Shown in pieces: positions 1 to 64,000 of a stretch of DNA of 64,000 nt. Below the pieces are notes generated by a model. It was not told where the DNA came from. It made no database searches and saw only the letters and a list, made by a program, of their open reading frames with translations. The stretch is from Methanothrix harundinacea 6Ac (lineage in GTDB: Archaea; Halobacteriota; Methanosarcinia; Methanotrichales; Methanotrichaceae), in the NCBI RefSeq assembly GCF_000235565.1, contig NC_017527.1, positions 1,488,001 through 1,552,000 of the forward strand, given 5' to 3'. Positions within the stretch are counted from its first letter, which is position 1. The number at the start of each line of letters is the position of its first letter. Both the position numbers and the translations under genes were made by a program.

Positions 1-2
1 TG

Positions 3-851
3 GATGGGAAGTTCGTCCCCGCTGAAGAGGCGGCGGTCTCGGTTTACGATCACGGCCTTCTGTACGGCGACGGGGTATTCGAGGGGATCAGGGCCTACAA
101 CGGTAGGGTTTTCAGGCTGGAGGAGCACGTCAAGAGGCTCTACGACTCCGCCAAGGCGATCATGCTGGAGATACCGATGACGGAGGAGGAGATGGCGGCC
201 GCGATCCGGGAGACCCTCCGAAAGAACGGCCTCTCGGACGCCTACATCCGTCCCCTCGTCACCCGGGGCGTCGGCGACCTGGGGCTCGACCCCAGGAAGT
301 GCGCAAAGCCGACGGTGATGATCATCTCCCAGAAGTGGGACGCCATGTACGGGGACCTCTACGACGTCGGCCTCACCGCCATCACCGTCACCGTCAGGAG
401 AAACTCCCCGGCGGCGCTTCCCCCCAACATAAAGTCCCTCAACTACCTCAACAACATCCTCGCCAAGATCGAGGCGAACGTCAAGGGCGGGAACGAGGCG
501 ATCTTCCTCGACGACGCCGGAAACATCTCCGAGGGGAGCGGCGACAACATCTTCGTCGTCAAGGACGGTGAGATCTCGACCCCCTACACCGCGAACAACC
601 TGAAGGGGATCACCAGGCTCGCCGTCATCGAGGTCGCCCTGGCCAGGGGGTACGGTGTGAAGGAGGCAAACCTCGGCCTCTTCGACCTCTACACCGCCGA
701 CGAGATCTTCGTCACCGGGACGGCGGCGGAGGTCGCCCCCGTCACCAAGATCGACGGGAGGGTGATAAGCGGCGGAAGGCCCGGCCCCGTCACAAAGGAT
801 CTGATGGAGGGGTTCAAGGAGATGACGATGACGACGGGAACCCCCATCTGA
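3..851 (+). CDS. ilvE: Branched-chain amino acid aminotransferase, 5'-truncated
   Basis: Class IV PLP aminotransferase that moves the amino group between glutamate and the branched-chain 2-oxo acids, the last step of Leu/Ile/Val synthesis in the cytoplasm. The open frame runs in from the window edge: before the first internal Met at 162 it already encodes typical IlvE N-terminal sequence ([18 protein letters not shown]). The likely PLP-binding Lys lies in IKSLNYLNN, followed by the [10 protein letters not shown] motif. About 280 residues are present, so only a short N-terminus is missing. The gene ends just before the convergent YjbQ-family gene. The family call is firm; substrate choice within the family is inferred. 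Confidence 0.93.
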
Positions 852-884
852 CCCATCCCCGACGTCGAAAGATATGGGGCCGGA

Positions 885-1286
885 CTACCCCGGGAGGACC
901 CTGACGATGACGTTCCTCCGTCGGGGGCCGTCCAGCTCGACGAAGAGGACCCGTTGCCACGTCCCCAGGGCAAGACACCCTTCCTCGACGGGTATGGTCC
1001 GGCTGTTTCCTAAAAGGACGGCCTGGAGGTGGGCGTGGGCGTTCTCATCGATCCTATCGTGGAGGTACCCGTCCCCCGGAGGGGCGAGGGACATAAGCCT
1101 CCGGAGGAGGTCGGCGACGAGGCCGGTCTCGGCCTCGTTGATGACGATCCCGGTGGTGGTGTGGAGGGTGTAGACGAGGCAGATTCCCTCGGCGACGCCG
1201 CTCTCTCCCACGGCCTCGTTCACCTGGCGGGTTATGTCTATCACCTGAACCGGCTCATCCGTCTTTATCTCGAGCAAAGAGGTCAC
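885..1286 (-). CDS. YjbQ/UPF0047 family protein
   Basis: A 133-residue protein covering the whole YjbQ (UPF0047) family length. Family marks seen are YTLHTTTGIVINEAE near residue 40, HDRIDENAHAHLQAVLLG in the middle and EGCLALGTWQRVLFVELDG near the end, with the conserved His residues of the putative active site. Some bacterial members have weak thiamine-phosphate synthase activity, but the physiological role is not settled and none is assumed here. It is a single gene, convergent with ilvE; about 150 bases upstream carry no other gene. Confidence 0.88.
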   Translation of the reverse strand: MTSLLEIKTDEPVQVIDITRQVNEAVGESGVAEGICLVYTLHTTTGIVINEAETGLVADLLRRLMSLAPPGDGYLHDRIDENAHAHLQAVLLGNSRTIPVEEGCLALGTWQRVLFVELDGPRRRNVIVRVLPG

Positions 1287-1434
1287 CCCATCTGCAGAGG
1301 AGTTCTAAGCCCCGGCGGAATTTAAGCCGAACGGGCGGGGATCGCCGCGTATCCCTTATCCAAACCTCTTAGAGAGAGGGGGGCCCTTTCTCAGCTGACC
1401 CGCTTCCTCGAAAAAAATTATGGCCTGGCCCCTC

Positions 1435-2070
1435 CTAAAAGGCCGGCCCCTCGGAGAACCTCAGGGTCTTCTCCACCTCGAAGACCCCGGAGAAGGCCTC
1501 GTGCCCCTTCATGTCCTTATAGAAGATCTTGTGCCACCGGTAGTCGTTCTGCCAGGTGCCGTTGAAGCTCGTGGCGATGTCCATCCCCACCAGGTGGGCG
1601 GGGCTGGCTTCCCTCAGGGCCGCGGCCTCCGCGGGGTCGGAGGCCCGAGAGCCGGGGTCGGTGGAGGCGAAGTAGGTCTTCTGGACCCGCTCCATCTCCG
1701 TCACCTCGAAGGCCTCCTTCACCTCGGCGCCGATGCCGCCGTAGAAGGCCTTGGAGTGGATGAACTTCGCCCCCACCAGGGGGGTCTTGCCGGAGTAGCT
1801 CATCTTCACCTCCTCCAGGAGGTTGAGGGGGACGGAGGTGCCGTTCAGGGTCCCCCAGACGTCTCCGGCCCGGTTGGAGACGGCGCTCTTCTGGTCCATC
1901 TCCAGCCGGCCGTCTCCGTAGACGTAGGTGTAGTACTCCAGCCCCATCCTCCTGTCGACGACAGAGGTGCCCACCTCGAAGTAGCCGGTTCCCGATGCCC
2001 TGACCCTGTTGTAGAAGTCCTCGCTCTGGGCAGGCTCGGGGATCGCCGGATTTCCGGCAGCCCCTCCCAT
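1435..2070 (-). CDS. Exported hypothetical protein, start uncertain
   Basis: A 211-residue protein of unknown function, rich in aromatic residues and in beta-type sequence (YYTYVYGDG, KMSYSGKTPL). The first ATG in frame is at 2070. Upstream in the same frame, with no stop until 2154-2152, the sequence encodes a good signal-peptide core (ATFGAILLIAVLAMGGAAG), but that stretch has no ATG, GTG or TTG. A Shine-Dalgarno-like AAGGAG followed by TTG/GTG sits near 2130-2145 in the other frames. Either translation starts at 2070 without a full signal peptide, or a frameshift (real or a sequencing error) separates the start from the body. The 2071-2303 gap also holds the upstream region of the next gene. 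Confidence 0.6.
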   Translation of the reverse strand: MGGAAGNPAIPEPAQSEDFYNRVRASGTGYFEVGTSVVDRRMGLEYYTYVYGDGRLEMDQKSAVSNRAGDVWGTLNGTSVPLNLLEEVKMSYSGKTPLVGAKFIHSKAFYGGIGAEVKEAFEVTEMERVQKTYFASTDPGSRASDPAEAAALREASPAHLVGMDIATSFNGTWQNDYRWHKIFYKDMKGHEAFSGVFEVEKTLRFSEGPAF

Positions 2071-2303
2071 CGCCAGGACGGCGATGAGGAGGATCGCTCC
2101 AAAAGTAGCCCCCTTCGTCCCTCTCGCCCCACAATAGCTCCTTGCTCCACTCTATCGCTTATTAATTGAAATATGTGTCGTTTGAAGGGCCGGTCCGGAT
2201 GGCTTAAATCTCTCAAACCCAGATGGTGAGAGGCCAACCGAGAAATCCTGGCGGTGGAGAACGAAGGGAATAGAACGGCAGAGGGGGGATCCGAGGTGGT
2301 GGC

Positions 2304-3377
2304 TTGAAGATCGAGGTCTGGACCTGGGGGACGGGAGGGCCCTTCGGCAGGGAGCTGGGGGTCGGGGCGAATCGACGGCGAAGAGGGCATACGGCGACCT
2401 CGATCGTCATCCCGGCCGGCGAGGCTGGAGGCGCCCCCGGCGCCCACATCCTCATCGACGCTGGGGCCCCCGTCGTCGAGCGGATGATCGAGGCGGGGGT
2501 CACCGCCCCAGACCTCCTCTTCCTCACCCACCCCCACTTCGACCACGTATCAGACCTCGACAGGCTTGCCAACAGCAGGATGAGGGGCCTGATGGTCCGG
2601 TCGGGGGTGAGGGATTTTGAGAGGGCGGCGAAGCTCTTCGGCCCCCTGCCGGTGATCGGGACCGAGGACTGTCTCCACCACCCGGAGGACGGGGTCATGG
2701 GGAGGTTCGGCTACCTGGGCGGCCTCGTCTCCTGGAGGCCCCTATCGGATTACGACGTCTGGCAGAGGGTCCGGAGGCCCGACGGCGCCCTCCTTCCCCC
2801 GGAGTCCCGGGGAGAGGCGTTGATGCTGGCGGGGGCCAGCCGGAGGAGCGGGGGGGCGGTCGAAGGGGCACCGTCGGAGAGGGTCGGTCTTCCCGATCCC
2901 GGGTCGCTCTTCCCCTTCGAGATCAAGGCCCTCCCGGTCCGCCACTCGAAGCATTCCCCAGGCTCCTGCCTCTTCGTATTCAGGTTGGGCTTCGGTCCAG
3001 TCGGCAGTCCTGGCGGAGACGGCCCGAGGGTAAGGAGCGTCGTCATCTCCGGGGACTTCAAAACGATGGAGGAGGGGGTCCTCGAGAGCCCCGACCTCCG
3101 GGACCCCGCCTGCCTCGTCCTCGACGCGAATACCATCAAGGCCCCCGGAGATTATCATGCGAGCCTGGAGGAGGAGAGGGCCCTCATCGACCGATGGACC
3201 TCGGGGGAGGAGGAGGTCCTGGTCCTCTTTAACCACCTCTCCGGCTTCGGGGACTATCGGGGGGGGTTCTACGACCACGTCCCCGACGACGAGGAGTGGA
3301 GGGCGGCCGCGAGGTTTCCCACCAAGCCGAAGGTGACGGTCAGGATCGCCGAGGACGGGGAGTGCTATCGCATATGA
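2304..3377 (+). CDS. Metallo-beta-lactamase-fold hydrolase
   Basis: A 357-residue cytoplasmic protein of the metallo-beta-lactamase superfamily. The metal-binding motif THPHFDHVSDLDRL appears near residues 75-90, preceded by the typical HILIDAGAP strand; a later His (LPVRHSKHSPGSC) and Asp (VVISGDFKTME) complete the probable two-metal site. It has no beta-CASP or RNA-binding domain, so RNase Z or CPSF roles are not indicated; a phosphodiesterase-like or other hydrolase is possible. The chosen start is TTG behind a GAGGTGG Shine-Dalgarno sequence. An internal low-complexity segment around residues 150-200 is longer than in many relatives. Confidence 0.8.
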   Translation: MKIEVWTWGTGGPFGRELGVGANRRRRGHTATSIVIPAGEAGGAPGAHILIDAGAPVVERMIEAGVTAPDLLFLTHPHFDHVSDLDRLANSRMRGLMVRSGVRDFERAAKLFGPLPVIGTEDCLHHPEDGVMGRFGYLGGLVSWRPLSDYDVWQRVRRPDGALLPPESRGEALMLAGASRRSGGAVEGAPSERVGLPDPGSLFPFEIKALPVRHSKHSPGSCLFVFRLGFGPVGSPGGDGPRVRSVVISGDFKTMEEGVLESPDLRDPACLVLDANTIKAPGDYHASLEEERALIDRWTSGEEEVLVLFNHLSGFGDYRGGFYDHVPDDEEWRAAARFPTKPKVTVRIAEDGECYRI

Positions 3378-3414
3378 TCTCCGGGGATAGAAGCGCTACG
3401 GAGCCTTTAAGAAG

Positions 3415-4503
3415 ATGGCCGACTGTGGCCAATACCACGAGATCCGTCAGGGGGATGTCACCATCTTGAGAACTGAGCCGTTTCTGGTATTACTTACGGT
3501 CCTCCTCCTCGCCCAGGCGGCGAGCTCGAAAGAGGAGGCCGTCGACCTCGGACCCCACCGGGTCACCTTCAGCCTCCCCTCCTCCGTCGAATGCGCCCTA
3601 ACAGTGGCGGAGCCCTTGGAGGGGAGGACGCCCACCGGGATAGATTACATCGAGAGGTCGATAGACCTGGACTGCGGCGGGGGTCGGGCTTCGATCAGTT
3701 TGAGGGCGCATCAGAGCCCCGTCCCGGCGGGGGACGGGGTCGTCAGGGCCCTCAGCAAAAAGACCCCCTGGGGGATCGGGGTCGTGGGGGTGGAGACCGA
3801 GGCGAGGCTCGTCGACCGGCACACCGGATATCTGACGACCTTCTCTTTGGCGAGGGGGGGTGAGGTCTATCAGGCCGCCTACTGGCTAGATCGGCACCTG
3901 GCCCCCGGGGACTTCATGGGATCGACCTATTGCGTCATCTCCTCCAGCCTTCCCTGGACGGCGACCAAGGAGCTCCTCGACTCGATCCACCTCGAGGTGA
4001 AGGAGGAGGCGGCGAGGGCCTCGACGGTGGAGACGGTGGCGGTCGGTCCCTATCTGGTCTACTTCGACCTCGGGGGTCTCAGCTACACCGTCTTTACGGA
4101 GGGACCCCATGCCGGCGATCCTGAGCCGGGGGCGGAGAGGTACAGGGCCATCCTCGCAAGTGGGCAGCGGAGGGCGACGATCGAGATCGACGGCTACGAC
4201 GACTACAGGATGGTGAACCTGGAGACGGAGCGGCTCCTCGCCGAGGCCCACCTCCAGGCGAAGGGGTACACCAGGAACAACGGGTCGGTGTGGACGGTCG
4301 GGGGAGAGGCCGGCATCCTCGGCGTGGGGGAGGACGAGGACCACCAGATCCTCTTCGTCGCCATCTTCTGGCCAGGCCAGGTCGAGGCCGGGGAGGGAGT
4401 GCTCCTGGCGAGGACCAGGTGCGAGGTCGAGTCGAGCTTCTTGTGGAACGCGACGGAGATCCTCCTCGACACGATCAGGGTGGAGAGGATCGGGGAGGTT
4501 TGA
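3415..4503 (+). CDS. Secreted protein made of two related halves
   Basis: A 362-residue exported protein of unknown function. An N-terminal hydrophobic stretch (FLVLLTVLLLAQAASS) looks like a signal peptide; translation may begin at ATG 3415 or at a later TTG near 3466 that gives a more normal signal peptide. Two halves of about 150 residues resemble each other: each opens with a V-x-x-G-P/H-strand (VDLGPHRVTF and VAVGPYLVYF) and closes with the same pattern (LPWTATKELLDSIHLEV and FLWNATEILLDTIRVER), showing internal duplication. Each half carries one Cys near its end, possibly for a disulfide. Its stop codon overlaps the TTG start of the transglutaminase gene, so the two are translationally coupled and probably work together outside the cell. 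Confidence 0.75.
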   Translation: MADCGQYHEIRQGDVTILRTEPFLVLLTVLLLAQAASSKEEAVDLGPHRVTFSLPSSVECALTVAEPLEGRTPTGIDYIERSIDLDCGGGRASISLRAHQSPVPAGDGVVRALSKKTPWGIGVVGVETEARLVDRHTGYLTTFSLARGGEVYQAAYWLDRHLAPGDFMGSTYCVISSSLPWTATKELLDSIHLEVKEEAARASTVETVAVGPYLVYFDLGGLSYTVFTEGPHAGDPEPGAERYRAILASGQRRATIEIDGYDDYRMVNLETERLLAEAHLQAKGYTRNNGSVWTVGGEAGILGVGEDEDHQILFVAIFWPGQVEAGEGVLLARTRCEVESSFLWNATEILLDTIRVERIGEV

Positions 4504-6515
4504 TCGTTCTCGGACCTCGGGATTGGGGCGGGGCCGGCTTCCTGGCGGCTTTTCTCCTCCTTCTCCTCTCTTCTGCCGCGGCCTTCCAGGCTGAACCCTC
4601 GCCCCCGACCGTCGCCATCGCCAGGGTCGAGACTAACCCCCCCGGCTCCGACGGGGGCCGGGAGTGGGCGGAGCTCTTCAACGACGGCGCGTTAGACGCC
4701 GAGGTCGGGGGGTGGAGGATTTTGACCCGGACGGGGGAGGGGGTGACGATCCCCCCGGGGACGATCGTCCCTTCCCGGGCCCGCCTGAGGGTAGCCTTCG
4801 ATGGGGGCGAGGGCCCCTCCCTATCTGATGAGGGGGAGTCGATCTCCCTCCTCAATGAGTCCGCCAGGGCTGTCGACGAAACCCCACCCCTGAACGATTC
4901 GGAGAACTCCCACGGCGTATGGACGCGGCTCTCGGAGGAGGGGGATGCTCTAGTTGGAGGCTGGCGGTTTGAGCCCCTCTTTTCGCGGATCGACGACCAC
5001 GCCCTCCGGGCCCCCCCGGAGGCGGAGGTCTCCCTCGAAGATCTCGCCCGATACCTGGAGGCCCCGGCTAAAAACGACGAAGAGCGGGCCCGGGCGATCT
5101 ACCGGTGGGTCACCGACAGGATCGAATACGACGTCGAAGCCGCCATGATGGGAGGCGGCAGGGGCCGGACTCCCCAGGTGGTTTTAGAGGATCGTAGAGG
5201 GGTCTGCAGCGAGTACAGCGCCCTCTTCGAGAGGCTCTGCCAGCTATCCGGCCTGGAGGCGGAGGTGATCCGGGGGTATGGGAAGGGTTACGGCTACGCC
5301 GTCGGCTCTGGGATACCCCGCATCAGCAACCACGCCTGGAACGCCGTCAGGATCGACGGGACCTGGCGGCTCCTCGACTCCACCTGGGGGGCTGGCCACC
5401 TCGAACCCGGAGAGGGGTTCGTCGAGAGCTTCGAGGAGTTCTACTTCCTCACCCCCCCCGAGGATCTGGTCTGGACCCACCTCCCCGATGATTCCGCCTG
5501 GCAGCTTCTGGAGACGCCGATATCGAGGGAGGAGTTCGAGGCCCTCCCCTACGCGAAGCCCGCCCTCTTCAGGGACGATATCCAGATAGATAGTCCCCCC
5601 GGCGGAACGATCGAGGTCGAGGAGATCCCGACCGTCACTTTGTCGGCCCCCCCCGGGGTCTCTATCATCGCCGGGCTTCGGGACGGTTCGGGGACGGAGC
5701 TACCCGGCCGGTTCGTCCAGGTCCAGAGGTCCGGGGAAAAGATCCTGGTGAGGGCTGCCGCCCCCGGCCCCGGAGACTACACCCTCCGGATCTACTCGAG
5801 GAGGGGCGGCGGCGAGGGTGGGGATCAGAAAGTCTACGACTGGGCCCTAGACTATCGTATCGAGGCCGGGCCGGATGCTCCCGTTGAGACGGGGTTTCCC
5901 GTCGTCTGGGATCTCTTCTGGGATCTGGGCCTCGACTTCAAGAGCCATCCCCAGGGGCTGATCGAGGCGGGCTCGGAGCTCTCGGTAATCATCTCGGCCC
6001 CCGGGGACGTCCGCCTCCTGGCGAGGCTCCTGGACGGGGAGGGCCGGGAGCTCCCCGAGGAGAGGACGATCTCCCAGAGGGTGGTGGGTGAGGAGGGCGG
6101 ATACGGGGTGACGGCATCGTTCCCGAAGGCGGGGAACTACACCCTTCGAATCTACGCGAAGCGGGGAGGCGAAGCCGGCGGCGAGTACGCCTCCGTCGCC
6201 GAGTACTCGGTGGTGGCCTCCTCCGGGAGGGAGGAGGCCGTCTATCCCAGGACCACCGGATCCTTCGCCGAAGTCGGAGCTCTTCTCATCCGCCCCCTGG
6301 AGGGGAGGCTCGCCGCCGGGGAGGCGGTCGATTTCGAGGTCATCGTCCCCGGCGCCGAGGATGTGGCGGTGATCTCTGGGGGAGAGTGGATCCGTCTTTT
6401 CCGGGACGGGGAGATCTTCCGGGGATCGGCCTCTCCGGCGGGGGAGGTCCAGGTGGCGGCCCGGTTCGGAGGCGGGGCAGCCTATCAGGTCCTCCTCGTC
6501 TACTCCATCGTCTGA
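4500..6515 (+). CDS. Secreted lamin-tail plus transglutaminase-like protein
   Basis: A 671-residue exported protein. The start is placed at TTG 4500, which overlaps the upstream TGA and follows GGGGAGGT; this gives a clean signal peptide (FLAAFLLLLLSSAAAFQA). Order of parts: lamin-tail-like beta domain at about residues 40-160 (VETNPPGSDGGREWAELFN), then a transglutaminase-like domain with the triad visible as Cys236 (GVCSEYSALFE), His278 (NHAWNAV) and Asp293 (LLDSTWG), then two KY-type beta repeats each ending in YTLRIYSRRGG or YTLRIYAKRGG, and a last beta domain. The layout recalls kyphoscoliosis peptidase-like proteins. It may cross-link or cleave surface proteins; substrate unknown. The N-terminal domain links it to the three lamin-tail proteins at 44.7-46.6 kb. 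Confidence 0.82.
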   Translation: MIVLGPRDWGGAGFLAAFLLLLLSSAAAFQAEPSPPTVAIARVETNPPGSDGGREWAELFNDGALDAEVGGWRILTRTGEGVTIPPGTIVPSRARLRVAFDGGEGPSLSDEGESISLLNESARAVDETPPLNDSENSHGVWTRLSEEGDALVGGWRFEPLFSRIDDHALRAPPEAEVSLEDLARYLEAPAKNDEERARAIYRWVTDRIEYDVEAAMMGGGRGRTPQVVLEDRRGVCSEYSALFERLCQLSGLEAEVIRGYGKGYGYAVGSGIPRISNHAWNAVRIDGTWRLLDSTWGAGHLEPGEGFVESFEEFYFLTPPEDLVWTHLPDDSAWQLLETPISREEFEALPYAKPALFRDDIQIDSPPGGTIEVEEIPTVTLSAPPGVSIIAGLRDGSGTELPGRFVQVQRSGEKILVRAAAPGPGDYTLRIYSRRGGGEGGDQKVYDWALDYRIEAGPDAPVETGFPVVWDLFWDLGLDFKSHPQGLIEAGSELSVIISAPGDVRLLARLLDGEGRELPEERTISQRVVGEEGGYGVTASFPKAGNYTLRIYAKRGGEAGGEYASVAEYSVVASSGREEAVYPRTTGSFAEVGALLIRPLEGRLAAGEAVDFEVIVPGAEDVAVISGGEWIRLFRDGEIFRGSASPAGEVQVAARFGGGAAYQVLLVYSIV

Positions 6516-6596
6516 GGAGGGGTTCGGTACAGGTCTTCATCCGGAGGATGGATCAAGGGAGGATGCGAGAGATCGGCGGAGAAGGGGTGCTGAGGG

Positions 6597-7907
6597 ATGA
6601 GAAGAGAGGTTTGGGATGATGCTGGAGGTTCGGAGGTCGGGAGGGAGCGGGATCGGGGCGGCGGTCCCGGAGCCGGCAGGTTGAAGGAGCCGGAGGCTGA
6701 AGGTAGGGCGGCGGCGACGGACTCCATCGCCTCTGACCCCGTGGCGAGGGTCGCCCTCCTCTCCCTCCTCGTGAACCTATCCCTGGTCGGGATCAAGCTC
6801 CTCCTCTCGGAGATATCCGGAAGCCTCGCCCTCCGGGCCGACGCCGTCCACTCCGTCGTCGACGTCTTCGGATCGACGGCCCTGATCCTCGGGGTCGTCA
6901 TCTCCGGGAGGAGGAGCAAGAGCTTCCCCTACGGCCTCTACAAGGTGGAGAACCTCGTCGCCGTCGTCATCTCCCTCCTCCTCTTCCTCACCGCCTACGA
7001 GATCGGCCGGGAGGCGATGATGGGGACCGCCGCGGAGGCGGCCCCCGGCGGCTGGGTCCTCCTGGCGGTGGCGGCCCTCGTCCCCGTACCCCTCCTCTTC
7101 GGGAGCTACGAGGTGCGGGTCGGAAAAAAGCACAGCTCTCCGAGCCTCGTCGCCGACGGCCGCCAGTTCCGGGCCGACGTCCTCACCGAGCTCGTCGTCT
7201 TCGCCGCCCTGGCGGGGCAGCTAGTCGGCCTGCCTCTCGATAGAGTGGCCGCTGGGATCATCGCCGTCCTCATCATCAGGGCCGGCTGGGAGATCCTCGT
7301 CTCGGGGATGAGGGTCCTTCTGGACGCCTCCATCGACTCGGCGACCTTGAGGAGGATCGAGGCGACCATCGAGGCCCACCCCGAGGTCTCAATCGTGGAG
7401 GAGGTCCTGGGGAGAAACTCGGGGCGCTATCTATTCGTCGAGGCGAAGGTGGCCTTCCGGGTCACCGACCTCGCCCGGGCCCATCAGGCGAGCCAGCGGA
7501 TCGAGGGGGATATTAGGGAGGCGGTCCCCAACGTCGACCGGGTCCTGATCCACTACGAGCCGAAGCCAAAGGACCACATCCGTTACGCCGTCGCCCTGGC
7601 GGACCTGGGTGGAAAGGTGAGCCGCCACTTCGGGGAGTCCCCCTACTTCGCCCTCGTCGACTTCGACCTCAAAGGGCGGCGGGTGGAGGGGCAGACGATC
7701 ATATCAAACCCCTACCGAGAGCTGGAGAAGGGGAAGGGGCTGAAGGTGGCAGCCCTCCTCCTCGCCAAGAAGCCCGACGTCGTCGTCGCCGGCGAGAGCC
7801 TGGCGGGGAAGGGTCCCGGCTATGCCCTCGCCGAGGCGGGGGTTGAGACGGTGATGACGGAGGCGGCTGACCTGCAAGAGGTGGTGGCGGAGATGGGCGG
7901 AGCGTGA
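6597..7907 (+). CDS. CDF cation transporter fused to a NifX-like domain
   Basis: A 436-residue membrane protein. Residues about 45-240 form the six-helix cation diffusion facilitator domain, with the first metal motif in RADAVHSVVDVFG; the cytoplasmic CDF tail follows (RRIEATIEAHPEVSIVEEV). Residues about 320-436 form a dinitrogenase iron-molybdenum cofactor (NifX/NifB C-terminal) domain, recognisable by RHFGESPYFALVDFD. In the second membrane metal motif the usual His-x3-Asp appears as Gln-x3-Asp (DGRQFRADVLTE), so metal choice may differ from zinc. CDF pumps export divalent metals by proton exchange. The N-terminal 40 residues are low complexity, so the true start could be later than 6597. 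It runs alone. Confidence 0.87.
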   Translation: MRREVWDDAGGSEVGRERDRGGGPGAGRLKEPEAEGRAAATDSIASDPVARVALLSLLVNLSLVGIKLLLSEISGSLALRADAVHSVVDVFGSTALILGVVISGRRSKSFPYGLYKVENLVAVVISLLLFLTAYEIGREAMMGTAAEAAPGGWVLLAVAALVPVPLLFGSYEVRVGKKHSSPSLVADGRQFRADVLTELVVFAALAGQLVGLPLDRVAAGIIAVLIIRAGWEILVSGMRVLLDASIDSATLRRIEATIEAHPEVSIVEEVLGRNSGRYLFVEAKVAFRVTDLARAHQASQRIEGDIREAVPNVDRVLIHYEPKPKDHIRYAVALADLGGKVSRHFGESPYFALVDFDLKGRRVEGQTIISNPYRELEKGKGLKVAALLLAKKPDVVVAGESLAGKGPGYALAEAGVETVMTEAADLQEVVAEMGGA

Positions 7908-8033
7908 GAGTCGGTAACTGAAGGGTCAAAATGGAGGGTCAAAACCGGTGGCGTCTCCGGCAAAAGAGGCCTTGGGCGCGTGCGATAAATGAAAAGAGGC
8001 GGGGATTGAAGCGCCCCCGGCCCCAGCATCCTT

Positions 8034-9953
8034 CTAAAAGCTCCCCGCTTCGATGACCGACCACGTCCTCCTCCAGCCATCGCTGGCCTTCAAGAGCGCG
8101 AGGTTGCCGCCGCCGTCGGTGCTGTAAAACTCGCCCTGGCCTGCGGCCGGATCGTAGAATAGGAGGTCGGTGAATCCGTCACCGTTGAACTCTCCGGGGA
8201 CGATCGTCGACCAGGTCCTTCGCCACCCGCTGTGAGATTTCAGGAGCCTGATGTTCCCGGTCCCGTCGGTGGCGTAGAACTCCCCCTGGCCGGCGGCGGG
8301 GTCGTAGAAGAGGAGGTCGGTGAATCCGTCGCCGTTGAACTCTCCGGGGACGATCGATGACCACGTCCTCCTCCATCCGCTGTGAGATTTCAGGAGTCTG
8401 ATGTTCCCGCTACCGTCGGTGGCGTAGAACTCGCCCTGGCCTGCGGAGGGGTCGTAGAATAGGAGGTCGGTGAATCCGTCTCCGTTGAACTCTCCGGGGA
8501 CGATCGATGACCATGTCCTCCGCCACCCGCTGTGAGATTGGAGGTGCCTGATGTTCCCGGTCCCGTCGGTGGCGTAGAACTCGCCCTGGCCGGCGGCGGG
8601 GTCGTAGAATAGGAGGTCGGTGAATCCGTCTCCGTTGAAATCTCCGGGGACGATCGCCGACCATGTCCTCCTCCATCCGTCGCTCGCCTTCAAAAGCCTG
8701 ATGTTCCCGCTTCCATCGGTGGCGTAGAACTCGCCCTGGCCTGCGGAGGGGTCGTAGAATAGGAGGTCGGTGAATCCGTCGCCGTTGAAATCTCCGGGGA
8801 CGATGATAGACCATGTCCTCCGCCAGCCAGAGCTGCTCTTCAACAGCTGGATGTTACCGCTACCGTCCGTCGAATAGAACTCACCCTGGCCGGCGGCCGG
8901 ATCGTAGAATAGAAGGTCTGCATAGCCGCCGCCCGTAGGCCCAGGGAAGCCGTCGCTTTCATCATGCTCCGGCCCCGGGGAGCCGTCAGCGCCGCCGCTG
9001 AACACTCCGGGGACGATGATCGACCATGTCCTCCTCCATCCGCTGTGAGACTGCAGGAGCCTGATGTTACCGCTCCCATCGGTGGCGTAAAACTCGCCCT
9101 GGCCGGCGGCGGGATCGTAGAATAGGAGGTCGGTGTATCCGTCGCTGTTGAAGTCTCCGGGCATGATCATCGACCATGTCCTCCTCCATCCGCTATGAGA
9201 TTTCAGGAGCCTGATGTTCCCGGTCCCGTCGGTGGCGTAGAACTCCCCCTGGCCTGCGGCCGGGTCGTAGAATAGGAGATCGGTGTACTCGTCACCGTTG
9301 AAGTCTCCGGGGACGATCGATGACCATGTCCTCCTCCATCCGTCGCTCGCCTTCAAAAGCCTGATGTTCCCGCTCCCATCGGTGGCGTAGAACTCCCCCT
9401 GGCCTGCGGCCGGATCGTAGAATAGGAGGTCGGTGAATCCGTCACCATTGAAGTCTCCGGGGACGATGATCGACCATGTCCTTCGCCACCCGCTGTGAGA
9501 TTGGAGGAGCCTGATGTTCCCGGTCCCGTCGGTGGCGTAGAACTCGCCCTGGCCTGCGGCGGAGTCGTAGAATAGGAGGTCGGTGAATCCGTCACCGTTG
9601 AAGTCTCCGGGGACGATCATCGACCATGTCCTCCTCCATCCGCTGTGAGATTGGAGGAGCCTGATGTCGCCCCTTCCGTCGGTGCTGTAGAACTCGCCCT
9701 CGCCTGCGGCCGGATCGTAGAATAGGAGGTCGGTGAATCCGTCACCATTGAAGTCTCCGGGAACGATCATCGACCACGTCGCCCTCCAATTTCGATAATT
9801 TTTTAAGAGATCTGCGTTTCCGGCTCCGTCCGTCGAATAGAACTCACCCTGGCCAGTGGTGGGATCGTAGAACAGAAGATCCGACTCACCGAAAGCTCCG
9901 TCCAGGCAGAACGCCGAGATCATCAAGACCATCGCCAGTCCCTTCCAGCTCAT
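8034..9953 (-). CDS. Secreted 12-copy VCBS/FG-GAP-like repeat protein
   Basis: A 639-residue exported protein with a signal peptide (LAMVLMISAFCLDGAFG) followed only by 12 tandem units of about 50 residues. Each unit reads roughly DLLFYDPAAGQGEFYATDG, then G-W-R-R-T-W-S and PGDFNGDGFT; the D-x-N-x-D-G loop is a typical calcium-binding FG-GAP/VCBS element, so a beta-propeller or stacked beta fold is likely. Unit 6 carries an extra Gly/Pro-rich loop of about 21 residues (PGPEHDESDGFPGPTGGG). The last unit is cut short. No anchor is visible. Likely a surface or sheath adhesin-like protein; the ligand is unknown. A GAGGTGAT ribosome site precedes ATG 9953, and a TATA-like ATTTATATC lies near 10013-10024. 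Confidence 0.85.
   Translation of the reverse strand: MSWKGLAMVLMISAFCLDGAFGESDLLFYDPTTGQGEFYSTDGAGNADLLKNYRNWRATWSMIVPGDFNGDGFTDLLFYDPAAGEGEFYSTDGRGDIRLLQSHSGWRRTWSMIVPGDFNGDGFTDLLFYDSAAGQGEFYATDGTGNIRLLQSHSGWRRTWSIIVPGDFNGDGFTDLLFYDPAAGQGEFYATDGSGNIRLLKASDGWRRTWSSIVPGDFNGDEYTDLLFYDPAAGQGEFYATDGTGNIRLLKSHSGWRRTWSMIMPGDFNSDGYTDLLFYDPAAGQGEFYATDGSGNIRLLQSHSGWRRTWSIIVPGVFSGGADGSPGPEHDESDGFPGPTGGGYADLLFYDPAAGQGEFYSTDGSGNIQLLKSSSGWRRTWSIIVPGDFNGDGFTDLLFYDPSAGQGEFYATDGSGNIRLLKASDGWRRTWSAIVPGDFNGDGFTDLLFYDPAAGQGEFYATDGTGNIRHLQSHSGWRRTWSSIVPGEFNGDGFTDLLFYDPSAGQGEFYATDGSGNIRLLKSHSGWRRTWSSIVPGEFNGDGFTDLLFYDPAAGQGEFYATDGTGNIRLLKSHSGWRRTWSTIVPGEFNGDGFTDLLFYDPAAGQGEFYSTDGGGNLALLKASDGWRRTWSVIEAGSF
8037..9885 (-). 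repeat. Tandem 150-bp repeats inside the VCBS-like gene
   Basis: Twelve head-to-tail copies of a roughly 150-base unit, each coding about 50 residues. Neighbouring copies differ only by scattered substitutions and often share long identical blocks such as the region coding GGTGAATCCGTC (plus strand). The similarity suggests recent expansion or gene conversion. One copy near 8930-9010 carries an insertion of about 63 bases that keeps the frame. Confidence 0.9.
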
Positions 9954-10245
9954 CTCTTATCACCTCAGATCCTCTCGATTATTCATATCAATAGAAATAA
10001 AATACGATGGCCAGATATAAATAGCTTCGTCTCCGGTCGATTTTTCGAATGAGTGAAGGGGCTCCACCCCCTCGTCGACGACGGCCCCGTCTCCAGCCTC
10101 TCCGGTTTTGCTCCTCCGACCAATAGGTCCCATCTCGGGCTTGTATCCGCCTCCCAAGTTCCGCCACCTTTTAGTAGAAATAACTAACTAATTAATCGAT
10201 ATAATCTGCAAGCTCTCGATTAAGATATCAGGAGAACGAAATATT
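9954..10245. promoter_or_regulatory. Divergent promoter region
   Basis: About 290 bases between the divergent repeat-protein gene and the next exported-protein gene. For the minus-strand gene, a TATA-like ATTTATATC sits near 10013-10024 with an AT-rich leader. For the plus-strand gene, an AT-rich block with TAACTAACTAATTAAT and CGATATAATC lies near 10175-10206 and AGGAGAA near 10230. I see no open frame with a ribosome site in between. Confidence 0.5.
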
Positions 10246-11280
10246 ATGAAAACCTACATCAAATCTGCCGGCAAAGGGGTCCGGGGAAGGTCTCTGGCCC
10301 TCCTCCCGACCCTTCCCCTTCTTCTGACGGTCATCCTAATAGGAACCGCTTTTGCCCTTCCCTTCTCGGTAGGGCCGAATGATAAAGACGAGTACCATTT
10401 CCTCGTCGGCGCCCCCGGCGAGATCCGGGTTCAGGCCTCCTGGACGGGAACCGCCAATAACCTCGCCCTGATCCTCAACGGCCCCGGCCAGGTGAACGCC
10501 TACGCCCGACAGGACGGCCCAAGCCCCCTGGAGATCCGGTATCTCGTCACCAGCGCCGACGTCGCCAAAGGCGAAACCTGGACGATGGGGATCTGGAACT
10601 TCGGCGGAGGGACGGCGGAGGGGGACCTGATCCTCACCTCCCCGGGCGCCCCCTTCTCCGTCGGCTCCGGATCGGCGGAAGTACTTGAGATCCGCTTCCC
10701 GGTGAGGTCTCCGGGGCTGATCAGCGCCCAGGCCATCTGGGCGGGATCCAGAGAGCTCGACCTCGCCCTCAACGGCCCTGGAAATTTCGGGACTCATGCC
10801 CTGGGCCAGAGCCCCCTGGGGAAGGGGTACATGGTCACCAACGACGACCTCCTGAAGGGGCAGACCTGGCTCCTCACCCTCGAGAGCCACGAGCTTGACC
10901 CGTCCCAGACCGCCACCGGGACGATCCATCTCTCTTATCCCGGCGAGTGCTCCTGGACCGGGATCTGGGAGACGAACTTCGGCGATATGGAGCTGGTCCA
11001 GGAGGGGTCCACGGTCACCGGGAGCTACACCCACGACCAGGGGCGGATCAGCGGGACGGTCTCCGGCAACACCTTCACAGGGACCTGGTCGGAGGCCCCC
11101 TCCTACAGTCCATCGAACGATGCCGGAGGGGTTCAGCTGGTAATGGCGGAGGGCTGCACCTCTTTCAGGGGCTCCTGGAGGTACGGCCACGATAAGACGA
11201 GCTGGGACGGGGACTGGACCGGCACCAGGGCGCGAGGGGGTCTCGACCTCCGCCCCAAGGGCTTCGGGATCTTCGGATAG
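10246..11280 (+). CDS. Exported beta-domain protein, unknown function
   Basis: A 344-residue protein with a signal peptide (LLPTLPLLLTVILIGTAFA). Two similar domains follow, each starting with PFSVG and a strand-rich segment that includes ALNGPG or ILNGPG motifs (about residues 40-130 and 135-225), so the middle of the protein is an internal duplication resembling pre-peptidase-like beta sandwiches. The C-terminal third (CSWTGIWETNFGDMELVQEG, then GRISGTVSGNTFTGTW) looks like a lipocalin-type or similar barrel with repeated G-x-W/G-x-Y strands. No enzyme motif is seen. It probably functions at the cell surface. The start ATG follows AGGAGAACGAA. Confidence 0.7.
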   Translation: MKTYIKSAGKGVRGRSLALLPTLPLLLTVILIGTAFALPFSVGPNDKDEYHFLVGAPGEIRVQASWTGTANNLALILNGPGQVNAYARQDGPSPLEIRYLVTSADVAKGETWTMGIWNFGGGTAEGDLILTSPGAPFSVGSGSAEVLEIRFPVRSPGLISAQAIWAGSRELDLALNGPGNFGTHALGQSPLGKGYMVTNDDLLKGQTWLLTLESHELDPSQTATGTIHLSYPGECSWTGIWETNFGDMELVQEGSTVTGSYTHDQGRISGTVSGNTFTGTWSEAPSYSPSNDAGGVQLVMAEGCTSFRGSWRYGHDKTSWDGDWTGTRARGGLDLRPKGFGIFG

Positions 11281-11381
11281 GGGTTTTGGGGCGCCTCACC
11301 CCCCCCACTTCCGCCAGCGCCTCCGGAGTCCTTTCAGGCTCCAAAGCCTTAACTCACCCTCTCCCATAACCCAGGCCAGGA

Positions 11382-12776
11382 ATGACCGAAGACCCCTCCC
11401 AGAAGATGGCGGCCCTGGCAGCGGCGGCGGGCAGCTCCTTTCTCACCCCCTTCATGGGCTCCTCGGTGAACATCGCCCTCCCGGCGATCGGCGAGGAGTT
11501 CTCCTTGGACGCTGTCACCTTGAGCTGGGTGGCGACATCGGCGGTCCTGGCGGCGGCGATCTTCCTCGTCCCCTTCGGCCGCCTCGCCGACATCCACGGC
11601 CGAAAAAGGGTCTTCACCTGGGGCGTCGTCACCTATACGGGCTCGGCCCTCCTCTGCGCCCTCGCGACCTCGGCCCCGATGCTGATAGCCTTTCGGTTCA
11701 CCCAAGGGATGGGAGGGGCGATGATCTTCGGGACCGGCACCGCCATCCTCACCTCCGCCTTCCCCGCCCGGGAGCGGGGGAAGGCCCTGGGGGTGAGCGT
11801 CGCCGCCGTATACCTCGGCCTCACCCTGGGGCCGTCCCTGGGGGGGCTCCTCACCTTCACCTTCGGCTGGAGGGCGGTCTTCCTCTCTAACCTCCCCGTC
11901 GGCCTCCTGCTGCTCCTCTTGATCGCCTGGCGGCTCCGAGGGGAGGTGGCCGAGGCCCGGGGCGAGAGCTTCGACCTCCTAGGCTCTGCCCTCTACTGCC
12001 TCGGCCTTCTCGCCACGATCTACGGCTTCTCCAGGCTGCCGGAGCCCGTCGGCGGAGGTCTCCTCCTCCTCGGCCTCGCCGGCATCGCCGCCTTCGCCCT
12101 CTGGGAGTCGAGGACGACGAGCCCCCTCCTGGAGACGAGCCTCTTTCGGGATAACAGGCCCTTCGCCCTCTCAAACCTCGCCGCCCTGATCAACTACACC
12201 GCCACCTTCGGGGTGGGTTTCCTCCTCAGCCTCCACCTCCAGTATGTCCAGGGCTTCTCGGCCCGGGAGGCAGGGCTGGTCCTGATGGCCCAGCCTCTGC
12301 TGATGATCTTCGTCGCCCTCCTCTCGGGCTGGCTCAGCGACCGGATGAGCCCCGGGATCCTGGCGGGACTAGGGATGGGGCTGACTACCGCGAGCCTCCT
12401 AACCCTCCTCGACCTCGGGCGGGAGACCTCCCTCTGGTCGGTGATCGGAAGCCTGATGATCCTCGGCCTCGGCGTCGGCCTATTCTCCTCCCCCAACACC
12501 AACGCCGTAATGAGCTCCGTCCAGCCGAGGTTCTACGGCGTCGCCTCCTCGACCCTGGGGACGATGAGGCTCTCTGGCCACATGCTGAGCATGGGGATAG
12601 TGATCCTCGCCCTCTCCCTTTACATGGGGCGGGTGCCGATCGCCCCTGAGAGCATAGACCTCTTCATATTGAGCGGTCAGGCCTCCCTCCTCGCCTTCGC
12701 CGCCCTCTCTTTTTTGGGGATATTCGCGAGCATGGCCGGCTTGCGGCGACCGGAGCCTCCCGGCCGGGGTAGATGA
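11382..12776 (+). CDS. MFS drug/metabolite exporter, DHA2 type
   Basis: A 464-residue major facilitator superfamily protein whose hydrophobicity fits 14 membrane segments (EmrB/QacA group). Motif A is clear between helices 2 and 3 (GRLADIHGRKR) and motif C-like sequence (LGLTLGPSLGG) lies near residue 150. These proteins export small hydrophobic or cationic compounds in exchange for protons; the substrate here cannot be read from sequence. The gene is alone, with about 100 bases upstream and 240 downstream. No regulator gene is adjacent. Confidence 0.9.
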   Translation: MTEDPSQKMAALAAAAGSSFLTPFMGSSVNIALPAIGEEFSLDAVTLSWVATSAVLAAAIFLVPFGRLADIHGRKRVFTWGVVTYTGSALLCALATSAPMLIAFRFTQGMGGAMIFGTGTAILTSAFPARERGKALGVSVAAVYLGLTLGPSLGGLLTFTFGWRAVFLSNLPVGLLLLLLIAWRLRGEVAEARGESFDLLGSALYCLGLLATIYGFSRLPEPVGGGLLLLGLAGIAAFALWESRTTSPLLETSLFRDNRPFALSNLAALINYTATFGVGFLLSLHLQYVQGFSAREAGLVLMAQPLLMIFVALLSGWLSDRMSPGILAGLGMGLTTASLLTLLDLGRETSLWSVIGSLMILGLGVGLFSSPNTNAVMSSVQPRFYGVASSTLGTMRLSGHMLSMGIVILALSLYMGRVPIAPESIDLFILSGQASLLAFAALSFLGIFASMAGLRRPEPPGRGR

Positions 12777-13015
12777 AGGGCAAAACGGGTGGATGGGGAT
12801 CGAAATTCCCTCCCCGGCTTCGAGGATCGACCTCATCATTTATGTAAATCTATACCGGCTATTTTTCTACAAAATCCGCGCAACCTTGAAATAGATGGTG
12901 GCATATATCCGGGGTACAGGAGTTATAACAATACCATCTGCGATTTGCTTTGAGATCACAGCAGGTCGCCGAATGTGATGAGAATATCAGAAAGTATCTT
13001 TGAGGAAGTATTGAT

Positions 13016-13441
13016 ATGAAAATTTGTGTTACAGCCACCGGCCCAGGCCTCGAAGCCCCCGCCGACCCGAGGTTTGGAAGGTGCGCCTACTTCGTGATCG
13101 TGGACGTTGATACGATGGTGGCGGAATCGATCTCCAACTCCAGCGCCAGCGCCGCCAGCGGCGCCGGGATCCAGGCGGCCCAGACGATCGCCAACGCAGG
13201 TGCTGCTGCTCTTATAACTGGCAACATCGGCCCCAACGCCGCCGAGACCCTGAAGGCCGCAGGGGTGAAGGTCTACCTCGCCTCGGGCGGGACAGTTCGA
13301 GAGGCTGTGGAGAGGTTCAAGAAAGGAGAGCTCACCGAGACCTCCTCCGCCTCGGTCCAGCCCCACTCGGGGATGGGCCGCGGCGGAGGCCGGGGCGGCG
13401 GTCGTGGCGGCGGAAGGGGACAGGGCGGTCAGAACCGGTGA
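13016..13441 (+). CDS. NifX-like cofactor-binding protein with RGG tail
   Basis: A 141-residue cytoplasmic protein. Residues 1-105 form a dinitrogenase iron-molybdenum cofactor (NifX/NafY) domain, with DPRFGRCAYFVIVDVD, a central GAALITGNIGPNA turn and TVREAVERF. The last 30 residues are an unusual Gly/Arg tail of repeated GRGGG. Family members bind nitrogenase-type iron-sulfur precursors, but many archaeal ones have no proven cargo and no nif gene is visible here. It begins with ATG behind GAGGAAG, and its stop lies six bases before the start of a second NifX-like gene, so the two form an operon. Confidence 0.87.
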   Translation: MKICVTATGPGLEAPADPRFGRCAYFVIVDVDTMVAESISNSSASAASGAGIQAAQTIANAGAAALITGNIGPNAAETLKAAGVKVYLASGGTVREAVERFKKGELTETSSASVQPHSGMGRGGGRGGGRGGGRGQGGQNR

Positions 13442-13447
13442 TCTGGT

Positions 13448-13807
13448 ATGAAAGTTGCAGTTCCAACCATGGGGGATAAAGGGCTCGAGGAGCTGATCTG
13501 CGCTCACTTCGGGCGGGCCGAGACCTTCACGATAGTCGACATCGATTCCGGGGACGTCGAGGTTTTGAAGAATACAAGCGAGCACATGGGAGGGACCGGC
13601 CTTCCTCCGGAGCTGATCTCCGCCAGGGGAGCCCACGTCATGCTGGCGGGGGGGCTCGGCCCCAAGGCGGTGAAGATGTTCGAGGGGTTCGGCATCGAGG
13701 TCTTCATCGGGGCTACCGGTACCGTCCGGGACGCCATAGCCGACTGGAAGGAGGGGTACCTGGAGGAGGCCACCGACGAGAACGCCTGCCGGGAGCACCG
13801 CCACTGA
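13448..13807 (+). CDS. NifX-like cofactor-binding protein
   Basis: A 119-residue protein of the dinitrogenase iron-molybdenum cofactor-binding family (CAHFGRAETFTIVDID, GAHVMLAGGLGPKA, TVRDAIADW). It is the second gene of a two-gene unit with its paralog upstream, but lacks the Gly/Arg tail and ends in a short His/Cys-containing tail (ENACREHRH) that could bind metal. A role in storing or carrying an iron-sulfur cofactor is known for the family only in nitrogenase systems; here it is inference. Confidence 0.87.
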   Translation: MKVAVPTMGDKGLEELICAHFGRAETFTIVDIDSGDVEVLKNTSEHMGGTGLPPELISARGAHVMLAGGLGPKAVKMFEGFGIEVFIGATGTVRDAIADWKEGYLEEATDENACREHRH

Positions 13808-13957
13808 TTCCCCGGACGAATCCGGAAAGGGGGGGATGAATGGCCCCCTCCTTGGGCGATCCTCTCTTTTGTAATGCCGACGATCATCTCGGCCTCCAAT
13901 GGCAATCCTCAAATCATATCTCGTTCTCACCGACTTCTTAGGCAAAGGTGATTGAGA

Positions 13958-14419
13958 TTGGATTTTGAGGAAAGCGGCCAGGACATGATAGAGATTGACG
14001 AGCTGACGGAGGCGCTCTACTCGTGCATCTCCTTTCGGAAGGGGGAGCGGCCCGATCTCCATCGGCTGAAAGGCCTCTTCATCGATGAAGGGATGCTGAT
14101 AAACAACAACGACGACCCCCTGATCTTTTCCATCCATCAGTTCGTGGATGCCATCGATTGTCAGATCTCCGCCGGGAGCCTCACCTCCTTCAGCGAGCGC
14201 GAGGTGGCGGAGAGGACCGAGATCTTCGGAAAGATCGCCCATCGGTTCAGCACCTACGAGGCGAGGTTCGACCCCGAGGATGCGGATCCCATCTCCATCG
14301 GGATCAACAGCATCCAGCTCGTGAAGGTGGAGGGGTCCTGGCGGGTGAGCTGTCTCGTCTGGAACGACGAGAGGGAGGGCCAGCGGATTCCTGAAAAGTA
14401 TATTTTGGCGAATAAATAG
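13958..14419 (+). CDS. Hypothetical NTF2/SnoaL-like protein
   Basis: A 153-residue soluble protein. The pattern of an N-terminal helix (LTEALYSCISFRKG), a loop with FIDEGMLINNN, and C-terminal strands ending in VEGSWRVSCLVWNDE resembles the NTF2/SnoaL-like cone fold, which often serves as a ligand-binding or isomerase scaffold; no catalytic residues can be named. The start is set at TTG 13958 because AAGGTGA sits seven bases upstream; TTG 13952 and ATG 13985 are alternatives. No operon partner. Confidence 0.6.
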   Translation: MDFEESGQDMIEIDELTEALYSCISFRKGERPDLHRLKGLFIDEGMLINNNDDPLIFSIHQFVDAIDCQISAGSLTSFSEREVAERTEIFGKIAHRFSTYEARFDPEDADPISIGINSIQLVKVEGSWRVSCLVWNDEREGQRIPEKYILANK

Positions 14420-14491
14420 TCAAATTGGCTGAGCGGCTTCCTTGATAACATTTGGTGCGGGAGAACAGATCCCCCGCACCCTAATAACGTT

Positions 14492-16849
14492 TCACTGGCT
14501 CATAGAGCAGATCTCGTCGCAGGTTGTCTCTTCGGAGTAGCCGACGTACTCGAAGTCCCAGTTCGGAGGCCGCCACGTCGAGCCGATCCGCTCTTTATCC
14601 ACCTGTTCGATGTCGATAACGGCGGTTGCATATACTGGGTGCTCTGGAAGCCCGTCGAGAGACTTGGGGTCTACTCTGACAACGTTCACAAACCTTCCTG
14701 CGTGGAGCGCCTCTACACTGTAAGTTATGGTCTCCGTATCGAACGGCTCGATATCCTCCAAGTTCCATGTGATGGTACCGTTATCCTCCGATGAAGCTGG
14801 GAATGTGGGGTCCAGAAGCTTCATGCCTTCTGGCAACTGGTCGGTCACCGTGGCAGCTCTGTCGCTATTGGCATCGTTGTTGACGTATATTTTGTACCAG
14901 ACGATGCTACCATTCTGGGGATCTAACTGGGCCGTCTTAACAACCGACACGCCGTTGGATCCGCAGATCCATTCGCTGCCGTTGTAACCGCCGCAGGCTT
15001 CCACTCTGTTCACCAGCTCTGCTGGATGATGGGTCAAGGACTCCACGTGAAGAGCTTTCGTCACCTCCAGGCTGAATATTATGGTGGCGACATCCCCTAT
15101 ACCAAGATGCGTCAGCGTCCAGTTGGCATACTTATCATTCAGCTCTGTGGGCCTTACCGAGGCGGGATGGATGAAAACAGATCCCGGCGGGAAGATGTCC
15201 CTCACGTAGACTGGTGCAAGCGCCCTGTCCCCGTCGTTCTCGATACTGATGGTGTAGGTGGCGATCGTTTCGTTTACCCCGATCGTCTCCTCGTCGATCC
15301 ATTCTAAGGTCGTGGTGACGTTCAAATGGGGCAGGTTGTATTTTGGAGCCGACACGTATAGGTTTATTCTCCTCTCGATCAAGTGGTTGCCCTCGTAGAG
15401 CTCGTCAAAGTCTAGGCTGTCCCTCAGAATCGCCCTGTACCTGGCTCGGCCCGAGAAGTTGGCGATGGTTTCGGTATTGTTTAGTCCTGCCGCCACCGCG
15501 GATTTATAGAGATAATCGGCACTGGTGTACTCCTCGCCGATGTAGCTTCCGCCTGGGCTTCTGGAGTACATGCCCTCCTTCCACCTCATCGAAGACTCAA
15601 TCGAGACGTCATCAGTGAGGCTCTGGCTCATCGGCGCGTGTACAAGGCTTATGTCTTTTGAGATGTAGTTTGTGTAGGTTCTTATCATCTCCTCAGAGTC
15701 GTAGGTTCCAGTGCCAGATTCGTAGCTGCTCTGATTGGAACCGATGCCCTTGTTGACGGCGACGCGGCCCGTTCCTGAGACGTACTTGTCGGAGGTGACG
15801 CTAGATCCGTACTCGTCGACGATCTGCAGTATCCTAAAGCTCCCGAAGTAGTCCTCGCGGGACTCGAAGAGCGGCAGCGCCTGAGGCGTTGGAGGTGGTG
15901 AGGGAGCAGGTCCGTTGGAAGAGGTTGAAGTATCGAAAGGCATCTTCAAAAATCCGATGTGACCGGTCCCGTTGAACACCGATTCTATATTCATCACCGA
16001 CTCGTTCTCGTCGAGAAACATCCTAGACTTGCGGTCTATCGATGTCGCGTACCTGTACGATTCGCTCATTGAGGCCCCGGTCGCCCAGTTTTCGGCGCTG
16101 GCAATCTGGGTCCATTTCGAAGAGTAGTTCACCGTCCTGTTGTTGTAGAGGTGGATAGAAGTCGATTTGTATCCTGAAGACCCGTCCTTTTCCATCGATA
16201 TCGACGTGTTCTCCGTCCTGAGCTTTAGCTTCTCATCGCTTTCGTAAGTGCCGCTGCCGTGCTCCATGATATCGAGCTTTGTATTGCTGATGGCAACTGA
16301 AACTGAGGCGTTAACGGGAGCCGTCTGATCAGAGTCGATCGTTGCCACGTTTTTCAGGTTATGGCCTACAGGGCTCGTGGATAGGCTATCCCTGACGCTC
16401 ACAAACCCCTCACCGACGACCCGCCCCTCTTCGGAGAATTCGAGATCCTGAATATCGTGAACCATAACCCCTATCCCGATAACTCCCCCTTCGCCTGGGG
16501 AGAGATCTCCTATCTCCCACACATTCACCGTTCCCGGCTTCGGATCGATCGATGCCTGGACGAACTCGGTCCCGGGGGGATAACTCTCGGTTATATCGAC
16601 TCCGGTAAGATCAGTATCCCCGTCATTTTCGTAAAATATGGCGTAATACAGGGGCTCTCCTGGAGATACGCTGGTGGCGGATGCGATCTTCATAATAGAG
16701 ACGCTCGCCTCGCCCTGGGCTGAGGTGGCCGAGATGAAGAAAATTGATGCGAGCAATAGCATGAACAAAATTAGTTTCAGTTCTCGTTTGATGTTGCTCC
16801 TGGCGTGGTAGAAGATCGAGATCGAGAAGGTATATTTCAATTCAATCAT
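14492..16849 (-). CDS. DUF11-type exported surface protein
   Basis: About 785 residues. A long N-terminal hydrophobic signal (LILFMLLLASIFFISATSAQG) is followed by at least three DUF11/conserved-repeat beta domains with the family signature of a paired G-D strand and Y-P-P-G-T or F-P-P-G-S motif (DLTGVDITESYPPGTEFVQAS near residue 85, APVYVRDIFPPGSVFIHPAS near 560, ATVTDQLPEGMKLLDP near 680), separated by a Ser/Thr/Tyr-rich central region with many N-glycosylation sequons. It ends in a Cys pair (CDEICSMSQ). ATG 16849 is chosen over 16876 because a TATA box lies about 25 bases upstream of it. The family is common in archaeal sheath and S-layer proteins. GC content is clearly lower than in most of the window. 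Confidence 0.8.
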   Translation of the reverse strand: MIELKYTFSISIFYHARSNIKRELKLILFMLLLASIFFISATSAQGEASVSIMKIASATSVSPGEPLYYAIFYENDGDTDLTGVDITESYPPGTEFVQASIDPKPGTVNVWEIGDLSPGEGGVIGIGVMVHDIQDLEFSEEGRVVGEGFVSVRDSLSTSPVGHNLKNVATIDSDQTAPVNASVSVAISNTKLDIMEHGSGTYESDEKLKLRTENTSISMEKDGSSGYKSTSIHLYNNRTVNYSSKWTQIASAENWATGASMSESYRYATSIDRKSRMFLDENESVMNIESVFNGTGHIGFLKMPFDTSTSSNGPAPSPPPTPQALPLFESREDYFGSFRILQIVDEYGSSVTSDKYVSGTGRVAVNKGIGSNQSSYESGTGTYDSEEMIRTYTNYISKDISLVHAPMSQSLTDDVSIESSMRWKEGMYSRSPGGSYIGEEYTSADYLYKSAVAAGLNNTETIANFSGRARYRAILRDSLDFDELYEGNHLIERRINLYVSAPKYNLPHLNVTTTLEWIDEETIGVNETIATYTISIENDGDRALAPVYVRDIFPPGSVFIHPASVRPTELNDKYANWTLTHLGIGDVATIIFSLEVTKALHVESLTHHPAELVNRVEACGGYNGSEWICGSNGVSVVKTAQLDPQNGSIVWYKIYVNNDANSDRAATVTDQLPEGMKLLDPTFPASSEDNGTITWNLEDIEPFDTETITYSVEALHAGRFVNVVRVDPKSLDGLPEHPVYATAVIDIEQVDKERIGSTWRPPNWDFEYVGYSEETTCDEICSMSQ

Positions 16850-16872
16850 TCTGATACCCGAACTTTCTTGGA

Positions 16873-16883
16873 CCATTATAAAT
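16873..16883 (-). promoter_or_regulatory. TATA box of the DUF11 gene
   Basis: On the minus strand the sequence GATTTATAATGG lies about 25-30 bases before ATG 16849, which would give a nearly leaderless transcript. The ATG at 16876 sits inside this box and is therefore unlikely to be the true start. Confidence 0.5.
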
Positions 16884-16972
16884 CAATGCGTTCTCTTGAT
16901 GGTTAAGTTCAAACTATAGCATTTCTGAGCCAACACCCATCTGAGGACGTTTTGTATCTAATCGCCTACCTT

Positions 16973-17548
16973 CTATCTCCAATCCCAATGCCCACAGCAG
17001 CCATTGCAGCCATCGATAAAGAGCGCGGCGGGGCCGAAGGTCTCCGGCAGGGCCTGGTCAGCTTGCTCGTTGAACGTGGCGTAGCTGAGTTCCGGCTCTT
17101 CGAGGATGCTCACGTTGTATTGAAGAGTTTGGCTGCCAGCGTCGTAGACAGGATCGAATAGCTCGACCACTGCTACATCCTCATCCTCATCTGCATCCAG
17201 GATCTCGATGGCGGCGTTTGGCGGATTCTCAGCCGAGAAGGCCAAGCTGTCGAGGAACTGCTGCATCTCCGCCTGGATGACGATCCGTTCCGGCCGGTCC
17301 GAGAAGGCGATCGTCTGGGGAGCGACGCCCATGAGGGTCAGGGTGTAGAGGTTATCCACGCCCTCTACAGGGATCAGGATTCCGGACTGGGCGGTCTGGA
17401 CGAACATGAAGGTTACGTTCTTCTCACGTTGGAGTTCTTCGGTCTCTTCGGCCAGCACTCCATAGCTCACCGTGAAAAGGGCCATCGCCAGAAGGGCGAT
17501 GGCCGCAAAAGTCTTTGTAATCACTCTATCCACCTTCCGTGCTCTCAT
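16973..17548 (-). CDS. Exported paralog A, short Cys-rich tail
   Basis: A 191-residue exported protein, the last of three paralogs in a row. Signal peptide (AAIALLAMALFTVSYGVLA), then a conserved body of about 150 residues containing NVTFMFVQTAQSG, LMGVAPQTIAFSDRPERI, NPPNAAIEIL, LQYNVSIL and the boundary motif LPETFGPAALFID. After that motif the tail is only 12 residues (GCNGCCGHWDWR). The function is unknown. The ATG overlaps the stop of paralog B in an ATGA arrangement, so A and B are translationally coupled. The secreted body plus variable tail suggests a scaffold that displays a metal-binding or cross-linked end. Confidence 0.75.
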   Translation of the reverse strand: MRARKVDRVITKTFAAIALLAMALFTVSYGVLAEETEELQREKNVTFMFVQTAQSGILIPVEGVDNLYTLTLMGVAPQTIAFSDRPERIVIQAEMQQFLDSLAFSAENPPNAAIEILDADEDEDVAVVELFDPVYDAGSQTLQYNVSILEEPELSYATFNEQADQALPETFGPAALFIDGCNGCCGHWDWR

Positions 17549-18237
17549 ACGGGTGTTCGATATGGGTATTCACTATTATCCGGGGAAATATAGCATTTCT
17601 TGCAACATCCACCATCATAATTACAGAGAAGCTGCCACCAACTCCAGGAAGTCGAGTAACAATTCGAATCGCAACCTTCCATTGCGATATTCCAAAGACA
17701 AGGGCAATCGTCGATGAAGAGAGCAGTGGGGCCGAAGGTCTCCGGCAGGGCCTTGTCGTGGCGTTCGTTGAAGACTGCATAGCTGTGGTCCGGCTCTTCA
17801 AGGATGCTGATGTTGTACTGCAGGGTTTGACTGGCAGAGTCGTAGATTGGATCGAAGAGCGCGACCACTGCTACATCCTCGTCCTCATCCGCCTCCAGGA
17901 TCTCAATGGCGGCATTCGGCGGGTTCTCAACCGAGAAGCCCAGGCCGTCGAGGAACTGCTGCATCGGTGCCTGGACTACGATCCTCTCCGGCCGGTCCGA
18001 GAAGGCGATCGTCTGAGGAGCGACGCCCATGAGGGTCAGGGTGTAGAGGTTCTCCTGGCCTTCGATAGGTACGAGGGTCCCGGAATGGGCGGTCTGGACG
18101 AACATGAAGGTGACGTTCTTCTCAGCTTCAATCTCTTCAACATCCTCAACTTCTGGCTCTTCGGCCAGCACCCCACAGCTCGCTGCGAGGATCGCCATCA
18201 CCAGAAGGGAGATGGCCGCAATGGCTTTTTTGTACAT
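17545..18237 (-). CDS. Exported paralog B, long Cys/Trp-rich tail
   Basis: A 230-residue exported paralog of the neighbouring genes. Signal peptide (AAISLLVMAILAASCGVLA), an acidic linker (EEPEVEDVEEIEAE), the same body (FVQTAHSG, VAPQTIAFSDRPERI, LPETFGPTALFID) and then a tail of about 55 residues with eight Cys and several Trp/Tyr (for example MEGCDSNCYSTSWSWW and GGCCKKCYIS) that does not align with the tails of A or C. ATG 18237 is preferred over the longer in-frame start at 18438 because it opens the signal peptide, follows AGGGGGCG and lies just after a TATA-like GATATATATG near 18258-18266. Translationally coupled to A. Confidence 0.75.
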   Translation of the reverse strand: MYKKAIAAISLLVMAILAASCGVLAEEPEVEDVEEIEAEKNVTFMFVQTAHSGTLVPIEGQENLYTLTLMGVAPQTIAFSDRPERIVVQAPMQQFLDGLGFSVENPPNAAIEILEADEDEDVAVVALFDPIYDSASQTLQYNISILEEPDHSYAVFNERHDKALPETFGPTALFIDDCPCLWNIAMEGCDSNCYSTSWSWWQLLCNYDGGCCKKCYISPDNSEYPYRTPV

Positions 18238-18513
18238 TTTAATTCGCCCCCTATGACATATATATCCTTGGATAGTGTCGAGGCCAGTATCAGGGCAGTC
18301 TGACATTTTGTTCACAGTCTGAGTTGGGCGGCAACAGAAGCTACCGCGAAGAATCGCGGTATCAACACTCAGACTAATATCATGAGGCGTATCGCTACCT
18401 TCTGACTCCGGAACGGGATTCATGGCAAATATGTGCATGATTGAGTCAGCTTATCGCTATCCTGAAGTTACCCACACGGAATAGCGAAGAGCCTCAAACC
18501 TGGAGAGGGGCAC

Positions 18514-18548
18514 TAAAAAATAATAACCTGCACCACTTTGGTGGTGCA
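18514..18548 (-). terminator. Hairpin terminator after paralog C
   Basis: On the minus strand an 8-bp stem (TGCACCAC pairing with GTGGTGCA, at 18529-18548) with a four-base loop is followed by GGTTATTATTTTTTAG, a U-rich run. It lies about 60 bases after the stop of paralog C and would separate its transcript from paralog B. Confidence 0.65.
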
Positions 18549-18607
18549 AGTCATTATCTTTTTACTATCCATGGCCCCATAGTGAGCCTTCGTTGGCTTA
18601 TTGCTAC

Positions 18608-19327
18608 TTAATTACCACAGTCGTACTCGCACTGAGAACCGTAGGAATCGGTACAGCCATGCCCGTGGTCATACGAACACCATTCACAACGCGCATGCGC
18701 CCAGTTATAGCACCTGCCTACTTTGATCTTCCCACAAAATGTCCCATCCAAAGTACAGCATCTCCACCAGCCGTCAGAACAATCGTCTATGAACAGGGTG
18801 GCGGGACCAAAGGTCTCCGGCAGGGCCTGGTCAGCACGCTCGTTGAAGACGGCATAGCTGTGGTCCGGCATCTCCAGTATGCTCACGTTGTACTGGAGGG
18901 TCTGGCTCTCATTGTCATAGACTGGATCGAATAGCTCGACGACGGCTACATCCTCCTCTTCATCGGCGTCCAGGATCTCTAGGGCGGCGTTCGGCGGATT
19001 CTCAGCCTCGAAACACATGCCGTCGAGGAACTGCTGCATCTCCGCCTGGGCCACGATCCGCTCCGGACGGTCCGAGAAGGCGATGGTCTGAGGAGCGACT
19101 CCCATGAGGGTCAGGGTGAAGAGGTTCTCCTGGCCTTCGACAGGGACTAGGGTTCCGGACTGGGCGGTCTGGACGAACATGAAGGTGACGTTCTTCTCGG
19201 ATTGCAGCTCTTCGAGATCTTCAACTTCTACCTCGGTTCCTTCAGCCTCTTCCGCCATCACTCCACCGCTAACGGTGAGGAGCGCCATCGCCAGAACGGC
19301 CATGACAGCACGCGCTTTCTTGCTCAT
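18608..19327 (-). CDS. Exported paralog C, longest Cys-rich tail
   Basis: A 239-residue exported protein, first of the three paralogs. Signal peptide (AVMAVLAMALLTVSGGVMA), acidic linker (EAEGTEVEVEDLEEL), the shared body (NVTFMFVQTAQSG, VAPQTIAFSDRPERI, LPETFGPATLFID), then a tail of about 60 residues with ten Cys and many Trp, Tyr, His and Gly (DGWWRCCTLDGTFCG, CEWCSYDHGHGC, CEYDCGN). The body also holds one extra Cys (GMCFEAENPP). Start ATG follows AGGTAGATAAAT; a TATA-like TTTTTATTTAGG near 19408-19419 would give a leader of about 60 bases. Function unknown; the tail could bind metal or be held by disulfides. Confidence 0.77.
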   Translation of the reverse strand: MSKKARAVMAVLAMALLTVSGGVMAEEAEGTEVEVEDLEELQSEKNVTFMFVQTAQSGTLVPVEGQENLFTLTLMGVAPQTIAFSDRPERIVAQAEMQQFLDGMCFEAENPPNAALEILDADEEEDVAVVELFDPVYDNESQTLQYNVSILEMPDHSYAVFNERADQALPETFGPATLFIDDCSDGWWRCCTLDGTFCGKIKVGRCYNWAHARCEWCSYDHGHGCTDSYGSQCEYDCGN

Positions 19328-19973
19328 ATTTATCTACCTCTTATGATGATTTTGCACAGTCTACAGGCATGTTTGCTTCCCTTAAGCCGGGCATATACCA
19401 GAGGAACCTAAATAAAAACCAGGTGGTGAAAACCTTTTCCTTCGCTGAACTCTCTGGTACATGTCAAGCATAATAGGGCAGCCATTCATCCACCTTATTT
19501 CAGGTTATTGGATTTTTTAAGTTTTTAAGCTTTTCTAAATATACACTCATCCGCTTTTCAGTTTGAAGCGTCTTAATATGATAAAAAACAACTCTCCAGC
19601 CATTGTTTTAATTCTTATATACTCTTCCTTCATGAGGTCAGAATATTTGCGATTGGCCGAATCCAAATTATAATGAATCAGTCCCCATAATGCAAATTAT
19701 AATAGTCTGTACGATCATTTTTTGATTTTTTTTCCGTCATTAGAGTGAATCTGTATCCTGATTAGCGTATCCGCGAATGCCATAATGGTCGCGACGGAGA
19801 TGAATGGGTCGCGTACTCGCTCTACTGAAAATCGCCACTCGAATCGAATTCAAGGGATCTATTTTTCCGCTAAACAGCAATTACGTCACCCGTTAGCGCT
19901 ATTCAGTAATCTGGGTACGCGACCGATGAATGGAATGCCAAAGGAATAAAAAAAGCGGAATTGGATCCCAAAA
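19328..19973. other. AT-rich intergenic region without a gene
   Basis: About 645 bases, much richer in A/T than the surrounding genes. The first 90 bases are the promoter and leader of paralog C. The rest has many stops in all frames and no ribosome-site plus start pair of note. It contains an 11-base direct repeat (CAAATTATAAT at 19664-19674 and 19693-19703), T runs near 19718-19733, and the inverted repeat listed separately. Possibly a decayed mobile element or a surplus of transfer-derived DNA. Confidence 0.6.
19800..19931. repeat. Imperfect inverted repeat, MITE-like
   Basis: A perfect 10-base inverted pair (GGTCGCGTAC at 19807-19816 and GTACGCGACC at 19915-19924) is extended inward by an imperfect match: TACTGAAAATCGC near 19823-19835 pairs with the complement of GCGCTATTCAGTA near 19897-19909. 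The whole structure spans about 130 bases. No transposase is present. It could be a small non-autonomous element or a large RNA hairpin. Confidence 0.45.
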
Positions 19974-20417
19974 TCAAATGTCCATCGGGTCCCCGTTCCC
20001 GCTCACCTGACAGACGGGGCAGGCGTCCTTCTCCTCGTTCAGCTCCCTCGTGGCCATGGCGAGGACGGTGGCGTTGGCGATGTTCCCGGCTATGAGGAGG
20101 GCGGCTCCGATCTCGTCGTCGGTGATCCCCATCCTCTTAGCGATCCTGAGGTGGAGCTTGAGGCAGTGGCTGCACCGGATCGCCGCGGCGACGGCGATGG
20201 ATATCAGCTCCTGGGTCTCCAGGTCCAGGGCCTTGGAGCTTCTTATGATGGCGTTGTTGTGAAGGATCTTCGTCACCAGAAGCTCGGGCTTGTCCTTCAT
20301 GAACCCGAATATATAAGGGACCTCGCCGTACGCCTTCTCGATCGACTCGAGCATATCCTCCGCCGTCTGTTCTGTGCCCTTATCGAGGATCCTCTCCAGA
20401 TCTTCTTCAAAACTCAT
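19974..20417 (-). CDS. Carboxymuconolactone decarboxylase/AhpD family protein
   Basis: A 147-residue protein with the AhpD-type redox motif in AIRCSHCLKLHLRIA (Cys-x2-Cys-x3-His), the core of the carboxymuconolactone decarboxylase fold. It also has a second Cys pair near the C-terminus (ACPVCQVSG). Members are thiol peroxidase-linked oxidoreductases or decarboxylases; the presence of the Cys pair points to a thiol redox role. It lies nine bases after mmp7 as the last gene of the MCR-activation operon, so a part in protecting or reducing that oxygen-sensitive system is possible but inferred. Confidence 0.85.
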   Translation of the reverse strand: MSFEEDLERILDKGTEQTAEDMLESIEKAYGEVPYIFGFMKDKPELLVTKILHNNAIIRSSKALDLETQELISIAVAAAIRCSHCLKLHLRIAKRMGITDDEIGAALLIAGNIANATVLAMATRELNEEKDACPVCQVSGNGDPMDI

Positions 20418-20426
20418 TCATCTCAC

Positions 20427-21350
20427 CTAGACGACAAAGCCGGTTTCAGAGACGGGCAATATCCGAACGAGTATATAGTCCTTCATCCTCGACGGCATCA
20501 CCTTGGCTATCTCACCCAGGGTCACCCCCTCCTCGAACCTGACCCCCGCCACCGCCTCGTGATACTCCTCATAAGGAAGCTTGATCCTCAGGCCGTTGAG
20601 GTTGAGGGCGATAGGGAGCGGCGAATGGGAGATGAGGACGTCGGGGACCTGCTCCCTCACCGCGTCCATCACCCGCGGTGGCGTGGTGGTGAGGGGGTCC
20701 TTGGAGATCGAGGTGCGGACGCTGTCGAGGGCTCTCCCCACCGCGGCGACTATGTTGTCGAGGCTTCCGATCTCCGTCGCCTTCCGGGAACGGTGGGCAA
20801 TCCTGCCGACGTTTGGGACGTACTCGAAGGCGTAGGGAAGGTCTTCCTTCCTCATATCGGGTCCGCCGGTAACGATCACCGGGACGGTGAGGGTCCGGTA
20901 GAGGTGCTCCTTCTTCAGGATGCAGTCGGCGAAGTTCCCGAAGGTGAAGACGACGGCATCGTGCTCGTTGATGAGGGCGGTCTCGTACTCGTCCATCTGG
21001 GCGATCTTCTTCGCCACCCCCCGGCTCATCCCGATCATGTTGCTCTTCGCCCCGTGCCTCCTGAGGTACTCGGCGACGTCGCAGGCGGGGTGGGGGAGGT
21101 GATGGATGGCGAGGGTCGGGGTCACCACGGCGATCTCCGTACCCGCCAGTGGCGCCCGTTCCAGCTTCCCCTTCAGCTCCTTGGTCAATGCCTCCAGGAC
21201 CGGCATGTCCTCGTGGGGGACGAGCATCAGAAGGATCACCTCGCTCTGGGTGACGTTCTTCTGGAGGAGGTACCCTCCCAGGTCCTCGACGAGCTCCGTC
21301 ACCAGGTCGTGCTTGTAGACGCCGCCGGTGAACATCACGGGATCAAGCAT
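20427..21350 (-). CDS. mmp7: Methanogenesis marker protein 7
   Basis: A 307-residue protein matching methanogenesis marker 7 (opening MFTGGVYKHDLV, HEDMPVLEALTKEL, GGPDMRKEDLPYAFEYVPNVGRI, and a C-terminal domain ending in LVRILPVSETGFVV). In Methanococcus, Mmp7 co-purifies with McrC, Mmp17, Mmp3 and component A2 as the ATP-driven complex that reduces F430 nickel in MCR, and the complex holds nitrogenase-like complex iron-sulfur clusters. I count only two Cys here (PACD and ADCI), both candidate ligands. ATG overlaps the end of mmp17 by eight bases, indicating coupling. Confidence 0.9.
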   Translation of the reverse strand: MLDPVMFTGGVYKHDLVTELVEDLGGYLLQKNVTQSEVILLMLVPHEDMPVLEALTKELKGKLERAPLAGTEIAVVTPTLAIHHLPHPACDVAEYLRRHGAKSNMIGMSRGVAKKIAQMDEYETALINEHDAVVFTFGNFADCILKKEHLYRTLTVPVIVTGGPDMRKEDLPYAFEYVPNVGRIAHRSRKATEIGSLDNIVAAVGRALDSVRTSISKDPLTTTPPRVMDAVREQVPDVLISHSPLPIALNLNGLRIKLPYEEYHEAVAGVRFEEGVTLGEIAKVMPSRMKDYILVRILPVSETGFVV

Positions 21351-21918
21351 CTCGCATGCCTCCGATCTTCTCCTTCGCCTCGGCGACCAGCTCGGGGGTT
21401 ATCGTCTCCTCCGCCGCCAGGAAGAAGAAGCTCTCTTTTCCCATCTCGTTCCTCCGGTTCCTGAAGCCCTCGGGGGATATCCTGACGAGGGCGTCCATCA
21501 GGTCCCTGCGGAACTCCGTCTCCAGGTCCGCCACCACCAGCTCCTCGGGGGATTGGTCCGATAGGACCACCAGAACGTTCCTGTCGGGCTGCTCCACCTT
21601 CTCCCGGCCGTAGGCCTCCCAGAGGGCGCGGATGAGGCCGGCCATATGCTCCTCGTCCTCCACGGTGATCTGGTATCCGCCCTCGGCGGCCACCAGATCC
21701 CCGACGTCCCTCACCCTCAGGGGGGGGAGCTTCCCCCGGATCATCCCGAAGACGGCGAAGTAGGGGACGAGGATGTCGACGTAGACGTAGAGCCTCCCGA
21801 TCGACCTGATCAGCCCCAGGTCCTGGAGGATGTCCATGATGATCTCTCGATACTTCTTCGCCCCATACTCCTCCCCGGGCATCTGGACCTCGAAGACCTC
21901 GAGGGGGTCCATCTCCAT
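21343..21918 (-). CDS. mmp17: Methanogenesis marker protein 17
   Basis: A 191-residue cytoplasmic protein matching methanogenesis marker 17 (PLEVFEVQMPGEEYG, GRLYVYVDILVPYFAVFG, a ferredoxin-like fold end EETITPELVAEAKEKIG). No Cys is present, so it is likely a structural partner rather than a cluster ligand. In the MCR activation complex described from Methanococcus it is one of the subunits with McrC, Mmp7, Mmp3 and A2. It starts one base after the mmp15 stop and overlaps mmp7. Confidence 0.88.
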   Translation of the reverse strand: MEMDPLEVFEVQMPGEEYGAKKYREIIMDILQDLGLIRSIGRLYVYVDILVPYFAVFGMIRGKLPPLRVRDVGDLVAAEGGYQITVEDEEHMAGLIRALWEAYGREKVEQPDRNVLVVLSDQSPEELVVADLETEFRRDLMDALVRISPEGFRNRRNEMGKESFFFLAAEETITPELVAEAKEKIGGMRDA

Positions 21919-21919
21919 C

Positions 21920-23146
21920 TCAGTCCTCCACGAGCCCCGAGACGAGGAGGCTTGCTCCGACGCAACCGATGTACTGGGCGTACTCTGGGACGATCACCTT
22001 CAGCCCCAGGAGCTGCTCCATCGCCCTCGGGAGACCCTCGATGAGGGCGGTCCCGCCCACCATGATCACCGGCTCCTTCACCTCCACCTCCTGGAGCTGC
22101 TGCTCGAAGACCTGCTCGGCGACGCTGTGGCAGGCGGCCATCGCCACGTCCTCGGGCCTGGACCCCGCGGAGAGGCTGTTCACCAGGCTCTGGGTTCCGA
22201 ATACTATGCAGTAGCTGTTCATGGGGACTTTTCGATGGTCTCCCTTGAGGGCGAGCTTCCCGAGCTCCGTAATCTCGACCCCGAGCCTTCTGGCCGTCAG
22301 CTCCAGAAACCTCCCTGAGGCCCCGGCGCAGATCCCGCCCATGGTGAAGGTTCCCGGGACCCCATCCTGGACGGATATCGCCTTGTTGTCCATCCCTCCG
22401 ATATCTATCACCGTGGCGGCGCCCTTCTGGGAATCTGCCAGGAAGACCGCCCCCTTGGAGTTGACGGTGATCTCCTCTTGGATCAGCTTTGCGCCGAACT
22501 CTTTGCCCACGAGTTGGCGGCCGTATCCGGTCGTTCCCAGCCCCTCGATCTCCCCCCTCTCGACCCCCGCCGATTCGAGGGCGGCATTGTAGGCCGCCTC
22601 GGCGCTCTTTAGAACCTCGGTGGTGGGGACCCATCCGGTCCCTATTACCTCGTTATCCCTCATCACCACCGACTTGGTCGTCGTCGAGCCGGAGTCGATC
22701 CCGGCGGTGAGGCCGGTCTGCCTCTCCCGACTTAATAGACCCTTGAACTTGGCGGTGGTGACGAGGGCCTCCATCCTCGTGAGGAGGGTCTCGGCCGTCG
22801 TCCTCTCGGTAAAGGAGTAGCTGAGGACTGGGATCCTGGAGTTCTCGTGGATGTACTTCCGCAGCTCGCTTCTGACGATCGCCCCCTCGGCGCACCGAAA
22901 GCAGGTGGCTACGAAGACGGCGTCGGCGAGGTCGGGGTTCTCCACGATCCTGGTGGCCCTCGCCATGGCGAGGTTCAGATCGCCGCTCGCCACCTCGATC
23001 CCGAACCTCTCCTCGACGTTCCTGACGTCGTCTAGGGATACCTCAGGGAAGATGAGCTCGGCCCCCACCATCTCGGCGGCCTTCTCCAGTTCCCCCTGGA
23101 CGCCGCTGTACTCGGGGCCGCAGGAGAGCTGGGCTATTCTTATCAA
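21920..23146 (-). CDS. mmp15: Methanogenesis marker 15, ASKHA-type ATPase
   Basis: A 408-residue protein. The first 140 residues are a marker-15-specific domain with a CFRCAEG Cys pair. The rest is an ASKHA ATPase of the BcrAD/BadFG/HgdC reductive-activator type: phosphate-1 motif [23 protein letters not shown], phosphate-2 [14 protein letters not shown], and the cluster motif [13 protein letters not shown] with a further Cys in NSYCIVFG. Related activators couple ATP hydrolysis to low-potential electron transfer through a bridging 4Fe-4S cluster. Its co-operon position suggests it helps build or reduce the MCR activation system, though it is not one of the subunits reported in the purified complex. 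TTG start overlaps the mmp5 TGA. Confidence 0.92.
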
Positions 23147-23580
23147 CTCAACCCCTCCAGAAACTCCCGGATCTTCGAGACGAACCGCCGCGCTGCCAGC
23201 TCATCCCCGGGAAACTCCATCTCCAGGAGGGGTATCCTCTTGGTCCTGAGGAGGAAGCGGGTCAGCTCGTTGGTCCTGGCGCATCCTGTGCACCCCAGGG
23301 TGCACCGGTCGTTCATCACGACGATCGCCGCCTCTGCCTCCTCTATCATCGGACCGATGAGGGCCATCCGACCCCTGACACCCGAGGGGACGTCGACGGC
23401 GGCGTACTTCAGCCCCTTCTTCGGGTCCTCCGGGGTCATGTTCAGGGGAGGGGAGTCGAGACCGGGGGTGTTGACCATCTTTCTGACCTCTTTTGATACC
23501 ACCAGCGCCTCGTGGCCCGTCCTCTCGACGAGGTCCGCGAGGATCATGCTGGTGGGGGGGTAAACCATGACTTTGACCAT
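23143..23580 (-). CDS. mmp5: Methanogenesis marker protein 5
   Basis: A 145-residue protein matching methanogenesis marker 5 ([19 protein letters not shown], then a P-x-T-P-E-D region). A Cys-x3-Cys-x2-Cys cluster-binding pattern is seen in [12 protein letters not shown] near residue 93; the spacing equals that of radical SAM enzymes, but the protein is far too short for a radical SAM barrel. Function unknown; as part of the atwA-mmp operon it may handle an iron-sulfur cluster for MCR activation. ATG follows GAGGTT; it starts nine bases after mmp6. Confidence 0.88.
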
Positions 23581-23589
23581 GAACCAACC

Positions 23590-24015
23590 TCAGGAAAACT
23601 CCTCGTTTATCATCTCTTCCAGCTCCTCCAGCCCAGGCCGCTTCTTCGCCTCGGCGGAGGGCGGGGCCTCCTCGCCCCGAAGGTCGGCCTCGAGGGCCCG
23701 GGATATCAGGGGCAGGATCTCGGACTCGTGCTGCATCATGTAGAAGCCGGGCCTGGCTCCTCCGCCTCGATGCCCCCGACACCTCCTGGGATCCCCGGGC
23801 GGAAAGCCCCGATCTTTGATGAAGATGTTGCTCTCGTCCATCTTCCTCAGCTCCTCCACCGTCGCCCTGATGTCCTCCTCCTCGCCGTCGATGATGACGC
23901 CAAAGCAGGTCTCTTTGACGTTGATATCCCGGCCGAGCTCGTATATCTTGAGAGCGATGTCGGAGGGGAGGACGTCGGACTCCTGGCTCGTCACCACGTA
24001 CTTGGTAGCCTTCAC
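23590..24015 (-). CDS. mmp6: Methanogenesis marker protein 6
   Basis: A 141-residue protein matching methanogenesis marker 6 (opening TKYVVTSQESDVLPSDIALKI, IDGEEEDIRATVEELR, FPPGDPRRCRGHRGGGARPG). Two Cys are present (ETCFG and RRCRG). The C-terminal third is acidic and probably helical. It begins with GTG directly after the mmp3 TAG. Function is unknown; known only as a protein found in methanogens and related alkane-oxidising archaea, always with the MCR system. Confidence 0.88.
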   Translation of the reverse strand: MKATKYVVTSQESDVLPSDIALKIYELGRDINVKETCFGVIIDGEEEDIRATVEELRKMDESNIFIKDRGFPPGDPRRCRGHRGGGARPGFYMMQHESEILPLISRALEADLRGEEAPPSAEAKKRPGLEELEEMINEEFS

Positions 24016-25542
24016 CTATCGCACCTCCAGAACGTAGACGGTCTCCTCCTCCCTGACGTTCCGGAGCTTCTCCAGGTCGAGGATCCGACCGACGATGTTG
24101 GTCGCGAGGAACTTCTCCCCCGAGGGTCCGTACCTGGGGTCGTCCTGCAGCTTCACCCCCACGAGGCCGGCGTTCTTCGCCGCCTGGTTGGTCACCCCGA
24201 TCTCCCCGGCCCTGACCATATCGACGGGCTTGTTCTCGGGGAGGATCTCCTTGTAGCTTGTGGCGGAGATGGCGGGCTTGAAGAGGATGGTCTTCTCGTA
24301 GACGAAGTAGACGGGCAGAGGACCCACGGGCTTCTCTTTCAGCCCTACCACGTGCCTGAAGTAGTCCAGAGTCTTGGGGGCGAGGTCGTCATAGAGCTCG
24401 ATCGCCACCATCCGGTCGGCGGGGATCGAGGTGACGGAGACCCGCCCCTCCCTCAGGATCTGCATGGTGGTGACGGGCCTCTGCTCCACCACCACAGCGT
24501 CGTCGCCGGTATATCCTTCGACCTCAAACTCCAGCCCCCGGTCGACGGCGGTCCGCTCCGCCTCTTTGAGGGAGAGCCCCATCAGCATGATCCTCTCGGG
24601 CTTCACCTTCGCCGCGAGCCTCATCCCGGGGCCTGCCAGCTTCACCAGGTCCATCCCGGAGGTGACGGTCCCCACCACCGATTGGCTCGGGGTCGACGTC
24701 CTGTCCGCCTTGTAGATGAAGATCCGGCCGAGGCCCCTTCCCGTGGTCCTGATGGTGACGGCCCCCTCGGCGCGAGGCTCCCGGTTCTCAAACTCGATCC
24801 GCTCTCCCAAAAGGACGTCGGAGGACGCGTAAGAGCTGGAGGTCCCGTCGACGGCGAAGACCCCGTCCCTCGTCGCCGCCAGGAAGAACTCCGCCCCCTG
24901 GGGGGCCTCCTCCAAAAGTTCGACCTCTATCCTGGTGTAGATCTCCATCCCGTCGGTCAGAGGGAGCGAGAGGTCTCGGGTCACCATCTTATCGGAGAGG
25001 GCGGACCATTCCACTATCGGCTCCGCCTCCAGGATGGCGTCGCCCTTCTCCAGCCTTCCCAGCAGGTCTTTGCCCCCCACCACCGCAGCGAAGACCCCCC
25101 GGTTCTCGCCGGGGGCGCCGTAGGCTGCCGAGTGCCTCCTCCTGGCGAAGATCACCTGGGTCTTATCCGCCTCAAAGCCGCTGGTGCCGAATATCACCTC
25201 CCACCGGTCGTACTCGTTCTCGCCCCGGGTGGGGGCGATCGCCGTTCCCACCGGCCCGAAGGCGACTGCAGCGCCGTCGCTCCACCGCGCCTGGAGGCCG
25301 GATATCTGGCTGACCGCCTGGTGCCATGGGCCCACCAGGCCCGTATCCAGAAGCTCGATCCTCAGCTTCCCTTTGGTGGTGTTCAGCCAGTAGGAGTTGG
25401 TCTCCCGCGCCTCCTCTTCCCGGCCCCGGACGATCCCGATGATCGCCCCCTCCCCCGGCGACGCGCCCGCCGCATCCAGGGCGTCTTTCAGGGTCGAGCC
25501 GTCCGGAAGGGTGACCTCCGCCCCGTCCACAAAGACCTTCAA
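24016..25542 (-). CDS. mmp3: Methanogenesis marker protein 3 (UPF0288)
   Basis: A 508-residue protein matching UPF0288/methanogenesis marker 3. The first 30 residues (MKVFVDGAEVTLPDGSTL and following) look like a ThiS/MoaD-type beta-grasp strand pair. A central region with repeated beta domains follows, and residues about 380-440 contain a cyclophilin-like segment (VAIELYDDLAPKTLDYF), the reason homologs are sometimes labelled peptidyl-prolyl isomerase. No Cys is seen. In Methanococcus the protein is part of the MCR activation complex. TTG start behind GGGAG, directly after the atwA stop. Confidence 0.92.
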   Translation of the reverse strand: MKVFVDGAEVTLPDGSTLKDALDAAGASPGEGAIIGIVRGREEEARETNSYWLNTTKGKLRIELLDTGLVGPWHQAVSQISGLQARWSDGAAVAFGPVGTAIAPTRGENEYDRWEVIFGTSGFEADKTQVIFARRRHSAAYGAPGENRGVFAAVVGGKDLLGRLEKGDAILEAEPIVEWSALSDKMVTRDLSLPLTDGMEIYTRIEVELLEEAPQGAEFFLAATRDGVFAVDGTSSSYASSDVLLGERIEFENREPRAEGAVTIRTTGRGLGRIFIYKADRTSTPSQSVVGTVTSGMDLVKLAGPGMRLAAKVKPERIMLMGLSLKEAERTAVDRGLEFEVEGYTGDDAVVVEQRPVTTMQILREGRVSVTSIPADRMVAIELYDDLAPKTLDYFRHVVGLKEKPVGPLPVYFVYEKTILFKPAISATSYKEILPENKPVDMVRAGEIGVTNQAAKNAGLVGVKLQDDPRYGPSGEKFLATNIVGRILDLEKLRNVREEETVYVLEVR

Positions 25543-25543
25543 G

Positions 25544-27148
25544 TTAACTCCCCAGCATCTCCTCTTCTTCCTCTTTGGTCATGAGCGAGAGGACGCCCTC
25601 AGGGGTTCCTACGTGGACGATCTTCCCGTTCCGCATCAAGGCCGCCCGGTCGCAGACGTTCTGGACGAAGTCCATGTCGTGGCTGACGATGAGGAAGGTC
25701 TCGCCGAGCTCGTCCCTGGCGTTGAGGACGGACTTGGAGACGTCGATCTTGGTGATGAGGTCCATCGTCCCCGTCGGCTCGTCCAGGACCACGATCCTCG
25801 GCTCCTTGATCAGGACCTGGGCCATGGCGACCCTGTGCCTCTCCCCCTCGCTCAGCTCGTTGGGGTTCTTGGTGAGGACCCTCTCCGCCTCCTCCTCGGA
25901 GAAGCCGACGGTCACCAGGGTGTGGATCGCCTTCCTCTCGGCGAGCTCGAAGGGGAGGGAGAGCCCGATCGACTCGGTGAGGTTGTCGATGACGCTCCGG
26001 TAGGGGTAGAGGGTGTACTCCTGATGGAGCATCCCCATGTACTTCGTCGCCCTCCCCTTATGATCGGCCCCCAGGATCGTCATGTCGACCCAGTCATCGC
26101 CGACCCTGCACCAGATCCCGCCGCTGGTGGGCATGACTATGCCGTTCAGCATCTTGGAGAGGGTGGTCTTCCCGGCGCCGCTCGTCCCTACGAGGCCGAA
26201 GATCTCCCCCTCGTAGACCTCCAGGGATACCTCGTCGACGGCCCGGACGACGCCGCGGTCTATGCTGATGTACCGCTTGGAGAGGTCTTTGCACCGGATG
26301 ATCGGCGACCCGACGTCGGTCTTCTTCCTGTCCTCGATCTTCCCGGCCATGGCTACGAACTTTCCGGCGATCTTGGAGGGCTCGCCGATGGAGACGATCT
26401 CGCCGTGGTCCAGGAGGACCGCCCTGTCCGTCAGCTCCACCATCACGTCCGGCCAGTGGCTGGTGATGATCATCGTCATGTTGAAGTCGTCCACCGCCCG
26501 CCTAATGCTCTCGTGGACGAGGTCGGCGGTCTTCGGGTCCAGGGTCCCCGAGGGCTCGTCGGCGAGGAGCATCATCGGGGACTTGGCGAGCTGCCGGGCG
26601 AGGACGACCCTCTGCTTCTCGCCCCCGGAGAGCTCCCTCGCCACGTGCATCATCCTGTGGGACATGTTCACCTCGTCGAGGAGGTCTGCAGCCCGGTTGA
26701 CGCTGATCGAGCCGCCGCTCGCCTCCTCTACGGCCCGCATTACGTTGACGATGACCCTCTCGTCGCCGTAGAGGGCGAAGGTCCTCTGAAGCATGATGGC
26801 GATCCTGCGAGATACATCCCTCCTCTTGGGATCGTTGATCCCGAGAGATACGAAGTCGGCTTCGAAGGGCTGGAAGGTCCCGCCGCACCTGCAGCTCTCG
26901 CCGGCCCTGCTCGGCGGCTCGACGTGGCTGCACTGGGGACATCTTGCTACGTGGTAGATGACGCTCCCGGTGATCTCCTCGAAGGGCTCGACACCCCGAA
27001 GGACGTGAAGGAGGACGCTCTTCCCCGACCCGCTCCTTCCCAGGATGCCGAGGGACTCCCCCTCTTCAATCTCCAAATTGACGTGGCGGAGCGCTTCGAC
27101 TTCGCCAAACTTCACCGTCAAGTCCCGGATCTCAATAAATGGTGTCAA
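25544..27148 (-). CDS. atwA: MCR activation ATPase, component A2
   Basis: A 534-residue twin ABC-ATPase without membrane domains. First ATPase: Walker A GRSGSGKS near residue 37, signature LSGGEKQR, Walker B LLADEP. Second: Walker A GTSGAGKTT near 300, signature LSEGERHR, Walker B VVLDEP. A small metal-binding insert with CPQC and SCRCGG lies in the first domain. Component A2 drives ATP-dependent reduction of F430 in methyl-coenzyme M reductase. It is the first gene of the operon; TTG is used as start. An upstream TATA-like ACTTAAATTC near 27200, or GATATATGT near 27262, could be the promoter. Confidence 0.95.
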   Translation of the reverse strand: MTPFIEIRDLTVKFGEVEALRHVNLEIEEGESLGILGRSGSGKSVLLHVLRGVEPFEEITGSVIYHVARCPQCSHVEPPSRAGESCRCGGTFQPFEADFVSLGINDPKRRDVSRRIAIMLQRTFALYGDERVIVNVMRAVEEASGGSISVNRAADLLDEVNMSHRMMHVARELSGGEKQRVVLARQLAKSPMMLLADEPSGTLDPKTADLVHESIRRAVDDFNMTMIITSHWPDVMVELTDRAVLLDHGEIVSIGEPSKIAGKFVAMAGKIEDRKKTDVGSPIIRCKDLSKRYISIDRGVVRAVDEVSLEVYEGEIFGLVGTSGAGKTTLSKMLNGIVMPTSGGIWCRVGDDWVDMTILGADHKGRATKYMGMLHQEYTLYPYRSVIDNLTESIGLSLPFELAERKAIHTLVTVGFSEEEAERVLTKNPNELSEGERHRVAMAQVLIKEPRIVVLDEPTGTMDLITKIDVSKSVLNARDELGETFLIVSHDMDFVQNVCDRAALMRNGKIVHVGTPEGVLSLMTKEEEEEMLGS

Positions 27149-27350
27149 ATTATCATGCCTCGAATTGGTATTGCAAACGACCTACGAACCATCCCGAATT
27201 TAAGTTTATCCGAGACCGTCCCGCCAGAGACCGCCGTCATCGATCATCAACTTCGATTACATATATCATCCAGCCATGGCCCGGCCTCTCGATGTAGGAA
27301 AGTCTCCTCCGACGACCCGCCGAAGATCTTCGGGCTTGATCGGGTGATCC

Positions 27351-27524
27351 CTATCCCTGCCCTCCCTTCTTGAGGAGAAACTCTTTGTCCAGGTGAGCCT
27401 TGTGAGCAGCCTCGAGACATTCCTTACATACGTGAAAAACCGTGTCCTTCAGGCCGTGTATGGTAGCTTGTTTCGCTTTTACAGGCAGCGTCTCCTTGTC
27501 AACAGCACAGATTTGACATTTCAT
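27351..27524 (-). CDS. Small zinc-ribbon-like protein
   Basis: A 57-residue protein with two Cys pairs (CQIC at the start and HVCKEC in the middle), the layout of a treble-clef or zinc-ribbon domain; the end is Lys-rich. ATG 27524 is preferred over the GTG at 27533 because GAGGTG lies six bases before it. It overlaps or abuts the end of ubiX and is probably co-transcribed with ubiX and dys. Function unknown, perhaps nucleic-acid or metal binding. Confidence 0.7.
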   Translation of the reverse strand: MKCQICAVDKETLPVKAKQATIHGLKDTVFHVCKECLEAAHKAHLDKEFLLKKGGQG

Positions 27525-27529
27525 CCAGG

Positions 27530-28189
27530 TCACCTCTTTCCAATCTGGTTTTCGTCGTTATAAGCATTTCCGCTCAGGGGCGTCCTCCACCGCTGGTAAA
27601 GGTCGTGCTCAACCTCCAGGAGGTCCAGGATCCTCCCCACCACCGCGTCCACCATCCCCCCGATCGTCTCCGGCTTGGAGTAGAATCCCGGAGACGGCGG
27701 AAGGATGATCGCCCCCGCCTCCGTCGCCGCCACCATGTTCTTCAGGTGGACGAGGTTCAGGGGCGACTCCCGGGGGACGAGGATCAGCCTCCTCCTCTCC
27801 TTAAGACAGACGTCCGCCGCCCTGGTGATGAGGGTATCGGATACCCCGCTGGCGATCCCCGCCAGGGTCCTCATGCTGCAGGGGGCCACCACCATGGCGT
27901 CGAATTTGCAGGAGCCGCTGGCGATACATGCGGTGAAGTCCCGGGGCGAGTAGACCCGGTCCGCCATCATCTCCACGTCGATGGGGCTCTCCTCCGTCTC
28001 GATCTCGATGATCCTCCGGGCGGCCTCCGTCATCACCAGGTGGGTCGTGGAGCCCAAATCCGCCAGGACCTCCAGGAGCCTGATCCCGTATACGACCCCG
28101 GAAGCGCCGCTGATCCCCACCACCACGTCCACTACTTTTCCCGTCCTCTTAATGGTATCACATCCTCCTACTAATTGGCCCCCCCCCAT
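27530..28189 (-). CDS. ubiX: Flavin prenyltransferase UbiX
   Basis: A 219-residue cytoplasmic flavoprotein. The FMN-binding GISGASGVVYGIRLL near residue 25, the MVVAPCSMRTLAGIASG loop and the VPRESPLNLVHLKNM motif identify UbiX, which prenylates FMN to make the cofactor of UbiD-type decarboxylases. In archaea the partner UbiD may act in menaquinone-like or aromatic metabolism; none is in the window. ATG overlaps the dys stop (ATGA). The first 18 residues are extra, so a GTG a little downstream could be the real start. Confidence 0.93.
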   Translation of the reverse strand: MGGGQLVGGCDTIKRTGKVVDVVVGISGASGVVYGIRLLEVLADLGSTTHLVMTEAARRIIEIETEESPIDVEMMADRVYSPRDFTACIASGSCKFDAMVVAPCSMRTLAGIASGVSDTLITRAADVCLKERRRLILVPRESPLNLVHLKNMVAATEAGAIILPPSPGFYSKPETIGGMVDAVVGRILDLLEVEHDLYQRWRTPLSGNAYNDENQIGKR

Positions 28190-29103
28190 CAGCCCCTCCC
28201 GGCTAGCCGGGTCAGGGTCGAGGCCACCATCAGGGGGAAGTTGATGGTGGCGTCGCCGTAGACCGTCACCTTCCTCGCTCCCGGGGAGATCTTCCCCCAG
28301 GATACCGCCTCGGAGAGGGACGCCCCCGAGAGCCCCCCCGCCTCGGGCCTGTCCGTGGTGAGCTGGATCGCGAGGTCGAAGCTGTTGGGGGTGACGAGCA
28401 TCGCCTGGAGGGCGAAGTTCTTGGGGACCCCCCCTCCTATTATTACTATCCCGGATCGCTCCGCTCCGTAGCAGATATCCACGAGCTCCCCCACATCACC
28501 GAAGAGGTCGACCTCCAGGGGGTGGGTCTGGCGGAAGAGCCAGGCCTGCAGCCCTATCATCGAGTCCGAGAGGGCGGGACAGAAAACGGGAACTCTGGCG
28601 TCGGCGGCCGCCCGGAGGATCGACCTTTCGTCCTCGATCCCGCTTCCCAGAACCCTCAGAAGCTCGGTCCCCGTCATATCCTTCCCCTGGGGGAGGATCT
28701 CCTGGAGGAGCTCCTCGAACCGGACGAAGTCGTCGTCTCCGACGTAGACGTCGTATATCCTGCTCACCCCCGACTCCCTCAGCTCGGAGTCGGAGGCCTC
28801 GGGATCTCCCAGGACGTGGTGGCTGAAACCCTCTATTATATCGTGGACGAGGTTTGCTCCCGTAGTGACGAGGACGTCTATCCTCCCGTCCCGGATGAGG
28901 GATGAGAGTATGTTCCTCATCCCGGCGGGGACCATCGCGCCGGCCAGGGTGAAGAACCTGGTGTACTCTCCCGACTGCATCTCCTCGTAGATATTTACGG
29001 CTTCGGCAAGCCTCCTCGCCCCAAAGCCGCAGCCCTCCATCATCCTCACCAGCTCGTCTGCACCCATCCCGGCCTTTATCTCCATCTGCCTTATATAATC
29101 CAC
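28189..29103 (-). CDS. dys: Deoxyhypusine synthase
   Basis: A 304-residue enzyme that transfers an aminobutyl group from spermidine to a lysine of aIF5A, using NAD. The catalytic Lys is present in the EAVSWGKISP motif near the C-terminus, with the NAD-binding VTTGANLVHDIIEGF near residue 80 and VIIGGGVPKNF near 220. Length agrees with archaeal family members. Begins with GTG; the first gene of the dys-ubiX-zinc-ribbon operon. It is divergent from the fpo operon, with the promoters about 140 bases apart. Confidence 0.93.
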   Translation of the reverse strand: MDYIRQMEIKAGMGADELVRMMEGCGFGARRLAEAVNIYEEMQSGEYTRFFTLAGAMVPAGMRNILSSLIRDGRIDVLVTTGANLVHDIIEGFSHHVLGDPEASDSELRESGVSRIYDVYVGDDDFVRFEELLQEILPQGKDMTGTELLRVLGSGIEDERSILRAAADARVPVFCPALSDSMIGLQAWLFRQTHPLEVDLFGDVGELVDICYGAERSGIVIIGGGVPKNFALQAMLVTPNSFDLAIQLTTDRPEAGGLSGASLSEAVSWGKISPGARKVTVYGDATINFPLMVASTLTRLAGRG

Positions 29104-29150
29104 CTAAACTCACCCATATTATGCCAGTTTGAAGCCTTTTAGGACCGACC

Positions 29151-29176
29151 GCATCACTGCTTAGCGGTAGTGATGC
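29151..29176. promoter_or_regulatory. Palindrome between dys and fpo promoters
   Basis: A perfect 8-base inverted repeat (GCATCACT and AGTGATGC) with a 10-base spacer. It is placed about 22 bases upstream of the fpo TATA box and about 20 bases upstream of the dys TATA-like element, a good position for a regulator of one or both divergent operons. No regulator is identified. Confidence 0.55.
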
Positions 29177-29195
29177 TAATCGATTTTCTCATAAA

Positions 29196-29206
29196 CCTTT
29201 TATATC
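29196..29206 (+). promoter_or_regulatory. TATA box of the fpo operon
   Basis: CTTTTATATC is a standard archaeal TATA element; transcription would begin near 29230, giving a short leader with GGAGGT at 29237-29242 before ATG 29248. Confidence 0.6.
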
Positions 29207-29247
29207 AGTACCTTGTGTTTAGCTCTTACGGCTAATGGAGGTAAAAA

Positions 29248-29643
29248 ATGAGCGGCGAATTGGTGGCAGTGGACTATTATATCCCACTTATTATGTTTCT
29301 GATAATAGGTGCTCTTGTGCCCATAGGCGCGCTGGCTGCCGTGAAGATCATATCTCCTCAGAAGTCAACTTTTCAGAAGCGGGCGACCTACGAGGGCGGG
29401 CTTAGACCGATACGGGAGGCGATAATCCAGTACAACGTCCAGTATTATCTCTTCGCCATCGTCTTCGTAATCTTCGATGTGGAGGTTCTCTTCCTCTATC
29501 CCTGGATCTACGTCTACGCTTCCGAGGCGATCCCTGCCTTCGGCGGAGTGAGCATTGCCATCACCGGGATGCTGATTTTCATCGTAGTGCTCCTGATCGG
29601 GTTGCTCTACGACATTAAGAAGGAGGCATTGCGTTGGGTATAA
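29248..29643 (+). CDS. fpoA: F420H2 dehydrogenase subunit A
   Basis: A 131-residue membrane protein homologous to complex I NuoA, with three helices and the conserved YEGGLRPIREA loop after the first. It is the first gene of the Fpo complex operon, which oxidises a reduced carrier in the cytoplasm, reduces methanophenazine in the membrane and pumps protons. Start is ATG behind GGAGGT. The start of fpoB overlaps its end. Confidence 0.95.
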   Translation: MSGELVAVDYYIPLIMFLIIGALVPIGALAAVKIISPQKSTFQKRATYEGGLRPIREAIIQYNVQYYLFAIVFVIFDVEVLFLYPWIYVYASEAIPAFGGVSIAITGMLIFIVVLLIGLLYDIKKEALRWV

Positions 29644-30206
29644 GTGATGTCATACCTCTTCCTGTTGCTGTTGATAAGGAGCTGGAGAAGTGGACGATCT
29701 GGGGGCGGCCCCTGACGGACGTCTGGTTCACCACCACGGAGAAGATCCACGAGATCATCGATATGGGCCCCATCAAGAACGTCCTGAACTGGGGGAGGAA
29801 GAACTCTCTCTGGTTCTTGATGCAGCCCATGGGGTGCTGCGGCGTCGAGATGCTCGTCTTCGGATGCCCTCACTATGACTGCGACCGTTTTGGGATCTTC
29901 CCCCGGGCAACCCCCAGACAGGTCGACGTCATGATCATCAGCGGCTACATAACCAGAAAATACCTGCCGGCGATCAAGAACCTCTGGGAGGAGATCCCTG
30001 AGCCCAAGTGGGTCATGGCGATAGGCGAGTGCGCCATCTCCGGCGGGCCCTTCTACGACTCCTACAACATAATAAATGACACCAGCAAGTTCTTCCCCAT
30101 CGACGTCTTCATCCCGGGCTGTCCGCCACGCCCCGAGAAGTTCATCGAGGGATTCAGGGGGCTGCAGGAGAAGATCAAGCAGCGCGAGGATAAGAGGGGC
30201 TATTAG
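29634..30206 (+). CDS. fpoB: F420H2 dehydrogenase subunit B
   Basis: A 190-residue subunit homologous to NuoB. It carries the ligands for cluster N2: the tandem Cys in MGCCGVEMLVFGC, IGECAISGG and IPGCPPRPEKF. This is the last cluster before the quinone-like acceptor methanophenazine. TTG start at 29634 behind AGGAGG overlaps the end of fpoA. The subunit is peripheral, between the input module and membrane arm. Confidence 0.95.
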   Translation: MGISDVIPLPVAVDKELEKWTIWGRPLTDVWFTTTEKIHEIIDMGPIKNVLNWGRKNSLWFLMQPMGCCGVEMLVFGCPHYDCDRFGIFPRATPRQVDVMIISGYITRKYLPAIKNLWEEIPEPKWVMAIGECAISGGPFYDSYNIINDTSKFFPIDVFIPGCPPRPEKFIEGFRGLQEKIKQREDKRGY

Positions 30207-30223
30207 AGAGGAGGAGTTCACCG

Positions 30224-31939
30224 TTGACAACTGCAAATGATGTCTTGGCAGCCCTGCAGTCGGCCTTTCCGGGAGTGATCGAGGAGTCCAAGGTCGGTCC
30301 CGAACGGCAGCTCTGGGCCACCATCAAGCCGGACAGGATCGTGGACGTATGTAAGTACCTGAGGGACAACCACGGCTTCGACCACTACTCCGGCGCCGTC
30401 GGCGTGGACAGGATCAACGAGGGCCTCTTCGAGGTGACGGAGATGCTGGCGAGCCACGGCTCCCACCAGGTGGTGGCGCTCCTGAAGGTGAAGACCAAGA
30501 GGGAGAGCCCGTCGGTCAAGTCCCTGACGGGGCTCTACTGGAACGCCAACTGGTACGAGCGGGAGATCTGGGAGATGCTGGGGATCAACTTCGAAGGACA
30601 CCCTGAGCTCTATCCCCTCCTCCTCGCCGACGAGCTGGTGGGGGTCTGGCCCTGGAGGAAGGACTTCCTCGGCTACCCCGACTACACCACCGCCGACAGG
30701 GCGATAGAGAAGGTCAATGCCGAGGGGTACACCGATTATTCCTTCAGACCCACCGAGGCTGAGATCAAGGCGGGGACCGTCCCGGTGGAGAGGCCGAAGT
30801 ACCCCACCTTCCGGGAGCGGGAGGAGATGGAGATCAAAGGCAGCTCTGAGATGATCCTCCACATGGGCCCCCAGCACGCCGTCGTCCCCGGCCCCTTCCT
30901 CCTGGATCTCCTGGTGGACGGGGAGAGGGTGAAGAAGGCCTTCCTGGACGTGGGCTACATCCACAAGGGGATCGAGAAGATCATGGAGAACCGGACCTAC
31001 CAGCAGGGGATCCCCATCACCGACAGGCTCTGCTACATGGCCGCCATCACCAACAACGAGGCCTACTGTGGAGCCGTGGAGAGGCTCCTCGGAATCGAGG
31101 CTCCCGAGAGGGCCCAGTACATCCGGATGATCCTCCAGGAGCTCTCGAGGATCCAGAGCCACCTCCTGGGCACCGGCGAGTTTCTCACCCTCATCGCGTC
31201 CGCCGTCTACTCGCCCTTCCTCTACATGATCATCGACCGGGAGGACGTCTTAACCTGCATCGAGAGCGTCACCGGAGCGAGGATCAACCACAGCTTCGTC
31301 CGCTTCGGCGGGGTCCGAAACGACCTTCCTGACGGCTTCAAGGACATGACCCTGGACACCCTCAAGATGATCCGGGAGAAGACCGCGGAGTACAAGGATC
31401 TCTTCTCTTCCGACAGCATCTACCGGAAGAGGATGGAGGGGATCGGGACCCTCTCGCCCCAGGATGCTAGGAGGCTCGGAGTTTCAGGCCCGCCCCTGAG
31501 GGCGTCGGACACCCCCTACGACATGAGGCGGGAAGATCCTTACCTCCTCTACCGGGATATGGACTTCGAGGTGATCACCAGGAAGGAGGGAGACTCCAAG
31601 GCTCGGGTCGAGGTGAGGCTCGACGAGATCCTGGAGAGCTGCTACATCATAGAGCAGTGCCTCGACCAGATCCCGAACGGTCCCATCATGGCCGAGGGCG
31701 TCCCCAAGAAGATCAAGCCCGAGCCTGGCGAGGCCTACTACCGCGTCGAAGACCATCGGGGAGAGATGGGATTCTTCGTGGTGAGCGACGGGTCCGACAA
31801 ACCGGTGAAGGTGAAGGCTCGAGGTCCCGTCTACGCCTACTTCCAGGCCCTTCCCCCGCTCCTGGAGGGGGTATACATAGCCGACGTGGTCGCCATCGCG
31901 GGCAGCATGGACGCTTGCACCAGCGAGGTGGACAGGTAG
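30224..31939 (+). CDS. fpoCD: F420H2 dehydrogenase fused subunits C and D
   Basis: A 571-residue protein in which a NuoC-like domain (residues about 1-190; YWNANWYEREIWEMLGI, LLLADELVGVWPWRKDF) is joined to a NuoD-like domain (about 205-571; MGPQHAVVPGPFLLDLL, VGYIHKGIEK, ELSRIQSHLLGTGEF). In the well-studied Methanosarcina mazei operon fpoC and fpoD are separate, whereas E. coli has a similar NuoCD fusion. No stop or ribosome site separates the two parts. The D part forms the quinone-like binding site with FpoB and FpoH. TTG start behind GAGGAGGAG. Confidence 0.93.
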   Translation: MTTANDVLAALQSAFPGVIEESKVGPERQLWATIKPDRIVDVCKYLRDNHGFDHYSGAVGVDRINEGLFEVTEMLASHGSHQVVALLKVKTKRESPSVKSLTGLYWNANWYEREIWEMLGINFEGHPELYPLLLADELVGVWPWRKDFLGYPDYTTADRAIEKVNAEGYTDYSFRPTEAEIKAGTVPVERPKYPTFREREEMEIKGSSEMILHMGPQHAVVPGPFLLDLLVDGERVKKAFLDVGYIHKGIEKIMENRTYQQGIPITDRLCYMAAITNNEAYCGAVERLLGIEAPERAQYIRMILQELSRIQSHLLGTGEFLTLIASAVYSPFLYMIIDREDVLTCIESVTGARINHSFVRFGGVRNDLPDGFKDMTLDTLKMIREKTAEYKDLFSSDSIYRKRMEGIGTLSPQDARRLGVSGPPLRASDTPYDMRREDPYLLYRDMDFEVITRKEGDSKARVEVRLDEILESCYIIEQCLDQIPNGPIMAEGVPKKIKPEPGEAYYRVEDHRGEMGFFVVSDGSDKPVKVKARGPVYAYFQALPPLLEGVYIADVVAIAGSMDACTSEVDR

Positions 31940-31951
31940 GAGGGAACGAAC

Positions 31952-32995
31952 TTGGTATTATCTGCGATCACAGAATTTGCAGCCCAGGAGCCTAAGATAT
32001 ACGCTCTGATCATCGGGCTCATCGCCGCCGCCATCCTCGCCTCCGTCATCAACGTGGTGGCGATGCTCTTGGTCTGGCTCGAGAGGAAGGTCATGGGCGA
32101 CTTTCAGGCTCGGTACGGGCCGAACAGGGTCGGCGGCCGGTGGGGCGTCCTTCAGCTCGGCGCTGACGCCATCAAGCTATTCACAAAAGAGGATGTCATC
32201 CCCCGGGGAGCGGACAAGCCCGTCTTTGTCTGGGCTCCCATCGTGGCGGTGGCGACGACTATGCTGGTGGCGGGGGCCCTCCCCTTCGGAGCCGTGATCA
32301 TAGACGGCAGAGAGATCCCCCTGGTGGTGGCCAACATGGACATCAGCGCCTTCTACATCGAAGCGGCGCTGAGCATCATGGCGATATCCGCCTTCATGGC
32401 TGGCTGGTCCTCCAACAACAAGTACTCGATGCTGGGAGCCTTTCGAGGCATCGCCAGGATGATCGCGTACGAGGTTCCGATGGGGGTCTGCGTCATCAGC
32501 GTCGCCATCATGGCCCACAGCCTGAACGTGGTGGAGATCGTCCATGCCCAGCAGGGGATCTGGTTTGCCCTGGCCCAGCCGATAGGTTTTGTCATCTTCG
32601 GCATCGCCCTCATCACGGACTTGGGGAGGATGCCCTTCGACCAGACCGAGGCTGAAGAGGAGATCATAGCCGGCTACAACACAGAGTACAGCGGCATCCG
32701 GTTCGGCCTCCTCTACTTCCAGGAGTATATCGTGATGCTCCTCGGGTCGATCCTCCTCGTCCACCTCTACCTCGGTGGCTGGAACGGCCCCGTCATCCCG
32801 GTGATCTCCTTCATATCACCTATGATCTGGTTCTTCATGAAGCTCGTCATAGTGCTGGTGGCCCTGATATGGATCAGGGTATCTCTGCCGCGGTTCAGGA
32901 TAGACCAGGTCACGGACCTGGGATGGAAGATCCTTCTGCCCCTCTCGATGGTCAACCTCGGATGGGCGGTCGCCGTGGGGCTTTACTTCGCATGA
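31952..32995 (+). CDS. fpoH: F420H2 dehydrogenase subunit H
   Basis: A 347-residue membrane subunit homologous to NuoH, with eight or so helices and the conserved LVWLERKVMGDFQARYGPNR motif after the first. It anchors the soluble arm and lines the methanophenazine channel. TTG start behind GTAGGAGGG; fpoI follows after about ten bases. Confidence 0.95.
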   Translation: MVLSAITEFAAQEPKIYALIIGLIAAAILASVINVVAMLLVWLERKVMGDFQARYGPNRVGGRWGVLQLGADAIKLFTKEDVIPRGADKPVFVWAPIVAVATTMLVAGALPFGAVIIDGREIPLVVANMDISAFYIEAALSIMAISAFMAGWSSNNKYSMLGAFRGIARMIAYEVPMGVCVISVAIMAHSLNVVEIVHAQQGIWFALAQPIGFVIFGIALITDLGRMPFDQTEAEEEIIAGYNTEYSGIRFGLLYFQEYIVMLLGSILLVHLYLGGWNGPVIPVISFISPMIWFFMKLVIVLVALIWIRVSLPRFRIDQVTDLGWKILLPLSMVNLGWAVAVGLYFA

Positions 32996-33006
32996 GGTGA
33001 CGATCT

Positions 33007-33564
33007 ATGGTCCTCAAGAACCTCAAAATGACCTTTAAGCGGGCAACAAGCGGCGTGGAGGTCACCCGTCTCTATCCAGAGAAGATCATGGATCTTCCCG
33101 ATGCGGAGAGGGGGGTCCACGTTCTGGAGATCAGGAAGTGCATAGGATGCGGAGCGTGTGCACGGATCTGCCCCAACGACTGCATCAAGCTCGTGGCCTA
33201 CTCCCGCGGAAACCCGGTCAAGAACAAGAAGCTCCAGTATCCTCAGATAGACTATGGCAGGTGCATGTTCTGCGGCCTCTGCGTCGACGACTGCCCTGCC
33301 AGCTGCCTGATTATGTCCAAGCAGTTCGAGATATCGGGCTGGAACAGGGAAGACATAATCTACGACCCTGAGGATATCGCCGTCGGCCTCTACTCCGACC
33401 AGGAGCTGGCCGAGCTCGCCGAGGAGGCGAGGAAGGCCGAAGAGGAGAAGAAGAGGAAGGCCGCCGAGGCAGCCAAGGCCAAGAAGGAGAAGGCAGCCAA
33501 GGCCGCCGATGAAGGAGATAAGGGATCCGGCGAAAAGGCCGCAAAGAAGAAGAAGGCAGAATAA
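33007..33564 (+). CDS. fpoI: F420H2 dehydrogenase subunit I with Lys-rich tail
   Basis: A 185-residue ferredoxin-type subunit homologous to NuoI. Two 4Fe-4S sites are clear: KCIGCGACARICPNDC near residue 45 and RCMFCGLCVDDCPASC near 82. The last 50 or so residues are an unusual extension rich in Lys, Ala and Glu that ends in KKKK-type blocks, about 15 Lys in total, predicted to be a charged helix. If FpoF is absent from the complex, such a basic tail could dock acidic ferredoxin; this is inference. ATG behind GAGGTGACG. Confidence 0.95.
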   Translation: MVLKNLKMTFKRATSGVEVTRLYPEKIMDLPDAERGVHVLEIRKCIGCGACARICPNDCIKLVAYSRGNPVKNKKLQYPQIDYGRCMFCGLCVDDCPASCLIMSKQFEISGWNREDIIYDPEDIAVGLYSDQELAELAEEARKAEEEKKRKAAEAAKAKKEKAAKAADEGDKGSGEKAAKKKKAE

Positions 33565-33584
33565 ACATCGGAGGGTGAGACAGG

Positions 33585-33884
33585 ATGATAGATCTGACTC
33601 AATTTTATGATATAAGGTTCCTGATTGAGCTGGGAGCTTTCTCTCTGCTCGCAGTGATCATCCTCGGCCTCTCAATCCTCACCGTCTACTCCAGAAATAT
33701 AGTCCACAGCGGCCTTTACCTCCTGGGGAGCTTCGCCGCGGTGGCTGCGTTATACATATTCCTGAACGCCACCTTCGTCGGAGTGGCCCAGGTTCTGGTG
33801 TACATCGGAGCGGTTGGGGTGCTGATACTCTTCGCAATAATGCTCACAAAGAAGACGCTGATGGAGGAGGAGACCCATGGTTAA
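33585..33884 (+). CDS. fpoJ: F420H2 dehydrogenase subunit J, N-terminal part
   Basis: A 99-residue membrane protein equivalent to the N-terminal half of NuoJ (EIGAFSLLAVIILGLSILTVYSRN pattern, YIGAVGVLILFAIML). The NuoJ sequence is divided between two genes, as in Methanosarcina. The next gene begins inside its last codons. Confidence 0.9.
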   Translation: MIDLTQFYDIRFLIELGAFSLLAVIILGLSILTVYSRNIVHSGLYLLGSFAAVAALYIFLNATFVGVAQVLVYIGAVGVLILFAIMLTKKTLMEEETHG

Positions 33885-34143
33885 GGTCAAGACTTCGATT
33901 CTGATGTTGATCTTCCTGGCCACGCTGATCGTCCTCCTTGCAGCGACGCCTTGGGGCGGCGAGGAGATGGGTTCGTACAGCTTCGAGCCTAGAGAGGGGA
34001 ATAGGGCCCCGGAGAGCGGGATAGGGGACATCGGCGTCGAGATCTTCACGTTGTACATCGTCGCCTTCGAGGTCCTCGGCCTGGTTCTCCTGGCAGCCAT
34101 GATCGGGGCGATATACGTCGCAAGAAAGGAGTTGCCAAGATGA
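33877..34143 (+). CDS. fpoJ: F420H2 dehydrogenase subunit J, C-terminal part
   Basis: An 88-residue protein with two membrane helices joined by a polar loop; the second helix ([21 protein letters not shown]) matches the final helices of NuoJ. It overlaps the preceding gene by eight bases, so both halves are made together. Likely a stable part of the membrane arm. Confidence 0.87.
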
Positions 34144-34165
34144 CGGGGTGGAGGGAGGAAAAGAG

Positions 34166-34468
34166 ATGATCCCACTGGTGCTATACGTGCTGCTGGCGTC
34201 GGCGATGTTCACCATCGGCCTTTATGGCCTTCTGACCCAGCGGAACGGTATCAAGCTTATGATGTGCGTGGAGATCCTGCTGAACAGCGCAAACATCAAT
34301 CTGGTGGCGTTCTCGGCTTACCTGCCCAACGTAAACGGCCAGGTCTTCGCCCTGTTCTCCATCGCCCTCGCCGCTGCGGAGGCGGGCGTTGGATTTGCCA
34401 TATTGATCACGCTGTACAGGCTGTACGGAACCATAGAACTGGACAACATCAACGCTCTGAGGTGGTAA
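34166..34468 (+). CDS. fpoK: F420H2 dehydrogenase subunit K
   Basis: A 100-residue three-helix protein homologous to NuoK ([17 protein letters not shown], conserved Glu in the second helix, and [17 protein letters not shown] with the second membrane Glu). The start ATG at 34166 is preferred over GTG 34148 because GAGGGAGGAA lies just before it and the family starts here. Confidence 0.93.
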
Positions 34469-34472
34469 AGGG

Positions 34473-36431
34473 ATGTACCAAGATTACGCCTATCTGATCG
34501 TGGGGCTGCCGGTACTGGCCTTCGTCCTCACGATCTTTCTCGGCTGGCATCTGCCAAAGGGAGGCGGGTTCTTCACGGTTCTGGCAACCTTCGCAGGGTT
34601 CATACTCTCCTTCGGTATATTCAGGGAGATATACCCCAACGACGAGATCGTCCACCAGTCGATGCACTGGTTTGCGAGCTTCAACGCCGGGATCCTGATC
34701 GATCCCCTGGCGATAGTGATGCTCCTGATGGTCACCTTCGTCTGTACCCTGATTCACACCTATGCCCTAGGGTACATGGAGGGGGACCCCGGGATGGCCC
34801 GGTACTTCGCCGAGGCCGGCCTCTTTACGGCGGCGATGCTCGGCCTCGTCTTCTCGGACAACCTGCTCCAGCTCTTCATCTTCTGGGAGCTCGTCGGACT
34901 CTGCTCCTACCTGCTCATCGGGTTCTGGTACCGAAAGCCCTCGGCGGCCTCCGCCGCCAAGAAGGCCTTCCTGGTGACCAGGGTTGGAGACGTGATGTTC
35001 CTCGCGGGGATAGTCCTTCTCTATACCAACATGGTGAAGCTGAACCTCGTCCTGCCTGAGGGGGCTTACCTCCTCCAGTTCCAGACGATATACGACAGCC
35101 TGACCCTGATACCGCCAGACCAGCTCACCTGGATCGCCATCTTCCTCTTCGGAGGGGCCGTCGGCAAGTCCGGTCAGTTCCCCCTGCACGTCTGGCTTCC
35201 CGACGCCATGGAGGGTCCCACCACCGTCTCGGCGATGATCCATGCCGCGACGATGGTTACCGCCGGTGTCTATCTGGTGGCGAGGATGTTCCCGCTCTTC
35301 TACGCGGCCCCCAACGGCCTCACCGTCGTCGCATACGTCGGCGCCTTTACGGCGCTATTCGCGGCAACGATGGGCCTGGTGATGTTCGACATCAAGAGGG
35401 TCCTCGCCTACTCGACGGTCAGCCAGCTCGGTTACATGATGGCAGCCCTGGGGTTCGGCGCTGCCGTAGGGGCTACGGCCGTGGGCGTCTCCATCTTCCA
35501 CCTGATCGGCCACTCCTTCTTCAAGGCCCTCCTCTTCCTCTGCGCCGGTAGCGTCATCCACGCCGTCGGCACCAACGACATGAGGGAGATGGGAGGGGTC
35601 CTGAAGCACATGAAGTGGACCGGCCTGACGATGCTCGCGGGCTCCCTCACCCTGGCCGGGTTCCCCTATACCACCGGGTTCTTCAGCAAGGACGAGATCA
35701 TCATCCTCGCCTTCGAGAACGGAGCCTTCGGCCTCGGATGGATCCCGTACGTCTTCGTTATCCTCGCCGCCCTCTTGACGGCGATCTACACCTTCCGGCT
35801 CTGGTTCCTCACCTTCGACGGCGAGGCGAGGAGCGACTACCACAAGCACGAGTCCCCCTGGATCATGCTGGGACCCCTGGTGATCCTGGCGATCTTCGCC
35901 CTCTTCATGGGGATGCCTTCCCAGGAGGGGTTCTACCACTACGTCGGAAACAACTTCGATCACTTCGGGGTAGACTTCGAGGAGCTGGCGGTGATCGGGG
36001 GCCATCACGTCTCCCACGCTCACGTCCACGAGCCGCTGATCTTCAAGCTCCTGCCGATCATCATCGGAGTCGGCGGCATCATCGTCGCAGCCCTCTTCTA
36101 CTCGCGGTGGAAGAGGTTCGATCCGGGGATGGTCACCTCGGAGAGGGATCCCCTTCGGAAGATCCTCCTCAAGAGGTACTACCAGAACGAGATCTACACC
36201 CTCTGGTTCGCAGAGAAGGTGGTCTACGGTATAGCCATCGTCTCCAACATGATCGACCTCAAGATCATCGACGGAGCGGTGAACAAAATTAGCGCCATAT
36301 CCGTCGGAATCGGCGGGACGGTCCGCAAGCTCCAGACCGGGGTGATCCAGAACTACCTCACCGCCATAGTCCTGGGAGTTGCGGTCCTGCTGATACTTAT
36401 TCAGCTGGCGTCGATGGGGGTGGCGATATGA
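34473..36431 (+). CDS. fpoL: F420H2 dehydrogenase subunit L
   Basis: A 652-residue antiporter-like proton-pumping subunit homologous to NuoL. It has the helix-5 Glu in FWELVGLCSYLLIG, the Lys helix motif GKSGQFPLHVWLPDAMEGPT, a His-containing helix 8 segment (GHSFFKALLFLCAGS) and the long lateral helix at the end. A His-rich loop (HHVSHAHVHE) precedes the last helices. It is followed by fpoM with a four-base overlap. Confidence 0.95.
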   Translation: MYQDYAYLIVGLPVLAFVLTIFLGWHLPKGGGFFTVLATFAGFILSFGIFREIYPNDEIVHQSMHWFASFNAGILIDPLAIVMLLMVTFVCTLIHTYALGYMEGDPGMARYFAEAGLFTAAMLGLVFSDNLLQLFIFWELVGLCSYLLIGFWYRKPSAASAAKKAFLVTRVGDVMFLAGIVLLYTNMVKLNLVLPEGAYLLQFQTIYDSLTLIPPDQLTWIAIFLFGGAVGKSGQFPLHVWLPDAMEGPTTVSAMIHAATMVTAGVYLVARMFPLFYAAPNGLTVVAYVGAFTALFAATMGLVMFDIKRVLAYSTVSQLGYMMAALGFGAAVGATAVGVSIFHLIGHSFFKALLFLCAGSVIHAVGTNDMREMGGVLKHMKWTGLTMLAGSLTLAGFPYTTGFFSKDEIIILAFENGAFGLGWIPYVFVILAALLTAIYTFRLWFLTFDGEARSDYHKHESPWIMLGPLVILAIFALFMGMPSQEGFYHYVGNNFDHFGVDFEELAVIGGHHVSHAHVHEPLIFKLLPIIIGVGGIIVAALFYSRWKRFDPGMVTSERDPLRKILLKRYYQNEIYTLWFAEKVVYGIAIVSNMIDLKIIDGAVNKISAISVGIGGTVRKLQTGVIQNYLTAIVLGVAVLLILIQLASMGVAI

Positions 36432-37930
36432 TGGATAACGCCATATCGTTGATGATCGCCTTACCTCTCCTGGCAGCGGTAGTGGCCTTCTTCGCCGGAA
36501 GGTTGGCGAAGTACGCGGCCCTGATCGGGTCTCTAGTGCCTCTGGCGATATCCCTCCAGATGTTCCAGGAGTTCGACAAGACCTCGAACGCTATGCAGTT
36601 TGTGGAGAGCTACGACTGGGTACCCGCCCTAGGCGTCAAGTACACCGTGGGCGTCGACGGCATTGGGCTTCCCCTGATCCTCCTCTCCACCATTGTGAGC
36701 ATCCTCGTGGTGGTATACTCCTGGGGCGAGAAGACGAGGTCCAACCAGTTCTTCGCCCTCCTCCTCCTCAACGAGGTGGGGGTCCTCGGAGTCTTTACAG
36801 CCCTCGACTTCTTCCTATTCTACATCTTCTGGGAGGTCGTGCTGATACCCATGTTCTTCCTGATAGGGATATGGGGCGGTCCGAGGAAGGACTACGCTGC
36901 GATTAAGTTCTTCATCTACACTCACGTGGCGAGCCTGATAATGCTCTTATCCATATTCGGGCTCTACTTCAGCTACAGGACGCCTGAGGGCATGAGGACC
37001 TTCGACATGATGACCCTCCTCCAGGCGACGGGAGATTCGACGATCTTCTCGCCGATGCTCCTGAACTTGATCTTCTTCGGGCTCCTCTTCGGGTTCCTGG
37101 TGAAGATGCCCGCGGTCCCCTTCCACACCTGGCTGCCGGACGCTCACGTCGAGGCGCCGACGGCGGGGTCCGTCCTCCTGGCGGCCTTACTCCTGAAGAT
37201 GGGAGGCTACGGCCTCTTCAGGATCGTGATGCCGATGCTCCCGAACGTCTCCAGCCACTACATCACCCTGATGGCGGTGATAGGGGTCATCAGCATAATT
37301 TACGGCGGCTTCCTGGCGCTGGCCCAGAAGGACCTGAAGAAGATGGTCGCCTACTCCAGCGTCAGCCACATGGGGTACGTCCTCCTCGGAGCGGGGGCCC
37401 TCAGCGTCCTATCGGTCCAGGGGGCTATGTTCCAGCAGTTCAGCCACGGGCTGATCACCTGCGTCCTCTTCATGTCCGCCGGAACGATCCAGCACACCGC
37501 TGGCACCAGGATCATCTCCGATCTCGGCGGCCTATCCGATAGGATGCCGAAGTTTGCGGTCCTGATGCTGGCCGGGTTCATGGCCTCTCTCGGCCTTCCG
37601 GGGATGTGCGGCTTTGTAGCAGAGGTCTCGGTCCTGGCCGGGGCGTATCAGAACCTCCCCGTCTACGTCCTGATAGTGATCTTCGGCGGCATCGCCGTCA
37701 CCGCAGGCTACCACCTGTGGGCGATGCAGAAGGTCATGTTCGGGCCGATCCTGAAGAAGTACCTGGATCTCAAAGATCCTCATTCCTACGAGATCCTCTC
37801 CATGAGCATCCTCATCCTGCTCATAATCTACTTCGGGGTCCAGCCGGCGACGATCACGGACATCATGGGCGTGGCAGCCCAGCCGCTGGTCGATCCGTTT
37901 ACCGCTATCGCTCAGGCGGGGGTGATCTGA
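36428..37930 (+). CDS. fpoM: F420H2 dehydrogenase subunit M
   Basis: A 500-residue antiporter-like subunit homologous to NuoM (FWEVVLIPMFFLIGIWGG, KMPAVPFHTWLPDAHVEAPT, MVAYSSVSHMGYV). It pumps protons within the membrane arm. ATG overlaps the fpoL stop (ATGATGG), and fpoN starts two bases after its own stop. Confidence 0.95.
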   Translation: MMDNAISLMIALPLLAAVVAFFAGRLAKYAALIGSLVPLAISLQMFQEFDKTSNAMQFVESYDWVPALGVKYTVGVDGIGLPLILLSTIVSILVVVYSWGEKTRSNQFFALLLLNEVGVLGVFTALDFFLFYIFWEVVLIPMFFLIGIWGGPRKDYAAIKFFIYTHVASLIMLLSIFGLYFSYRTPEGMRTFDMMTLLQATGDSTIFSPMLLNLIFFGLLFGFLVKMPAVPFHTWLPDAHVEAPTAGSVLLAALLLKMGGYGLFRIVMPMLPNVSSHYITLMAVIGVISIIYGGFLALAQKDLKKMVAYSSVSHMGYVLLGAGALSVLSVQGAMFQQFSHGLITCVLFMSAGTIQHTAGTRIISDLGGLSDRMPKFAVLMLAGFMASLGLPGMCGFVAEVSVLAGAYQNLPVYVLIVIFGGIAVTAGYHLWAMQKVMFGPILKKYLDLKDPHSYEILSMSILILLIIYFGVQPATITDIMGVAAQPLVDPFTAIAQAGVI

Positions 37931-37931
37931 A

Positions 37932-39410
37932 GTGACACTGACATTCGGTGACTATCTCTCTATCTTCGGGGCAGAGGCTCTGCTGACGGGGCTATCGCTG
38001 GTGATGGTCCTCATCGGCCTGTTCATGAAGAGCAAGAACCTGATGGGATACCTGAGCCTGGCGGGGCTGGTCGCCTCTTTGTTCCTGGTGATGGGCGCTG
38101 ACATGACCAAAGGCCCCCTGATCTTCGGGACGCTGGAGGTCGACGCCCTATCCCAGTTCTTCAAGCTCGTCTTCGTCGCAGTCGCCCTCATCGTGGTGAT
38201 GGCAGGTCTGAGCAGGTACAAGGACAGCCCCGCCCAGGACGAGTTCTACATCCTCCTCCTCCTGGCCACCGTGGGGATGATGGTCGTCGCCAGCTCCATC
38301 GACATCGTCACCCTCTTCGTAGGGTTTGAGCTGGCAAGCCTCGCCACCTACGCCATGGCGGCCTTCGACAAGGAGAGGCAGAACCTGGAAGCTGCGATGA
38401 AGTACTTCATCTTCGGATCGGTCTCGTCGGCGATGATGCTCTTCGGCTTCTCCCTCCTATACGGCCTCTCGGGAACGACGAGGCTAGCGGAGATCGCCGC
38501 CGCCTCCGTGGAGACGATGGGACCTGCGACCCTCGTCGCCCTCCTCTTCGTCGTGGCGGGCTTCGGGTTCAAGATGGCCCTCGTCCCCTTCCACATGTGG
38601 GCTCCCGACACCTACGAAGGGGCTCCGACGATCGTGACGGCCTTCCTTGCGGCGGGCTCGAAGAAGATGGGGTTTGTCGCCGCCTTCAAGGTCATCTTCA
38701 TCGCCCTGATAGCCCTCCGGTTTGAGTGGTACTTGGCCTTCGCCATCCTGGTGGCGATAACCATGACCCTCGGGAACGTCGTGGCCATCTGGCAGAAGAG
38801 CGTCAAGAGGATGCTCGCCTACTCCAGCGTCGCCTACGCCGGGTACATCGCCATCGCCTTCGTCGTCGTCGGAGCCGCAGAGCACGGCGGCCTCGACCTG
38901 GCGGTGGCGCAGAACGGCCTGGCGAGCGGCCTGATGCTCATCCTCGGCCACGCCTTCATGAAGACCGGGGCCTTCATCGCCGCCGCCGTGGTCGGGTACA
39001 TGGCCCTCTCCGAGGGGAGGAAGAACCCCGACGACCTGGAGCAGTATGCGGGCCTCGGCCGAAGGGCGCCGATAACCGCGTTCTGCATGCTGATCTTCCT
39101 CTTCTCGCTATCGGGGATCCCCCCGACGGCGGGGTTCGTCGGGAAGTTCATGCTCTGGGGCTCGGCGATCGACTCCGGCCTCGTCTGGCTGGCGGTGCTA
39201 TTCGCCCTCAACAGCGCTCTCTCCCTGTACTATTACCTTAGGGTGATCATGTACATGTACGTCAGAGAGCCCGCGGGCGGGAAGATCATCGAGCCGAAGG
39301 GGTACGTCCTGGCCATGGTCGCGGCCCTGGTGGTCGTCATCTGGATCGGCGTCTTCCCCCAGGCCTTCGTCGACTTCGCCTACAGTGCAGCAGGGGTTCT
39401 GCTGCACTGA
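37932..39410 (+). CDS. fpoN: F420H2 dehydrogenase subunit N
   Basis: A 492-residue antiporter-like subunit homologous to NuoN (FELASLATYAMAAFDKE, KMALVPFHMWAPDTYEGAPT, MLAYSSVAYAGYIAIAF). It is the last gene of the operon; GTG start. A T-rich run (CTTTCTTTTTTCTC) begins six bases after the stop and probably ends transcription. No fpoO follows. Confidence 0.95.
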   Translation: MTLTFGDYLSIFGAEALLTGLSLVMVLIGLFMKSKNLMGYLSLAGLVASLFLVMGADMTKGPLIFGTLEVDALSQFFKLVFVAVALIVVMAGLSRYKDSPAQDEFYILLLLATVGMMVVASSIDIVTLFVGFELASLATYAMAAFDKERQNLEAAMKYFIFGSVSSAMMLFGFSLLYGLSGTTRLAEIAAASVETMGPATLVALLFVVAGFGFKMALVPFHMWAPDTYEGAPTIVTAFLAAGSKKMGFVAAFKVIFIALIALRFEWYLAFAILVAITMTLGNVVAIWQKSVKRMLAYSSVAYAGYIAIAFVVVGAAEHGGLDLAVAQNGLASGLMLILGHAFMKTGAFIAAAVVGYMALSEGRKNPDDLEQYAGLGRRAPITAFCMLIFLFSLSGIPPTAGFVGKFMLWGSAIDSGLVWLAVLFALNSALSLYYYLRVIMYMYVREPAGGKIIEPKGYVLAMVAALVVVIWIGVFPQAFVDFAYSAAGVLLH

Positions 39411-39435
39411 AAACTTTCTTTTTTCTCGCACCATT
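39411..39435 (+). terminator. Poly-T terminator of the fpo operon
   Basis: CTTTCTTTTTTCTC follows the fpoN stop, the usual archaeal poly-U exit signal; no hairpin is needed. The neighbouring gene is convergent. Confidence 0.55.
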
Positions 39436-39474
39436 TTGACTTCCGATCGTTTTTAAAGCCGAGATTGCTCCCGA

Positions 39475-40041
39475 TTAGAACCCCGTCTCTTCGATCCAAA
39501 ATAGAACTCCCAAAAGGATCAGAGCCGTCGGGATCACCACCATCCAGGGGTTCACCCCCAGGATCTCGGGGATCGTCTTATCCCCGAACTCGCCCCTCCT
39601 CAGCACCCGCTCTTCGAGGCTGGGGTACCTCCAGGCGAAGATGCCGGCCCCGAGGAGGATCCCGCCGACGCCACCCAGGAGGGCGTCGATCGACCCCTGG
39701 CCGACGGCCCCGGCCGCCGTCCCCGGGCAGTAGCCGAGGAGGCCGAAGCCGACGCCGAAGATGAGGCCGCCCAGGGCCGAGGAGCCCCAGGAGCCGGCCT
39801 TGGGGTGGAGGCTCGCGAGGCCGAGGCTTCGCAGGAGGTGGATCCCGACCATGCCGACGATCACCGCCGAGGCCATCACCTTGAAGACGGTGAAGTCGGC
39901 GAGGAGGAGCTGGCCGACGATGACGTCGTATCTGGTGACCCCCCCCTTCTGGAGGAGGAAGCCGAATCCGATCCCGATGAATAGGCCGATGGCGAGCTGG
40001 GCCCGGTGGTTTGATCGCAGATCTTCAATTGCCAAATCCAT
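39475..40041 (-). CDS. YeeE/YedE family sulfur transporter, second half
   Basis: A 188-residue membrane protein of the YeeE/YedE (DUF395) family with about four or five helices. The conserved Cys is seen in GLLGYCPGTAAGAVGQG. Related YeeE proteins take up thiosulfate through Cys-relay sites. ATG 40041 is chosen; the longer reading from 40191 adds a low-complexity stretch that overlaps the upstream partner gene. It lies seven bases after the first-half gene. The pair probably form one transporter. Confidence 0.85.
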   Translation of the reverse strand: MDLAIEDLRSNHRAQLAIGLFIGIGFGFLLQKGGVTRYDVIVGQLLLADFTVFKVMASAVIVGMVGIHLLRSLGLASLHPKAGSWGSSALGGLIFGVGFGLLGYCPGTAAGAVGQGSIDALLGGVGGILLGAGIFAWRYPSLEERVLRRGEFGDKTIPEILGVNPWMVVIPTALILLGVLFWIEETGF

Positions 40042-40048
40042 CACCGCC

Positions 40049-40570
40049 TCAGACCCCGGCCCCGAAGAGGACCATAGCCGTGGCCACCCCGCCGATGAAG
40101 AAGCACGCCACCGCCAGCCACGAGCTTGCGGCGAGCTGGGCAGTCCCGCTGATCCCGTGGCCGCTGGTGCAGCCCCCGGCCCACCGGGCACCGAGGCCCA
40201 TCAGGACGCCTCCCGCGAAGGCGGCGGCGATCCGCAGGATCGGATCGGGTCCGAACCGAGCCGCCCAGAGGGCCGGGACCGCCTCCACCCGGAAGGACCC
40301 CGAGAGGACCGCCGAGAGGAATGCCCCGACGACGATGCCGAAGACGAGGACCACCTCCCAGTCGACGACCGGCTCAAACTTTCGATAGTAGGCCTTGGCC
40401 TCGACCTTCGATCCTCGAAACGCCCTCTCGATCATCCCGCTCCCCCTGGCGTAGGCGGATGAGGTGCCTATGGGCCGGTCAGAGAGGAGGAAGGCCAGGG
40501 TGTTCAAGGCCCCTATCCCAGCACCGACGACGTAGGGGGACCACAGATCCATCTCGAATTGCTCCATCAT
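40049..40570 (-). CDS. YeeE/YedE family sulfur transporter, first half
   Basis: A 173-residue membrane protein of the same family, with the signature Cys motif in ARWAGGCTSGHGISG. ATG 40570 follows GAGGAGATC. It is the first gene of a two-gene unit. The substrate (thiosulfate or another sulfur compound) is inferred from the family. Confidence 0.85.
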   Translation of the reverse strand: MMEQFEMDLWSPYVVGAGIGALNTLAFLLSDRPIGTSSAYARGSGMIERAFRGSKVEAKAYYRKFEPVVDWEVVLVFGIVVGAFLSAVLSGSFRVEAVPALWAARFGPDPILRIAAAFAGGVLMGLGARWAGGCTSGHGISGTAQLAASSWLAVACFFIGGVATAMVLFGAGV

Positions 40571-40720
40571 ACGATCTCCTCGGTCTACCTACCTAGAGGC
40601 GGGACCTTCGGGGGACGGGTCCACCGACCAGGCCCGATCCTCTGGATGATCAATTTAAGTCGTCACATCTTTATAAAGCTGATACGAAGACGGGGACGGA
40701 TCATCGTTGGAGATGAGAAG

Positions 40721-41626
40721 ATGGATGGAAGACTATCTTTGAGGCTACTCATCACCCTCGCGGCGATGGCGGCGACCATCTCAGCCCTTCCCGGAGGGCT
40801 CGGCGACGCCGACCTGGGGGAGGCGGAAGGGCTGGTGGTCCTCCTCACCGACTACGGCACCTCAGGCTTCCGCGTCGGGGCCCTGGAGGGGTCGATATAT
40901 TCGGAGAACCCCCAGGCCCGGATCTCCACCATAACCCATCAGGTCTCAGCCTTCAACGTCGCCGAGGGGTCATACCTCCTCGCGAAAGCAGCCCGGTATT
41001 ACCCGCCGGGGACGGTCTTTGTGGCGGAGGTGAACCCCGGGGTGGGGACGGATGAGCGGTCCATCGTCGTCGAGACGGAGGACGGCAAGCTCTTCGTAGG
41101 CCCCGACAACGGTCTCTTCACCGACGTCATGGAGGATCTGGGGGTCGCGAGGGTTTGGGAGGTCAGAGGCCTGAACCTCACCCGTTCCGGGGGTGATCCC
41201 GTCACCTTCAACGGCGTCGAGGTCTACGGCCCTGTTGGGGCTATTCTGGCGGCCGGGGCCGATCCCGCCGGGGTAGGACCCGAGGTCTCCGATCCCGTGA
41301 GGCTCGAGCGGCAGAGGGCGGGGGTCGAGGGCGATGAGGTGGTGGGGGCCGTCGCCTACATCGACCCCTGGGGGAACCTGGTCACCAACATCCCCGAGGA
41401 GCTCCTCGGGGGGACGGATATCGGTCCCGGAGATCGGGTCGAGATCTCCGTCAACGGATCGAGGATCGATGCGCTCTTTGGCACGACCTACGCCGACGTC
41501 CCCGTCGGGGAGTGGGTCGTCCTCGTCGGCATCCTCGGTCGGCTGGAGATCGCGGTGAACATGGGGAGCGCCGCCGGGGCCCTGGGGGTCGCCGAGGGCT
41601 CCGCCGTCAGGGTCCGGGAGATCTGA
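40721..41626 (+). CDS. Exported SAM hydrolase/DUF62 family protein
   Basis: A 301-residue protein of the SAM hydroxide adenosyltransferase (DUF62) family, which splits S-adenosylmethionine into adenosine and methionine. Motifs seen: LTDYGTSGFRVGALEGSI, NPGVGTDERSIVVET, VGPDNGLFTDV, FNGVEVYGPVGAILAAGA and YIDPWGNLVTNI. ATG 40721 follows GGAGATGAG. Unusually, a typical signal peptide precedes the enzyme (SLRLLITLAAMAATISALPGG), so it is probably exported, whereas characterised members are cytoplasmic. It stops four bases before the convergent permease gene. Confidence 0.87.
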   Translation: MDGRLSLRLLITLAAMAATISALPGGLGDADLGEAEGLVVLLTDYGTSGFRVGALEGSIYSENPQARISTITHQVSAFNVAEGSYLLAKAARYYPPGTVFVAEVNPGVGTDERSIVVETEDGKLFVGPDNGLFTDVMEDLGVARVWEVRGLNLTRSGGDPVTFNGVEVYGPVGAILAAGADPAGVGPEVSDPVRLERQRAGVEGDEVVGAVAYIDPWGNLVTNIPEELLGGTDIGPGDRVEISVNGSRIDALFGTTYADVPVGEWVVLVGILGRLEIAVNMGSAAGALGVAEGSAVRVREI

Positions 41627-41630
41627 GGGC

Positions 41631-43439
41631 TCAGAGGTAGAATAGATCGACCATCAGGGCTGCGACGAGGATGAAGATCACCGTCATGAAGCCTCCGGCC
41701 CTGATGTAGTCGGAGCTCGAGTACCCCCCGGGGGCCATCAGGAGGGCGTTGACCTGGTGGGTGGGGAGGATGAAGGAGTTGGAGGCACAGACCCCCACCA
41801 GCAGCGCGAGGGCCCTCGGATCGATCGCCATATCCCTCGCCATGATCATCGCCAGGGGGACGAGAAGGACCGTGGCGGCGACGTTGGAGATTGTGAGGGA
41901 GAGGAGGGTGGCGAGGGCTGCCACCGCCAGGAGGACGAGGATCGTCGGGGCTCCGCGGAGTTGGTCCATCATGCTCTGGGCGATGAGGCCCGCAGCCCCC
42001 GTCTCCTCCATGGCGATCCCCAGGGGTATCAGCCCCGCCAGGAGGACGATCGTCCTCCAGTCGATCGCTCCGTAGGCCTCGTCGATGGAGATCACCTTCA
42101 GGAGGACCATGGCGAGGGCTCCGGTGAGGAGGGCGATCGAGAGCTGAACCCCTGCGAGGGAGAGGGCGACAGCTCCGAGGAAGCATAGGGTTGCCGGGAT
42201 CGCCTTCGACGGGTCGAGGACCCCCGCCTCCACCGGCGTCAGGAGGACGAAGTTCTGATCGGATCCGATCTTTCGGATCCTGTCCCAGAGGCCGTGGATG
42301 ACGAAGGTGTCCCCGGGGCTGAGGGGCCGGTCGTCGAACTCCTTCCTCTCCTCCCTCGTCCCGCTGAGAAGGATGATCGGCTCTACGCCGTAGTTCCTCC
42401 GGATCGAGATCTCCCGGGGGGTCTTGCCGACGATGGGGGCCCGGGGCCTGACGACGATCTCCGCAAAGCCCGCCTCCGCCTGGCTGAGGAGGTCGCAGAA
42501 CCTTGATTCGTCGGTGATCTTCCAGAGGTCGTGCTCGGCGGCGAACCGCTCTACATCCTCGGGCTCCCCGAGGAGCGCCAGCTCCTGCCCCGCCGCGAAC
42601 CTCGTCCTCCGCCAGGGGGAGTAGGTCACCATCTTCCCCTCGACGATGGCGAGGAGGGTTATGCCGTAATTTCGCCGGAGCCGGAGGTCTTCCCGGGCCT
42701 TATCGACGAGGTCGCTCTTCCAGGATACGAAGTAGTAGCTGACGATGGAAGGGAGCCTCCAGGTCTCGATCAGGTCCTCCTGAGATCTGAAATCGTCCTC
42801 TGAGAGCCCTCTCTTCGGGAGGAGGCGGTCTCCGAAGATCATGAAGTACCCTATCCCCGATCCGAGGAGGACGATCCCGATCGGCGTCACGCTGAAGATC
42901 CCGAAGGGCTCCTCCCCTCCCTGCCTCAAGAGGTCGTTGAGGATGATGAGGGGGCTTGAGCCCACCATGCTGAGGGTCCCGCCGAGGATCGCCGCAAAGC
43001 CCATCGGCATCAGAAGTCGGGATGCTGGCGTCCCGGTGCTCTTGGATATCCTCAGGATGGCGGGGAGGAAGAGGGCCGCCGATCCGAGGTTCTGCATGAA
43101 GGCGGAGATCATCCCGACCACCGAGGAGGTGACGCCGAGGAGCCTCCTCTCGTCGGAGCCGGCTACCCGCAAGACCGCCCGGCTGATCCTGTTGACGACC
43201 CCCGCCCTCTCCATCCCCTTCCCCAGGATCATTATCGCTGCCATGGAGACGACGGCGTTGCTCGCGAGCCCCGATAGGGCCTGGGGCGGGCTGACGAGGC
43301 CGGTCAAGGCGAGGATGAGGACGACGATGATCGCCACCAGGTCCACTCTCACGGCCTCGGTGACGAATAGGAGGATGGCGACCGCCATCACGAGAAATGT
43401 CAGCTCCATCTCCAGAGAGATGCCCCAGACCATCAGCAA
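41631..43439 (-). CDS. SLC13-type permease with two RCK_C domains
   Basis: A 602-residue membrane protein with two blocks of about six helices (residues 10-200 and 400-600) and a central cytoplasmic part with two TrkA C-terminal (RCK_C) domains (RRNYGITLLAIVEG and RRNYGVEPIILLSG). The substrate-site patterns (FMQNLGSAALFLP and SNVAATVLLVPLAMI) match the divalent anion/sodium symporter group. Members move sulfate, dicarboxylates or similar anions. With the sulfur transporter nearby, a sulfur-compound role is possible but unproven. Starts with TTG or a nearby codon. Confidence 0.85.
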   Translation of the reverse strand: MLMVWGISLEMELTFLVMAVAILLFVTEAVRVDLVAIIVVLILALTGLVSPPQALSGLASNAVVSMAAIMILGKGMERAGVVNRISRAVLRVAGSDERRLLGVTSSVVGMISAFMQNLGSAALFLPAILRISKSTGTPASRLLMPMGFAAILGGTLSMVGSSPLIILNDLLRQGGEEPFGIFSVTPIGIVLLGSGIGYFMIFGDRLLPKRGLSEDDFRSQEDLIETWRLPSIVSYYFVSWKSDLVDKAREDLRLRRNYGITLLAIVEGKMVTYSPWRRTRFAAGQELALLGEPEDVERFAAEHDLWKITDESRFCDLLSQAEAGFAEIVVRPRAPIVGKTPREISIRRNYGVEPIILLSGTREERKEFDDRPLSPGDTFVIHGLWDRIRKIGSDQNFVLLTPVEAGVLDPSKAIPATLCFLGAVALSLAGVQLSIALLTGALAMVLLKVISIDEAYGAIDWRTIVLLAGLIPLGIAMEETGAAGLIAQSMMDQLRGAPTILVLLAVAALATLLSLTISNVAATVLLVPLAMIMARDMAIDPRALALLVGVCASNSFILPTHQVNALLMAPGGYSSSDYIRAGGFMTVIFILVAALMVDLFYL

Positions 43440-43599
43440 CGGACCTCCTGCGACCTGATATCCCTTGGTTTTTCAGTCCTTAATAGAAGATGGCATCAAT
43501 ATATAGATCTCATCCTCTGAGATCCCGGTGGGCGAGAGACCGCCCCCCAGGGCCTCTTCATTGGAGGCTCCAGCCCCTCCCGTCACCCTGGCTCGGGGC

Positions 43600-44076
43600 T
43601 CAGAAGAGGGATATGATCCCCATCACCGAAGCCGTGACTATGCCTCCTGCGACGATCACCCCCGCGGCGATGGCGGAGAAGGCCTCTCTGAACCTGAGGC
43701 CGAAGATGAAGGCGATGGCGGAGCCGGTCCAGGCCCCCGTCACCGGGAGGGGGACGGCGACGAAGAGGGCGAGGGCGAAAAGGCCGTACCTCCGGTGCCT
43801 TTCCGCGTGCCTCTTATAAGTCCTGGTGAAGAGCCAGGAGAAGAAGGCGTGGCCGGGCCGGTATCGCATCAGCCAGCGGGATACCGGCTCCAGGTAGAGG
43901 AGGAGGGGGACGACCGGAGCCAGGTTTCCGGCGACCGATATGGCGTACGCCTCCAGGGGTGAGAGGCCGTATACGGCTATCCCCAGGGGTATCGACCCCC
44001 GGAGCTCGATGACCGGGGCCATCGCGAGGACGAAGGTGGCGAGCCACCCTGGCATCGAGCTGAAAAACTCTATCAT
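43600..44076 (-). CDS. Small multidrug export family protein
   Basis: A 158-residue membrane protein of the small multi-drug export (COG2426) family, with the N-terminal APVIELRGSIPLGIAVYGL motif and LFVAVPLPVTGAWTGS. Four or so helices. The physiological substrate is not known. It is alone; about 160 bases on the downstream side and 90 upstream hold no gene. Confidence 0.82.
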   Translation of the reverse strand: MIEFFSSMPGWLATFVLAMAPVIELRGSIPLGIAVYGLSPLEAYAISVAGNLAPVVPLLLYLEPVSRWLMRYRPGHAFFSWLFTRTYKRHAERHRRYGLFALALFVAVPLPVTGAWTGSAIAFIFGLRFREAFSAIAAGVIVAGGIVTASVMGIISLF

Positions 44077-44169
44077 AGGAAACCCTCGGGCTGCCCCGGG
44101 ACGATCGCCCTCCCGGGATCGGCCTCGCCCTTTCGCGCCGGCGGGGCGGAGATCCCGGGCGTTCGGGCC

Positions 44170-44553
44170 TCACTCCCCGATCGATCCCCTGATCCTGACC
44201 GAAAGGACCGACTCGTCCTTGGGGGATGTGACGGAGACCGTCAGGTCCAGGGGGATTCTGCCGAGGGCTACCTTCAGCGGGCGGCCTTCGCTGCCTCCCA
44301 CCTCCACCCCGATCCCCTCCGCCATCTTGGACAAGGCCTGGGCGATCTCCCGAAGGTCGGGGAGGCTGACGACCACGGGGGTATCCCGGTCGCCGCCCAC
44401 GGTGGCAGATATCGGAGAATCTATTGCCACCGCCACATTCAGGGCTCCCTCCTTCCCCGGGCCCTTCACCTCTGCTACGATCGGATGCCTCTCGGCATCT
44501 TCGCTCCCCTGAACTACCGCCTTAGCATCCGCAATCACTTTCAGAGATATCAT
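44170..44553 (-). CDS. Hypothetical protein
   Basis: A 127-residue soluble protein of unknown family. The sequence alternates beta-type segments (LKVIADAKAVVQG, LDLTVSVTSPKDES) with a helix (LREIAQALSKMAEGIG). No known motif. ATG follows AGGTGG; a TATA-like CATTTATATG near 44588 lies about 35 bases upstream of the start. Not obviously in an operon. Confidence 0.6.
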   Translation of the reverse strand: MISLKVIADAKAVVQGSEDAERHPIVAEVKGPGKEGALNVAVAIDSPISATVGGDRDTPVVVSLPDLREIAQALSKMAEGIGVEVGGSEGRPLKVALGRIPLDLTVSVTSPKDESVLSVRIRGSIGE

Positions 44554-44644
44554 GAACTTCCACCTGGAAGCTAATTACGGCATCCTCTCATATAAATGAA
44601 TGCGATGAGAACGGCGTCGGCCGACGGTCCGGCATCAGGAGCTT

Positions 44645-44770
44645 ATGATGAAGTTTATGGGCCCACGCCCCCTCAATCAGGTTTTTTGCCATGGGAGATG
44701 GCCGCAGATGGTCAGGATTCTTCTCAATGCCGGCTGGACGCCTGCCACCCCCCGGGGCCTAGGGGTCTAA
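44645..44770 (+). CDS. Possible 41-residue micro-ORF
   Basis: An ATG preceded by AGGAG four bases away opens a 41-codon frame (MMKFMGPRPLNQVFCHG, later MVRILLNAGW). It sits in a non-coding gap and overlaps the end of the convergent lamin-tail gene by four bases. The segment MVRILLNAGW recalls the start of HicA toxins but is too short to call. May be noise. Confidence 0.2.
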   Translation: MMKFMGPRPLNQVFCHGRWPQMVRILLNAGWTPATPRGLGV

Positions 44771-45252
44771 AGTCCCGCCCTCAGAACGTTCTCAGCCCCC
44801 GGGGTGGCCTTGATGAAGGCCCAGTCGGATCTGGTCCCGGTGTCGACGCCGTTGGGGTATCGGGACCAGGAGAAGTCGTTTCCCTCCTCGTCGTTGAGGG
44901 GGTGAGTCCGATCCACCTCAGCCCAGGAGTCGGTCCTCAGGACTACGGTCGCGTTATTTCCGTGGATCCAGCGCCGATCCCCCTCGGCGACGTAATAGCC
45001 CCCTGGCGGGATGGACGTCCCCTTCGGTATGGGTATCACCCCCGTCCAGATCCCGGGGGCTACGAGGGTCACCTCGATGGCGACGCTCCACTGGCCCAAA
45101 TCCACCGGCTCTTCCCCGGAGTTGTAGAGCTCCACCCACAAGATCCCCTCCCCCGCGGGGTTCAGCTCCACCTCGTTTACGACGACCGATCCTGATCCGA
45201 TGGCGGCGAGGACCGCAAAAGATGCTAAGAACGATGGCAAGATTAGTCTCAT
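44767..45252 (-). CDS. Exported lamin-tail-domain protein 1
   Basis: A 161-residue protein: a signal peptide (LILPSFLASFAVLAAIGSG) and then one lamin-tail domain (VVVNEVELNPAGEG, WVELYNSGEEPVDLGQWSV, IPPGGYYVAEGD, WIHGNNATVVLRT, and a final ATPGAENVL). These immunoglobulin-like domains bind other surface or DNA components in other proteins; function here unknown. ATG 45252 is chosen over 45273 because it opens the signal peptide and has the same TGTGGGGGTT leader as the paralog. Confidence 0.8.
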   Translation of the reverse strand: MRLILPSFLASFAVLAAIGSGSVVVNEVELNPAGEGILWVELYNSGEEPVDLGQWSVAIEVTLVAPGIWTGVIPIPKGTSIPPGGYYVAEGDRRWIHGNNATVVLRTDSWAEVDRTHPLNDEEGNDFSWSRYPNGVDTGTRSDWAFIKATPGAENVLRAGL

Positions 45253-45326
45253 GATAACCCCCACATGATCCATCTTGAGAGCCGGGGCGCAAAGCCGTCC
45301 CGGCCTTCAGGATGAGATCGATCTTC

Positions 45327-45350
45327 GGATAAATAACCATATCGATCGGC
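45327..45350 (-). promoter_or_regulatory. Shared promoter motif, lamin-tail gene 1
   Basis: On the minus strand CGATCGATATGGTTATTTATCC, with TTATTTAT as the TATA box and a conserved CGATCGATA block just upstream. It is one of three nearly identical elements in front of the three lamin-tail genes. Confidence 0.65.
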
Positions 45351-45434
45351 GCGATGGGCGGCTCTCCCTCTGGCCGCCCCATCGAGGCCCGGGGACGATC
45401 CCGTTCCCACGCCGCCGTCGGCTTTGGCCTCGGA

Positions 45435-45908
45435 TCAGGAGTTGGGGGCGTTCTTCGTCCCGATGCCAAAGACCCAGTCGGACCTCTGGTCGGAGTCAAA
45501 CCCGTTGGGATGCCGAAAGTTGGTGAAGAAGTTATTGCTGTGGTCGGAGAGAAGGGGGGTCTCGTCGACTACGGCCCCCTCATCGGTCTTGAGGATCACC
45601 GTCCCGGTCCCGGTATTGTGGATCCACTGTCGGTCCCCCTCGGCGACGAAGAAGCTGCCGGGGGCCATCACCGTGTCCTGAGGTATCTTCATGACCCCGG
45701 TCCAGGATGGACTCTGGTCGACGATCCAGACGGACCAGCGGCTCACGTCCACCTCTTCTATGCCGTTGTTGTAAAGCTCCACCCACTCGTTCCCGCCCTC
45801 GGGCGGACCCAGCTCCACCTCGTTGATGACGACGCCGCCAAGACATGCCATCGTCGACGCCAGAACTCCCAGCAGGGAAGCCAGGAGCCTCACACCATCT
45901 CTCTTCAT
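45435..45908 (-). CDS. Exported lamin-tail-domain protein 2
   Basis: A 157-residue paralog of its neighbours: signal peptide (LLASLLGVLASTMACLGG), then a lamin-tail domain (VVINEVELGPPEGGNEWVEL, SRWSVWIV, APGSFFVAEGD, WIHNTGTGTVILKT) and the ending RSDWVFGIGTK. The last residues differ from the other two paralogs. ATG 45908 is preferred to the GTG at 45923. Likely a secreted envelope protein. Confidence 0.8.
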   Translation of the reverse strand: MKRDGVRLLASLLGVLASTMACLGGVVINEVELGPPEGGNEWVELYNNGIEEVDVSRWSVWIVDQSPSWTGVMKIPQDTVMAPGSFFVAEGDRQWIHNTGTGTVILKTDEGAVVDETPLLSDHSNNFFTNFRHPNGFDSDQRSDWVFGIGTKNAPNS

Positions 45909-45984
45909 TACGAAAACCCCCACACCAATCCGATATCCTCCTGCCCTAGGGCAGACTGCCGGAGATGCCGGGCTGAAAGATCTC

Positions 45985-46011
45985 CAGATAAATAATCGTA
46001 TCGATCGATGG
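45985..46011 (-). promoter_or_regulatory. Shared promoter motif, lamin-tail gene 2
   Basis: On the minus strand CATCGATCGATACGATTATT followed by TATC; same arrangement as in front of lamin-tail gene 1, about 75-100 bases before the start codon. Confidence 0.65.
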
Positions 46012-46151
46012 AGGGAGAGGCGAGAGGGCTCCCGCCCTCCGCCCCGAAGCCGGCGGATACGATGAAGGTCCGGACCTCCTCGGTCCTGAGGACCGGGTCC
46101 GAACCCTCAAAAATCAGATCCCATAGCTTCCGTCTCCATCGGGCCCCCCGA

Positions 46152-46619
46152 TCAGCTGAGGACGTTTTCGGCCCTGGGGGTGGCCTTCATCAGCTTCCAG
46201 TCGGACCTCTGGTCGGTGTCGAGGCCGTTGGGGTAGCGGCCGTAGGTGAAGTCGCTGTCGCCGTCGTCGACCATCTTATGGGTCTCATCGACCTTCATAC
46301 CGATCGCGTCCACCAGGGCCACGGAGCCCTCATCCTCTCCTCTCCACTGAGGATCGCCCTCGGCGATGTAGTACCCTTTCGGAGAGATGACCGTCCCCTG
46401 GGGGATGACGATCGGCCCGGCCCAGGGGAGGTTGTATATGGTGACGACCCAGCCGGAGATCTCGACCGCCTCGTCCCCTCCATTATAAAGCTCCACCCAT
46501 CTGGTGGCGTTCCCGGGCGGATTGATCTCCACCTCGTTTATCACTACCGATCCTGCGCCGGTCGCCGAGAGGGCGACGGCTATGTAGAGAGATATCAATA
46601 TCCCTGACGTAACTCGCAT
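46152..46619 (-). CDS. Exported lamin-tail-domain protein 3
   Basis: A 155-residue protein with signal peptide (ILISLYIAVALSATGAG) and lamin-tail domain (VVINEVEINPPGNATRWVEL, SGWVVTIYNL, SPKGYYIAEGDPQW, ending RSDWKLMKATPRAENVL). First in the row of three paralogs, each separated by about 200 bases and with its own promoter, so they are not one operon. The leader contains a G-run (GGGGGGATTT) in place of a normal ribosome site, as in the other two. Confidence 0.8.
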   Translation of the reverse strand: MRVTSGILISLYIAVALSATGAGSVVINEVEINPPGNATRWVELYNGGDEAVEISGWVVTIYNLPWAGPIVIPQGTVISPKGYYIAEGDPQWRGEDEGSVALVDAIGMKVDETHKMVDDGDSDFTYGRYPNGLDTDQRSDWKLMKATPRAENVLS

Positions 46620-46687
46620 GGTTCAAATCCCCCCGAAGGGATGCGATGGTCCCGGCCTCTCCGGAGCCTCCCCCTAGAGAGCTTCTG

Positions 46688-46709
46688 AGTAGATAACGGT
46701 ATCGATGGC
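46688..46709 (-). promoter_or_regulatory. Shared promoter motif, lamin-tail gene 3
   Basis: On the minus strand CCATCGATACCGTTATCTAC, matching the other two elements at the TATCGAT block and the TATA position, with a few changes. Confidence 0.55.
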
Positions 46710-46831
46710 CTCTCCAGATCGCCGTCCTCCGATCTCTCTCGCCCGATGGGCAGAGGCCCTCAAGGGGTCTGAAGCCCTCTTCCCCCGCCGGGGTCGGGGT
46801 TTATTACGTCGGGGCTCCTGGAGTACCCCTC

Positions 46832-47284
46832 ATGGAGTATTCGGAAGGGCGGCTGGCGAGGGTCTTTGTAATCAGGATGGAGGAGGGGGAGGAGATGATC
46901 GGATCTCTCGCGAGATTCCTGGCGGAGAAGGGGGTCGAGAGCGGGATCGTCCACTTCCTGGGCGCCCTCCGGGAGGGGCGGCTGATCATGGGGCCGAGGG
47001 AGGCGAGGGTCCCTCCCGGGCCGCCCTTCGTCGAGGATCTGGAAGGCGGCTGGGAGATCTTCGGCCTTGGGACCGTCTACCCGGGTGAAGGGGGGGCGCC
47101 TTCCATTCACATCCACGCCTCGGTGGGGCGCGCCGGTCGGGGTCTGACCGGCTGCCTGAGGGAGAGAGCCCAGGCCTACCTCGTCGTCGAGGCGGTCGTC
47201 TTCGAGGTCGTCAGCCTCCGGGCGAGAAGGTCCGTCGACGAGAGGACGGGGCTCTTGCTGCCTGAACTGGAGGAGAGGGTGTAG
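46832..47284 (+). CDS. PPC/DUF296 domain protein
   Basis: A 150-residue protein forming a single PPC (DUF296) domain, with FLGALREGRLIMG, the conserved IHIHASVGRAGRGLTGCL metal/ligand motif, and LVVEAVVFEV. Plant relatives carry AT-hooks and bind DNA; prokaryotic single-domain members are trimers of unknown function. A TATA-like TTTATTAC near 46799-46806 would place the transcript start a few bases before ATG 46832. The YgiQ gene follows. Confidence 0.87.
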   Translation: MEYSEGRLARVFVIRMEEGEEMIGSLARFLAEKGVESGIVHFLGALREGRLIMGPREARVPPGPPFVEDLEGGWEIFGLGTVYPGEGGAPSIHIHASVGRAGRGLTGCLRERAQAYLVVEAVVFEVVSLRARRSVDERTGLLLPELEERV

Positions 47285-47345
47285 ATGGGGGGTTGGGCGA
47301 GGCGGCTTGGAAAGAGAGACTGGAAATGGCGCAGATGAGGGGGCT

Positions 47346-49205
47346 ATGACGAGGCGTAAGAGGGGCGGGCGGAGGCGTATGAAGCAGCGGGGTCCATCGC
47401 CTCTGCCGATATCGATGGAGGAGGCGAGGCGGGACGGCATCGACCGCTTCGACGTCGTCCTCGTCTCGGGGGACGGGTACGTCGACCACCCCTCCTTCGG
47501 GGTCGGGCTGATCGGCCGGGTCCTCCAGGATGCGGGGTACTCCGTCGGGGTCGTACCCCAGCCGGACTTCAGGCGCGAGGACGACTTTCGTGCCCTTGGA
47601 GCGCCCCGGCTCTTCTTCGGCGTCGCCTCCGGAAACGTCGACTCCATGGTCAACAACTACTCACCGGCCCTGAGGCGGCGGAGGCGGGACGTCTACTCTC
47701 CGGGGGGGCGGCCCCTCCGCCCCGACCGGGCGGCTATAGTCTACGCCAACCGGGTCCACGCCCTCTTCCCCGACGTTCCCGTGATCCTCGGCGGGATCGA
47801 GGCGAGCCTCCGGAGGTTCGCTCATTACGACTTCTGGTCGGACTCGGTCCGGGGCTCCATCCTGGCGGACGCACCGGCGGACCTGGTCGTCTACGGGATG
47901 GGGGAGAGGCCGATCCTGGAGGTAGCCCGCCGGCTGGCCGGGGGGGAGGAGGTCGGGGCGATCAGGGACGTCCCCGGGACGGCCTTCAAGATGGAGGTCC
48001 GGGAGTGGAGGGTCAGCGAACGCCAGGGGCTCGTTGAGATCCCCTCCTTCGGGGAGGTGGCGGCGGATAAGATGAGGTACGCCGAGGCCTTCCGCCTCCA
48101 CTACGGCGAGCAGGACCCCTTCCGGGGCAGAACGATAGTCCAGCCTCACCCCAAGACCGTCGTCGTCGCAAACCCGCCGTCCCTCCCCCTGACGACGGAG
48201 GAGCTGGACGAGATCTACGAGCTCCCCTTCACCCGGGCCGCCCATCCCTCCTATCGGGAGGAGATACCCGCCCTGGAGCCGGTCCGGTTCTCGATCACCA
48301 CCCATCGGGGGTGCTTCGGCTCCTGCTCCTTCTGCTCCCTCACCCACCACCAGGGGAGGATCGTCCAGAGCAGGTCGATCGAGTCGGTGGTGAGGGAGGC
48401 GGAGGGTCTGACGAGCCTCCCTGGGTTCAAGGGGGTGATCCAGGACGTCGGCGGCCCCACCGCCAACATGTACGGGATGGCCTGCAGCCGCTGGCGGGCC
48501 GGCGCCGGAGCCGCCGGAGGCGTCGGCGCCTGTGCCGACCGGCTCTGCTCCCCCGACTGTCCTACCCTGAAGGCAGACCACCGCCGCCAGGTGGAGCTCC
48601 TCCGCCGACTGCGAGAAATTCCGGGCGTCAAGCGGGTCTTCGTCACCTCCGGGATCCGCCACGACCTGATCCTGGCGGACCGGACCGGCGCGGGGGAGGA
48701 GTATCTCTACGACCTCTCTTGCCACCACGTCTCCGGCCATCTGAAGGTGGCGCCCGAGCACGTCTCCGATCGGGTCCTGGCGAGGATGCATAAGCCCCCT
48801 CGGGCCGCCCTGGAGGAGTTTCGGGACGAGTTCAAAAGGGCGAGCCGGAAGGTGGGCAAAGAGCAGTACCTAGTCCCCTACTTCATCTCCGGCCATCCCG
48901 GCTGCGAGCTCCGCGACATGGTGGAGCTCGCCGAATACCTCCGGGACCACCGGCTCCGCTCCGAGCAGGTCCAGGACTTCACGCCGACGCCGATGACCGT
49001 CTCGACCTGCATCTACCACACAGGCCTCGACCCCTTCACCGGCAGTCCCGTCCACGTCCCCCGGGGGCGGGAGAAGGAGATCCAGCGGGCTCTCCTCCAG
49101 TACTGGGATAAGAGGAATGAGGGGCTCGTCCGGGAGGGCTTGCGCCTTGCCGGCCGGGAGGATCTCATCGGCGACGGGCCGGAATGCCTGGTGCCGAAGG
49201 GGTGA
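47346..49205 (+). CDS. ygiQ: YgiQ family radical SAM protein
   Basis: A 619-residue protein of the YgiQ/UPF0313 family. An N-terminal cobalamin-binding-like domain (VVLVSGDGYVDHPSFGVGLIGR, ILGGIEASLRRFAHYDFWSD) precedes a radical SAM domain with CFGSCSFC (Cys-x3-Cys-x2-Cys) near residue 325. Further Cys (GACADRLCSPDCPTLK) may bind a second cluster. Substrate unknown. ATG 47346 follows GAGGGG; a longer TTG start at 47307 exists. About 60 bases after the PPC gene, perhaps co-transcribed. Confidence 0.9.
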   Translation: MTRRKRGGRRRMKQRGPSPLPISMEEARRDGIDRFDVVLVSGDGYVDHPSFGVGLIGRVLQDAGYSVGVVPQPDFRREDDFRALGAPRLFFGVASGNVDSMVNNYSPALRRRRRDVYSPGGRPLRPDRAAIVYANRVHALFPDVPVILGGIEASLRRFAHYDFWSDSVRGSILADAPADLVVYGMGERPILEVARRLAGGEEVGAIRDVPGTAFKMEVREWRVSERQGLVEIPSFGEVAADKMRYAEAFRLHYGEQDPFRGRTIVQPHPKTVVVANPPSLPLTTEELDEIYELPFTRAAHPSYREEIPALEPVRFSITTHRGCFGSCSFCSLTHHQGRIVQSRSIESVVREAEGLTSLPGFKGVIQDVGGPTANMYGMACSRWRAGAGAAGGVGACADRLCSPDCPTLKADHRRQVELLRRLREIPGVKRVFVTSGIRHDLILADRTGAGEEYLYDLSCHHVSGHLKVAPEHVSDRVLARMHKPPRAALEEFRDEFKRASRKVGKEQYLVPYFISGHPGCELRDMVELAEYLRDHRLRSEQVQDFTPTPMTVSTCIYHTGLDPFTGSPVHVPRGREKEIQRALLQYWDKRNEGLVREGLRLAGREDLIGDGPECLVPKG

Positions 49206-49275
49206 TCCGGCTTCCTCAGGTCCCCTCCCTTCCGGAGGATTTGAGGACCCCTCCAGGGGATGGGACGGTTGGGCC

Positions 49276-49298
49276 GCCAGCTATAAATATATATAACG
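49276..49298 (+). promoter_or_regulatory. Strong TATA-like element
   Basis: GCTATAAATATATATAACG is an excellent archaeal TATA box on the plus strand, but no protein gene starts within 200 bases downstream. It could drive the RNA candidate next to it. It is nearly symmetrical, so the minus strand is also possible. Confidence 0.5.
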
Positions 49299-49319
49299 AT
49301 TAAATATACAGTTTGCCGC

Positions 49320-49640
49320 CTCGTGCAAGGGTTGGTGGGCGGACCGTGGGCTGAAAGTTCCCGACGATGCTCCAATATCCGGGGTGACTGAAGCATGCTC
49401 CTCAACCGGAGGAGCATGGCGTGGCATGGAAGGCTGGCCGATCAGGACCCTCCGGGATAGGAGATGCACGCCTTCGTGGCAACGCATTCGGGCAACGAGC
49501 CAGCGAGATGAGAGCTCCGGCGGCGCGGAAAAGATTTGCGCGCCGTGATGGGCGCAGCAATTCGCCGGGGAACTCGCGATAATACGCGGTCGGGAGCATG
49601 GGGCGGCACATTCCCTCCTCTTCGGATAGTTAAATATATT
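49320..49640 (+). ncRNA. Candidate structured RNA
   Basis: About 320 bases of stable-looking sequence between the TATA box and a T-rich ATATATTTTTCTGG exit. It contains a 9-bp hairpin (ATGCTCCTC pairing with GAGGAGCAT at about 49393-49419) and a GC stem (GGCGCG ... GCGCGCC near 49530-49550). The size resembles RNase P RNA or SRP RNA, but I cannot find their conserved core sequences, so identity is open. No convincing frame runs through it on either strand. Confidence 0.3.
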
Positions 49641-49968
49641 TTTCTGGAATAAAAAATCTCTTCTGCCCTCATCGGCCGCCATTACCGTCCCAGAGGAAGA
49701 GAAACTCATGGGGGAGGCCGCCGGGAAGTTTGAGCCCCACCTCTCCATAGCTGGTGCCGAGCCGACCAATAACAGTAGATAATGGTCCCCGGTATGGCAT
49801 CTGTAACCTAGAAATATCGTCGTCCTCGGTGGAATAGCAGAGAGACTTTGATTCATGGAAGCATTCTGGCCGCCCTTGCTTCGCAGAGGGAACCTGGACT
49901 CAAAAGTCTGACGATGCTGACATTGGATCTGGCCGGCTGAACACGCGCCTTCGGATTAATGGACTTCG
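49641..49968. other. Intergenic stretch without a supported gene
   Basis: About 330 bases with no start plus ribosome-site pair. One plus-strand frame near 49660-49785 gives protein-like sequence (LPSSAAITVPEEEKL, later EAAGKFEPHLSIAGAEP) but has no start codon and may be a decayed gene end. Confidence 0.4.
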
Positions 49969-50049
49969 TCATGCTTTGACGTAGCGGACTAGGTAGATCC
50001 AGAACGCTATGCCAAGGACGATGATGGCTGCCAGGATCGTACCAATCAC
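49969..50049 (-). CDS. 26-residue membrane micro-protein
   Basis: GTG start behind a perfect GGAGGTGAT ribosome site, then 26 codons coding one hydrophobic helix (IGTILAAIIVLGIAFWIYLV) and a basic end (RYVKA), then TGA. Composition, ribosome site and helix length all fit a real single-pass membrane peptide. Function unknown; nearby genes give no hint. Too short for routine gene finders. Confidence 0.6.
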   Translation of the reverse strand: MIGTILAAIIVLGIAFWIYLVRYVKA

Positions 50050-50475
50050 TTTTATCACCTCCAGGACTATTATTGCCATTACATTAATTCGTCTCAACGG
50101 TTAAGTACCTTTTCTCCTCCGGCAGGAGAAGATCACCAAGATCGAGGCGGCGGATCCGCGCCGCGATGCGGCGGCCGGGAGGAGGGCTGGAGCTTCCGCC
50201 CGGCGATGCCCGGAATAGTTGTGGAAGGATCCTTCCCCTTCGGCGCCGCAGATGAAAGGGGATGATCTTCACGGCGTTATCACCGGCGCTTAAGTCATCA
50301 ATCCCCTCTCGGCTTCGAGCCCCGAACGAAGTCGAAATACGGCTCTCTAATATCCGCGATCTTGAAAGGAGGGAGGAGCAAAAGTCGTTATAGGAGGGTA
50401 GAGGGAGAGAATTAGCCTACGACTTTTGCCACTTACCTTTTACGGCAATTAACGAATATATACTTTTCGGTTCCT
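50050..50475. other. Intergenic region with hairpin RNA candidate
   Basis: About 425 bases between the micro-protein and trm5. The part near 50276-50340 is GC-rich with short inverted repeats (CTTCG/CGAAG near 50312-50331). The part near 50360-50470 holds the hairpin RNA and TATA element listed separately. No other gene is supported. Confidence 0.5.
50360..50433 (-). ncRNA. Candidate hairpin sRNA with anti-SD sequence
   Basis: On the minus strand an 11-bp perfect stem (GCAAAAGTCGT with ACGACTTTTGC, 50378-50429) encloses a 30-base pyrimidine-rich loop containing CCCTCCTAT; the 3' side continues CTCCTCCCTCCTTTC. These match anti-Shine-Dalgarno sequence. A TATA-like AAGTATATATTCG lies about 25 bases upstream, at 50453-50466. 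It could be an independent small RNA or a 3' structure of the trm5 transcript. Confidence 0.35.
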
Positions 50476-51540
50476 CTAGGGTCCCGGCCCCGGCCTTCCG
50501 CCCCCTTCGGCCGCCACTCTCTTGTGAACTGCGAAGTCGATGACGATGTTGTACTGGTGGGGGGCGTAGCTCCGGACCACCCCTCGGCGGAGGATCTCGG
50601 CCTTGACGCCGGAGGCAGAAGCCGCCTCTTCGACGAAAGCCGTATCCCTGCCGAAGAGGTCGTCCTCGGGGGCGATGGCGTAGTAGTGGACGACCCCGCC
50701 GTCCTTCGCGACTTTCATCGCCGCCCCCAGGAAGTCGCGGGCGGAGTGGGGCAGGTTCATGATGACCCGGTCGGCCCGGTTCGCGAACTCTTCCGCGAGG
50801 TCCGCGGCGTCCGCCTCCAGAATGACCATATCGGTGATCCTGTTGAGGTTGGCGTTCTCCCGGAGGAGCCTCACAGCGTCGGGGTTCTTGTCGACGGCGA
50901 CGACCCTCGCCCCCCGCTTCGCTATGAGGAGGGCGAAGGGGCCGACCCCGGCGAACATGTCGACGGCCGCCTCCCCCCGCCTCACCAGGCTTGCGACTCT
51001 CAGCCGCTCGGTGCCGAGGCGCGGGGTGAAGTAGGCCCGCTCCAGGTCGATTCTGTACCTCAAACCGTGCTCCCTGTGGACGGTCGTCGTCCGCGCCTCC
51101 CCGGCGACGTGTTCGAAACGCCGAGTCCGGTACTCCCCCTCCACCGCCGTCAGGGGCGATATCACCGCCCGGACGTTCCTGTGGACGGCGATGATGGCGG
51201 CGGCCGCCTCCTGATCCGCCCCCTCCAGGATGGCTATATCCCCCACCACCTCGAAGGAGGCTTTTCGGCCGAGGAGCCCCTCCACCGTCTCCCTCGGCTC
51301 CTCCTCACGAAACTCCGCCTCGACGAGGTCGAACTCTCCGAGGCTGGAAAGCTCCTCCTTCGCCTCGCGGGAGAGCTCCAGGATCGGCATATAAAGGTCT
51401 TCGCCCTCGGAGCGGATCTTCCGCCCCGGATCGAAGGCCCCCATCTCGACGAGCCTCCGCCGAAAGACCTCCCCCTCCCTCCTCCGGACCTTCAGCCCCA
51501 GGGTCGACGCCATCTCAATACCACCCTTCTGCTCCCTCAC
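50476..51540 (-). CDS. trm5: tRNA (guanine-37-N1)-methyltransferase Trm5
   Basis: A 354-residue class I SAM methyltransferase that makes m1G37 in tRNA, preventing frameshifts. The N-terminal D1 domain (FEVVGDIAILEG), the tRNA-contact stretch (TVHREHGLRYRIDLERAYFTPRLGTER), the SAM motif DMFAGVGPFALLIAKRG and the catalytic-site NLPHSARDFL are all seen. Closer to the aTrm5b type by length. ATG 51513 or 51540 are both possible. The start overlaps the end of the upstream VWA gene by four bases. Confidence 0.92.
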   Translation of the reverse strand: MREQKGGIEMASTLGLKVRRREGEVFRRRLVEMGAFDPGRKIRSEGEDLYMPILELSREAKEELSSLGEFDLVEAEFREEEPRETVEGLLGRKASFEVVGDIAILEGADQEAAAAIIAVHRNVRAVISPLTAVEGEYRTRRFEHVAGEARTTTVHREHGLRYRIDLERAYFTPRLGTERLRVASLVRRGEAAVDMFAGVGPFALLIAKRGARVVAVDKNPDAVRLLRENANLNRITDMVILEADAADLAEEFANRADRVIMNLPHSARDFLGAAMKVAKDGGVVHYYAIAPEDDLFGRDTAFVEEAASASGVKAEILRRGVVRSYAPHQYNIVIDFAVHKRVAAEGGGRPGPGP

Positions 51541-52724
51541 CGCCCCTCGGCTCTGGCAAGGCCCGCCGCTCCTCGCTGCTCCTCCTTGATGGCGGCGTAG
51601 ATCTCCTCCTGGCTCGGCCTTCCCATCCTGACGTACCTCCCGCCGGCGGCGGCGCTGATCCTTCCAGCGAGCTCGGATCCCCCGGCGCCTACGTCCACCA
51701 CCAGGAGATGGAACCCAGTCCTCTTCAGCTCCCGGGCCGCCTCCTCCGCCTCCTGGCCGGGGTCCCCCGCCACCTCCAGGGGGACGTTGGCGGAGCCATC
51801 GGTGATCAGGACGAGGATCGGGATCGCCGAGGGCTCTTTATCCCTCTCCCGGGCGAGGAGGGCGGAGCCTTTGGCGAGGCCGCTTGCGAGGGGCGTCGTA
51901 CCGCCGTACTCGATCCCGTCGAGGTGCCTCTTCGCCGTCGCCGCCGCCGGGGTGAAGGGGAGGACCACCGCCGCCTCCCTCCCCGAGCAGGAGACGAGGG
52001 CTACCCTGTCCCTCCTCTGGTAGGCGTCTCTCAGAAGCTCCAAGACCACCCTCCTCGTCGCCTCGGAGGCCTCCTCCATCGAGAAGCTGGTGTCGAGGAC
52101 GATGGCGACGTGGGTTGAGACCTTCCGACGCCTCACCTTCTCCCGGAGGTCCTCCTCCCTGACGGAGAAGCCCTCGACTCCTGCCTCACCCCCGGCCCCG
52201 ACGGAGCCGCCGGATCGGGCCAGGGCTGCCCGGATGGTGGGGGCGAGGGCGACGTCCTTTGTCTTGGAGCGGGGCATCCGGGCCCGGACGTACCTACCCC
52301 GCTTTCCCCGGGCCAAGACCTCCGCCCTCCTCCCCGAGGCCGGCGACTTTGCGGCCGCCTTCGACCCCGACCGGGCGAAGCCGTCGAGGATCTCGCCGAG
52401 GTCGCAGGCCTCCTCCCCGGAGCAGGGCCGCCGGAGGAGCGCTTCCAGCTCCGGGACCCCCATCTCGATGAAGGTATCGTCGCCGAGGAGGACGACGGCG
52501 CCGATCTCTTCTAGCCTCAAAGAAGGTCCTCGGCTCTCCAGGACGGACCTGATCCGCCCGGCGTCCTCGTCGGTCATCATCCCCGCCCTCTTCCTGGGGA
52601 GCCTGATCCCCAGGACCGGGGCCCCGGCGAAGAAGACCTTGCACCCCCAATCCCGATCGAGGTTCCTCCGGAGGAGGGGGATCAGCTCTCCTGCCTTTGA
52701 GGATGGGGATTCTGACGGCTCCAT
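51537..52724 (-). CDS. VWA-domain chelatase-type subunit
   Basis: A 395-residue protein whose C-terminal half is a von Willebrand A domain with an intact MIDAS pattern (VLDTSFSMEE, then GGTTPLASGL and LITDGSAN), as in the BchD/ChlD subunits of magnesium or cobalt chelatases. The first 140 residues are a poorly conserved linker-like part. It starts inside the end of the AAA+ partner gene, so the two are co-translated. In methanogens such pairs may assist cobalt or nickel insertion into tetrapyrroles; no catalytic CobN-like gene is nearby, so the role is inferred. Confidence 0.83.
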   Translation of the reverse strand: MEPSESPSSKAGELIPLLRRNLDRDWGCKVFFAGAPVLGIRLPRKRAGMMTDEDAGRIRSVLESRGPSLRLEEIGAVVLLGDDTFIEMGVPELEALLRRPCSGEEACDLGEILDGFARSGSKAAAKSPASGRRAEVLARGKRGRYVRARMPRSKTKDVALAPTIRAALARSGGSVGAGGEAGVEGFSVREEDLREKVRRRKVSTHVAIVLDTSFSMEEASEATRRVVLELLRDAYQRRDRVALVSCSGREAAVVLPFTPAAATAKRHLDGIEYGGTTPLASGLAKGSALLARERDKEPSAIPILVLITDGSANVPLEVAGDPGQEAEEAARELKRTGFHLLVVDVGAGGSELAGRISAAAGGRYVRMGRPSQEEIYAAIKEEQRGAAGLARAEGR

Positions 52725-53995
52725 CAGCCCACCAGCGATCGGAGCCTCTCGGGGCTGTAATCGCCTTCGTCGAAGGGGGTCTTCCTCATCCTGTGAGGCA
52801 GCACCATCTCCGCCGCGGCGACGATGTCGGCGGCCTCGACCCGCTCCCTCCCCTCGAAGGCGGCGTTAGCCCTCGCCGTCCGCTCGATCATGATGTCGGC
52901 CCGATGGCCGTCGACCCCAAACTCGATGGCTATTCTGGCTATATTTCGGAGCTCGCCCCTCCCGACGGCGACCCTGGGGAGGGCCTTCTTGGCGGCGACG
53001 ATCCGGGATGTGAGTTTCCTATTCTCGGCCTCAAACCCCTCCCTGAACTTGGCGGGATCCTCGGAGAAGGCGTTGCTCCTCTCGATGATCTCCACCCGCT
53101 GCTCGACGTCGGATATTCCCTCCACCTCCACCTGGAGGGCGATCCTGTCCAGAAGCTGGGGACGGAGCTCCCCCTCCTCCGGGTTCATCGACCCGACGAT
53201 GATGAAGCTCGCGGGGTGGCTGGCGCTGACCCCCTCCCGCTCGACGACGTTCATCCCCATGGCGGCGGCGTCGAGGAGGGCGTCGACGACGTAGTCGTCG
53301 AGGAGGTTGATCTCGTCGACGTAGAGGATGCCACGGTTCGCCTCCGCCAGGACCCCGGGCTCAAAGGCCCTCTCCCCCCCCCGGAGGGCCCGCTCCATGT
53401 CCAGGGACCCCACCACCCGGTCCTCCGTCGCCCCGACGGGGAGGTCGACGACCCGCATCGGCCTCAACTCCGTCGGCAAAACCCCCTCCGCCAGCCGCTC
53501 GGCGCACTCCCAGCAGAGCTTCTCCCCATCCCGGGGATCGCAGCCGAACCTGCAGCCCACCACCACCTCGATCTCCGGCAGGACCTCGGCGAGACCCCGG
53601 ACGGCCGTCGACTTCGCTGTCCCCTTCTCTCCCCGGATCAGGACCCCCCCAATCGAGGGGTTGATGGCGTTGAGGATCAGGGCCCGCTTCATCTTCTCCT
53701 GGCCGACGATGGCGGCGAAGGGGTAGAGGAGCCTCTTCGACCTCGCCAGGTGGAGGGCGAAGGATCCGGACGTCCCGCTTTCTGCGGCCGTTGATTCGGG
53801 CCAGCCCGATCTGTCCGGGGCCTTCGAAGCGGCCGGATCCCGCCCGCCTCTGCCCCTTCTCTCGTTCTTAGCCGAAGATCCTCTCATCGTGGGGTCCGAG
53901 ATCGAGTCCGGAGCCCCGCCGGAGCCGGCCTCGGAGGCCGACCCGGGGGAAGAGCCCCTTTCCCTTATGACGCCAGTGATCCTCAATATCTTCAC
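52724..53995 (-). CDS. AAA+ chelatase ATPase, BchI/ChlI-like
   Basis: A 423-residue AAA+ ATPase. Walker [15 protein letters not shown], Walker [15 protein letters not shown], and the chelatase-type segment [20 protein letters not shown] place it with ChlI/BchI. It would power the VWA partner. The first 75 or so residues (Ser/Gly/Arg-rich) are not part of the family domain; either an unusual extension or a start chosen too early. The GTG start lies one base after the preceding gene. Confidence 0.87.
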
Positions 53996-53996
53996 C

Positions 53997-54401
53997 TCAT
54001 GAGTACCTGAGCATGATCGCCGAGAGGAGGGTCACGATGAGCAGGAGGAGCCCCAAAAAGTAGAGGCCGAAGAGGGGGCTGAGGTTCGTCCTCTTCCTCT
54101 TGGTCGACAGGTTGTTGAGGTAGACGAGGGAGATGCTCATCGTCGTCATGAATATGATCGCTGATACCAGGATCACCGACCCCGCCACTATGACGTACTC
54201 CGCCGTCCAGGTGTATTTGCTGGCGTAGAGGAGGTCGAGGAAGAAGTCCTTGCCGTTCCTCTCGTAGGCGGAGGTGATCCAGAGCATGGTGTAGCCGATC
54301 TCCGCCGCCCCGATCACCGCCGAGGTGACGGCTATGCCGAGGAGGGTGAAGACCGAGCCGATATCCGAGACCGATACGTCTATCTCCCATTCCCTGTCCA
54401 A
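53997..54401 (-). CDS. Three-helix membrane protein, unknown
   Basis: A 134-residue membrane protein with three hydrophobic helices ([56 protein letters not shown]) and a basic loop (LSTKRKRTN). No family recognised. It starts the unit with the chelatase-like pair and trm5, separated from the next gene by one base. TTG start with a poor ribosome site. Confidence 0.65.
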
Positions 54402-54649
54402 AAGAGCTCACCCGCAGGAGTTACGTCCTGGTGGATTAAAAGGGTTTAGATCCTTCCGCCCTGGGGGCGATGGCCACCCCGGCCGGGACCTCCCACCCAC
54501 CCTCCGGCGAGGGCTCCTTCAATATATCCAATTTTATCTGAAGTTTTCCGGGAGGTGACCCCGGATATCTCCTCAAATGCCTTCCGGAAGGGGCCAAAAG
54601 CGTCAAATATAATACTGTATCAATTTACAATGTATCCCCGATCAGGATA

Positions 54650-54668
54650 GCCTTAAATCGATATAAGC
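54650..54668 (+). promoter_or_regulatory. TATA box of cdc48
   Basis: CTTAAATCGATATAAGCC lies about 30 bases before the GTG start; the transcript would be nearly leaderless, though AAGGTG also precedes the start. The rest of the 290-base gap upstream has no gene, only a short GC palindrome (CCTTCCGGAAGG near 54580). Confidence 0.5.
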
Positions 54669-54692
54669 CCATCATCACCAAAGGTGTGAGAC

Positions 54693-56903
54693 GTGAAAGA
54701 GATTCAGCTCAAGGTGGCCAAGGCTTACCCCAACGACTCGGCCCGGGGGATCGCTCGCCTCGACCCCAACGCCCTCCTGACGTTGCGGCTCTCGCCGGGA
54801 GATATCATCGAGATCGAGGGGAGGAGGACCTCCGCCGCCAAGGTCTGGCGGGCCGACCGGCAGGACTGGAGCCAGGACTACATCAGGATCGACGGCTTCA
54901 TCCGGCACAACGTCGGGGTGAGCATAGGGGACCGGGTGAAGATCCGGAGGGCGAAGGAGGCTGAAGCTCTCCGGGTCGTCATCTCCCCGCCGGCCGGGGC
55001 CCACACCTACTACGGCGAGGATGCCGCCGAGCAGATAAAGAGGCAGACTCTGAAGCGGCCCATCGTCCGGGGGGACGTCCTCCCCATCATGAGCTCCTCG
55101 GGCCACCCCTTCATCGGTAGGATGGAGGCGGTGCCCCTGGTGATCGCAGACACCGATCCGGAGGGGGTGGTGGTGATCACCGAGAGGACGGAGGTCTCCC
55201 TCCTCGACCGGCCCGTCAAGGGCTTCGGCTCGGTGAAGGGGACCGGCATCGCCTACGAGGACGTCGGCGGCCTCAGAAAGGAGGTCCAGCGGATAAGGGA
55301 GATGATCGAGCTTCCGATGAAGCACCCCGAGGTCTTCAACCGGCTCGGCATAGAGCCCCCCAAGGGCGTCCTCCTCCACGGCTCTCCGGGGACGGGAAAG
55401 ACCCTGATCGCGAAGGCCCTCGCCAACGAGACGAACGCCAACTTCTTCTCCATCGCCGGCCCCGAGGTGATGTCCAAGTACTACGGCGAGTCCGAGCAGA
55501 GGCTCCGGGAGATCTTCGAGGAGGCGAACCGGTCCACCCCCTCCATCATATTCATCGACGAGCTCGACTCCATCGCCCCGAAGCGGGGCGAGGTTACCGG
55601 CGAGGTGGAGAGGAGGGTCGTCGCCCAGCTCCTGGCGATGATGGACGGCCTCAAGGAGAGGGGGCAGGTGGTGGTGATCGGGGCGACGAACCGGATCGAC
55701 GCCATCGACCCGGCCCTTCGCAGGCCTGGGAGGTTCGATCGGGAGATCGAGATCGGCGTCCCGGACCGGGTCGACAGGCTGGAGATCCTCCAGATCCACG
55801 TCCGAAACATGCCCATCGACGGTTCGGTGAGCCTCGAGGACCTCGCCGACAGGACGAACGGATTCGTCGGCGCCGACATCTCCGCCCTCTGCAAGGAGGC
55901 GGCGATGAAGGTCCTCAGAAGGCACCTTCCCGAGATATCCTTCGACGACGACATCCCCGAGGAGGTGCTGGAGGAGATGTCGGTGACCGCGGATGACTTC
56001 GACGACGCCCTCAAGGAGATCGAGCCCTCCGCCATGAGGGAGGTCTTCGTCGAGATCTCCGACGTCACCTGGAGGGACGTGGGCGGGATGGGGCCGGTCC
56101 GCCAGGAGATCGTCGAGTCGGTGGAGTGGCCCCTGAGGCGGCCGGCGAAGTTCGAGGAGATGGGGATCCGGCCCCCCCGGGGCGTCCTCCTCTACGGCCC
56201 GCCGGGGACGGGAAAGACCCTCATCGCTAGGGCCGTCGCCCGGGAGACGAAGGCGAACTTCATATCGGTGAAGGGCCCCCAGCTCTTATCGAAGTGGGTC
56301 GGCGAGTCGGAGAAGGCGGTGAGGGAGGTCTTCAAGAAGGCCCGGCAGGTCTCCCCCGCCATCATCTTCTTCGACGAGCTCGACGCCATCGCCCCCATGA
56401 GGGGGATGGAGGAGGGGCCCAGGACGAGCGAGCGGGTGGTGAACCAGCTCCTGGCGGAGCTCGACGGCCTGGAGACCCTCAAGGACGTGGTGGTAATAGG
56501 CGCCACCAACAGGCCGGACATCATCGACCCCGCCCTCTTGCGGTCCGGGAGGTTCGACCGCCTCCTCTTCGTCGGCCCCCCCGATCGGGCCGGGAGGCTC
56601 GAGATCCTCCGGATCCATACAAAAAAGACGCCGAACGGGGACGACGTCAGCCTGGAGGAGCTGGCGGAGCTGACTGAGAGCTTCGTCGGCTCCGACCTTG
56701 AGTCCCTCTGCCGGGAGGCGGTGATGCTCGCCCTCCGGGAGGACCCGGAGGCTTCTGAGGTGGAGATGAGACACTACCGGGAGGCGCTTAAGAGGGTCAG
56801 GCCCAGCTTCGAGGAGAATATGGGGCGGTACTACGAGCGGATCAACGAGCGGTTCAGGGGCGGCGTCAAGGTCGACCCCAGCTCCTATCTGGGGTACCGG
56901 TGA
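54693..56903 (+). CDS. cdc48: CDC48/VAT-type AAA ATPase
   Basis: A 736-residue protein: N-domain (residues about 1-190, with the double-psi barrel [14 protein letters not shown]), D1 AAA domain (Walker [10 protein letters not shown] near 228, Walker B IIFIDELD) and D2 AAA domain (Walker [10 protein letters not shown] near 500, Walker B IIFFDELD). It unfolds ubiquitin-like-tagged or damaged proteins, often for the proteasome. The C-terminus ends in GYR, which resembles but does not fully match the HbYX proteasome-docking motif. GTG start; PRC-barrel gene follows directly. Confidence 0.95.
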
Positions 56904-56911
56904 GGTGGATT

Positions 56912-57163
56912 ATGCCGAAGATTTACGCCCGGAGCCTCGCCGGAAAGGAGATCGTGACCATGGGCGGCACGGTTCTGGGAGAGCTGGAGAACATCATCCT
57001 CGACCCCGAGACGGGACGGCTGATCGACCTCCTCGTCAAGCCCGACCCGGAGATCGACCCCGCGCGGTACCGGCGGGAGGGGAAGCTCATCCTCGTCCCC
57101 TTCTCCTCGGTCTGCGCCCTCAAAGACTACATCGTCGTCGACGAGAAGAGGGCGGAGAGGTAG
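56912..57163 (+). CDS. PRC-barrel domain protein
   Basis: An 83-residue PRC-barrel protein (YARSLAGKEIVTMGGTVLGE, ILDPETGRLIDLLV, FSSVCALKDYIVVDE). Small archaeal PRC-barrel proteins bind partner proteins in RNA processing or cell division. ATG 56912 is preferred over a GTG that overlaps the cdc48 stop, because GAGGTG lies three bases upstream and the domain starts here. Confidence 0.87.
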   Translation: MPKIYARSLAGKEIVTMGGTVLGELENIILDPETGRLIDLLVKPDPEIDPARYRREGKLILVPFSSVCALKDYIVVDEKRAER

Positions 57164-57209
57164 AGGGGGCGGGGCGGCCGGAGGAACGGTCCCGCGGAGG
57201 GATTTGATC

Positions 57210-57377
57210 TTGATAAAGCCCATCACCGGCCTCTTTCTCGTCTTCTGGGGGGCGATGAAGGTCTATCAGGGGTGGCTGATCCTCGATGGAGGGGTGGAGT
57301 TCGGGGCCGCCGTCATCCTCCTGGGAGGCCTGGCGGCACCAGTCGGCGGCCTCTTTCTCGCCGACTCCTGGAGGTGA
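57210..57377 (+). CDS. 55-residue membrane micro-protein
   Basis: TTG start behind GCGGAGGG, then 55 codons coding two hydrophobic segments (GLFLVFWGAMKVYQGW and AAVILLGGLAAPVGGLFLA) joined by a short acidic turn, ending in TGA. It follows the PRC-barrel gene by 46 bases on the same strand. Length is below common gene-finding limits. Function unknown. Confidence 0.6.
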   Translation: MIKPITGLFLVFWGAMKVYQGWLILDGGVEFGAAVILLGGLAAPVGGLFLADSWR

Positions 57378-57514
57378 GATGCCGACTTTCCTTTGGAGCT
57401 CGTATAGGTATGACGGGCCTCCTCCATCCCGCCTCAGGAGCCTCTGATACCATCAACCTCTCTCTCAGCCGGGAAAAGTATAACTTACCCCGCCTCCACC
57501 ATCCCTCGACGACC

Positions 57515-58069
57515 ATGACCAGATCTTCCATCCTTCTGGGAATCCTATTCATGCTCGCAATCTTTGGAGCTGGTTGTTTGACAGAGAGAGAGGAGAAGGC
57601 TTTGGGGCCGGAGGGGACGATCGTCCTCCTGGAGACGAACATGGGCGAGATCAAGATCCGGCTTCGCGACGACATGCCCGTCACCGCCGGCAACTTCGAG
57701 AAGCTGGCGGCCGACGGGTTCTACGACGGCGTGATCTTCCACCGGGTCATCGACGGGTTCATGATCCAGGGCGGCGACCCTTCGGGAACGGGCCGGGGCG
57801 GTCCCGGCTACACCATCAAAGACGAGTTCGCGGCCAGGAACAGAAACGACCGGGGGACGATCTCGATGGCGAACGCCGGCCCCAATACGGGGGGAAGCCA
57901 GTTCTTCATAAACCTCGTCGACAACAACCGCCTAGACAGGATGCACCCCGTCTTCGGCGAGGTGGTCGGTGGCATGGACGTGGTGGACATGATCGGGAGG
58001 GTGAAGACCGGCCCCGGAGATCGGCCCACGAAGGACGTGGTGATCGTCAGGGCCAGGATCTTATCCTGA
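57515..58069 (+). CDS. Exported lipoprotein cyclophilin
   Basis: A 184-residue peptidyl-prolyl cis-trans isomerase with the cyclophilin core (FHRVIDGFMIQGGDPSGTG, GGSQFFINLVDN). Before it lies a signal with a lipobox (LAIFGAGC), so it is likely lipid-anchored outside the cell, where it would help surface proteins fold. ATG 57515 is chosen; a TATA-like AAAGTATAACTT near 57476-57487 is about 30 bases before it. A longer frame upstream is not supported. Confidence 0.9.
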   Translation: MTRSSILLGILFMLAIFGAGCLTEREEKALGPEGTIVLLETNMGEIKIRLRDDMPVTAGNFEKLAADGFYDGVIFHRVIDGFMIQGGDPSGTGRGGPGYTIKDEFAARNRNDRGTISMANAGPNTGGSQFFINLVDNNRLDRMHPVFGEVVGGMDVVDMIGRVKTGPGDRPTKDVVIVRARILS

Positions 58070-58186
58070 CCCTCCCTTTTGGTGGGGGCTCCTGTCCTCG
58101 ATCCGCTCTGTCACAACCTGTAAATACCCTCTCTCCCGATGGCATAGAAAGACCTATGGGGGAGACTGAGGCTGGATCGAGGAGAG

Positions 58187-60301
58187 TTGAGGGACGGGGC
58201 GGGTTTATTCGCCATCTTTCTTCTCGGCCTCCTTCTGAGGATGGCCCCGATGAGGGGCGCCCTCGTCGGCGGAGACATCCTCTTCTACGGCTCCGACTCC
58301 TTCTACCACATGAGGAGGATCCTCTACACCGTCGACCACTTCCCGTCGACTCTCTGGTTTGATCCCTCCATCAACTACCCGGAGGGGCTGGAGCTTCTTT
58401 GGCCCCCCCTCTTCGACCAGGCCGTGGCGGGGGCCGCCCTCCTCCTGGGGGCGGGATCTCCGAGGTCGGTGGAGATGGTCGCCGCCGTCGCCCCCCCGAT
58501 CCTGGGGTCTCTGACGATCATCTCCGTCTACCTCCTCGCCCGGGAGCTCTTCGGCCCCCGGGCCGCCCTCCTCTCGGCCCTCCTCTTCGCCATCAACCCC
58601 CAGCACGTCAGCATCAGCATCTTCGCCCGACCGGATCACCACGTCCTCGAGACCTTCATCCTGGTGAGCTTCGTTTTCCTCCTCGTCCTGGCCCTGAAGA
58701 GGGGGGATGGATGGCCCTGGCCTGGGGCCGCCGCCGGGGTCTCGGCTGCCGCCCTCGCCTACACCTGGATCGGAGCCGCCGCCTACTTCGGGGCGTTCCT
58801 GGCCTTCGTCATCATCGCCGCCACCCTCGACCTCCGCCGGGGGGTCTCATCTCGCCCCTGCCTCCAGGTATTCCTCCTCGTCTTCGGGGTCGCCCTCGTC
58901 CTCGCCCTCCCCTTCTGGTGGGTGGGGTGGATGGCCCCCTCATTTTTCGCCCTCGCCGCCGTCCTAGTGACGACGGCGGCCCTCCTACCCCTCACCGGGG
59001 CGTTCTCCAGGAGGGGCGTCCCCTGGATCGCTCTACCCCCCCTCCTCCTCCTCCTCGGCTATCTCCTCTTGTCATCAGCCTTCGCCCTCGAGGGGTGGCT
59101 GGGGGTCCAACGGCTCCTCGACGAGGGGATCGACTACTTCTTCGGCGGCGCTCTCTCCTGGCAGGTGGCGGAGGCGGTCCCCCTCTACGGCGTGGTCAGG
59201 CCCTTCACCGTCGTTGGATTCAATCTGACGGCGGCGGTCCTGGGATTCGCCCACCTCTGGCGTTCCGACATCGATAGACTCCAGCTCCTCTTCCTCGTCT
59301 GGACCGTCTCCCTCCTCCTCCTCGCCGTCTTCCAGAACCGGTTCCTCTACGTCTTCTCCGCCAGCATGGCGGTCCTCATGGCCCTCTTCTTCCTCAGGGC
59401 CGCCACTCTCCTCTCCGATGGAGGATGGCGGCTAGGAGACCGGAGGATATCGAGGTACCTGAACCCCCTCCTCCTCATTCTTCTCCTCCTCCCCTCGGCG
59501 GTGAGCGTCTCGGAGGTCTTCTCGATCCGGCCGGCGGTGGTGGAGTCGGGGTGGGACCGCCCCCTCCAGTGGCTGGAGGAGAGGTCGGCGGACTCCTCCG
59601 CCCCCTGGGAGGGGGATACGGCCGCGGGGGCTGGGGTCCTCACCTGGTGGGACCGGGGGAACTGGGTCCTGTACCTCTCCGGTTGGCCGGTGGTGGCAAA
59701 CGGCTTCCAGGCCGGGGCCGAGGATGCGGCCCGGTTCTTCATCGCCGAGGATGAGGCGGCGGCCCTGGAGATCATGGACGCGAGAAGGGCCCGTTACGCC
59801 TTCACCGAGTCGAGGCTCCTGGGCCCGGGGCTTGCGACGATCGTCCTCTGGGCGGGGGAGGACCCCTCCGAGTACGGAAGGATGGCCGGCGCCGGCCCCG
59901 AAGGGGGAGGAAGGTTCCTGAGGACGACCCTGGCCCGGTGTCACCTCACCGACTGCCGGGAGATGAGCTCCCTCCGGCTGGTCTACGAGTCGGATCCGGG
60001 GGTGGGGTCTGATCAGGTCAAGATCTTCGAGCGGGTGGCTGGCGCCCGGATCCGGGGCGCCTGCCCCGGGGATGGGCCCGTCACCCTCTCTCTGAACCTC
60101 ACCACAAACCAGGGCCGACCCCTGAATTACACCAGGAGCGGTCTCCCCAGGGACGGCAGGTACGAGATGGTCGTCCCCTACTCGACGGGCAGGGATGGGG
60201 GCCTGGCAGCATGCATCGCCACCTCCGGCGGCGAGAGGAGGGGCATCTTGATCAGCGAGGATGCCGTCCTCCAGGGAGGGGAGATCATCGTCGACCTCTG
60301 A
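58187..60301 (+). CDS. aglB: Oligosaccharyltransferase AglB (STT3 family)
   Basis: A 704-residue membrane enzyme that moves a lipid-linked glycan to Asn in exported proteins. Thirteen or so helices are followed by an outer domain from about residue 460. Motifs: the GSDSFYH acidic metal site near residue 35, ARPDHHVLE near 145, and W-W-D-R-G at residues 487-491 in place of the usual W-W-D-Y-G. No in-frame ATG or GTG lies upstream before a stop, so TTG 58187 is used. Neighbours are an exported foldase and a surface protein. Confidence 0.92.
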   Translation: MRDGAGLFAIFLLGLLLRMAPMRGALVGGDILFYGSDSFYHMRRILYTVDHFPSTLWFDPSINYPEGLELLWPPLFDQAVAGAALLLGAGSPRSVEMVAAVAPPILGSLTIISVYLLARELFGPRAALLSALLFAINPQHVSISIFARPDHHVLETFILVSFVFLLVLALKRGDGWPWPGAAAGVSAAALAYTWIGAAAYFGAFLAFVIIAATLDLRRGVSSRPCLQVFLLVFGVALVLALPFWWVGWMAPSFFALAAVLVTTAALLPLTGAFSRRGVPWIALPPLLLLLGYLLLSSAFALEGWLGVQRLLDEGIDYFFGGALSWQVAEAVPLYGVVRPFTVVGFNLTAAVLGFAHLWRSDIDRLQLLFLVWTVSLLLLAVFQNRFLYVFSASMAVLMALFFLRAATLLSDGGWRLGDRRISRYLNPLLLILLLLPSAVSVSEVFSIRPAVVESGWDRPLQWLEERSADSSAPWEGDTAAGAGVLTWWDRGNWVLYLSGWPVVANGFQAGAEDAARFFIAEDEAAALEIMDARRARYAFTESRLLGPGLATIVLWAGEDPSEYGRMAGAGPEGGGRFLRTTLARCHLTDCREMSSLRLVYESDPGVGSDQVKIFERVAGARIRGACPGDGPVTLSLNLTTNQGRPLNYTRSGLPRDGRYEMVVPYSTGRDGGLAACIATSGGERRGILISEDAVLQGGEIIVDL

Positions 60302-60453
60302 CCCATTCACCCTCCAAAAGTCTTAAAGCCAATCGGTCAGAATCGATCCCGTCGGATAACTCCTATGTAGAGGAGGCGGCCCCTCTCCGGGGATGACCGG
60401 ATCGGTGGCTATTTCAAAGATGCCGCTACATGGGATCTCTGCGAGGATATGCT

Positions 60454-61515
60454 ATGAAACCGGCTCTAACGTTCATGCTCGCGATCGCTCTCGTGGTCTG
60501 GGCCCCTGCCGTTCAGGCTCAAGAGGTCGTGGATATCTACTCGGACCTTCAGTCCTGCGACGTCACCGTTACGGGGGATGTGGCCGGGTGCGTCCTCCAG
60601 CTGGATCTATCATCGAGGAAGGCAGGCCCGATCCAGACTAAGACCCTCGATCTCGACGGTCCTGGGACCTGGGTCGCCACCTGGGACGTCGGCGGGGCTG
60701 AGGATGGCAGCTACACCGCCTGCGCCAAGCTGATCCGGGAGGGCGAGGCGATCTCCGAGAAGTGCAGCGACTTCCACTACGGCGGGAGGGTGAGCATCAG
60801 GTTCGACGTCCGGGACTCCCACGCCGACCACCGGGGTATGACCCTCCTGGTCTATTCAGGAGACCCGGCGGTGGTGGACATCTACTACATGCTCCTCGAG
60901 GGCGATAAGGCGGTTTACGTATCGAAGAGGGAATCGGTCCCCATCTCTGGCTCTTACGGCTCCCCCTCCGACCTCTCTCTGGAGTGGAAGCAGCTCCTGG
61001 AGAACGGCCGCGAGTACGGGGGGCGGGTTAAGATCGTCGAGAAGAAGAACGGTCAGACCAGGGCCTTCATGAACCGGTTCACCGCCATAGACGACGCCGA
61101 GATCACCGACACCTACCAGGACGAGACCGGGGCCAGCGCCACGGTGATGGGGAGGTCCCGGGTCCCCTTCGAGGGGTCCCTCCGCTTCGACCTCCGCCAG
61201 AACGGCGCTCCCCTCGCCACCGTCGAGGAGAGGACGCCGATCCTCTTAGCCGGGGACGACGAGACGGTGGAGATATCCTGGAACGGAACCCTGGAGCCGG
61301 GGATCTACAGGCTCACCATCCAGCTCCTCGGAAACGACGGCGACGTCATCGATATGGAGGAGAGCATCATCGAGGCGAAGATCCCGCCGAGGCCCCCGGC
61401 CGTCGCGCCGCCGCAGGAGGAGGGGGGCGGGGGCGCCCTCACCATCGCCCTCGTCGTCACGATCCTGGTGGCTGCCGCCGCGGCTCTCTTCTTCCGGCGC
61501 AGGAGAGGTGGATAG
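60454..61515 (+). CDS. Membrane-anchored surface protein
   Basis: A 353-residue exported protein. Signal peptide (LTFMLAIALVVWAPAVQAQ), two to three beta-sandwich regions (CDVTVTGDVAGCVLQL with a likely disulfide, later SLRFDLRQNGAPLATVEE), a Pro-rich linker, a C-terminal helix (ALTIALVVTILVAAAAALFF) and RRRR end, as in archaeal C-terminally anchored glycoproteins. ATG 60454 is favoured over 60430. It follows aglB by about 150 bases, so could be a glycosylation target. Confidence 0.75.
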   Translation: MKPALTFMLAIALVVWAPAVQAQEVVDIYSDLQSCDVTVTGDVAGCVLQLDLSSRKAGPIQTKTLDLDGPGTWVATWDVGGAEDGSYTACAKLIREGEAISEKCSDFHYGGRVSIRFDVRDSHADHRGMTLLVYSGDPAVVDIYYMLLEGDKAVYVSKRESVPISGSYGSPSDLSLEWKQLLENGREYGGRVKIVEKKNGQTRAFMNRFTAIDDAEITDTYQDETGASATVMGRSRVPFEGSLRFDLRQNGAPLATVEERTPILLAGDDETVEISWNGTLEPGIYRLTIQLLGNDGDVIDMEESIIEAKIPPRPPAVAPPQEEGGGGALTIALVVTILVAAAAALFFRRRRGG

Positions 61516-61626
61516 CCCGAAAAAATCCAAGAGGTCAGAGGGCGGGACCGACGGAGGGCCCCAGGTCCGGTCCGGGGCCCACCCTCTCCCCGGCCCCAGG
61601 ACGCCTCGGCTTTTTATCAGCGATCC

Positions 61627-62382
61627 TCAGCCGCTCTTCTCGGGGTCGGCAACGACCCCCCGGACGACGGGGTTTCTGAGGGTCCCAAGCCCTTCCACCT
61701 CCACCTCCACCAGGTCTCCGGCGGAGAGGGAGCCGACACCGGGGGGCGTCCCCGTGGCTATGACGTCGCCGGGGAGGAGGGTCATGATCCCGCTTATGAA
61801 CTCCACCAGCTCCGGGATCGAGAATATCAGGTCCGAGGTGTTGGAGCTCTGTCTCACCCTTCCGTTGACCCTCGTCTCGATGGCGAGGCTCGAGGGGTCG
61901 GCCTCGACGACGTAGGGGCCCAGGGGCGCGAAGGTGTCGAAGCTCTTCGCCCTCGTCCACTGGCCGTCCCTCCTCTGGAGGTCCCGGGCGGTGACGTCGT
62001 TGAAGTTCGAGTAGCCGAGGATGTACTCCTCCGCCTCGAAGGCGCGGACGTCCCGGCACCTTCTGCCGATCACCACCGCCACCTCCCCCTCGTAGTCGAC
62101 CTGGCTGCTCGAAGGAGGCATGACGATATCGGCGCCGGGGCCGATCACCGCCGTCGGAGGCTTCAGGAATATGATCGGCTCCGTCGGAAGGTCCATCTTC
62201 AGCTCCTTTGCGTGGAGGAGGTAGTTGAGGCCGACGCAGACTACCTTGCTCGGCGCGGCGGGGGCGAGGATCGCGACCTCTCCGATCTCGTAAGCCGTGC
62301 CGTCCGTCTCGATGGAACCGTCGGACACTTTCCCCTGGCGGACGACGCCGTCAAATAGGAACCTGGCGATCATTTGATTCAT
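61627..62382 (-). CDS. Fumarylacetoacetate hydrolase family protein
   Basis: A 251-residue FAH-fold enzyme: VVCVGLNYLLHAKEL, PIIFLKPPTAVIGPG, the metal-binding Glu in QVDYEGEVAVVIG, GYSNFNDVTARDLQ and the end ATGTPPGVG. Members cleave or hydrate oxo-acids; substrate here unknown. ATG 62382 is chosen since it overlaps the pyrK stop as ATGA; ATG 62373 is an alternative. Last gene of the pyrD-pyrK unit. Confidence 0.9.
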   Translation of the reverse strand: MNQMIARFLFDGVVRQGKVSDGSIETDGTAYEIGEVAILAPAAPSKVVCVGLNYLLHAKELKMDLPTEPIIFLKPPTAVIGPGADIVMPPSSSQVDYEGEVAVVIGRRCRDVRAFEAEEYILGYSNFNDVTARDLQRRDGQWTRAKSFDTFAPLGPYVVEADPSSLAIETRVNGRVRQSSNTSDLIFSIPELVEFISGIMTLLPGDVIATGTPPGVGSLSAGDLVEVEVEGLGTLRNPVVRGVVADPEKSG

Positions 62383-63149
62383 CCATCCCTTAATAATTTT
62401 ATGCCGCTCGCCCCCCTCCTGTAACGGCCGAACTCCGTCCCGGCGAGCCTGTCGGCCCTGAAGACCGGACCCTCGACGCAGACCCTGATCCCGGAGGGGT
62501 CGAGGGAGCAGGAGCCGCAGATCCCCATGCCGCACTTGAAGTAGCGGTCTATGGACGCCTGGATCTTCGTCTCCATCCCGGCGCACCTGCCGATGACGTC
62601 CGCCATCATCGGCTCGGGGCCGCAGAGGTAGATCTGGTCGAACTCCTGGAGCTGGAGGGCCGAAAGCCCCGCCGAGGCCCGGCCGCATATCCCCAGGGAT
62701 CCGTCGTCGGTCGTTATCACCACTTCCCCGATCCGCTCAAACCTCTTGAGGAAGAGGAGGTCGTCGCAGCACCGGGAGGCGAGGAGGGTGGTGACCTCGA
62801 TCCCCGCCTCCGCCGCAGCCTCCCCCAGGAGGGCGAGGGGGGCAGCCCCCACCCCGCCCCCGACGAGGAGGATCCTCTCGCCAGAGAGGGTGAAGCCGTT
62901 TCCCAGGGGGCCCCGGAGGCCGAGGCTCCCGCCGACCTCAAGATCGAAGATAGCCCTCGTCGCCTCCCCCACCAGCTGGACGGTGATCCCGTCTCGATAG
63001 GAGAAGCTCATGGGGACCTCGTCGATGCCCCTCACCCAGACCATCAGGTACTGGCCTGGGACCGGGCCGAGGGAGCGGTCGAACCGGAGGCTCCTGACCG
63101 TCGGAGTCTCCTGTACGATCTCGACTATCCGGGCGGAGATCGGCCTCAT
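62379..63149 (-). CDS. pyrK: Dihydroorotate dehydrogenase electron-transfer subunit
   Basis: A 256-residue FAD/2Fe-2S protein. FAD-binding segment (VPMSFSYRDG), nucleotide-binding LLVGGGVGAAPLALL, and the 2Fe-2S Cys set CGMGICGSCSLDPSGIRVC. It takes electrons from PyrD to NAD or another carrier in pyrimidine synthesis. ATG overlaps the pyrD stop by four bases. Confidence 0.92.
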   Translation of the reverse strand: MRPISARIVEIVQETPTVRSLRFDRSLGPVPGQYLMVWVRGIDEVPMSFSYRDGITVQLVGEATRAIFDLEVGGSLGLRGPLGNGFTLSGERILLVGGGVGAAPLALLGEAAAEAGIEVTTLLASRCCDDLLFLKRFERIGEVVITTDDGSLGICGRASAGLSALQLQEFDQIYLCGPEPMMADVIGRCAGMETKIQASIDRYFKCGMGICGSCSLDPSGIRVCVEGPVFRADRLAGTEFGRYRRGASGIKLLRDG

Positions 63150-64000
63150 CTCGCCCTCCTGGCAAGCCCCACCAGCTCCTCCATGCCGATCCCCTTCCGG
63201 TCGAGGTATGCGGAGAGCCCCGCGGCGATGGACCTGAATACCCCGTACCCTTCAACCATTCCCAGGGCCGTCCCCACCTGGACGCCCCTGGCTCCCGCCA
63301 TCATCATCTCGGCGGCGTCCTCCCAGGAGGCGATCCCACCGACCCCGATCACGGGGATCTCCAGGGCGGAGGCGAGGTCGTAGACGCACCTCACCGCCAC
63401 CGGCTTTATCGCGGGGCCCGAGAGGCCTCCGAACCTGTTTCCCAGGATCGGCATCCCGGACTCGACGTCGATGGCCATCGCCCGGAGGGTATTTATCGCC
63501 ACGACCCCGTCGGCGCCCCCCCGCTCGGCGGCGAGGCCGAGGCCGACGACGTCGGCGACGTTGGGGGTGAGCTTCACCCAGACCGGGACGTTTACCTCCT
63601 CCTTCACGGCCCGGGTGATCGCCTCGACGTTGCAGGCCTCGCATCCGATCTCGGCGCCGAGCCTCTCGGCGTGGGGGCAGCTGAGGTTCAGCTCGAAGCC
63701 GTCGGCGTCGAGGCCCGTCGCCACCTCGACGAACTCCTCGGCGCCCGCGCCGAAGATGCTGGCCACCACCGGGGCGCCTCCACCCCGGCCGATATCTATC
63801 TCCTCCTGAAAGTTCCGGTACGACGGGTTTGGAAGCCCCATGGCGTTCAAGAGCCCCCCCTCCACCTGGACGACGGTGGGACCCCGGTGCCCCTCCCGGG
63901 GGGCGACCCCCACCGACTTGGTGACGACGGCTCCCGCCCCGGCCAGGGCCGCTCTCCTGAGGGAGGCGCCGGTAGTCCCCAGGATCCCCGCTGCCAGCAT
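63146..64000 (-). CDS. pyrD: Dihydroorotate dehydrogenase, 5'-truncated
   Basis: At least 284 residues of the catalytic subunit of a class 1B dihydroorotate dehydrogenase; the gene continues past the window edge, so the first ten or twenty residues are absent. Seen: VTKSVGVAPREGH, GLPNPSYRNF, ELNLSCPHAERLGAEIGCE with the catalytic-loop Cys region, VWVKLTPNVADV, and the FMN-binding IGVGGIASWEDAAEMMMAGARGVQVGTA. It oxidises dihydroorotate to orotate with FMN and passes electrons to PyrK. Confidence 0.93.
   Translation of the reverse strand: MLAAGILGTTGASLRRAALAGAGAVVTKSVGVAPREGHRGPTVVQVEGGLLNAMGLPNPSYRNFQEEIDIGRGGGAPVVASIFGAGAEEFVEVATGLDADGFELNLSCPHAERLGAEIGCEACNVEAITRAVKEEVNVPVWVKLTPNVADVVGLGLAAERGGADGVVAINTLRAMAIDVESGMPILGNRFGGLSGPAIKPVAVRCVYDLASALEIPVIGVGGIASWEDAAEMMMAGARGVQVGTALGMVEGYGVFRSIAAGLSAYLDRKGIGMEELVGLARRAR

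What the first reader, a model, noticed from the sequence alone, without database searches (positions are those of the whole stretch)
16973..19327. Three exported paralogs with constant bodies and hypervariable Cys-rich tails
Seen: three adjacent genes encode signal peptide, acidic linker (absent or short in A) and a body kept nearly identical (VAPQTIAFSDRPERI, LPETFGPxxLFID). Right after that boundary motif the tails diverge completely: 12 residues with 3 Cys, about 55 with 8 Cys, and about 60 with 10 Cys, all rich in Trp, Tyr, Gly. B and A are translationally coupled. Inference: a delivery or scaffold domain displays variable cross-linked or metal-binding ends; a modified-peptide, toxin-like, recognition or electron-transfer role could fit. 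I recognise no described family.
Basis: partly seen in the sequence, partly recalled or inferred. Interest (0 to 1): 0.78.

Follow-up and report, generated by a model that had tools for sequence, protein, structure and literature searches.

The report
Exported archaeal proteins with exchangeable Cys-rich tails
Three neighbouring genes of the methane-producing archaeon Methanothrix harundinacea encode exported proteins that share one conserved, unnamed domain but end in different cysteine-rich tails; relatives show that the tails fall into a few conserved types that have been swapped between domains during evolution, so this looks like a small modular surface-protein family of unknown task.

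Summary
Genes A, B and C (minus strand, 16973-19327) encode signal peptide, acidic linker, a body of about 134 residues (82-85% identical), and, right after LFID, tails of 12, 54 and 58 residues with 3, 8 and 10 Cys. The genome matches Methanothrix harundinacea 6Ac. The body is in no Pfam or NCBIfam model. Relatives occur patchily in methanogens (12 of 50 genomes of the family, 9 of 394 sampled in the phylum) and, distantly, on rhizobial plasmids.

'Hypervariable' needs correcting. C's tail aligns full length with tails from other genera and a second archaeal family (class 1). B's tail resembles an 8-Cys class in two other genera (class 2). A's is a stub. Body and tail histories conflict: AU tests on the body tree reject each tail class as one clade, and in one four-gene array two bodies are 97% identical in DNA beside tails at 61%. 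So: a fixed body/tail boundary, exchanged or homogenised modules, fast-evolving tails.

Function is inferred only: most likely a surface-displayed carrier presenting a compact Cys-stabilised binding or cross-linking tip. No linked modifying enzymes or immunity genes were seen. Structure predictions failed for lack of sequences.

The parts
18608..19327 (-). Gene C: signal peptide, long acidic linker, body, class-1 tail (239 aa)
   Evidence: homologs
18785..19186 (-). Body of C (134 codons, TFMFVQ...LFID)
   Evidence: profile match
18611..18784 (-). Tail of C: 58 codons, 10 Cys, class 1
   Evidence: full-length alignment with tails of other genera; profile hit E 2.9e-21
18514..18563 (-). Hairpin with T-run after C, terminator-like
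   Evidence: MFE -42 kcal/mol for 18500-18615, z -4.96
17545..18237 (-). Gene B: signal peptide, acidic linker, body, class-2 tail (230 aa from ATG MYKK)
   Evidence: the upstream in-frame ATG at 18438 is not supported by homologs
17710..18111 (-). Body of B
   Evidence: profile match
17548..17709 (-). Tail of B: 54 codons, 8 Cys, probably class 2; GC3 39% against 76% in the body
   Evidence: hhalign 91.7% to class 2, 0 of 150 shuffles as high; GC3
16973..17524 (-). Gene A from the likely GTG start (ATG ORF reaches 17548): signal peptide, short linker, body, 12-aa tail
17012..17413 (-). Body of A
   Evidence: profile match
16976..17011 (-). Tail of A: stub GCNGCCGHWDWR, 3 Cys, possibly a shortened class-1 tail (compare TGCCWDW of G012)
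   Evidence: alignment; weak

Best explanation
A family of exported, surface-displayed carrier proteins. A secretion signal (in relatives a lipobox or an N-terminal membrane anchor) and a flexible acidic or Thr/Asn-rich linker lead to a conserved, probably beta-rich body that ends in a strand [LV][FVI]ID. Everything after that strand is an exchangeable tail. In Methanothrix relatives the tail is usually a compact Cys-rich mini-domain of one of a few classes. Recombination between copies, by gene conversion of bodies or transfer of tails, has broken the link between body lineage and tail class, and the tail changes fastest. Inferred, not shown: the body holds the protein in the envelope and the tail is a Cys-stabilised (disulfide or metal) tip that binds or cross-links something outside the cell. 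Shown: the anatomy, the fixed boundary, conserved tail frameworks, body/tail incongruence, and faster tail change in one species pair. Confidence in the modular, evolutionary part is about 0.85, in a surface binding or cross-linking role about 0.4; the figure given is for the whole.
For: Conserved body in 14+ archaeal sequences with the boundary always at FID and in rhizobial relatives, whose Gly/Tyr/Pro-rich tails also begin there. Class-1 tails align full length across genera and a second family (pairwise z up to 16); class 2 likewise. Body tree against tail class: AU p 4e-4 and 2e-9 against each class being one clade. G031 copies b and c: body dS 0.083, tail dS about 1.9, with the break at the boundary. 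A-B-C body dS 0.50-0.55 is lower than B or C against G012 (0.80, 0.94) although flanking genes differ by 0.24-0.49. G012 against G008: 5 residue changes in the 64-aa tail, 0 in 171 others (p 0.0013). Tails found on no other protein in 50 genomes.
Against: No structure (pLDDT 37 and 43), no expression or localisation data. The genome has no recognisable VKOR or DsbB, and its one thioredoxin-like hit has no evident signal peptide, so disulfide formation is not assured. Some members have no Cys tail, so the tail is not essential to the body's role. B's membership of class 2 is likely, not certain.
Confidence: 0.5

Rival explanations
1. Envelope or sheath cross-linker: the tail Cys form intermolecular disulfides that tie the protein into the Methanothrix sheath or S-layer. 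This is one specific form of the best explanation.
For: Disulfides are reported to hold archaeal sheath hoops together (PMC11576556, PMC10593813). The proteins are exported and one downstream neighbour is an exported DUF11 protein.
Against: Patchy distribution (12 of 50 genomes of the family) and presence in genomes outside it; Cys-less members; no recognised VKOR or DsbB.
Confidence: 0.2
2. Extracellular metal-binding tips: Cys clusters such as CxxCGGCC bind Zn, Fe, Ni or Cu for uptake, storage or detoxification.
For: Class-2 ends C-x2-CGGCC and CxxC pairs in class 1; a reducing habitat favours free thiols; no recognised oxidase.
Against: No metal transporter or regulator recurs beside the genes; Cys-poor versions exist.
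Confidence: 0.2
3. Relaxed ends: after the body's last strand the C-terminus is under little constraint, and the tails are drifting extensions read from 3' flanking DNA, without a function of their own.
For: Cys-less and stub tails exist (A, G031d, G030, G014). Tail GC3 is near that of local intergenic DNA. Tails change fast.
Against: Cys frameworks of classes 1 and 2 persist across genera, and for class 1 across two archaeal families, while loops vary; that needs selection.
Confidence: 0.1
4. Polymorphic-toxin-like effectors: a constant delivery part with exchangeable toxic tips.
For: Tip exchange at a fixed boundary and one orphan tip (G030) resemble such systems.
Against: No immunity gene beside the tips, no standalone tip cassettes; tips are only 33-68 residues and resemble no known toxin domain.
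Confidence: 0.07
5. Precursor of a ribosomally made, enzyme-modified peptide, with the tail as core peptide.
For: Short Cys-rich, variable ends behind a constant part.
Against: Sec-type signal, lipobox or membrane anchor and a 134-aa body instead of a leader; no recurring modifying enzyme beside 18 loci (a QueE-like radical SAM gene near G015 alone).
Confidence: 0.03

Closest known systems
Unnamed hypothetical proteins of Rhizobiales plasmids (e.g. WP_225906213.1 Ensifer canadensis, WP_094088796.1 Rhizobium leguminosarum)
   Same: Same body motifs in order (F[SA]DRP.R.AG, DPPNA, [LV]FID), export signal, variable tail beginning after FID
   Different: About 27-36% identity; tails Gly/Tyr/Pro-rich with few Cys; often beside DUF1254 genes
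Polymorphic toxin systems (PMC3482391)
   Same: Constant part with exchangeable C-terminal tips; one orphan tip seen
   Different: No immunity genes, no standalone tip cassettes, very small Cys-rich tips
Archaeal sheath proteins (MspA of Methanothrix, SH of Methanospirillum; PMC6242892, PMC10593813, PMC11576556)
   Same: Exported; Cys and disulfides matter there; present in Methanothrix
   Different: Here small, patchily distributed, Cys-rich in the tail only; no similarity test to MspA was run

Membership tests
Unnamed body family shared with Rhizobiales | Homologous body over its full length | tested here: met
   tblastn of the G014 body to Ensifer: 98% of query covered, 31% identity, E 2e-5; motifs in order
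Unnamed body family shared with Rhizobiales | Variable tail begins right after [LV]FID | tested here: met
   archaeal and rhizobial members
Any Pfam or NCBIfam family | Score above the curated cut-off | tested here: not met
Polymorphic toxin systems | Immunity gene directly downstream of the tip | tested here: not met
   no conserved neighbour at 18 loci; copies follow one another directly
Polymorphic toxin systems | Exchange of C-terminal tips at a fixed boundary | tested here: met
   body/tail incongruence
Polymorphic toxin systems | Tip is toxic | not testable with these tools
   needs expression in a laboratory strain
RiPP precursors | Modifying enzymes encoded nearby | tested here: not met
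c-type cytochromes | CxxCH heme-attachment motif | tested here: not met
   absent from the tails of A, B and C; present only in some relatives (G012, G008, G015, G017, G379)
Archaeal sheath proteins | Sequence similarity to MspA/SH and location in the sheath | not tested
   no MspA comparison or proteomics was run

The most novel reading that the evidence does not exclude
An archaeal surface-protein system in which recombination at one fixed body/tail boundary keeps reassorting a small set of Cys-framed, fast-evolving tips, giving each strain a different repertoire of extracellular binding ends, for example for partner, surface or virus recognition.
Probability: 0.25. Interest if true: 0.7.

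Novelty: new variant of a known kind. Interest (0 to 1): 0.5.

Why it matters
If right, it adds an undescribed protein family, spanning methanogenic archaea and alphaproteobacteria, in which a conserved exported body carries switchable tails. In Methanothrix, a major source of biological methane that grows in tight contact with bacterial partners, such tails would be candidates for envelope cross-linking or recognition. The tail frameworks are small and directly testable.

Tried and rejected
Known-family assignment: Pfam and NCBIfam gave nothing above cut-off for bodies or tails, and PDB sequence searches gave nothing credible. Structure prediction with the five and four sequences allowed gave pLDDT 37 and 43, so no fold search was run. 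Phage and viral collections: no relative. Free-standing tail modules: none in 50 genomes except the G030 remnant and one marginal hit (G004, E 0.008) not pursued. Class 1 and class 2 as one homologous fold: hhalign without the boundary residues does not exceed shuffles, so not claimed. RiPP, heme and toxin readings were rejected or downgraded as described. Literature searches found nothing on these genes.

Full report
Origin. The window lies in a genome of 2,571,034 bases in two contigs. That equals the chromosome (2,559,043) plus plasmid (11,991) published for Methanothrix (Methanosaeta) harundinacea 6Ac (PMC3349665). G012 and G008 correspond to the named MAGs Methan_01 and M. harundinacea UBA1.

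Observation. The three ORFs, their bodies, the boundary and the tails are as described. The genome has no fourth copy. B and A lie head to tail; whether they overlap depends on A's start, and homologs plus a Shine-Dalgarno-like site favour a GTG 24 bases inside the ATG ORF. A strong hairpin with a T-run follows C.

Body family. No Pfam or NCBIfam model fits. A profile of nine bodies finds relatives in 12 of 50 genomes of the family, 9 of 394 sampled genomes of the phylum, 8 of 108 in a second family and 2 of 51 in a third. Distant relatives sit on rhizobial plasmids. N-termini differ: signal peptides in the Methanothrix family, lipobox-like cysteines (AGC) in G284, G385 and G463, a membrane-anchor-like segment in G326, G379 and G468 (read by eye). 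All fit display outside the membrane with the C-terminus distal.

Tails. In every homolog examined the conserved region ends at [LVI][FVIY]ID and sequence diverges after it, in bacteria too. Tails sort into: class 1 (C; G012, G008, G015, G017, two genomes of another family, perhaps G379), which align full length with shared Cys and the pattern CG-x-I-x(2)-G-x-CW...C-x(2)-C; class 2 (B; three G031 copies, G049, G036), with DC-P-C...C...SCW...C-x(2)-CGGCC in the best-kept members; a stub (A); two other 6-Cys tails (G046, G463); a pair with C-x-DGSC-like repeats (G284, G385); and Cys-less tails. B's place in class 2 rests on a profile match of 91.7% that no shuffle reached and pairwise z of 1.9-3.3, so it is likely but not certain. 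Neither class occurs away from this body in 50 genomes, apart from a G030 remnant whose tail nearly equals that of G031 copy c and whose body is gone.

Modular evolution. The body tree puts A, B, C, G012 and the other-family pair in one clade (97/97) and the remaining Methanothrix-family bodies (except G014) in another (96/94); classes 1 and 2 both occur in both clades. Forcing either class into one clade is rejected (AU p 4e-4 and 2e-9). In G031, copies b and c have bodies with dS 0.083 but tails with dS near 1.9, while a and b have bodies at dS 0.44 and tails at 72% identity; identity drops within about 20 bases of the FID codons. Gene conversion of bodies, tail transfer, or both would do this. 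In the window, A-B-C body dS values (0.50-0.55) are lower than B or C against G012 (0.80, 0.94), although flanking genes differ by only 0.24-0.49, which suggests homogenisation within the genome. B's tail has GC3 39% against 76% in its body (p 8e-7), and C's 53% against 75% (p 0.003); in M. concilii, with lower GC, body and tail do not differ significantly. This fits tail DNA from lower-GC relatives, but local intergenic DNA is equally AT-rich, so origin from 3' flanking DNA is not excluded.

Speed. Between G012 and G008 the tail has 7 nucleotide changes in 192 (5 of 64 residues), the rest 1 in 513 (no residue); Fisher p 6e-4 and 1.3e-3. dN/dS in the tail is about 1.2 on few sites: consistent with relaxed or positive selection, not proof.

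Function. Inferred only. The neighbourhoods share no gene beyond local synteny with G012 and among close relatives, so there are no linked modifying enzymes or immunity genes. The genome lacks recognisable VKOR and DsbB, and the one thioredoxin-like hit has no evident signal, although DsbB/DsbD were reported in sheathed Methanotrichales (PMC11576556). Whether the Cys are disulfide-bonded or metal-bound is open. A surface carrier with a Cys-stabilised binding or cross-linking tip explains export, a distal tail, conserved Cys, varying loops and patchy distribution best. Sheath cross-linking and metal binding are the main rivals. Heme is contradicted for the window's copies, since CxxCH occurs only in some relatives.

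Limits. Tail classes were named by eye; relatives are partly MAGs; bodies are short (135 columns) and deep nodes weakly supported; structure predictions failed.

Noticed in passing
window 8034-9953 (-) and L060:14687-15643: Exported 639-aa protein whose gene matches its G012 counterpart at many offsets of about 150 nt, i.e. an internal tandem repeat with differing copy number.
   Followed up: no
window 14492-16876 (-): Exported protein with three DUF11 stretches directly downstream of A on the same strand; also downstream of the single copy in G012.
   Followed up: partly
window 20427-23146 (-): Genes that look like methanogenesis marker proteins (recognised from memory) upstream of the cluster; synteny with G012 at 91.6% DNA identity.
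   Followed up: partly
L057 (G030:C15:34976-35059, -): Orphan class-2 tail, near-identical to that of G031 copy c, without a body and preceded by stops: a deletion remnant.
   Followed up: yes
L044, L046 (G027:C51:3242-3648): Body gene broken into two reading frames: apparent pseudogene in that genome.
   Followed up: no
L052, L053 (G481, G477): Distant body relatives with 'PYGVI[FL]DDPEY' in place of the SDRP motif and 4-Cys tails; two reading frames of this kind in L052.
   Followed up: no
L016 (G036:C109, contig start): Partial body of the window's clade with a class-1-like tail in a genome that also carries a body of the other clade with a class-2 tail.
   Followed up: partly
L023, L089, L022, L090: Rhizobial body homologs lie beside DUF1254, OmpA and 'cysteine rich repeat-containing' genes.
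   Followed up: no

Follow-up and report, generated by a model that had tools for sequence, protein, structure and literature searches.

Putative sibling small RNAs with anti-Shine-Dalgarno motifs in Methanothrix harundinacea and related archaea

A hairpin element downstream of trm5

The window that we analyzed is a stretch of 64,000 nucleotides from the genome of Methanothrix harundinacea 6Ac, and all coordinates below are positions in it. Its minus strand carries trm5, a tRNA methyltransferase gene (50476-51540; Pfam TRM5-TYW2_MTfase and Trm5_N, and tblastn of the loci), followed by a feature at 50361-50472 that consists of a BRE/TATA promoter, a hairpin of 11-12 bp that closes a C/U loop of 30 nt, and a CUCCUCCCUCC tail. 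The trm5 stop codon lies directly upstream of the promoter, and this arrangement is kept in all eight genomes of genus g1 that were examined (excluding G005) and is also found in one genome of genus g8 (G015). An earlier note on this DNA had described a TATA element, a gap of about 25 bases, an 11-bp stem, a 30-base pyrimidine loop with CCCTCC, and a flank; we see all of them on the minus strand.

The core promoter (50455-50472, minus strand) is made of the BRE-like sequence ACCGAAAA and the TATA box GTATATATT (50463-50455). Between the TATA box and the predicted start lies a near-palindromic, operator-like block, TTCGTTAATTGCCGTA (50441-50456, minus strand), recognized by the position of its CG and by genome-wide matches to its consensus; this copy is one base off the strict consensus TCGNCNANTGNCGTA. 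The predicted small RNA (sRNA) is about 65-75 nt long and occupies 50361-50434 on the minus strand (covariance-model match 50364-50433), with both ends predicted, the start from a distance of about 26 nt to the TATA centre and the end from a CUUU run. The 5' arm of its stem, GGCAAAAGUCGU (50419-50430), begins 24 nt after the TATA box and is supported by sequence, covariation and folding; the 3' arm, ACGACUUUUGC (50378-50388), is supported by sequence and covariation. The arms enclose the 30-nt C/U-rich loop AGGCUAAUUCUCUCCCUCUACCCUCCUAUA (50389-50418), which contains CUCCC and CCCUCC, and are followed by the anti-Shine-Dalgarno tail UCCUCCCUCCUUUC (50364-50377), predicted to be single-stranded; loop and tail were identified by sequence and folding, and all four parts lie on the minus strand.

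The 70-nt minus-strand RNA folds with a predicted energy of -16.0 kcal/mol, against -6.2 for shuffled sequences (z -4.9; 0 of 200 shuffles as good). In this predicted fold the tail is unpaired, as is most of the loop; three additional pairs predicted inside the loop of this copy would hide part of one CCUCC. For a 96-nt minus-strand piece the z-score is -3.1. The plus strand folds too (z -2.6), so the strand cannot be read from folding by itself; it is given by the order of the sequence elements, BRE, TATA, spacer and stem. We considered an RNA from the plus strand and rejected it, as BRE and TATA in the aligned copies are placed to drive the C/U strand.

Downstream of the sRNA, on the same strand, a short ORF (49969-50079) corresponds to a peptide with a single membrane span (MAIIVLEVIKVIGTILAAIIVLGIAFWIYLVRYVKA); the sequence GGAGGTGATAAAA precedes an inner GTG of this ORF.

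Distribution, structure and promoter of the family

We refer to groups of genomes by number (f for families, g for genera); f1 is Methanotrichaceae, and the family and class names of the numbered groups are inferred. A DNA query of 161 nt found matches in 22 of 41 genomes: all nine of the same genus, 13 of the 16 from the rest of the family and none of the 16 from other families. A covariance model of the RNA only (R1), built from 20 aligned homologues and running from the start of the stem to the tail, matched all 50 Methanotrichaceae genomes, each several times, and, at a lax threshold (E up to 0.1), 124 of the 199 genomes of the class. Since homologues occur across a class of archaea, the hairpin feature is not a product of chance. 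The number of matches per genome includes reverse-strand readings of the same hairpin (for instance, six matches in the M. harundinacea genome, G000, represent four loci). Counted as distinct loci at E up to 0.5, there are four in this genome, five in G023 and 14 in G022, where one locus reaches no better than E 0.14. Each of the three thus holds at least two homologous copies, the hallmark of a sibling sRNA family. Tandem arrays also occur; in G018, for example, 0.5 kb holds four copies. In the rest of the class, Methanosarcinaceae and ANME-2 among it, a single copy is the usual case.

A second model (R2) was built from 61 sequences, its training including several of the genomes later matched. 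Applied to 294 genomes of the phylum, it matched 41 at E up to 0.01. Only two of these lie outside the class (E 0.0013 and 0.0035), and at least 14 genomes of the class had no R2 match. Two f3 genera that were new to R2, g13 and g14, share the hairpin, with a related loop and a TATA-like element. In g18, which we take to be Methanosarcina, there were few model matches and these were weak; the ones inspected (L088, L099 and L188) looked false or doubtful. A scan of named genomes for the stem pattern returned at least 80 loci. Among the listed loci scored with R2, 23 exceed 39 bits, with names that include Methanothrix, Methanosaeta, Methanotrichaceae, Methanolobus, Methanomethylovorans, Methanosarcinaceae and Methanosarcinales or ANME-2; the top bacterial hairpin among the scored loci reaches 36.1, and one Methanothrix locus only 31.6. 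The stem pattern also matches a palindrome of constant 41-base length in many Pseudomonas species. A covariance-model scan with Rfam 15 left the window without a match: no family reached its gathering threshold, hits around the element were at chance level, and 20 related loci returned tRNAs only. Judged by Rfam and by a search of the open-licence literature, the RNA family is apparently undescribed.

Other copies have various neighbors. Some tandem arrays lie close to genes for a kinase of the pfkB family and an aldolase of the DeoC/LacD type (L159, by Pfam; L160 and L167, by eye). A gene weakly matching AAA_3, and after it one with a GXGXG motif, comes immediately downstream of the arrays at L158 (by Pfam) and L160 (by eye). 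The single copy of two f3 genera adjoins a sodium:solute symporter gene (L165, by Pfam; L166, by eye), and a DUF2117 gene lies near single f3 copies (L166, by Pfam; L165, by eye).

Covariation in relatives, which the earlier note had named as a check, is present. The alignment (A3) has 61 rows, 60 of them distinct, with 41 sequences from Methanotrichaceae and 20 from four other families. It excludes L088, L099, L103 and L105 (judged false by eye), L074 and several near-duplicates, and L083 was reversed because its loop and TATA fit on the other strand. Across the alignment 93.5% of the cells are paired, and 8 of the 12 stem pairs have changed on both sides. There are 32 double-changed cells, compared with a mean of 13.9 after shuffling, and none of the five covariation measures was reached in 500 shuffles; shifting the partner columns lowers pairing to 34-54%. 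Compensatory changes include GGUAAAAG/CUUUUACC in f4 and AGCCG/CGGCU in f5. Wobble cells are numerous at three pairs (15 U-G, 15 G-U and 10 G-U), which fits an RNA rather than a DNA palindrome. The pair that closes the loop is frequently open (27 of 58 cells unpaired). The stem measures 10-12 bp in the family as a whole, and the loop between the arms ranges from 19 to 46 nt. Within Methanotrichaceae, 7 of the 10 predicted pairs are invariant in 20 sequences and no double change occurs. The stem being near-invariant there, some constraint on the sequence itself acts as well, and most of the covariation is contributed by distant copies.

The C/U motifs are conserved as well. Among the 41 Methanotrichaceae sequences, CCUCC occurs in 36 loops (7.1 expected from shuffling) and in 30 tails (6.7 expected), so that an unpaired anti-Shine-Dalgarno motif, as known from trans-acting sRNAs of this kind, is kept in relatives. 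It is also found in all three f5 loops and in none of the eight f4, seven f3 and two f2 loops, all of which have CCCCUC instead. The anti-Shine-Dalgarno motif that the earlier note proposed is thus borne out in the loop and tail of Methanotrichaceae and is less exact in f3 and f4; read from the sequences, the match would be exact in two families (f1 and f5) and approximate in the others. Further conserved blocks in other families, AUAUCCCGUUCAU and GUUCUCGUCAU, suggest more specific partners.

R1 includes no promoter, and the sequence upstream therefore provides a test outside the model. Of 34 Methanotrichaceae copies that were not used to build R1, 33 have a CG 22-24 nt ahead of the stem (4.3 expected from shuffling) and 32 have a TATA-like element upstream of the CG (4.2 expected); all 18 copies of the building set have both. 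The CG is found at this distance in 51 of 52 Methanotrichaceae regions and in 4 of 4 f5 regions. A TATA-like element at a fixed distance is present in 50 of 52 f1, 4 of 4 f5, 7 of 7 f3, 9 of 9 f4 and 2 of 2 f2 regions, although in f4 it reads CTTAATAAA, unlike a classic TATA box. By sequence, the copies appear to have the independent promoter typical of trans-acting anti-Shine-Dalgarno sRNAs.

An alignment of upstream regions from f1 and f5, 56 in all, reads CCGAAA, TATA and TTCGnCRAWTGnCGTA; it is anchored on the CG, which biases its column counts, whereas the fixed-distance test is unanchored. A fuller form of the block, CG.Y.A.YG at the same distance from the stem, occurs in 34 of 52 f1 and 2 of 4 f5 regions. 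The 18 regions of f2-f4 lack it, although all of them have TATA-like elements. As a whole, the promoter block is absent from f4 and f2 and partial in f3. We searched 11 genomes for TCGNCNANTGNCGTA and obtained 26 matches in eight genomes, compared with 10 for the reversed control. Of these matches, 22 directly precede a model match, one precedes a different hairpin (L141 in G008) and three lie elsewhere, which suggests that the block consensus is nearly confined to these RNA genes. Its palindromic score is modestly above that of shuffles (mean 3.98 of 6; highest shuffled mean 3.79). We infer that a dedicated transcription factor may act at the block. MsvR was considered as the regulator; its operator is described as TTCGN7-9CGAA (PMC3729527), and the block, typically TTCG-N8-CGTA in Methanotrichaceae, does not fit it there. 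A few f3 copies, such as L093 and L096, read TTCG-N7-CGAA.

The different hairpin at L141 (G008:C16:31319) has a counterpart at L169. At both loci the same block and TATA precede a hairpin (GGCATGTAACGTGCC) with CCCCCCTCC and runs of CCTCC. An AAA ATPase-like gene, so named by eye, follows closely on that strand. It could be a variant sRNA or a leader.

Candidate targets in the fpo operon

The fpo operon, for an F420H2 dehydrogenase-like proton pump, provides the most promising candidate target. The ribosome site GGAGGGAGGA (34150-34159, plus strand) of an fpoK-like gene of the NuoK family (34166-34468, plus strand; Pfam Oxidored_q2) is the exact complement, over 10 nt, of the copy's tail UCCUCCCUCC, and the loop of a sibling copy complements it over 13 nt. 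The mRNA of this gene is a candidate target. A weaker candidate is the ribosome site UAGGAGGGA (31937-31945, plus strand) of the operon's gene at 31952-32995, the start of which was set by our own rule; GGAGGGA is present there in 7 of 14 genomes, and at the operon's gene at 30224 in 6 of 14.

In 14 Methanotrichaceae genomes from seven genera, fpoK always keeps GGAGGGA, and over 8-13 nt its site perfectly complements an sRNA copy from its own genome. Counted against the one to four sRNA copies taken per genome, the longest perfect match to fpoK averages 10.1 nt and is at least 9 nt in 13 of the 14 genomes. For eight other genes of the operon the longest match averages 5.4-7.9 nt, and for shuffled segments the mean is 6.7 nt, with at most 7.7 in 500 trials. 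GGAGGGA occurs in 8 of 478 ribosome sites sampled from four genomes, and three of these eight are fpoK sites; gene starts in this sample follow our own rule, which misses fpoK of G023. Among f3-f5 genomes, fpoK is without GGAGGGA in 15 of 16, the exception being G157 of f5. In G023, a stretch of 14 nt that runs to the start codon of fpoA complements a copy; the ribosome site of fpoA differs in the other genera read.

Among the 65 predicted genes of the window, fpoK forms one of the two most stable duplexes, a rank that is itself selected (best two of 65), so that only the other genomes, which share ancestry, provide a test. Over the 65 genes, duplex energies do not separate from shuffles (real -13.2; mean -12.7 over 50 shuffles; best shuffle -13.8). 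Genes that match a copy over at least the length seen for fpoK, fpoK included, number 7 of 142 in G022 and 6 of 147 in G023.

We also looked for complements of the loops with up to three mismatches. For the f5 loop, the search of four f5 genomes returned the sRNA itself and 30 other places, compared with 38 for the reversed control. For the f4 loop, five f4 genomes gave 16 other places, an excess over the 2 of the control. Inspection of 15 of these 46 non-self places put 11 in open frames of at least 100 aa and 4 outside, with no consistent target; one of the four (L127, G140), a single case, lies just before an ATG. The pattern AGGAGGGAG-N2-9-ATG has 104 matches in eight genomes and 43 in the reversed control, and 40 of the 104 places, when inspected, belonged to scattered genes (for instance hdrB-like and histone genes, by eye) with no consistent set.

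Target prediction against GGAGG leaders, another check named in the earlier note, gave a mixed picture, with fpoK in all 14 of the Methanotrichaceae genomes but with non-separating energies and no target found in f3-f5. Within Methanotrichaceae, the sequences point to the fpo operon, and above all to the fpoK site within the polycistronic mRNA, as being among the most likely targets.

At L394 and L395 (G023 and G021), the start of fpoK aligns to ACG ATC CCG after AAGGAGGGAGAGAT. No in-frame ATG, GTG or TTG follows AAGGAGGGAGAGAT there, and the gene may use an unusual start codon.

Interpretation and relation to known systems

By comparison of genomes, the predicted gene, its promoter, the hairpin, the conserved C/U motifs and, in one family, the complementarity to the fpoK site can be established as features of the sequence. 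We consider it probable that the element is an sRNA gene belonging to a multi-copy family of siblings, whose C/U loop and tail block ribosome sites of the GGAGGG type. A transcription factor bound at the promoter block would switch the siblings on together. The archaeal promoter would then drive a short RNA in which a covarying hairpin of 10-12 bp presents the C/U-rich loop, followed in Methanotrichaceae by the single-stranded C/U-rich tail. By pairing with ribosome sites of the GGAGGG type, loop and tail would exclude the 30S subunit and so reduce translation. The siblings would probably act by masking, and with the fpo operon among the mRNAs affected, they would serve to tune the main complex of energy conservation. 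The proposal of the earlier note, a minus-strand hairpin sRNA that may pair with GGAGG sites, gains support from the covariation, from the TATA and block at fixed distances, and from the conservation of CCUCC.

The most serious alternative, in our view an unlikely one, is a real sRNA that acts through a bound protein rather than by pairing with mRNA, either as a sponge for a pyrimidine-binding protein or as a scaffold read at the near-invariant stem GGCAAAAGUC/GACUUUUGCC. It would account for Methanotrichaceae arms that are constant beyond the needs of pairing, for f3 and f4 loops that keep CCCCUC and blocks such as CGUCAU rather than an exact anti-Shine-Dalgarno motif, and for duplex energies that do not discriminate. 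Against it stand CCUCC, conserved in both loop and tail of f1, and complementarity to the fpoK site, kept in 14 genomes. A DNA element, in which the arms are half-sites for a transcription factor and no functional RNA is made, seems very improbable. The arms are indeed well-conserved inverted repeats, and a near-palindromic block adjoins the TATA box; changes in the arms, however, preserve RNA pairing including G-U wobble, the distance between the arms varies widely, and motifs in the loop are conserved.

Two further alternatives concern the origin of the element. The same-strand trm5 stop immediately upstream throughout the g1 genomes examined might suggest a 3' end or terminator of trm5 and its read-through product, a case that the earlier note regarded as refuting its proposal. 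Copies far from trm5, where siblings adjoin other genes, argue against it, as do the BRE/TATA of the element itself and a 30-nt loop unlike that of a compact terminator, and we give it hardly any weight. We also see little chance that the copies belong to a small element that is mobile or repetitive. Such an element could be expected to leave dispersed copies and tandem arrays in one genome, but the trm5-linked position is kept across g1 and in G015 of g8, changes in the stem are compensatory, and the flanks diverge immediately outside the promoter and RNA.

The reading as siblings that mask ribosome sites can be extended to a class-wide regulon. In Methanotrichaceae one dedicated factor, recognizing the block that is nearly confined to these genes, would control a battery of siblings that throttles the translation of Fpo, through internal fpoK and fpoH sites, and of other mRNAs of the GGAGGG type, with tail and fpoK site co-evolving between genera. 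This extension is tentative, and we regard it as rather doubtful.

Methanothrix is a major acetate-consuming methane maker, and the family offers a testable handle on how methanogens, and the ANME-2 lineages related to them, regulate energy conservation at the post-transcriptional level. We found no study of Methanothrix sRNAs in the open-licence literature searched. To our knowledge, a conserved multi-copy family with a shared block would be the first sibling anti-Shine-Dalgarno sRNA family in archaea. Locus L094 lies in what we take to be the genome of Methanolobus psychrophilus. For this species a 2015 study describes 195 sRNAs, including nine that are conserved and induced by cold (PMC5378194). 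The L094 locus may be among these sRNAs, in which case the family would in part have been detected as transcripts already.

Several known systems resemble the family in its proposed way of working, and we do not claim common descent with sRNA41, SisA-D or NmsR. In archaea, sRNA162 of Methanosarcina mazei is reportedly a trans-acting sRNA. From the same species, sRNA41 is described as a proposed masker of ribosome sites in the polycistronic mRNA of ACDS, an energy-metabolism operon (PMC5867862), which is similar, by description, to what we suggest for Methanothrix. The trans-acting sRNA154 of M. mazei carries an anti-RBS sequence in its loop 2, but it has two stem-loops and is nitrogen-regulated according to the same source. 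Among bacteria, the alpha-R8 family, SisA-D of Caulobacter crescentus, has several siblings per genome that share the single-stranded anti-Shine-Dalgarno 10-mer UUUCCUCCCU (PMC12559287); likened by description, its Methanothrix counterpart is CUCCCUCCUUU. SisA-D are bacterial and were studied with Hfq, whereas the Methanothrix family has an archaeal BRE/TATA promoter, anti-Shine-Dalgarno motifs in both loop and tail, and a conserved promoter block. NmsRA and NmsRB of Neisseria meningitidis are tandem siblings with two anti-Shine-Dalgarno motifs that repress several metabolic mRNAs, as described in PMC5362039. This bacterial pair comprises two copies with three stem-loops, while the archaeal family has one hairpin and up to 14 loci per genome.
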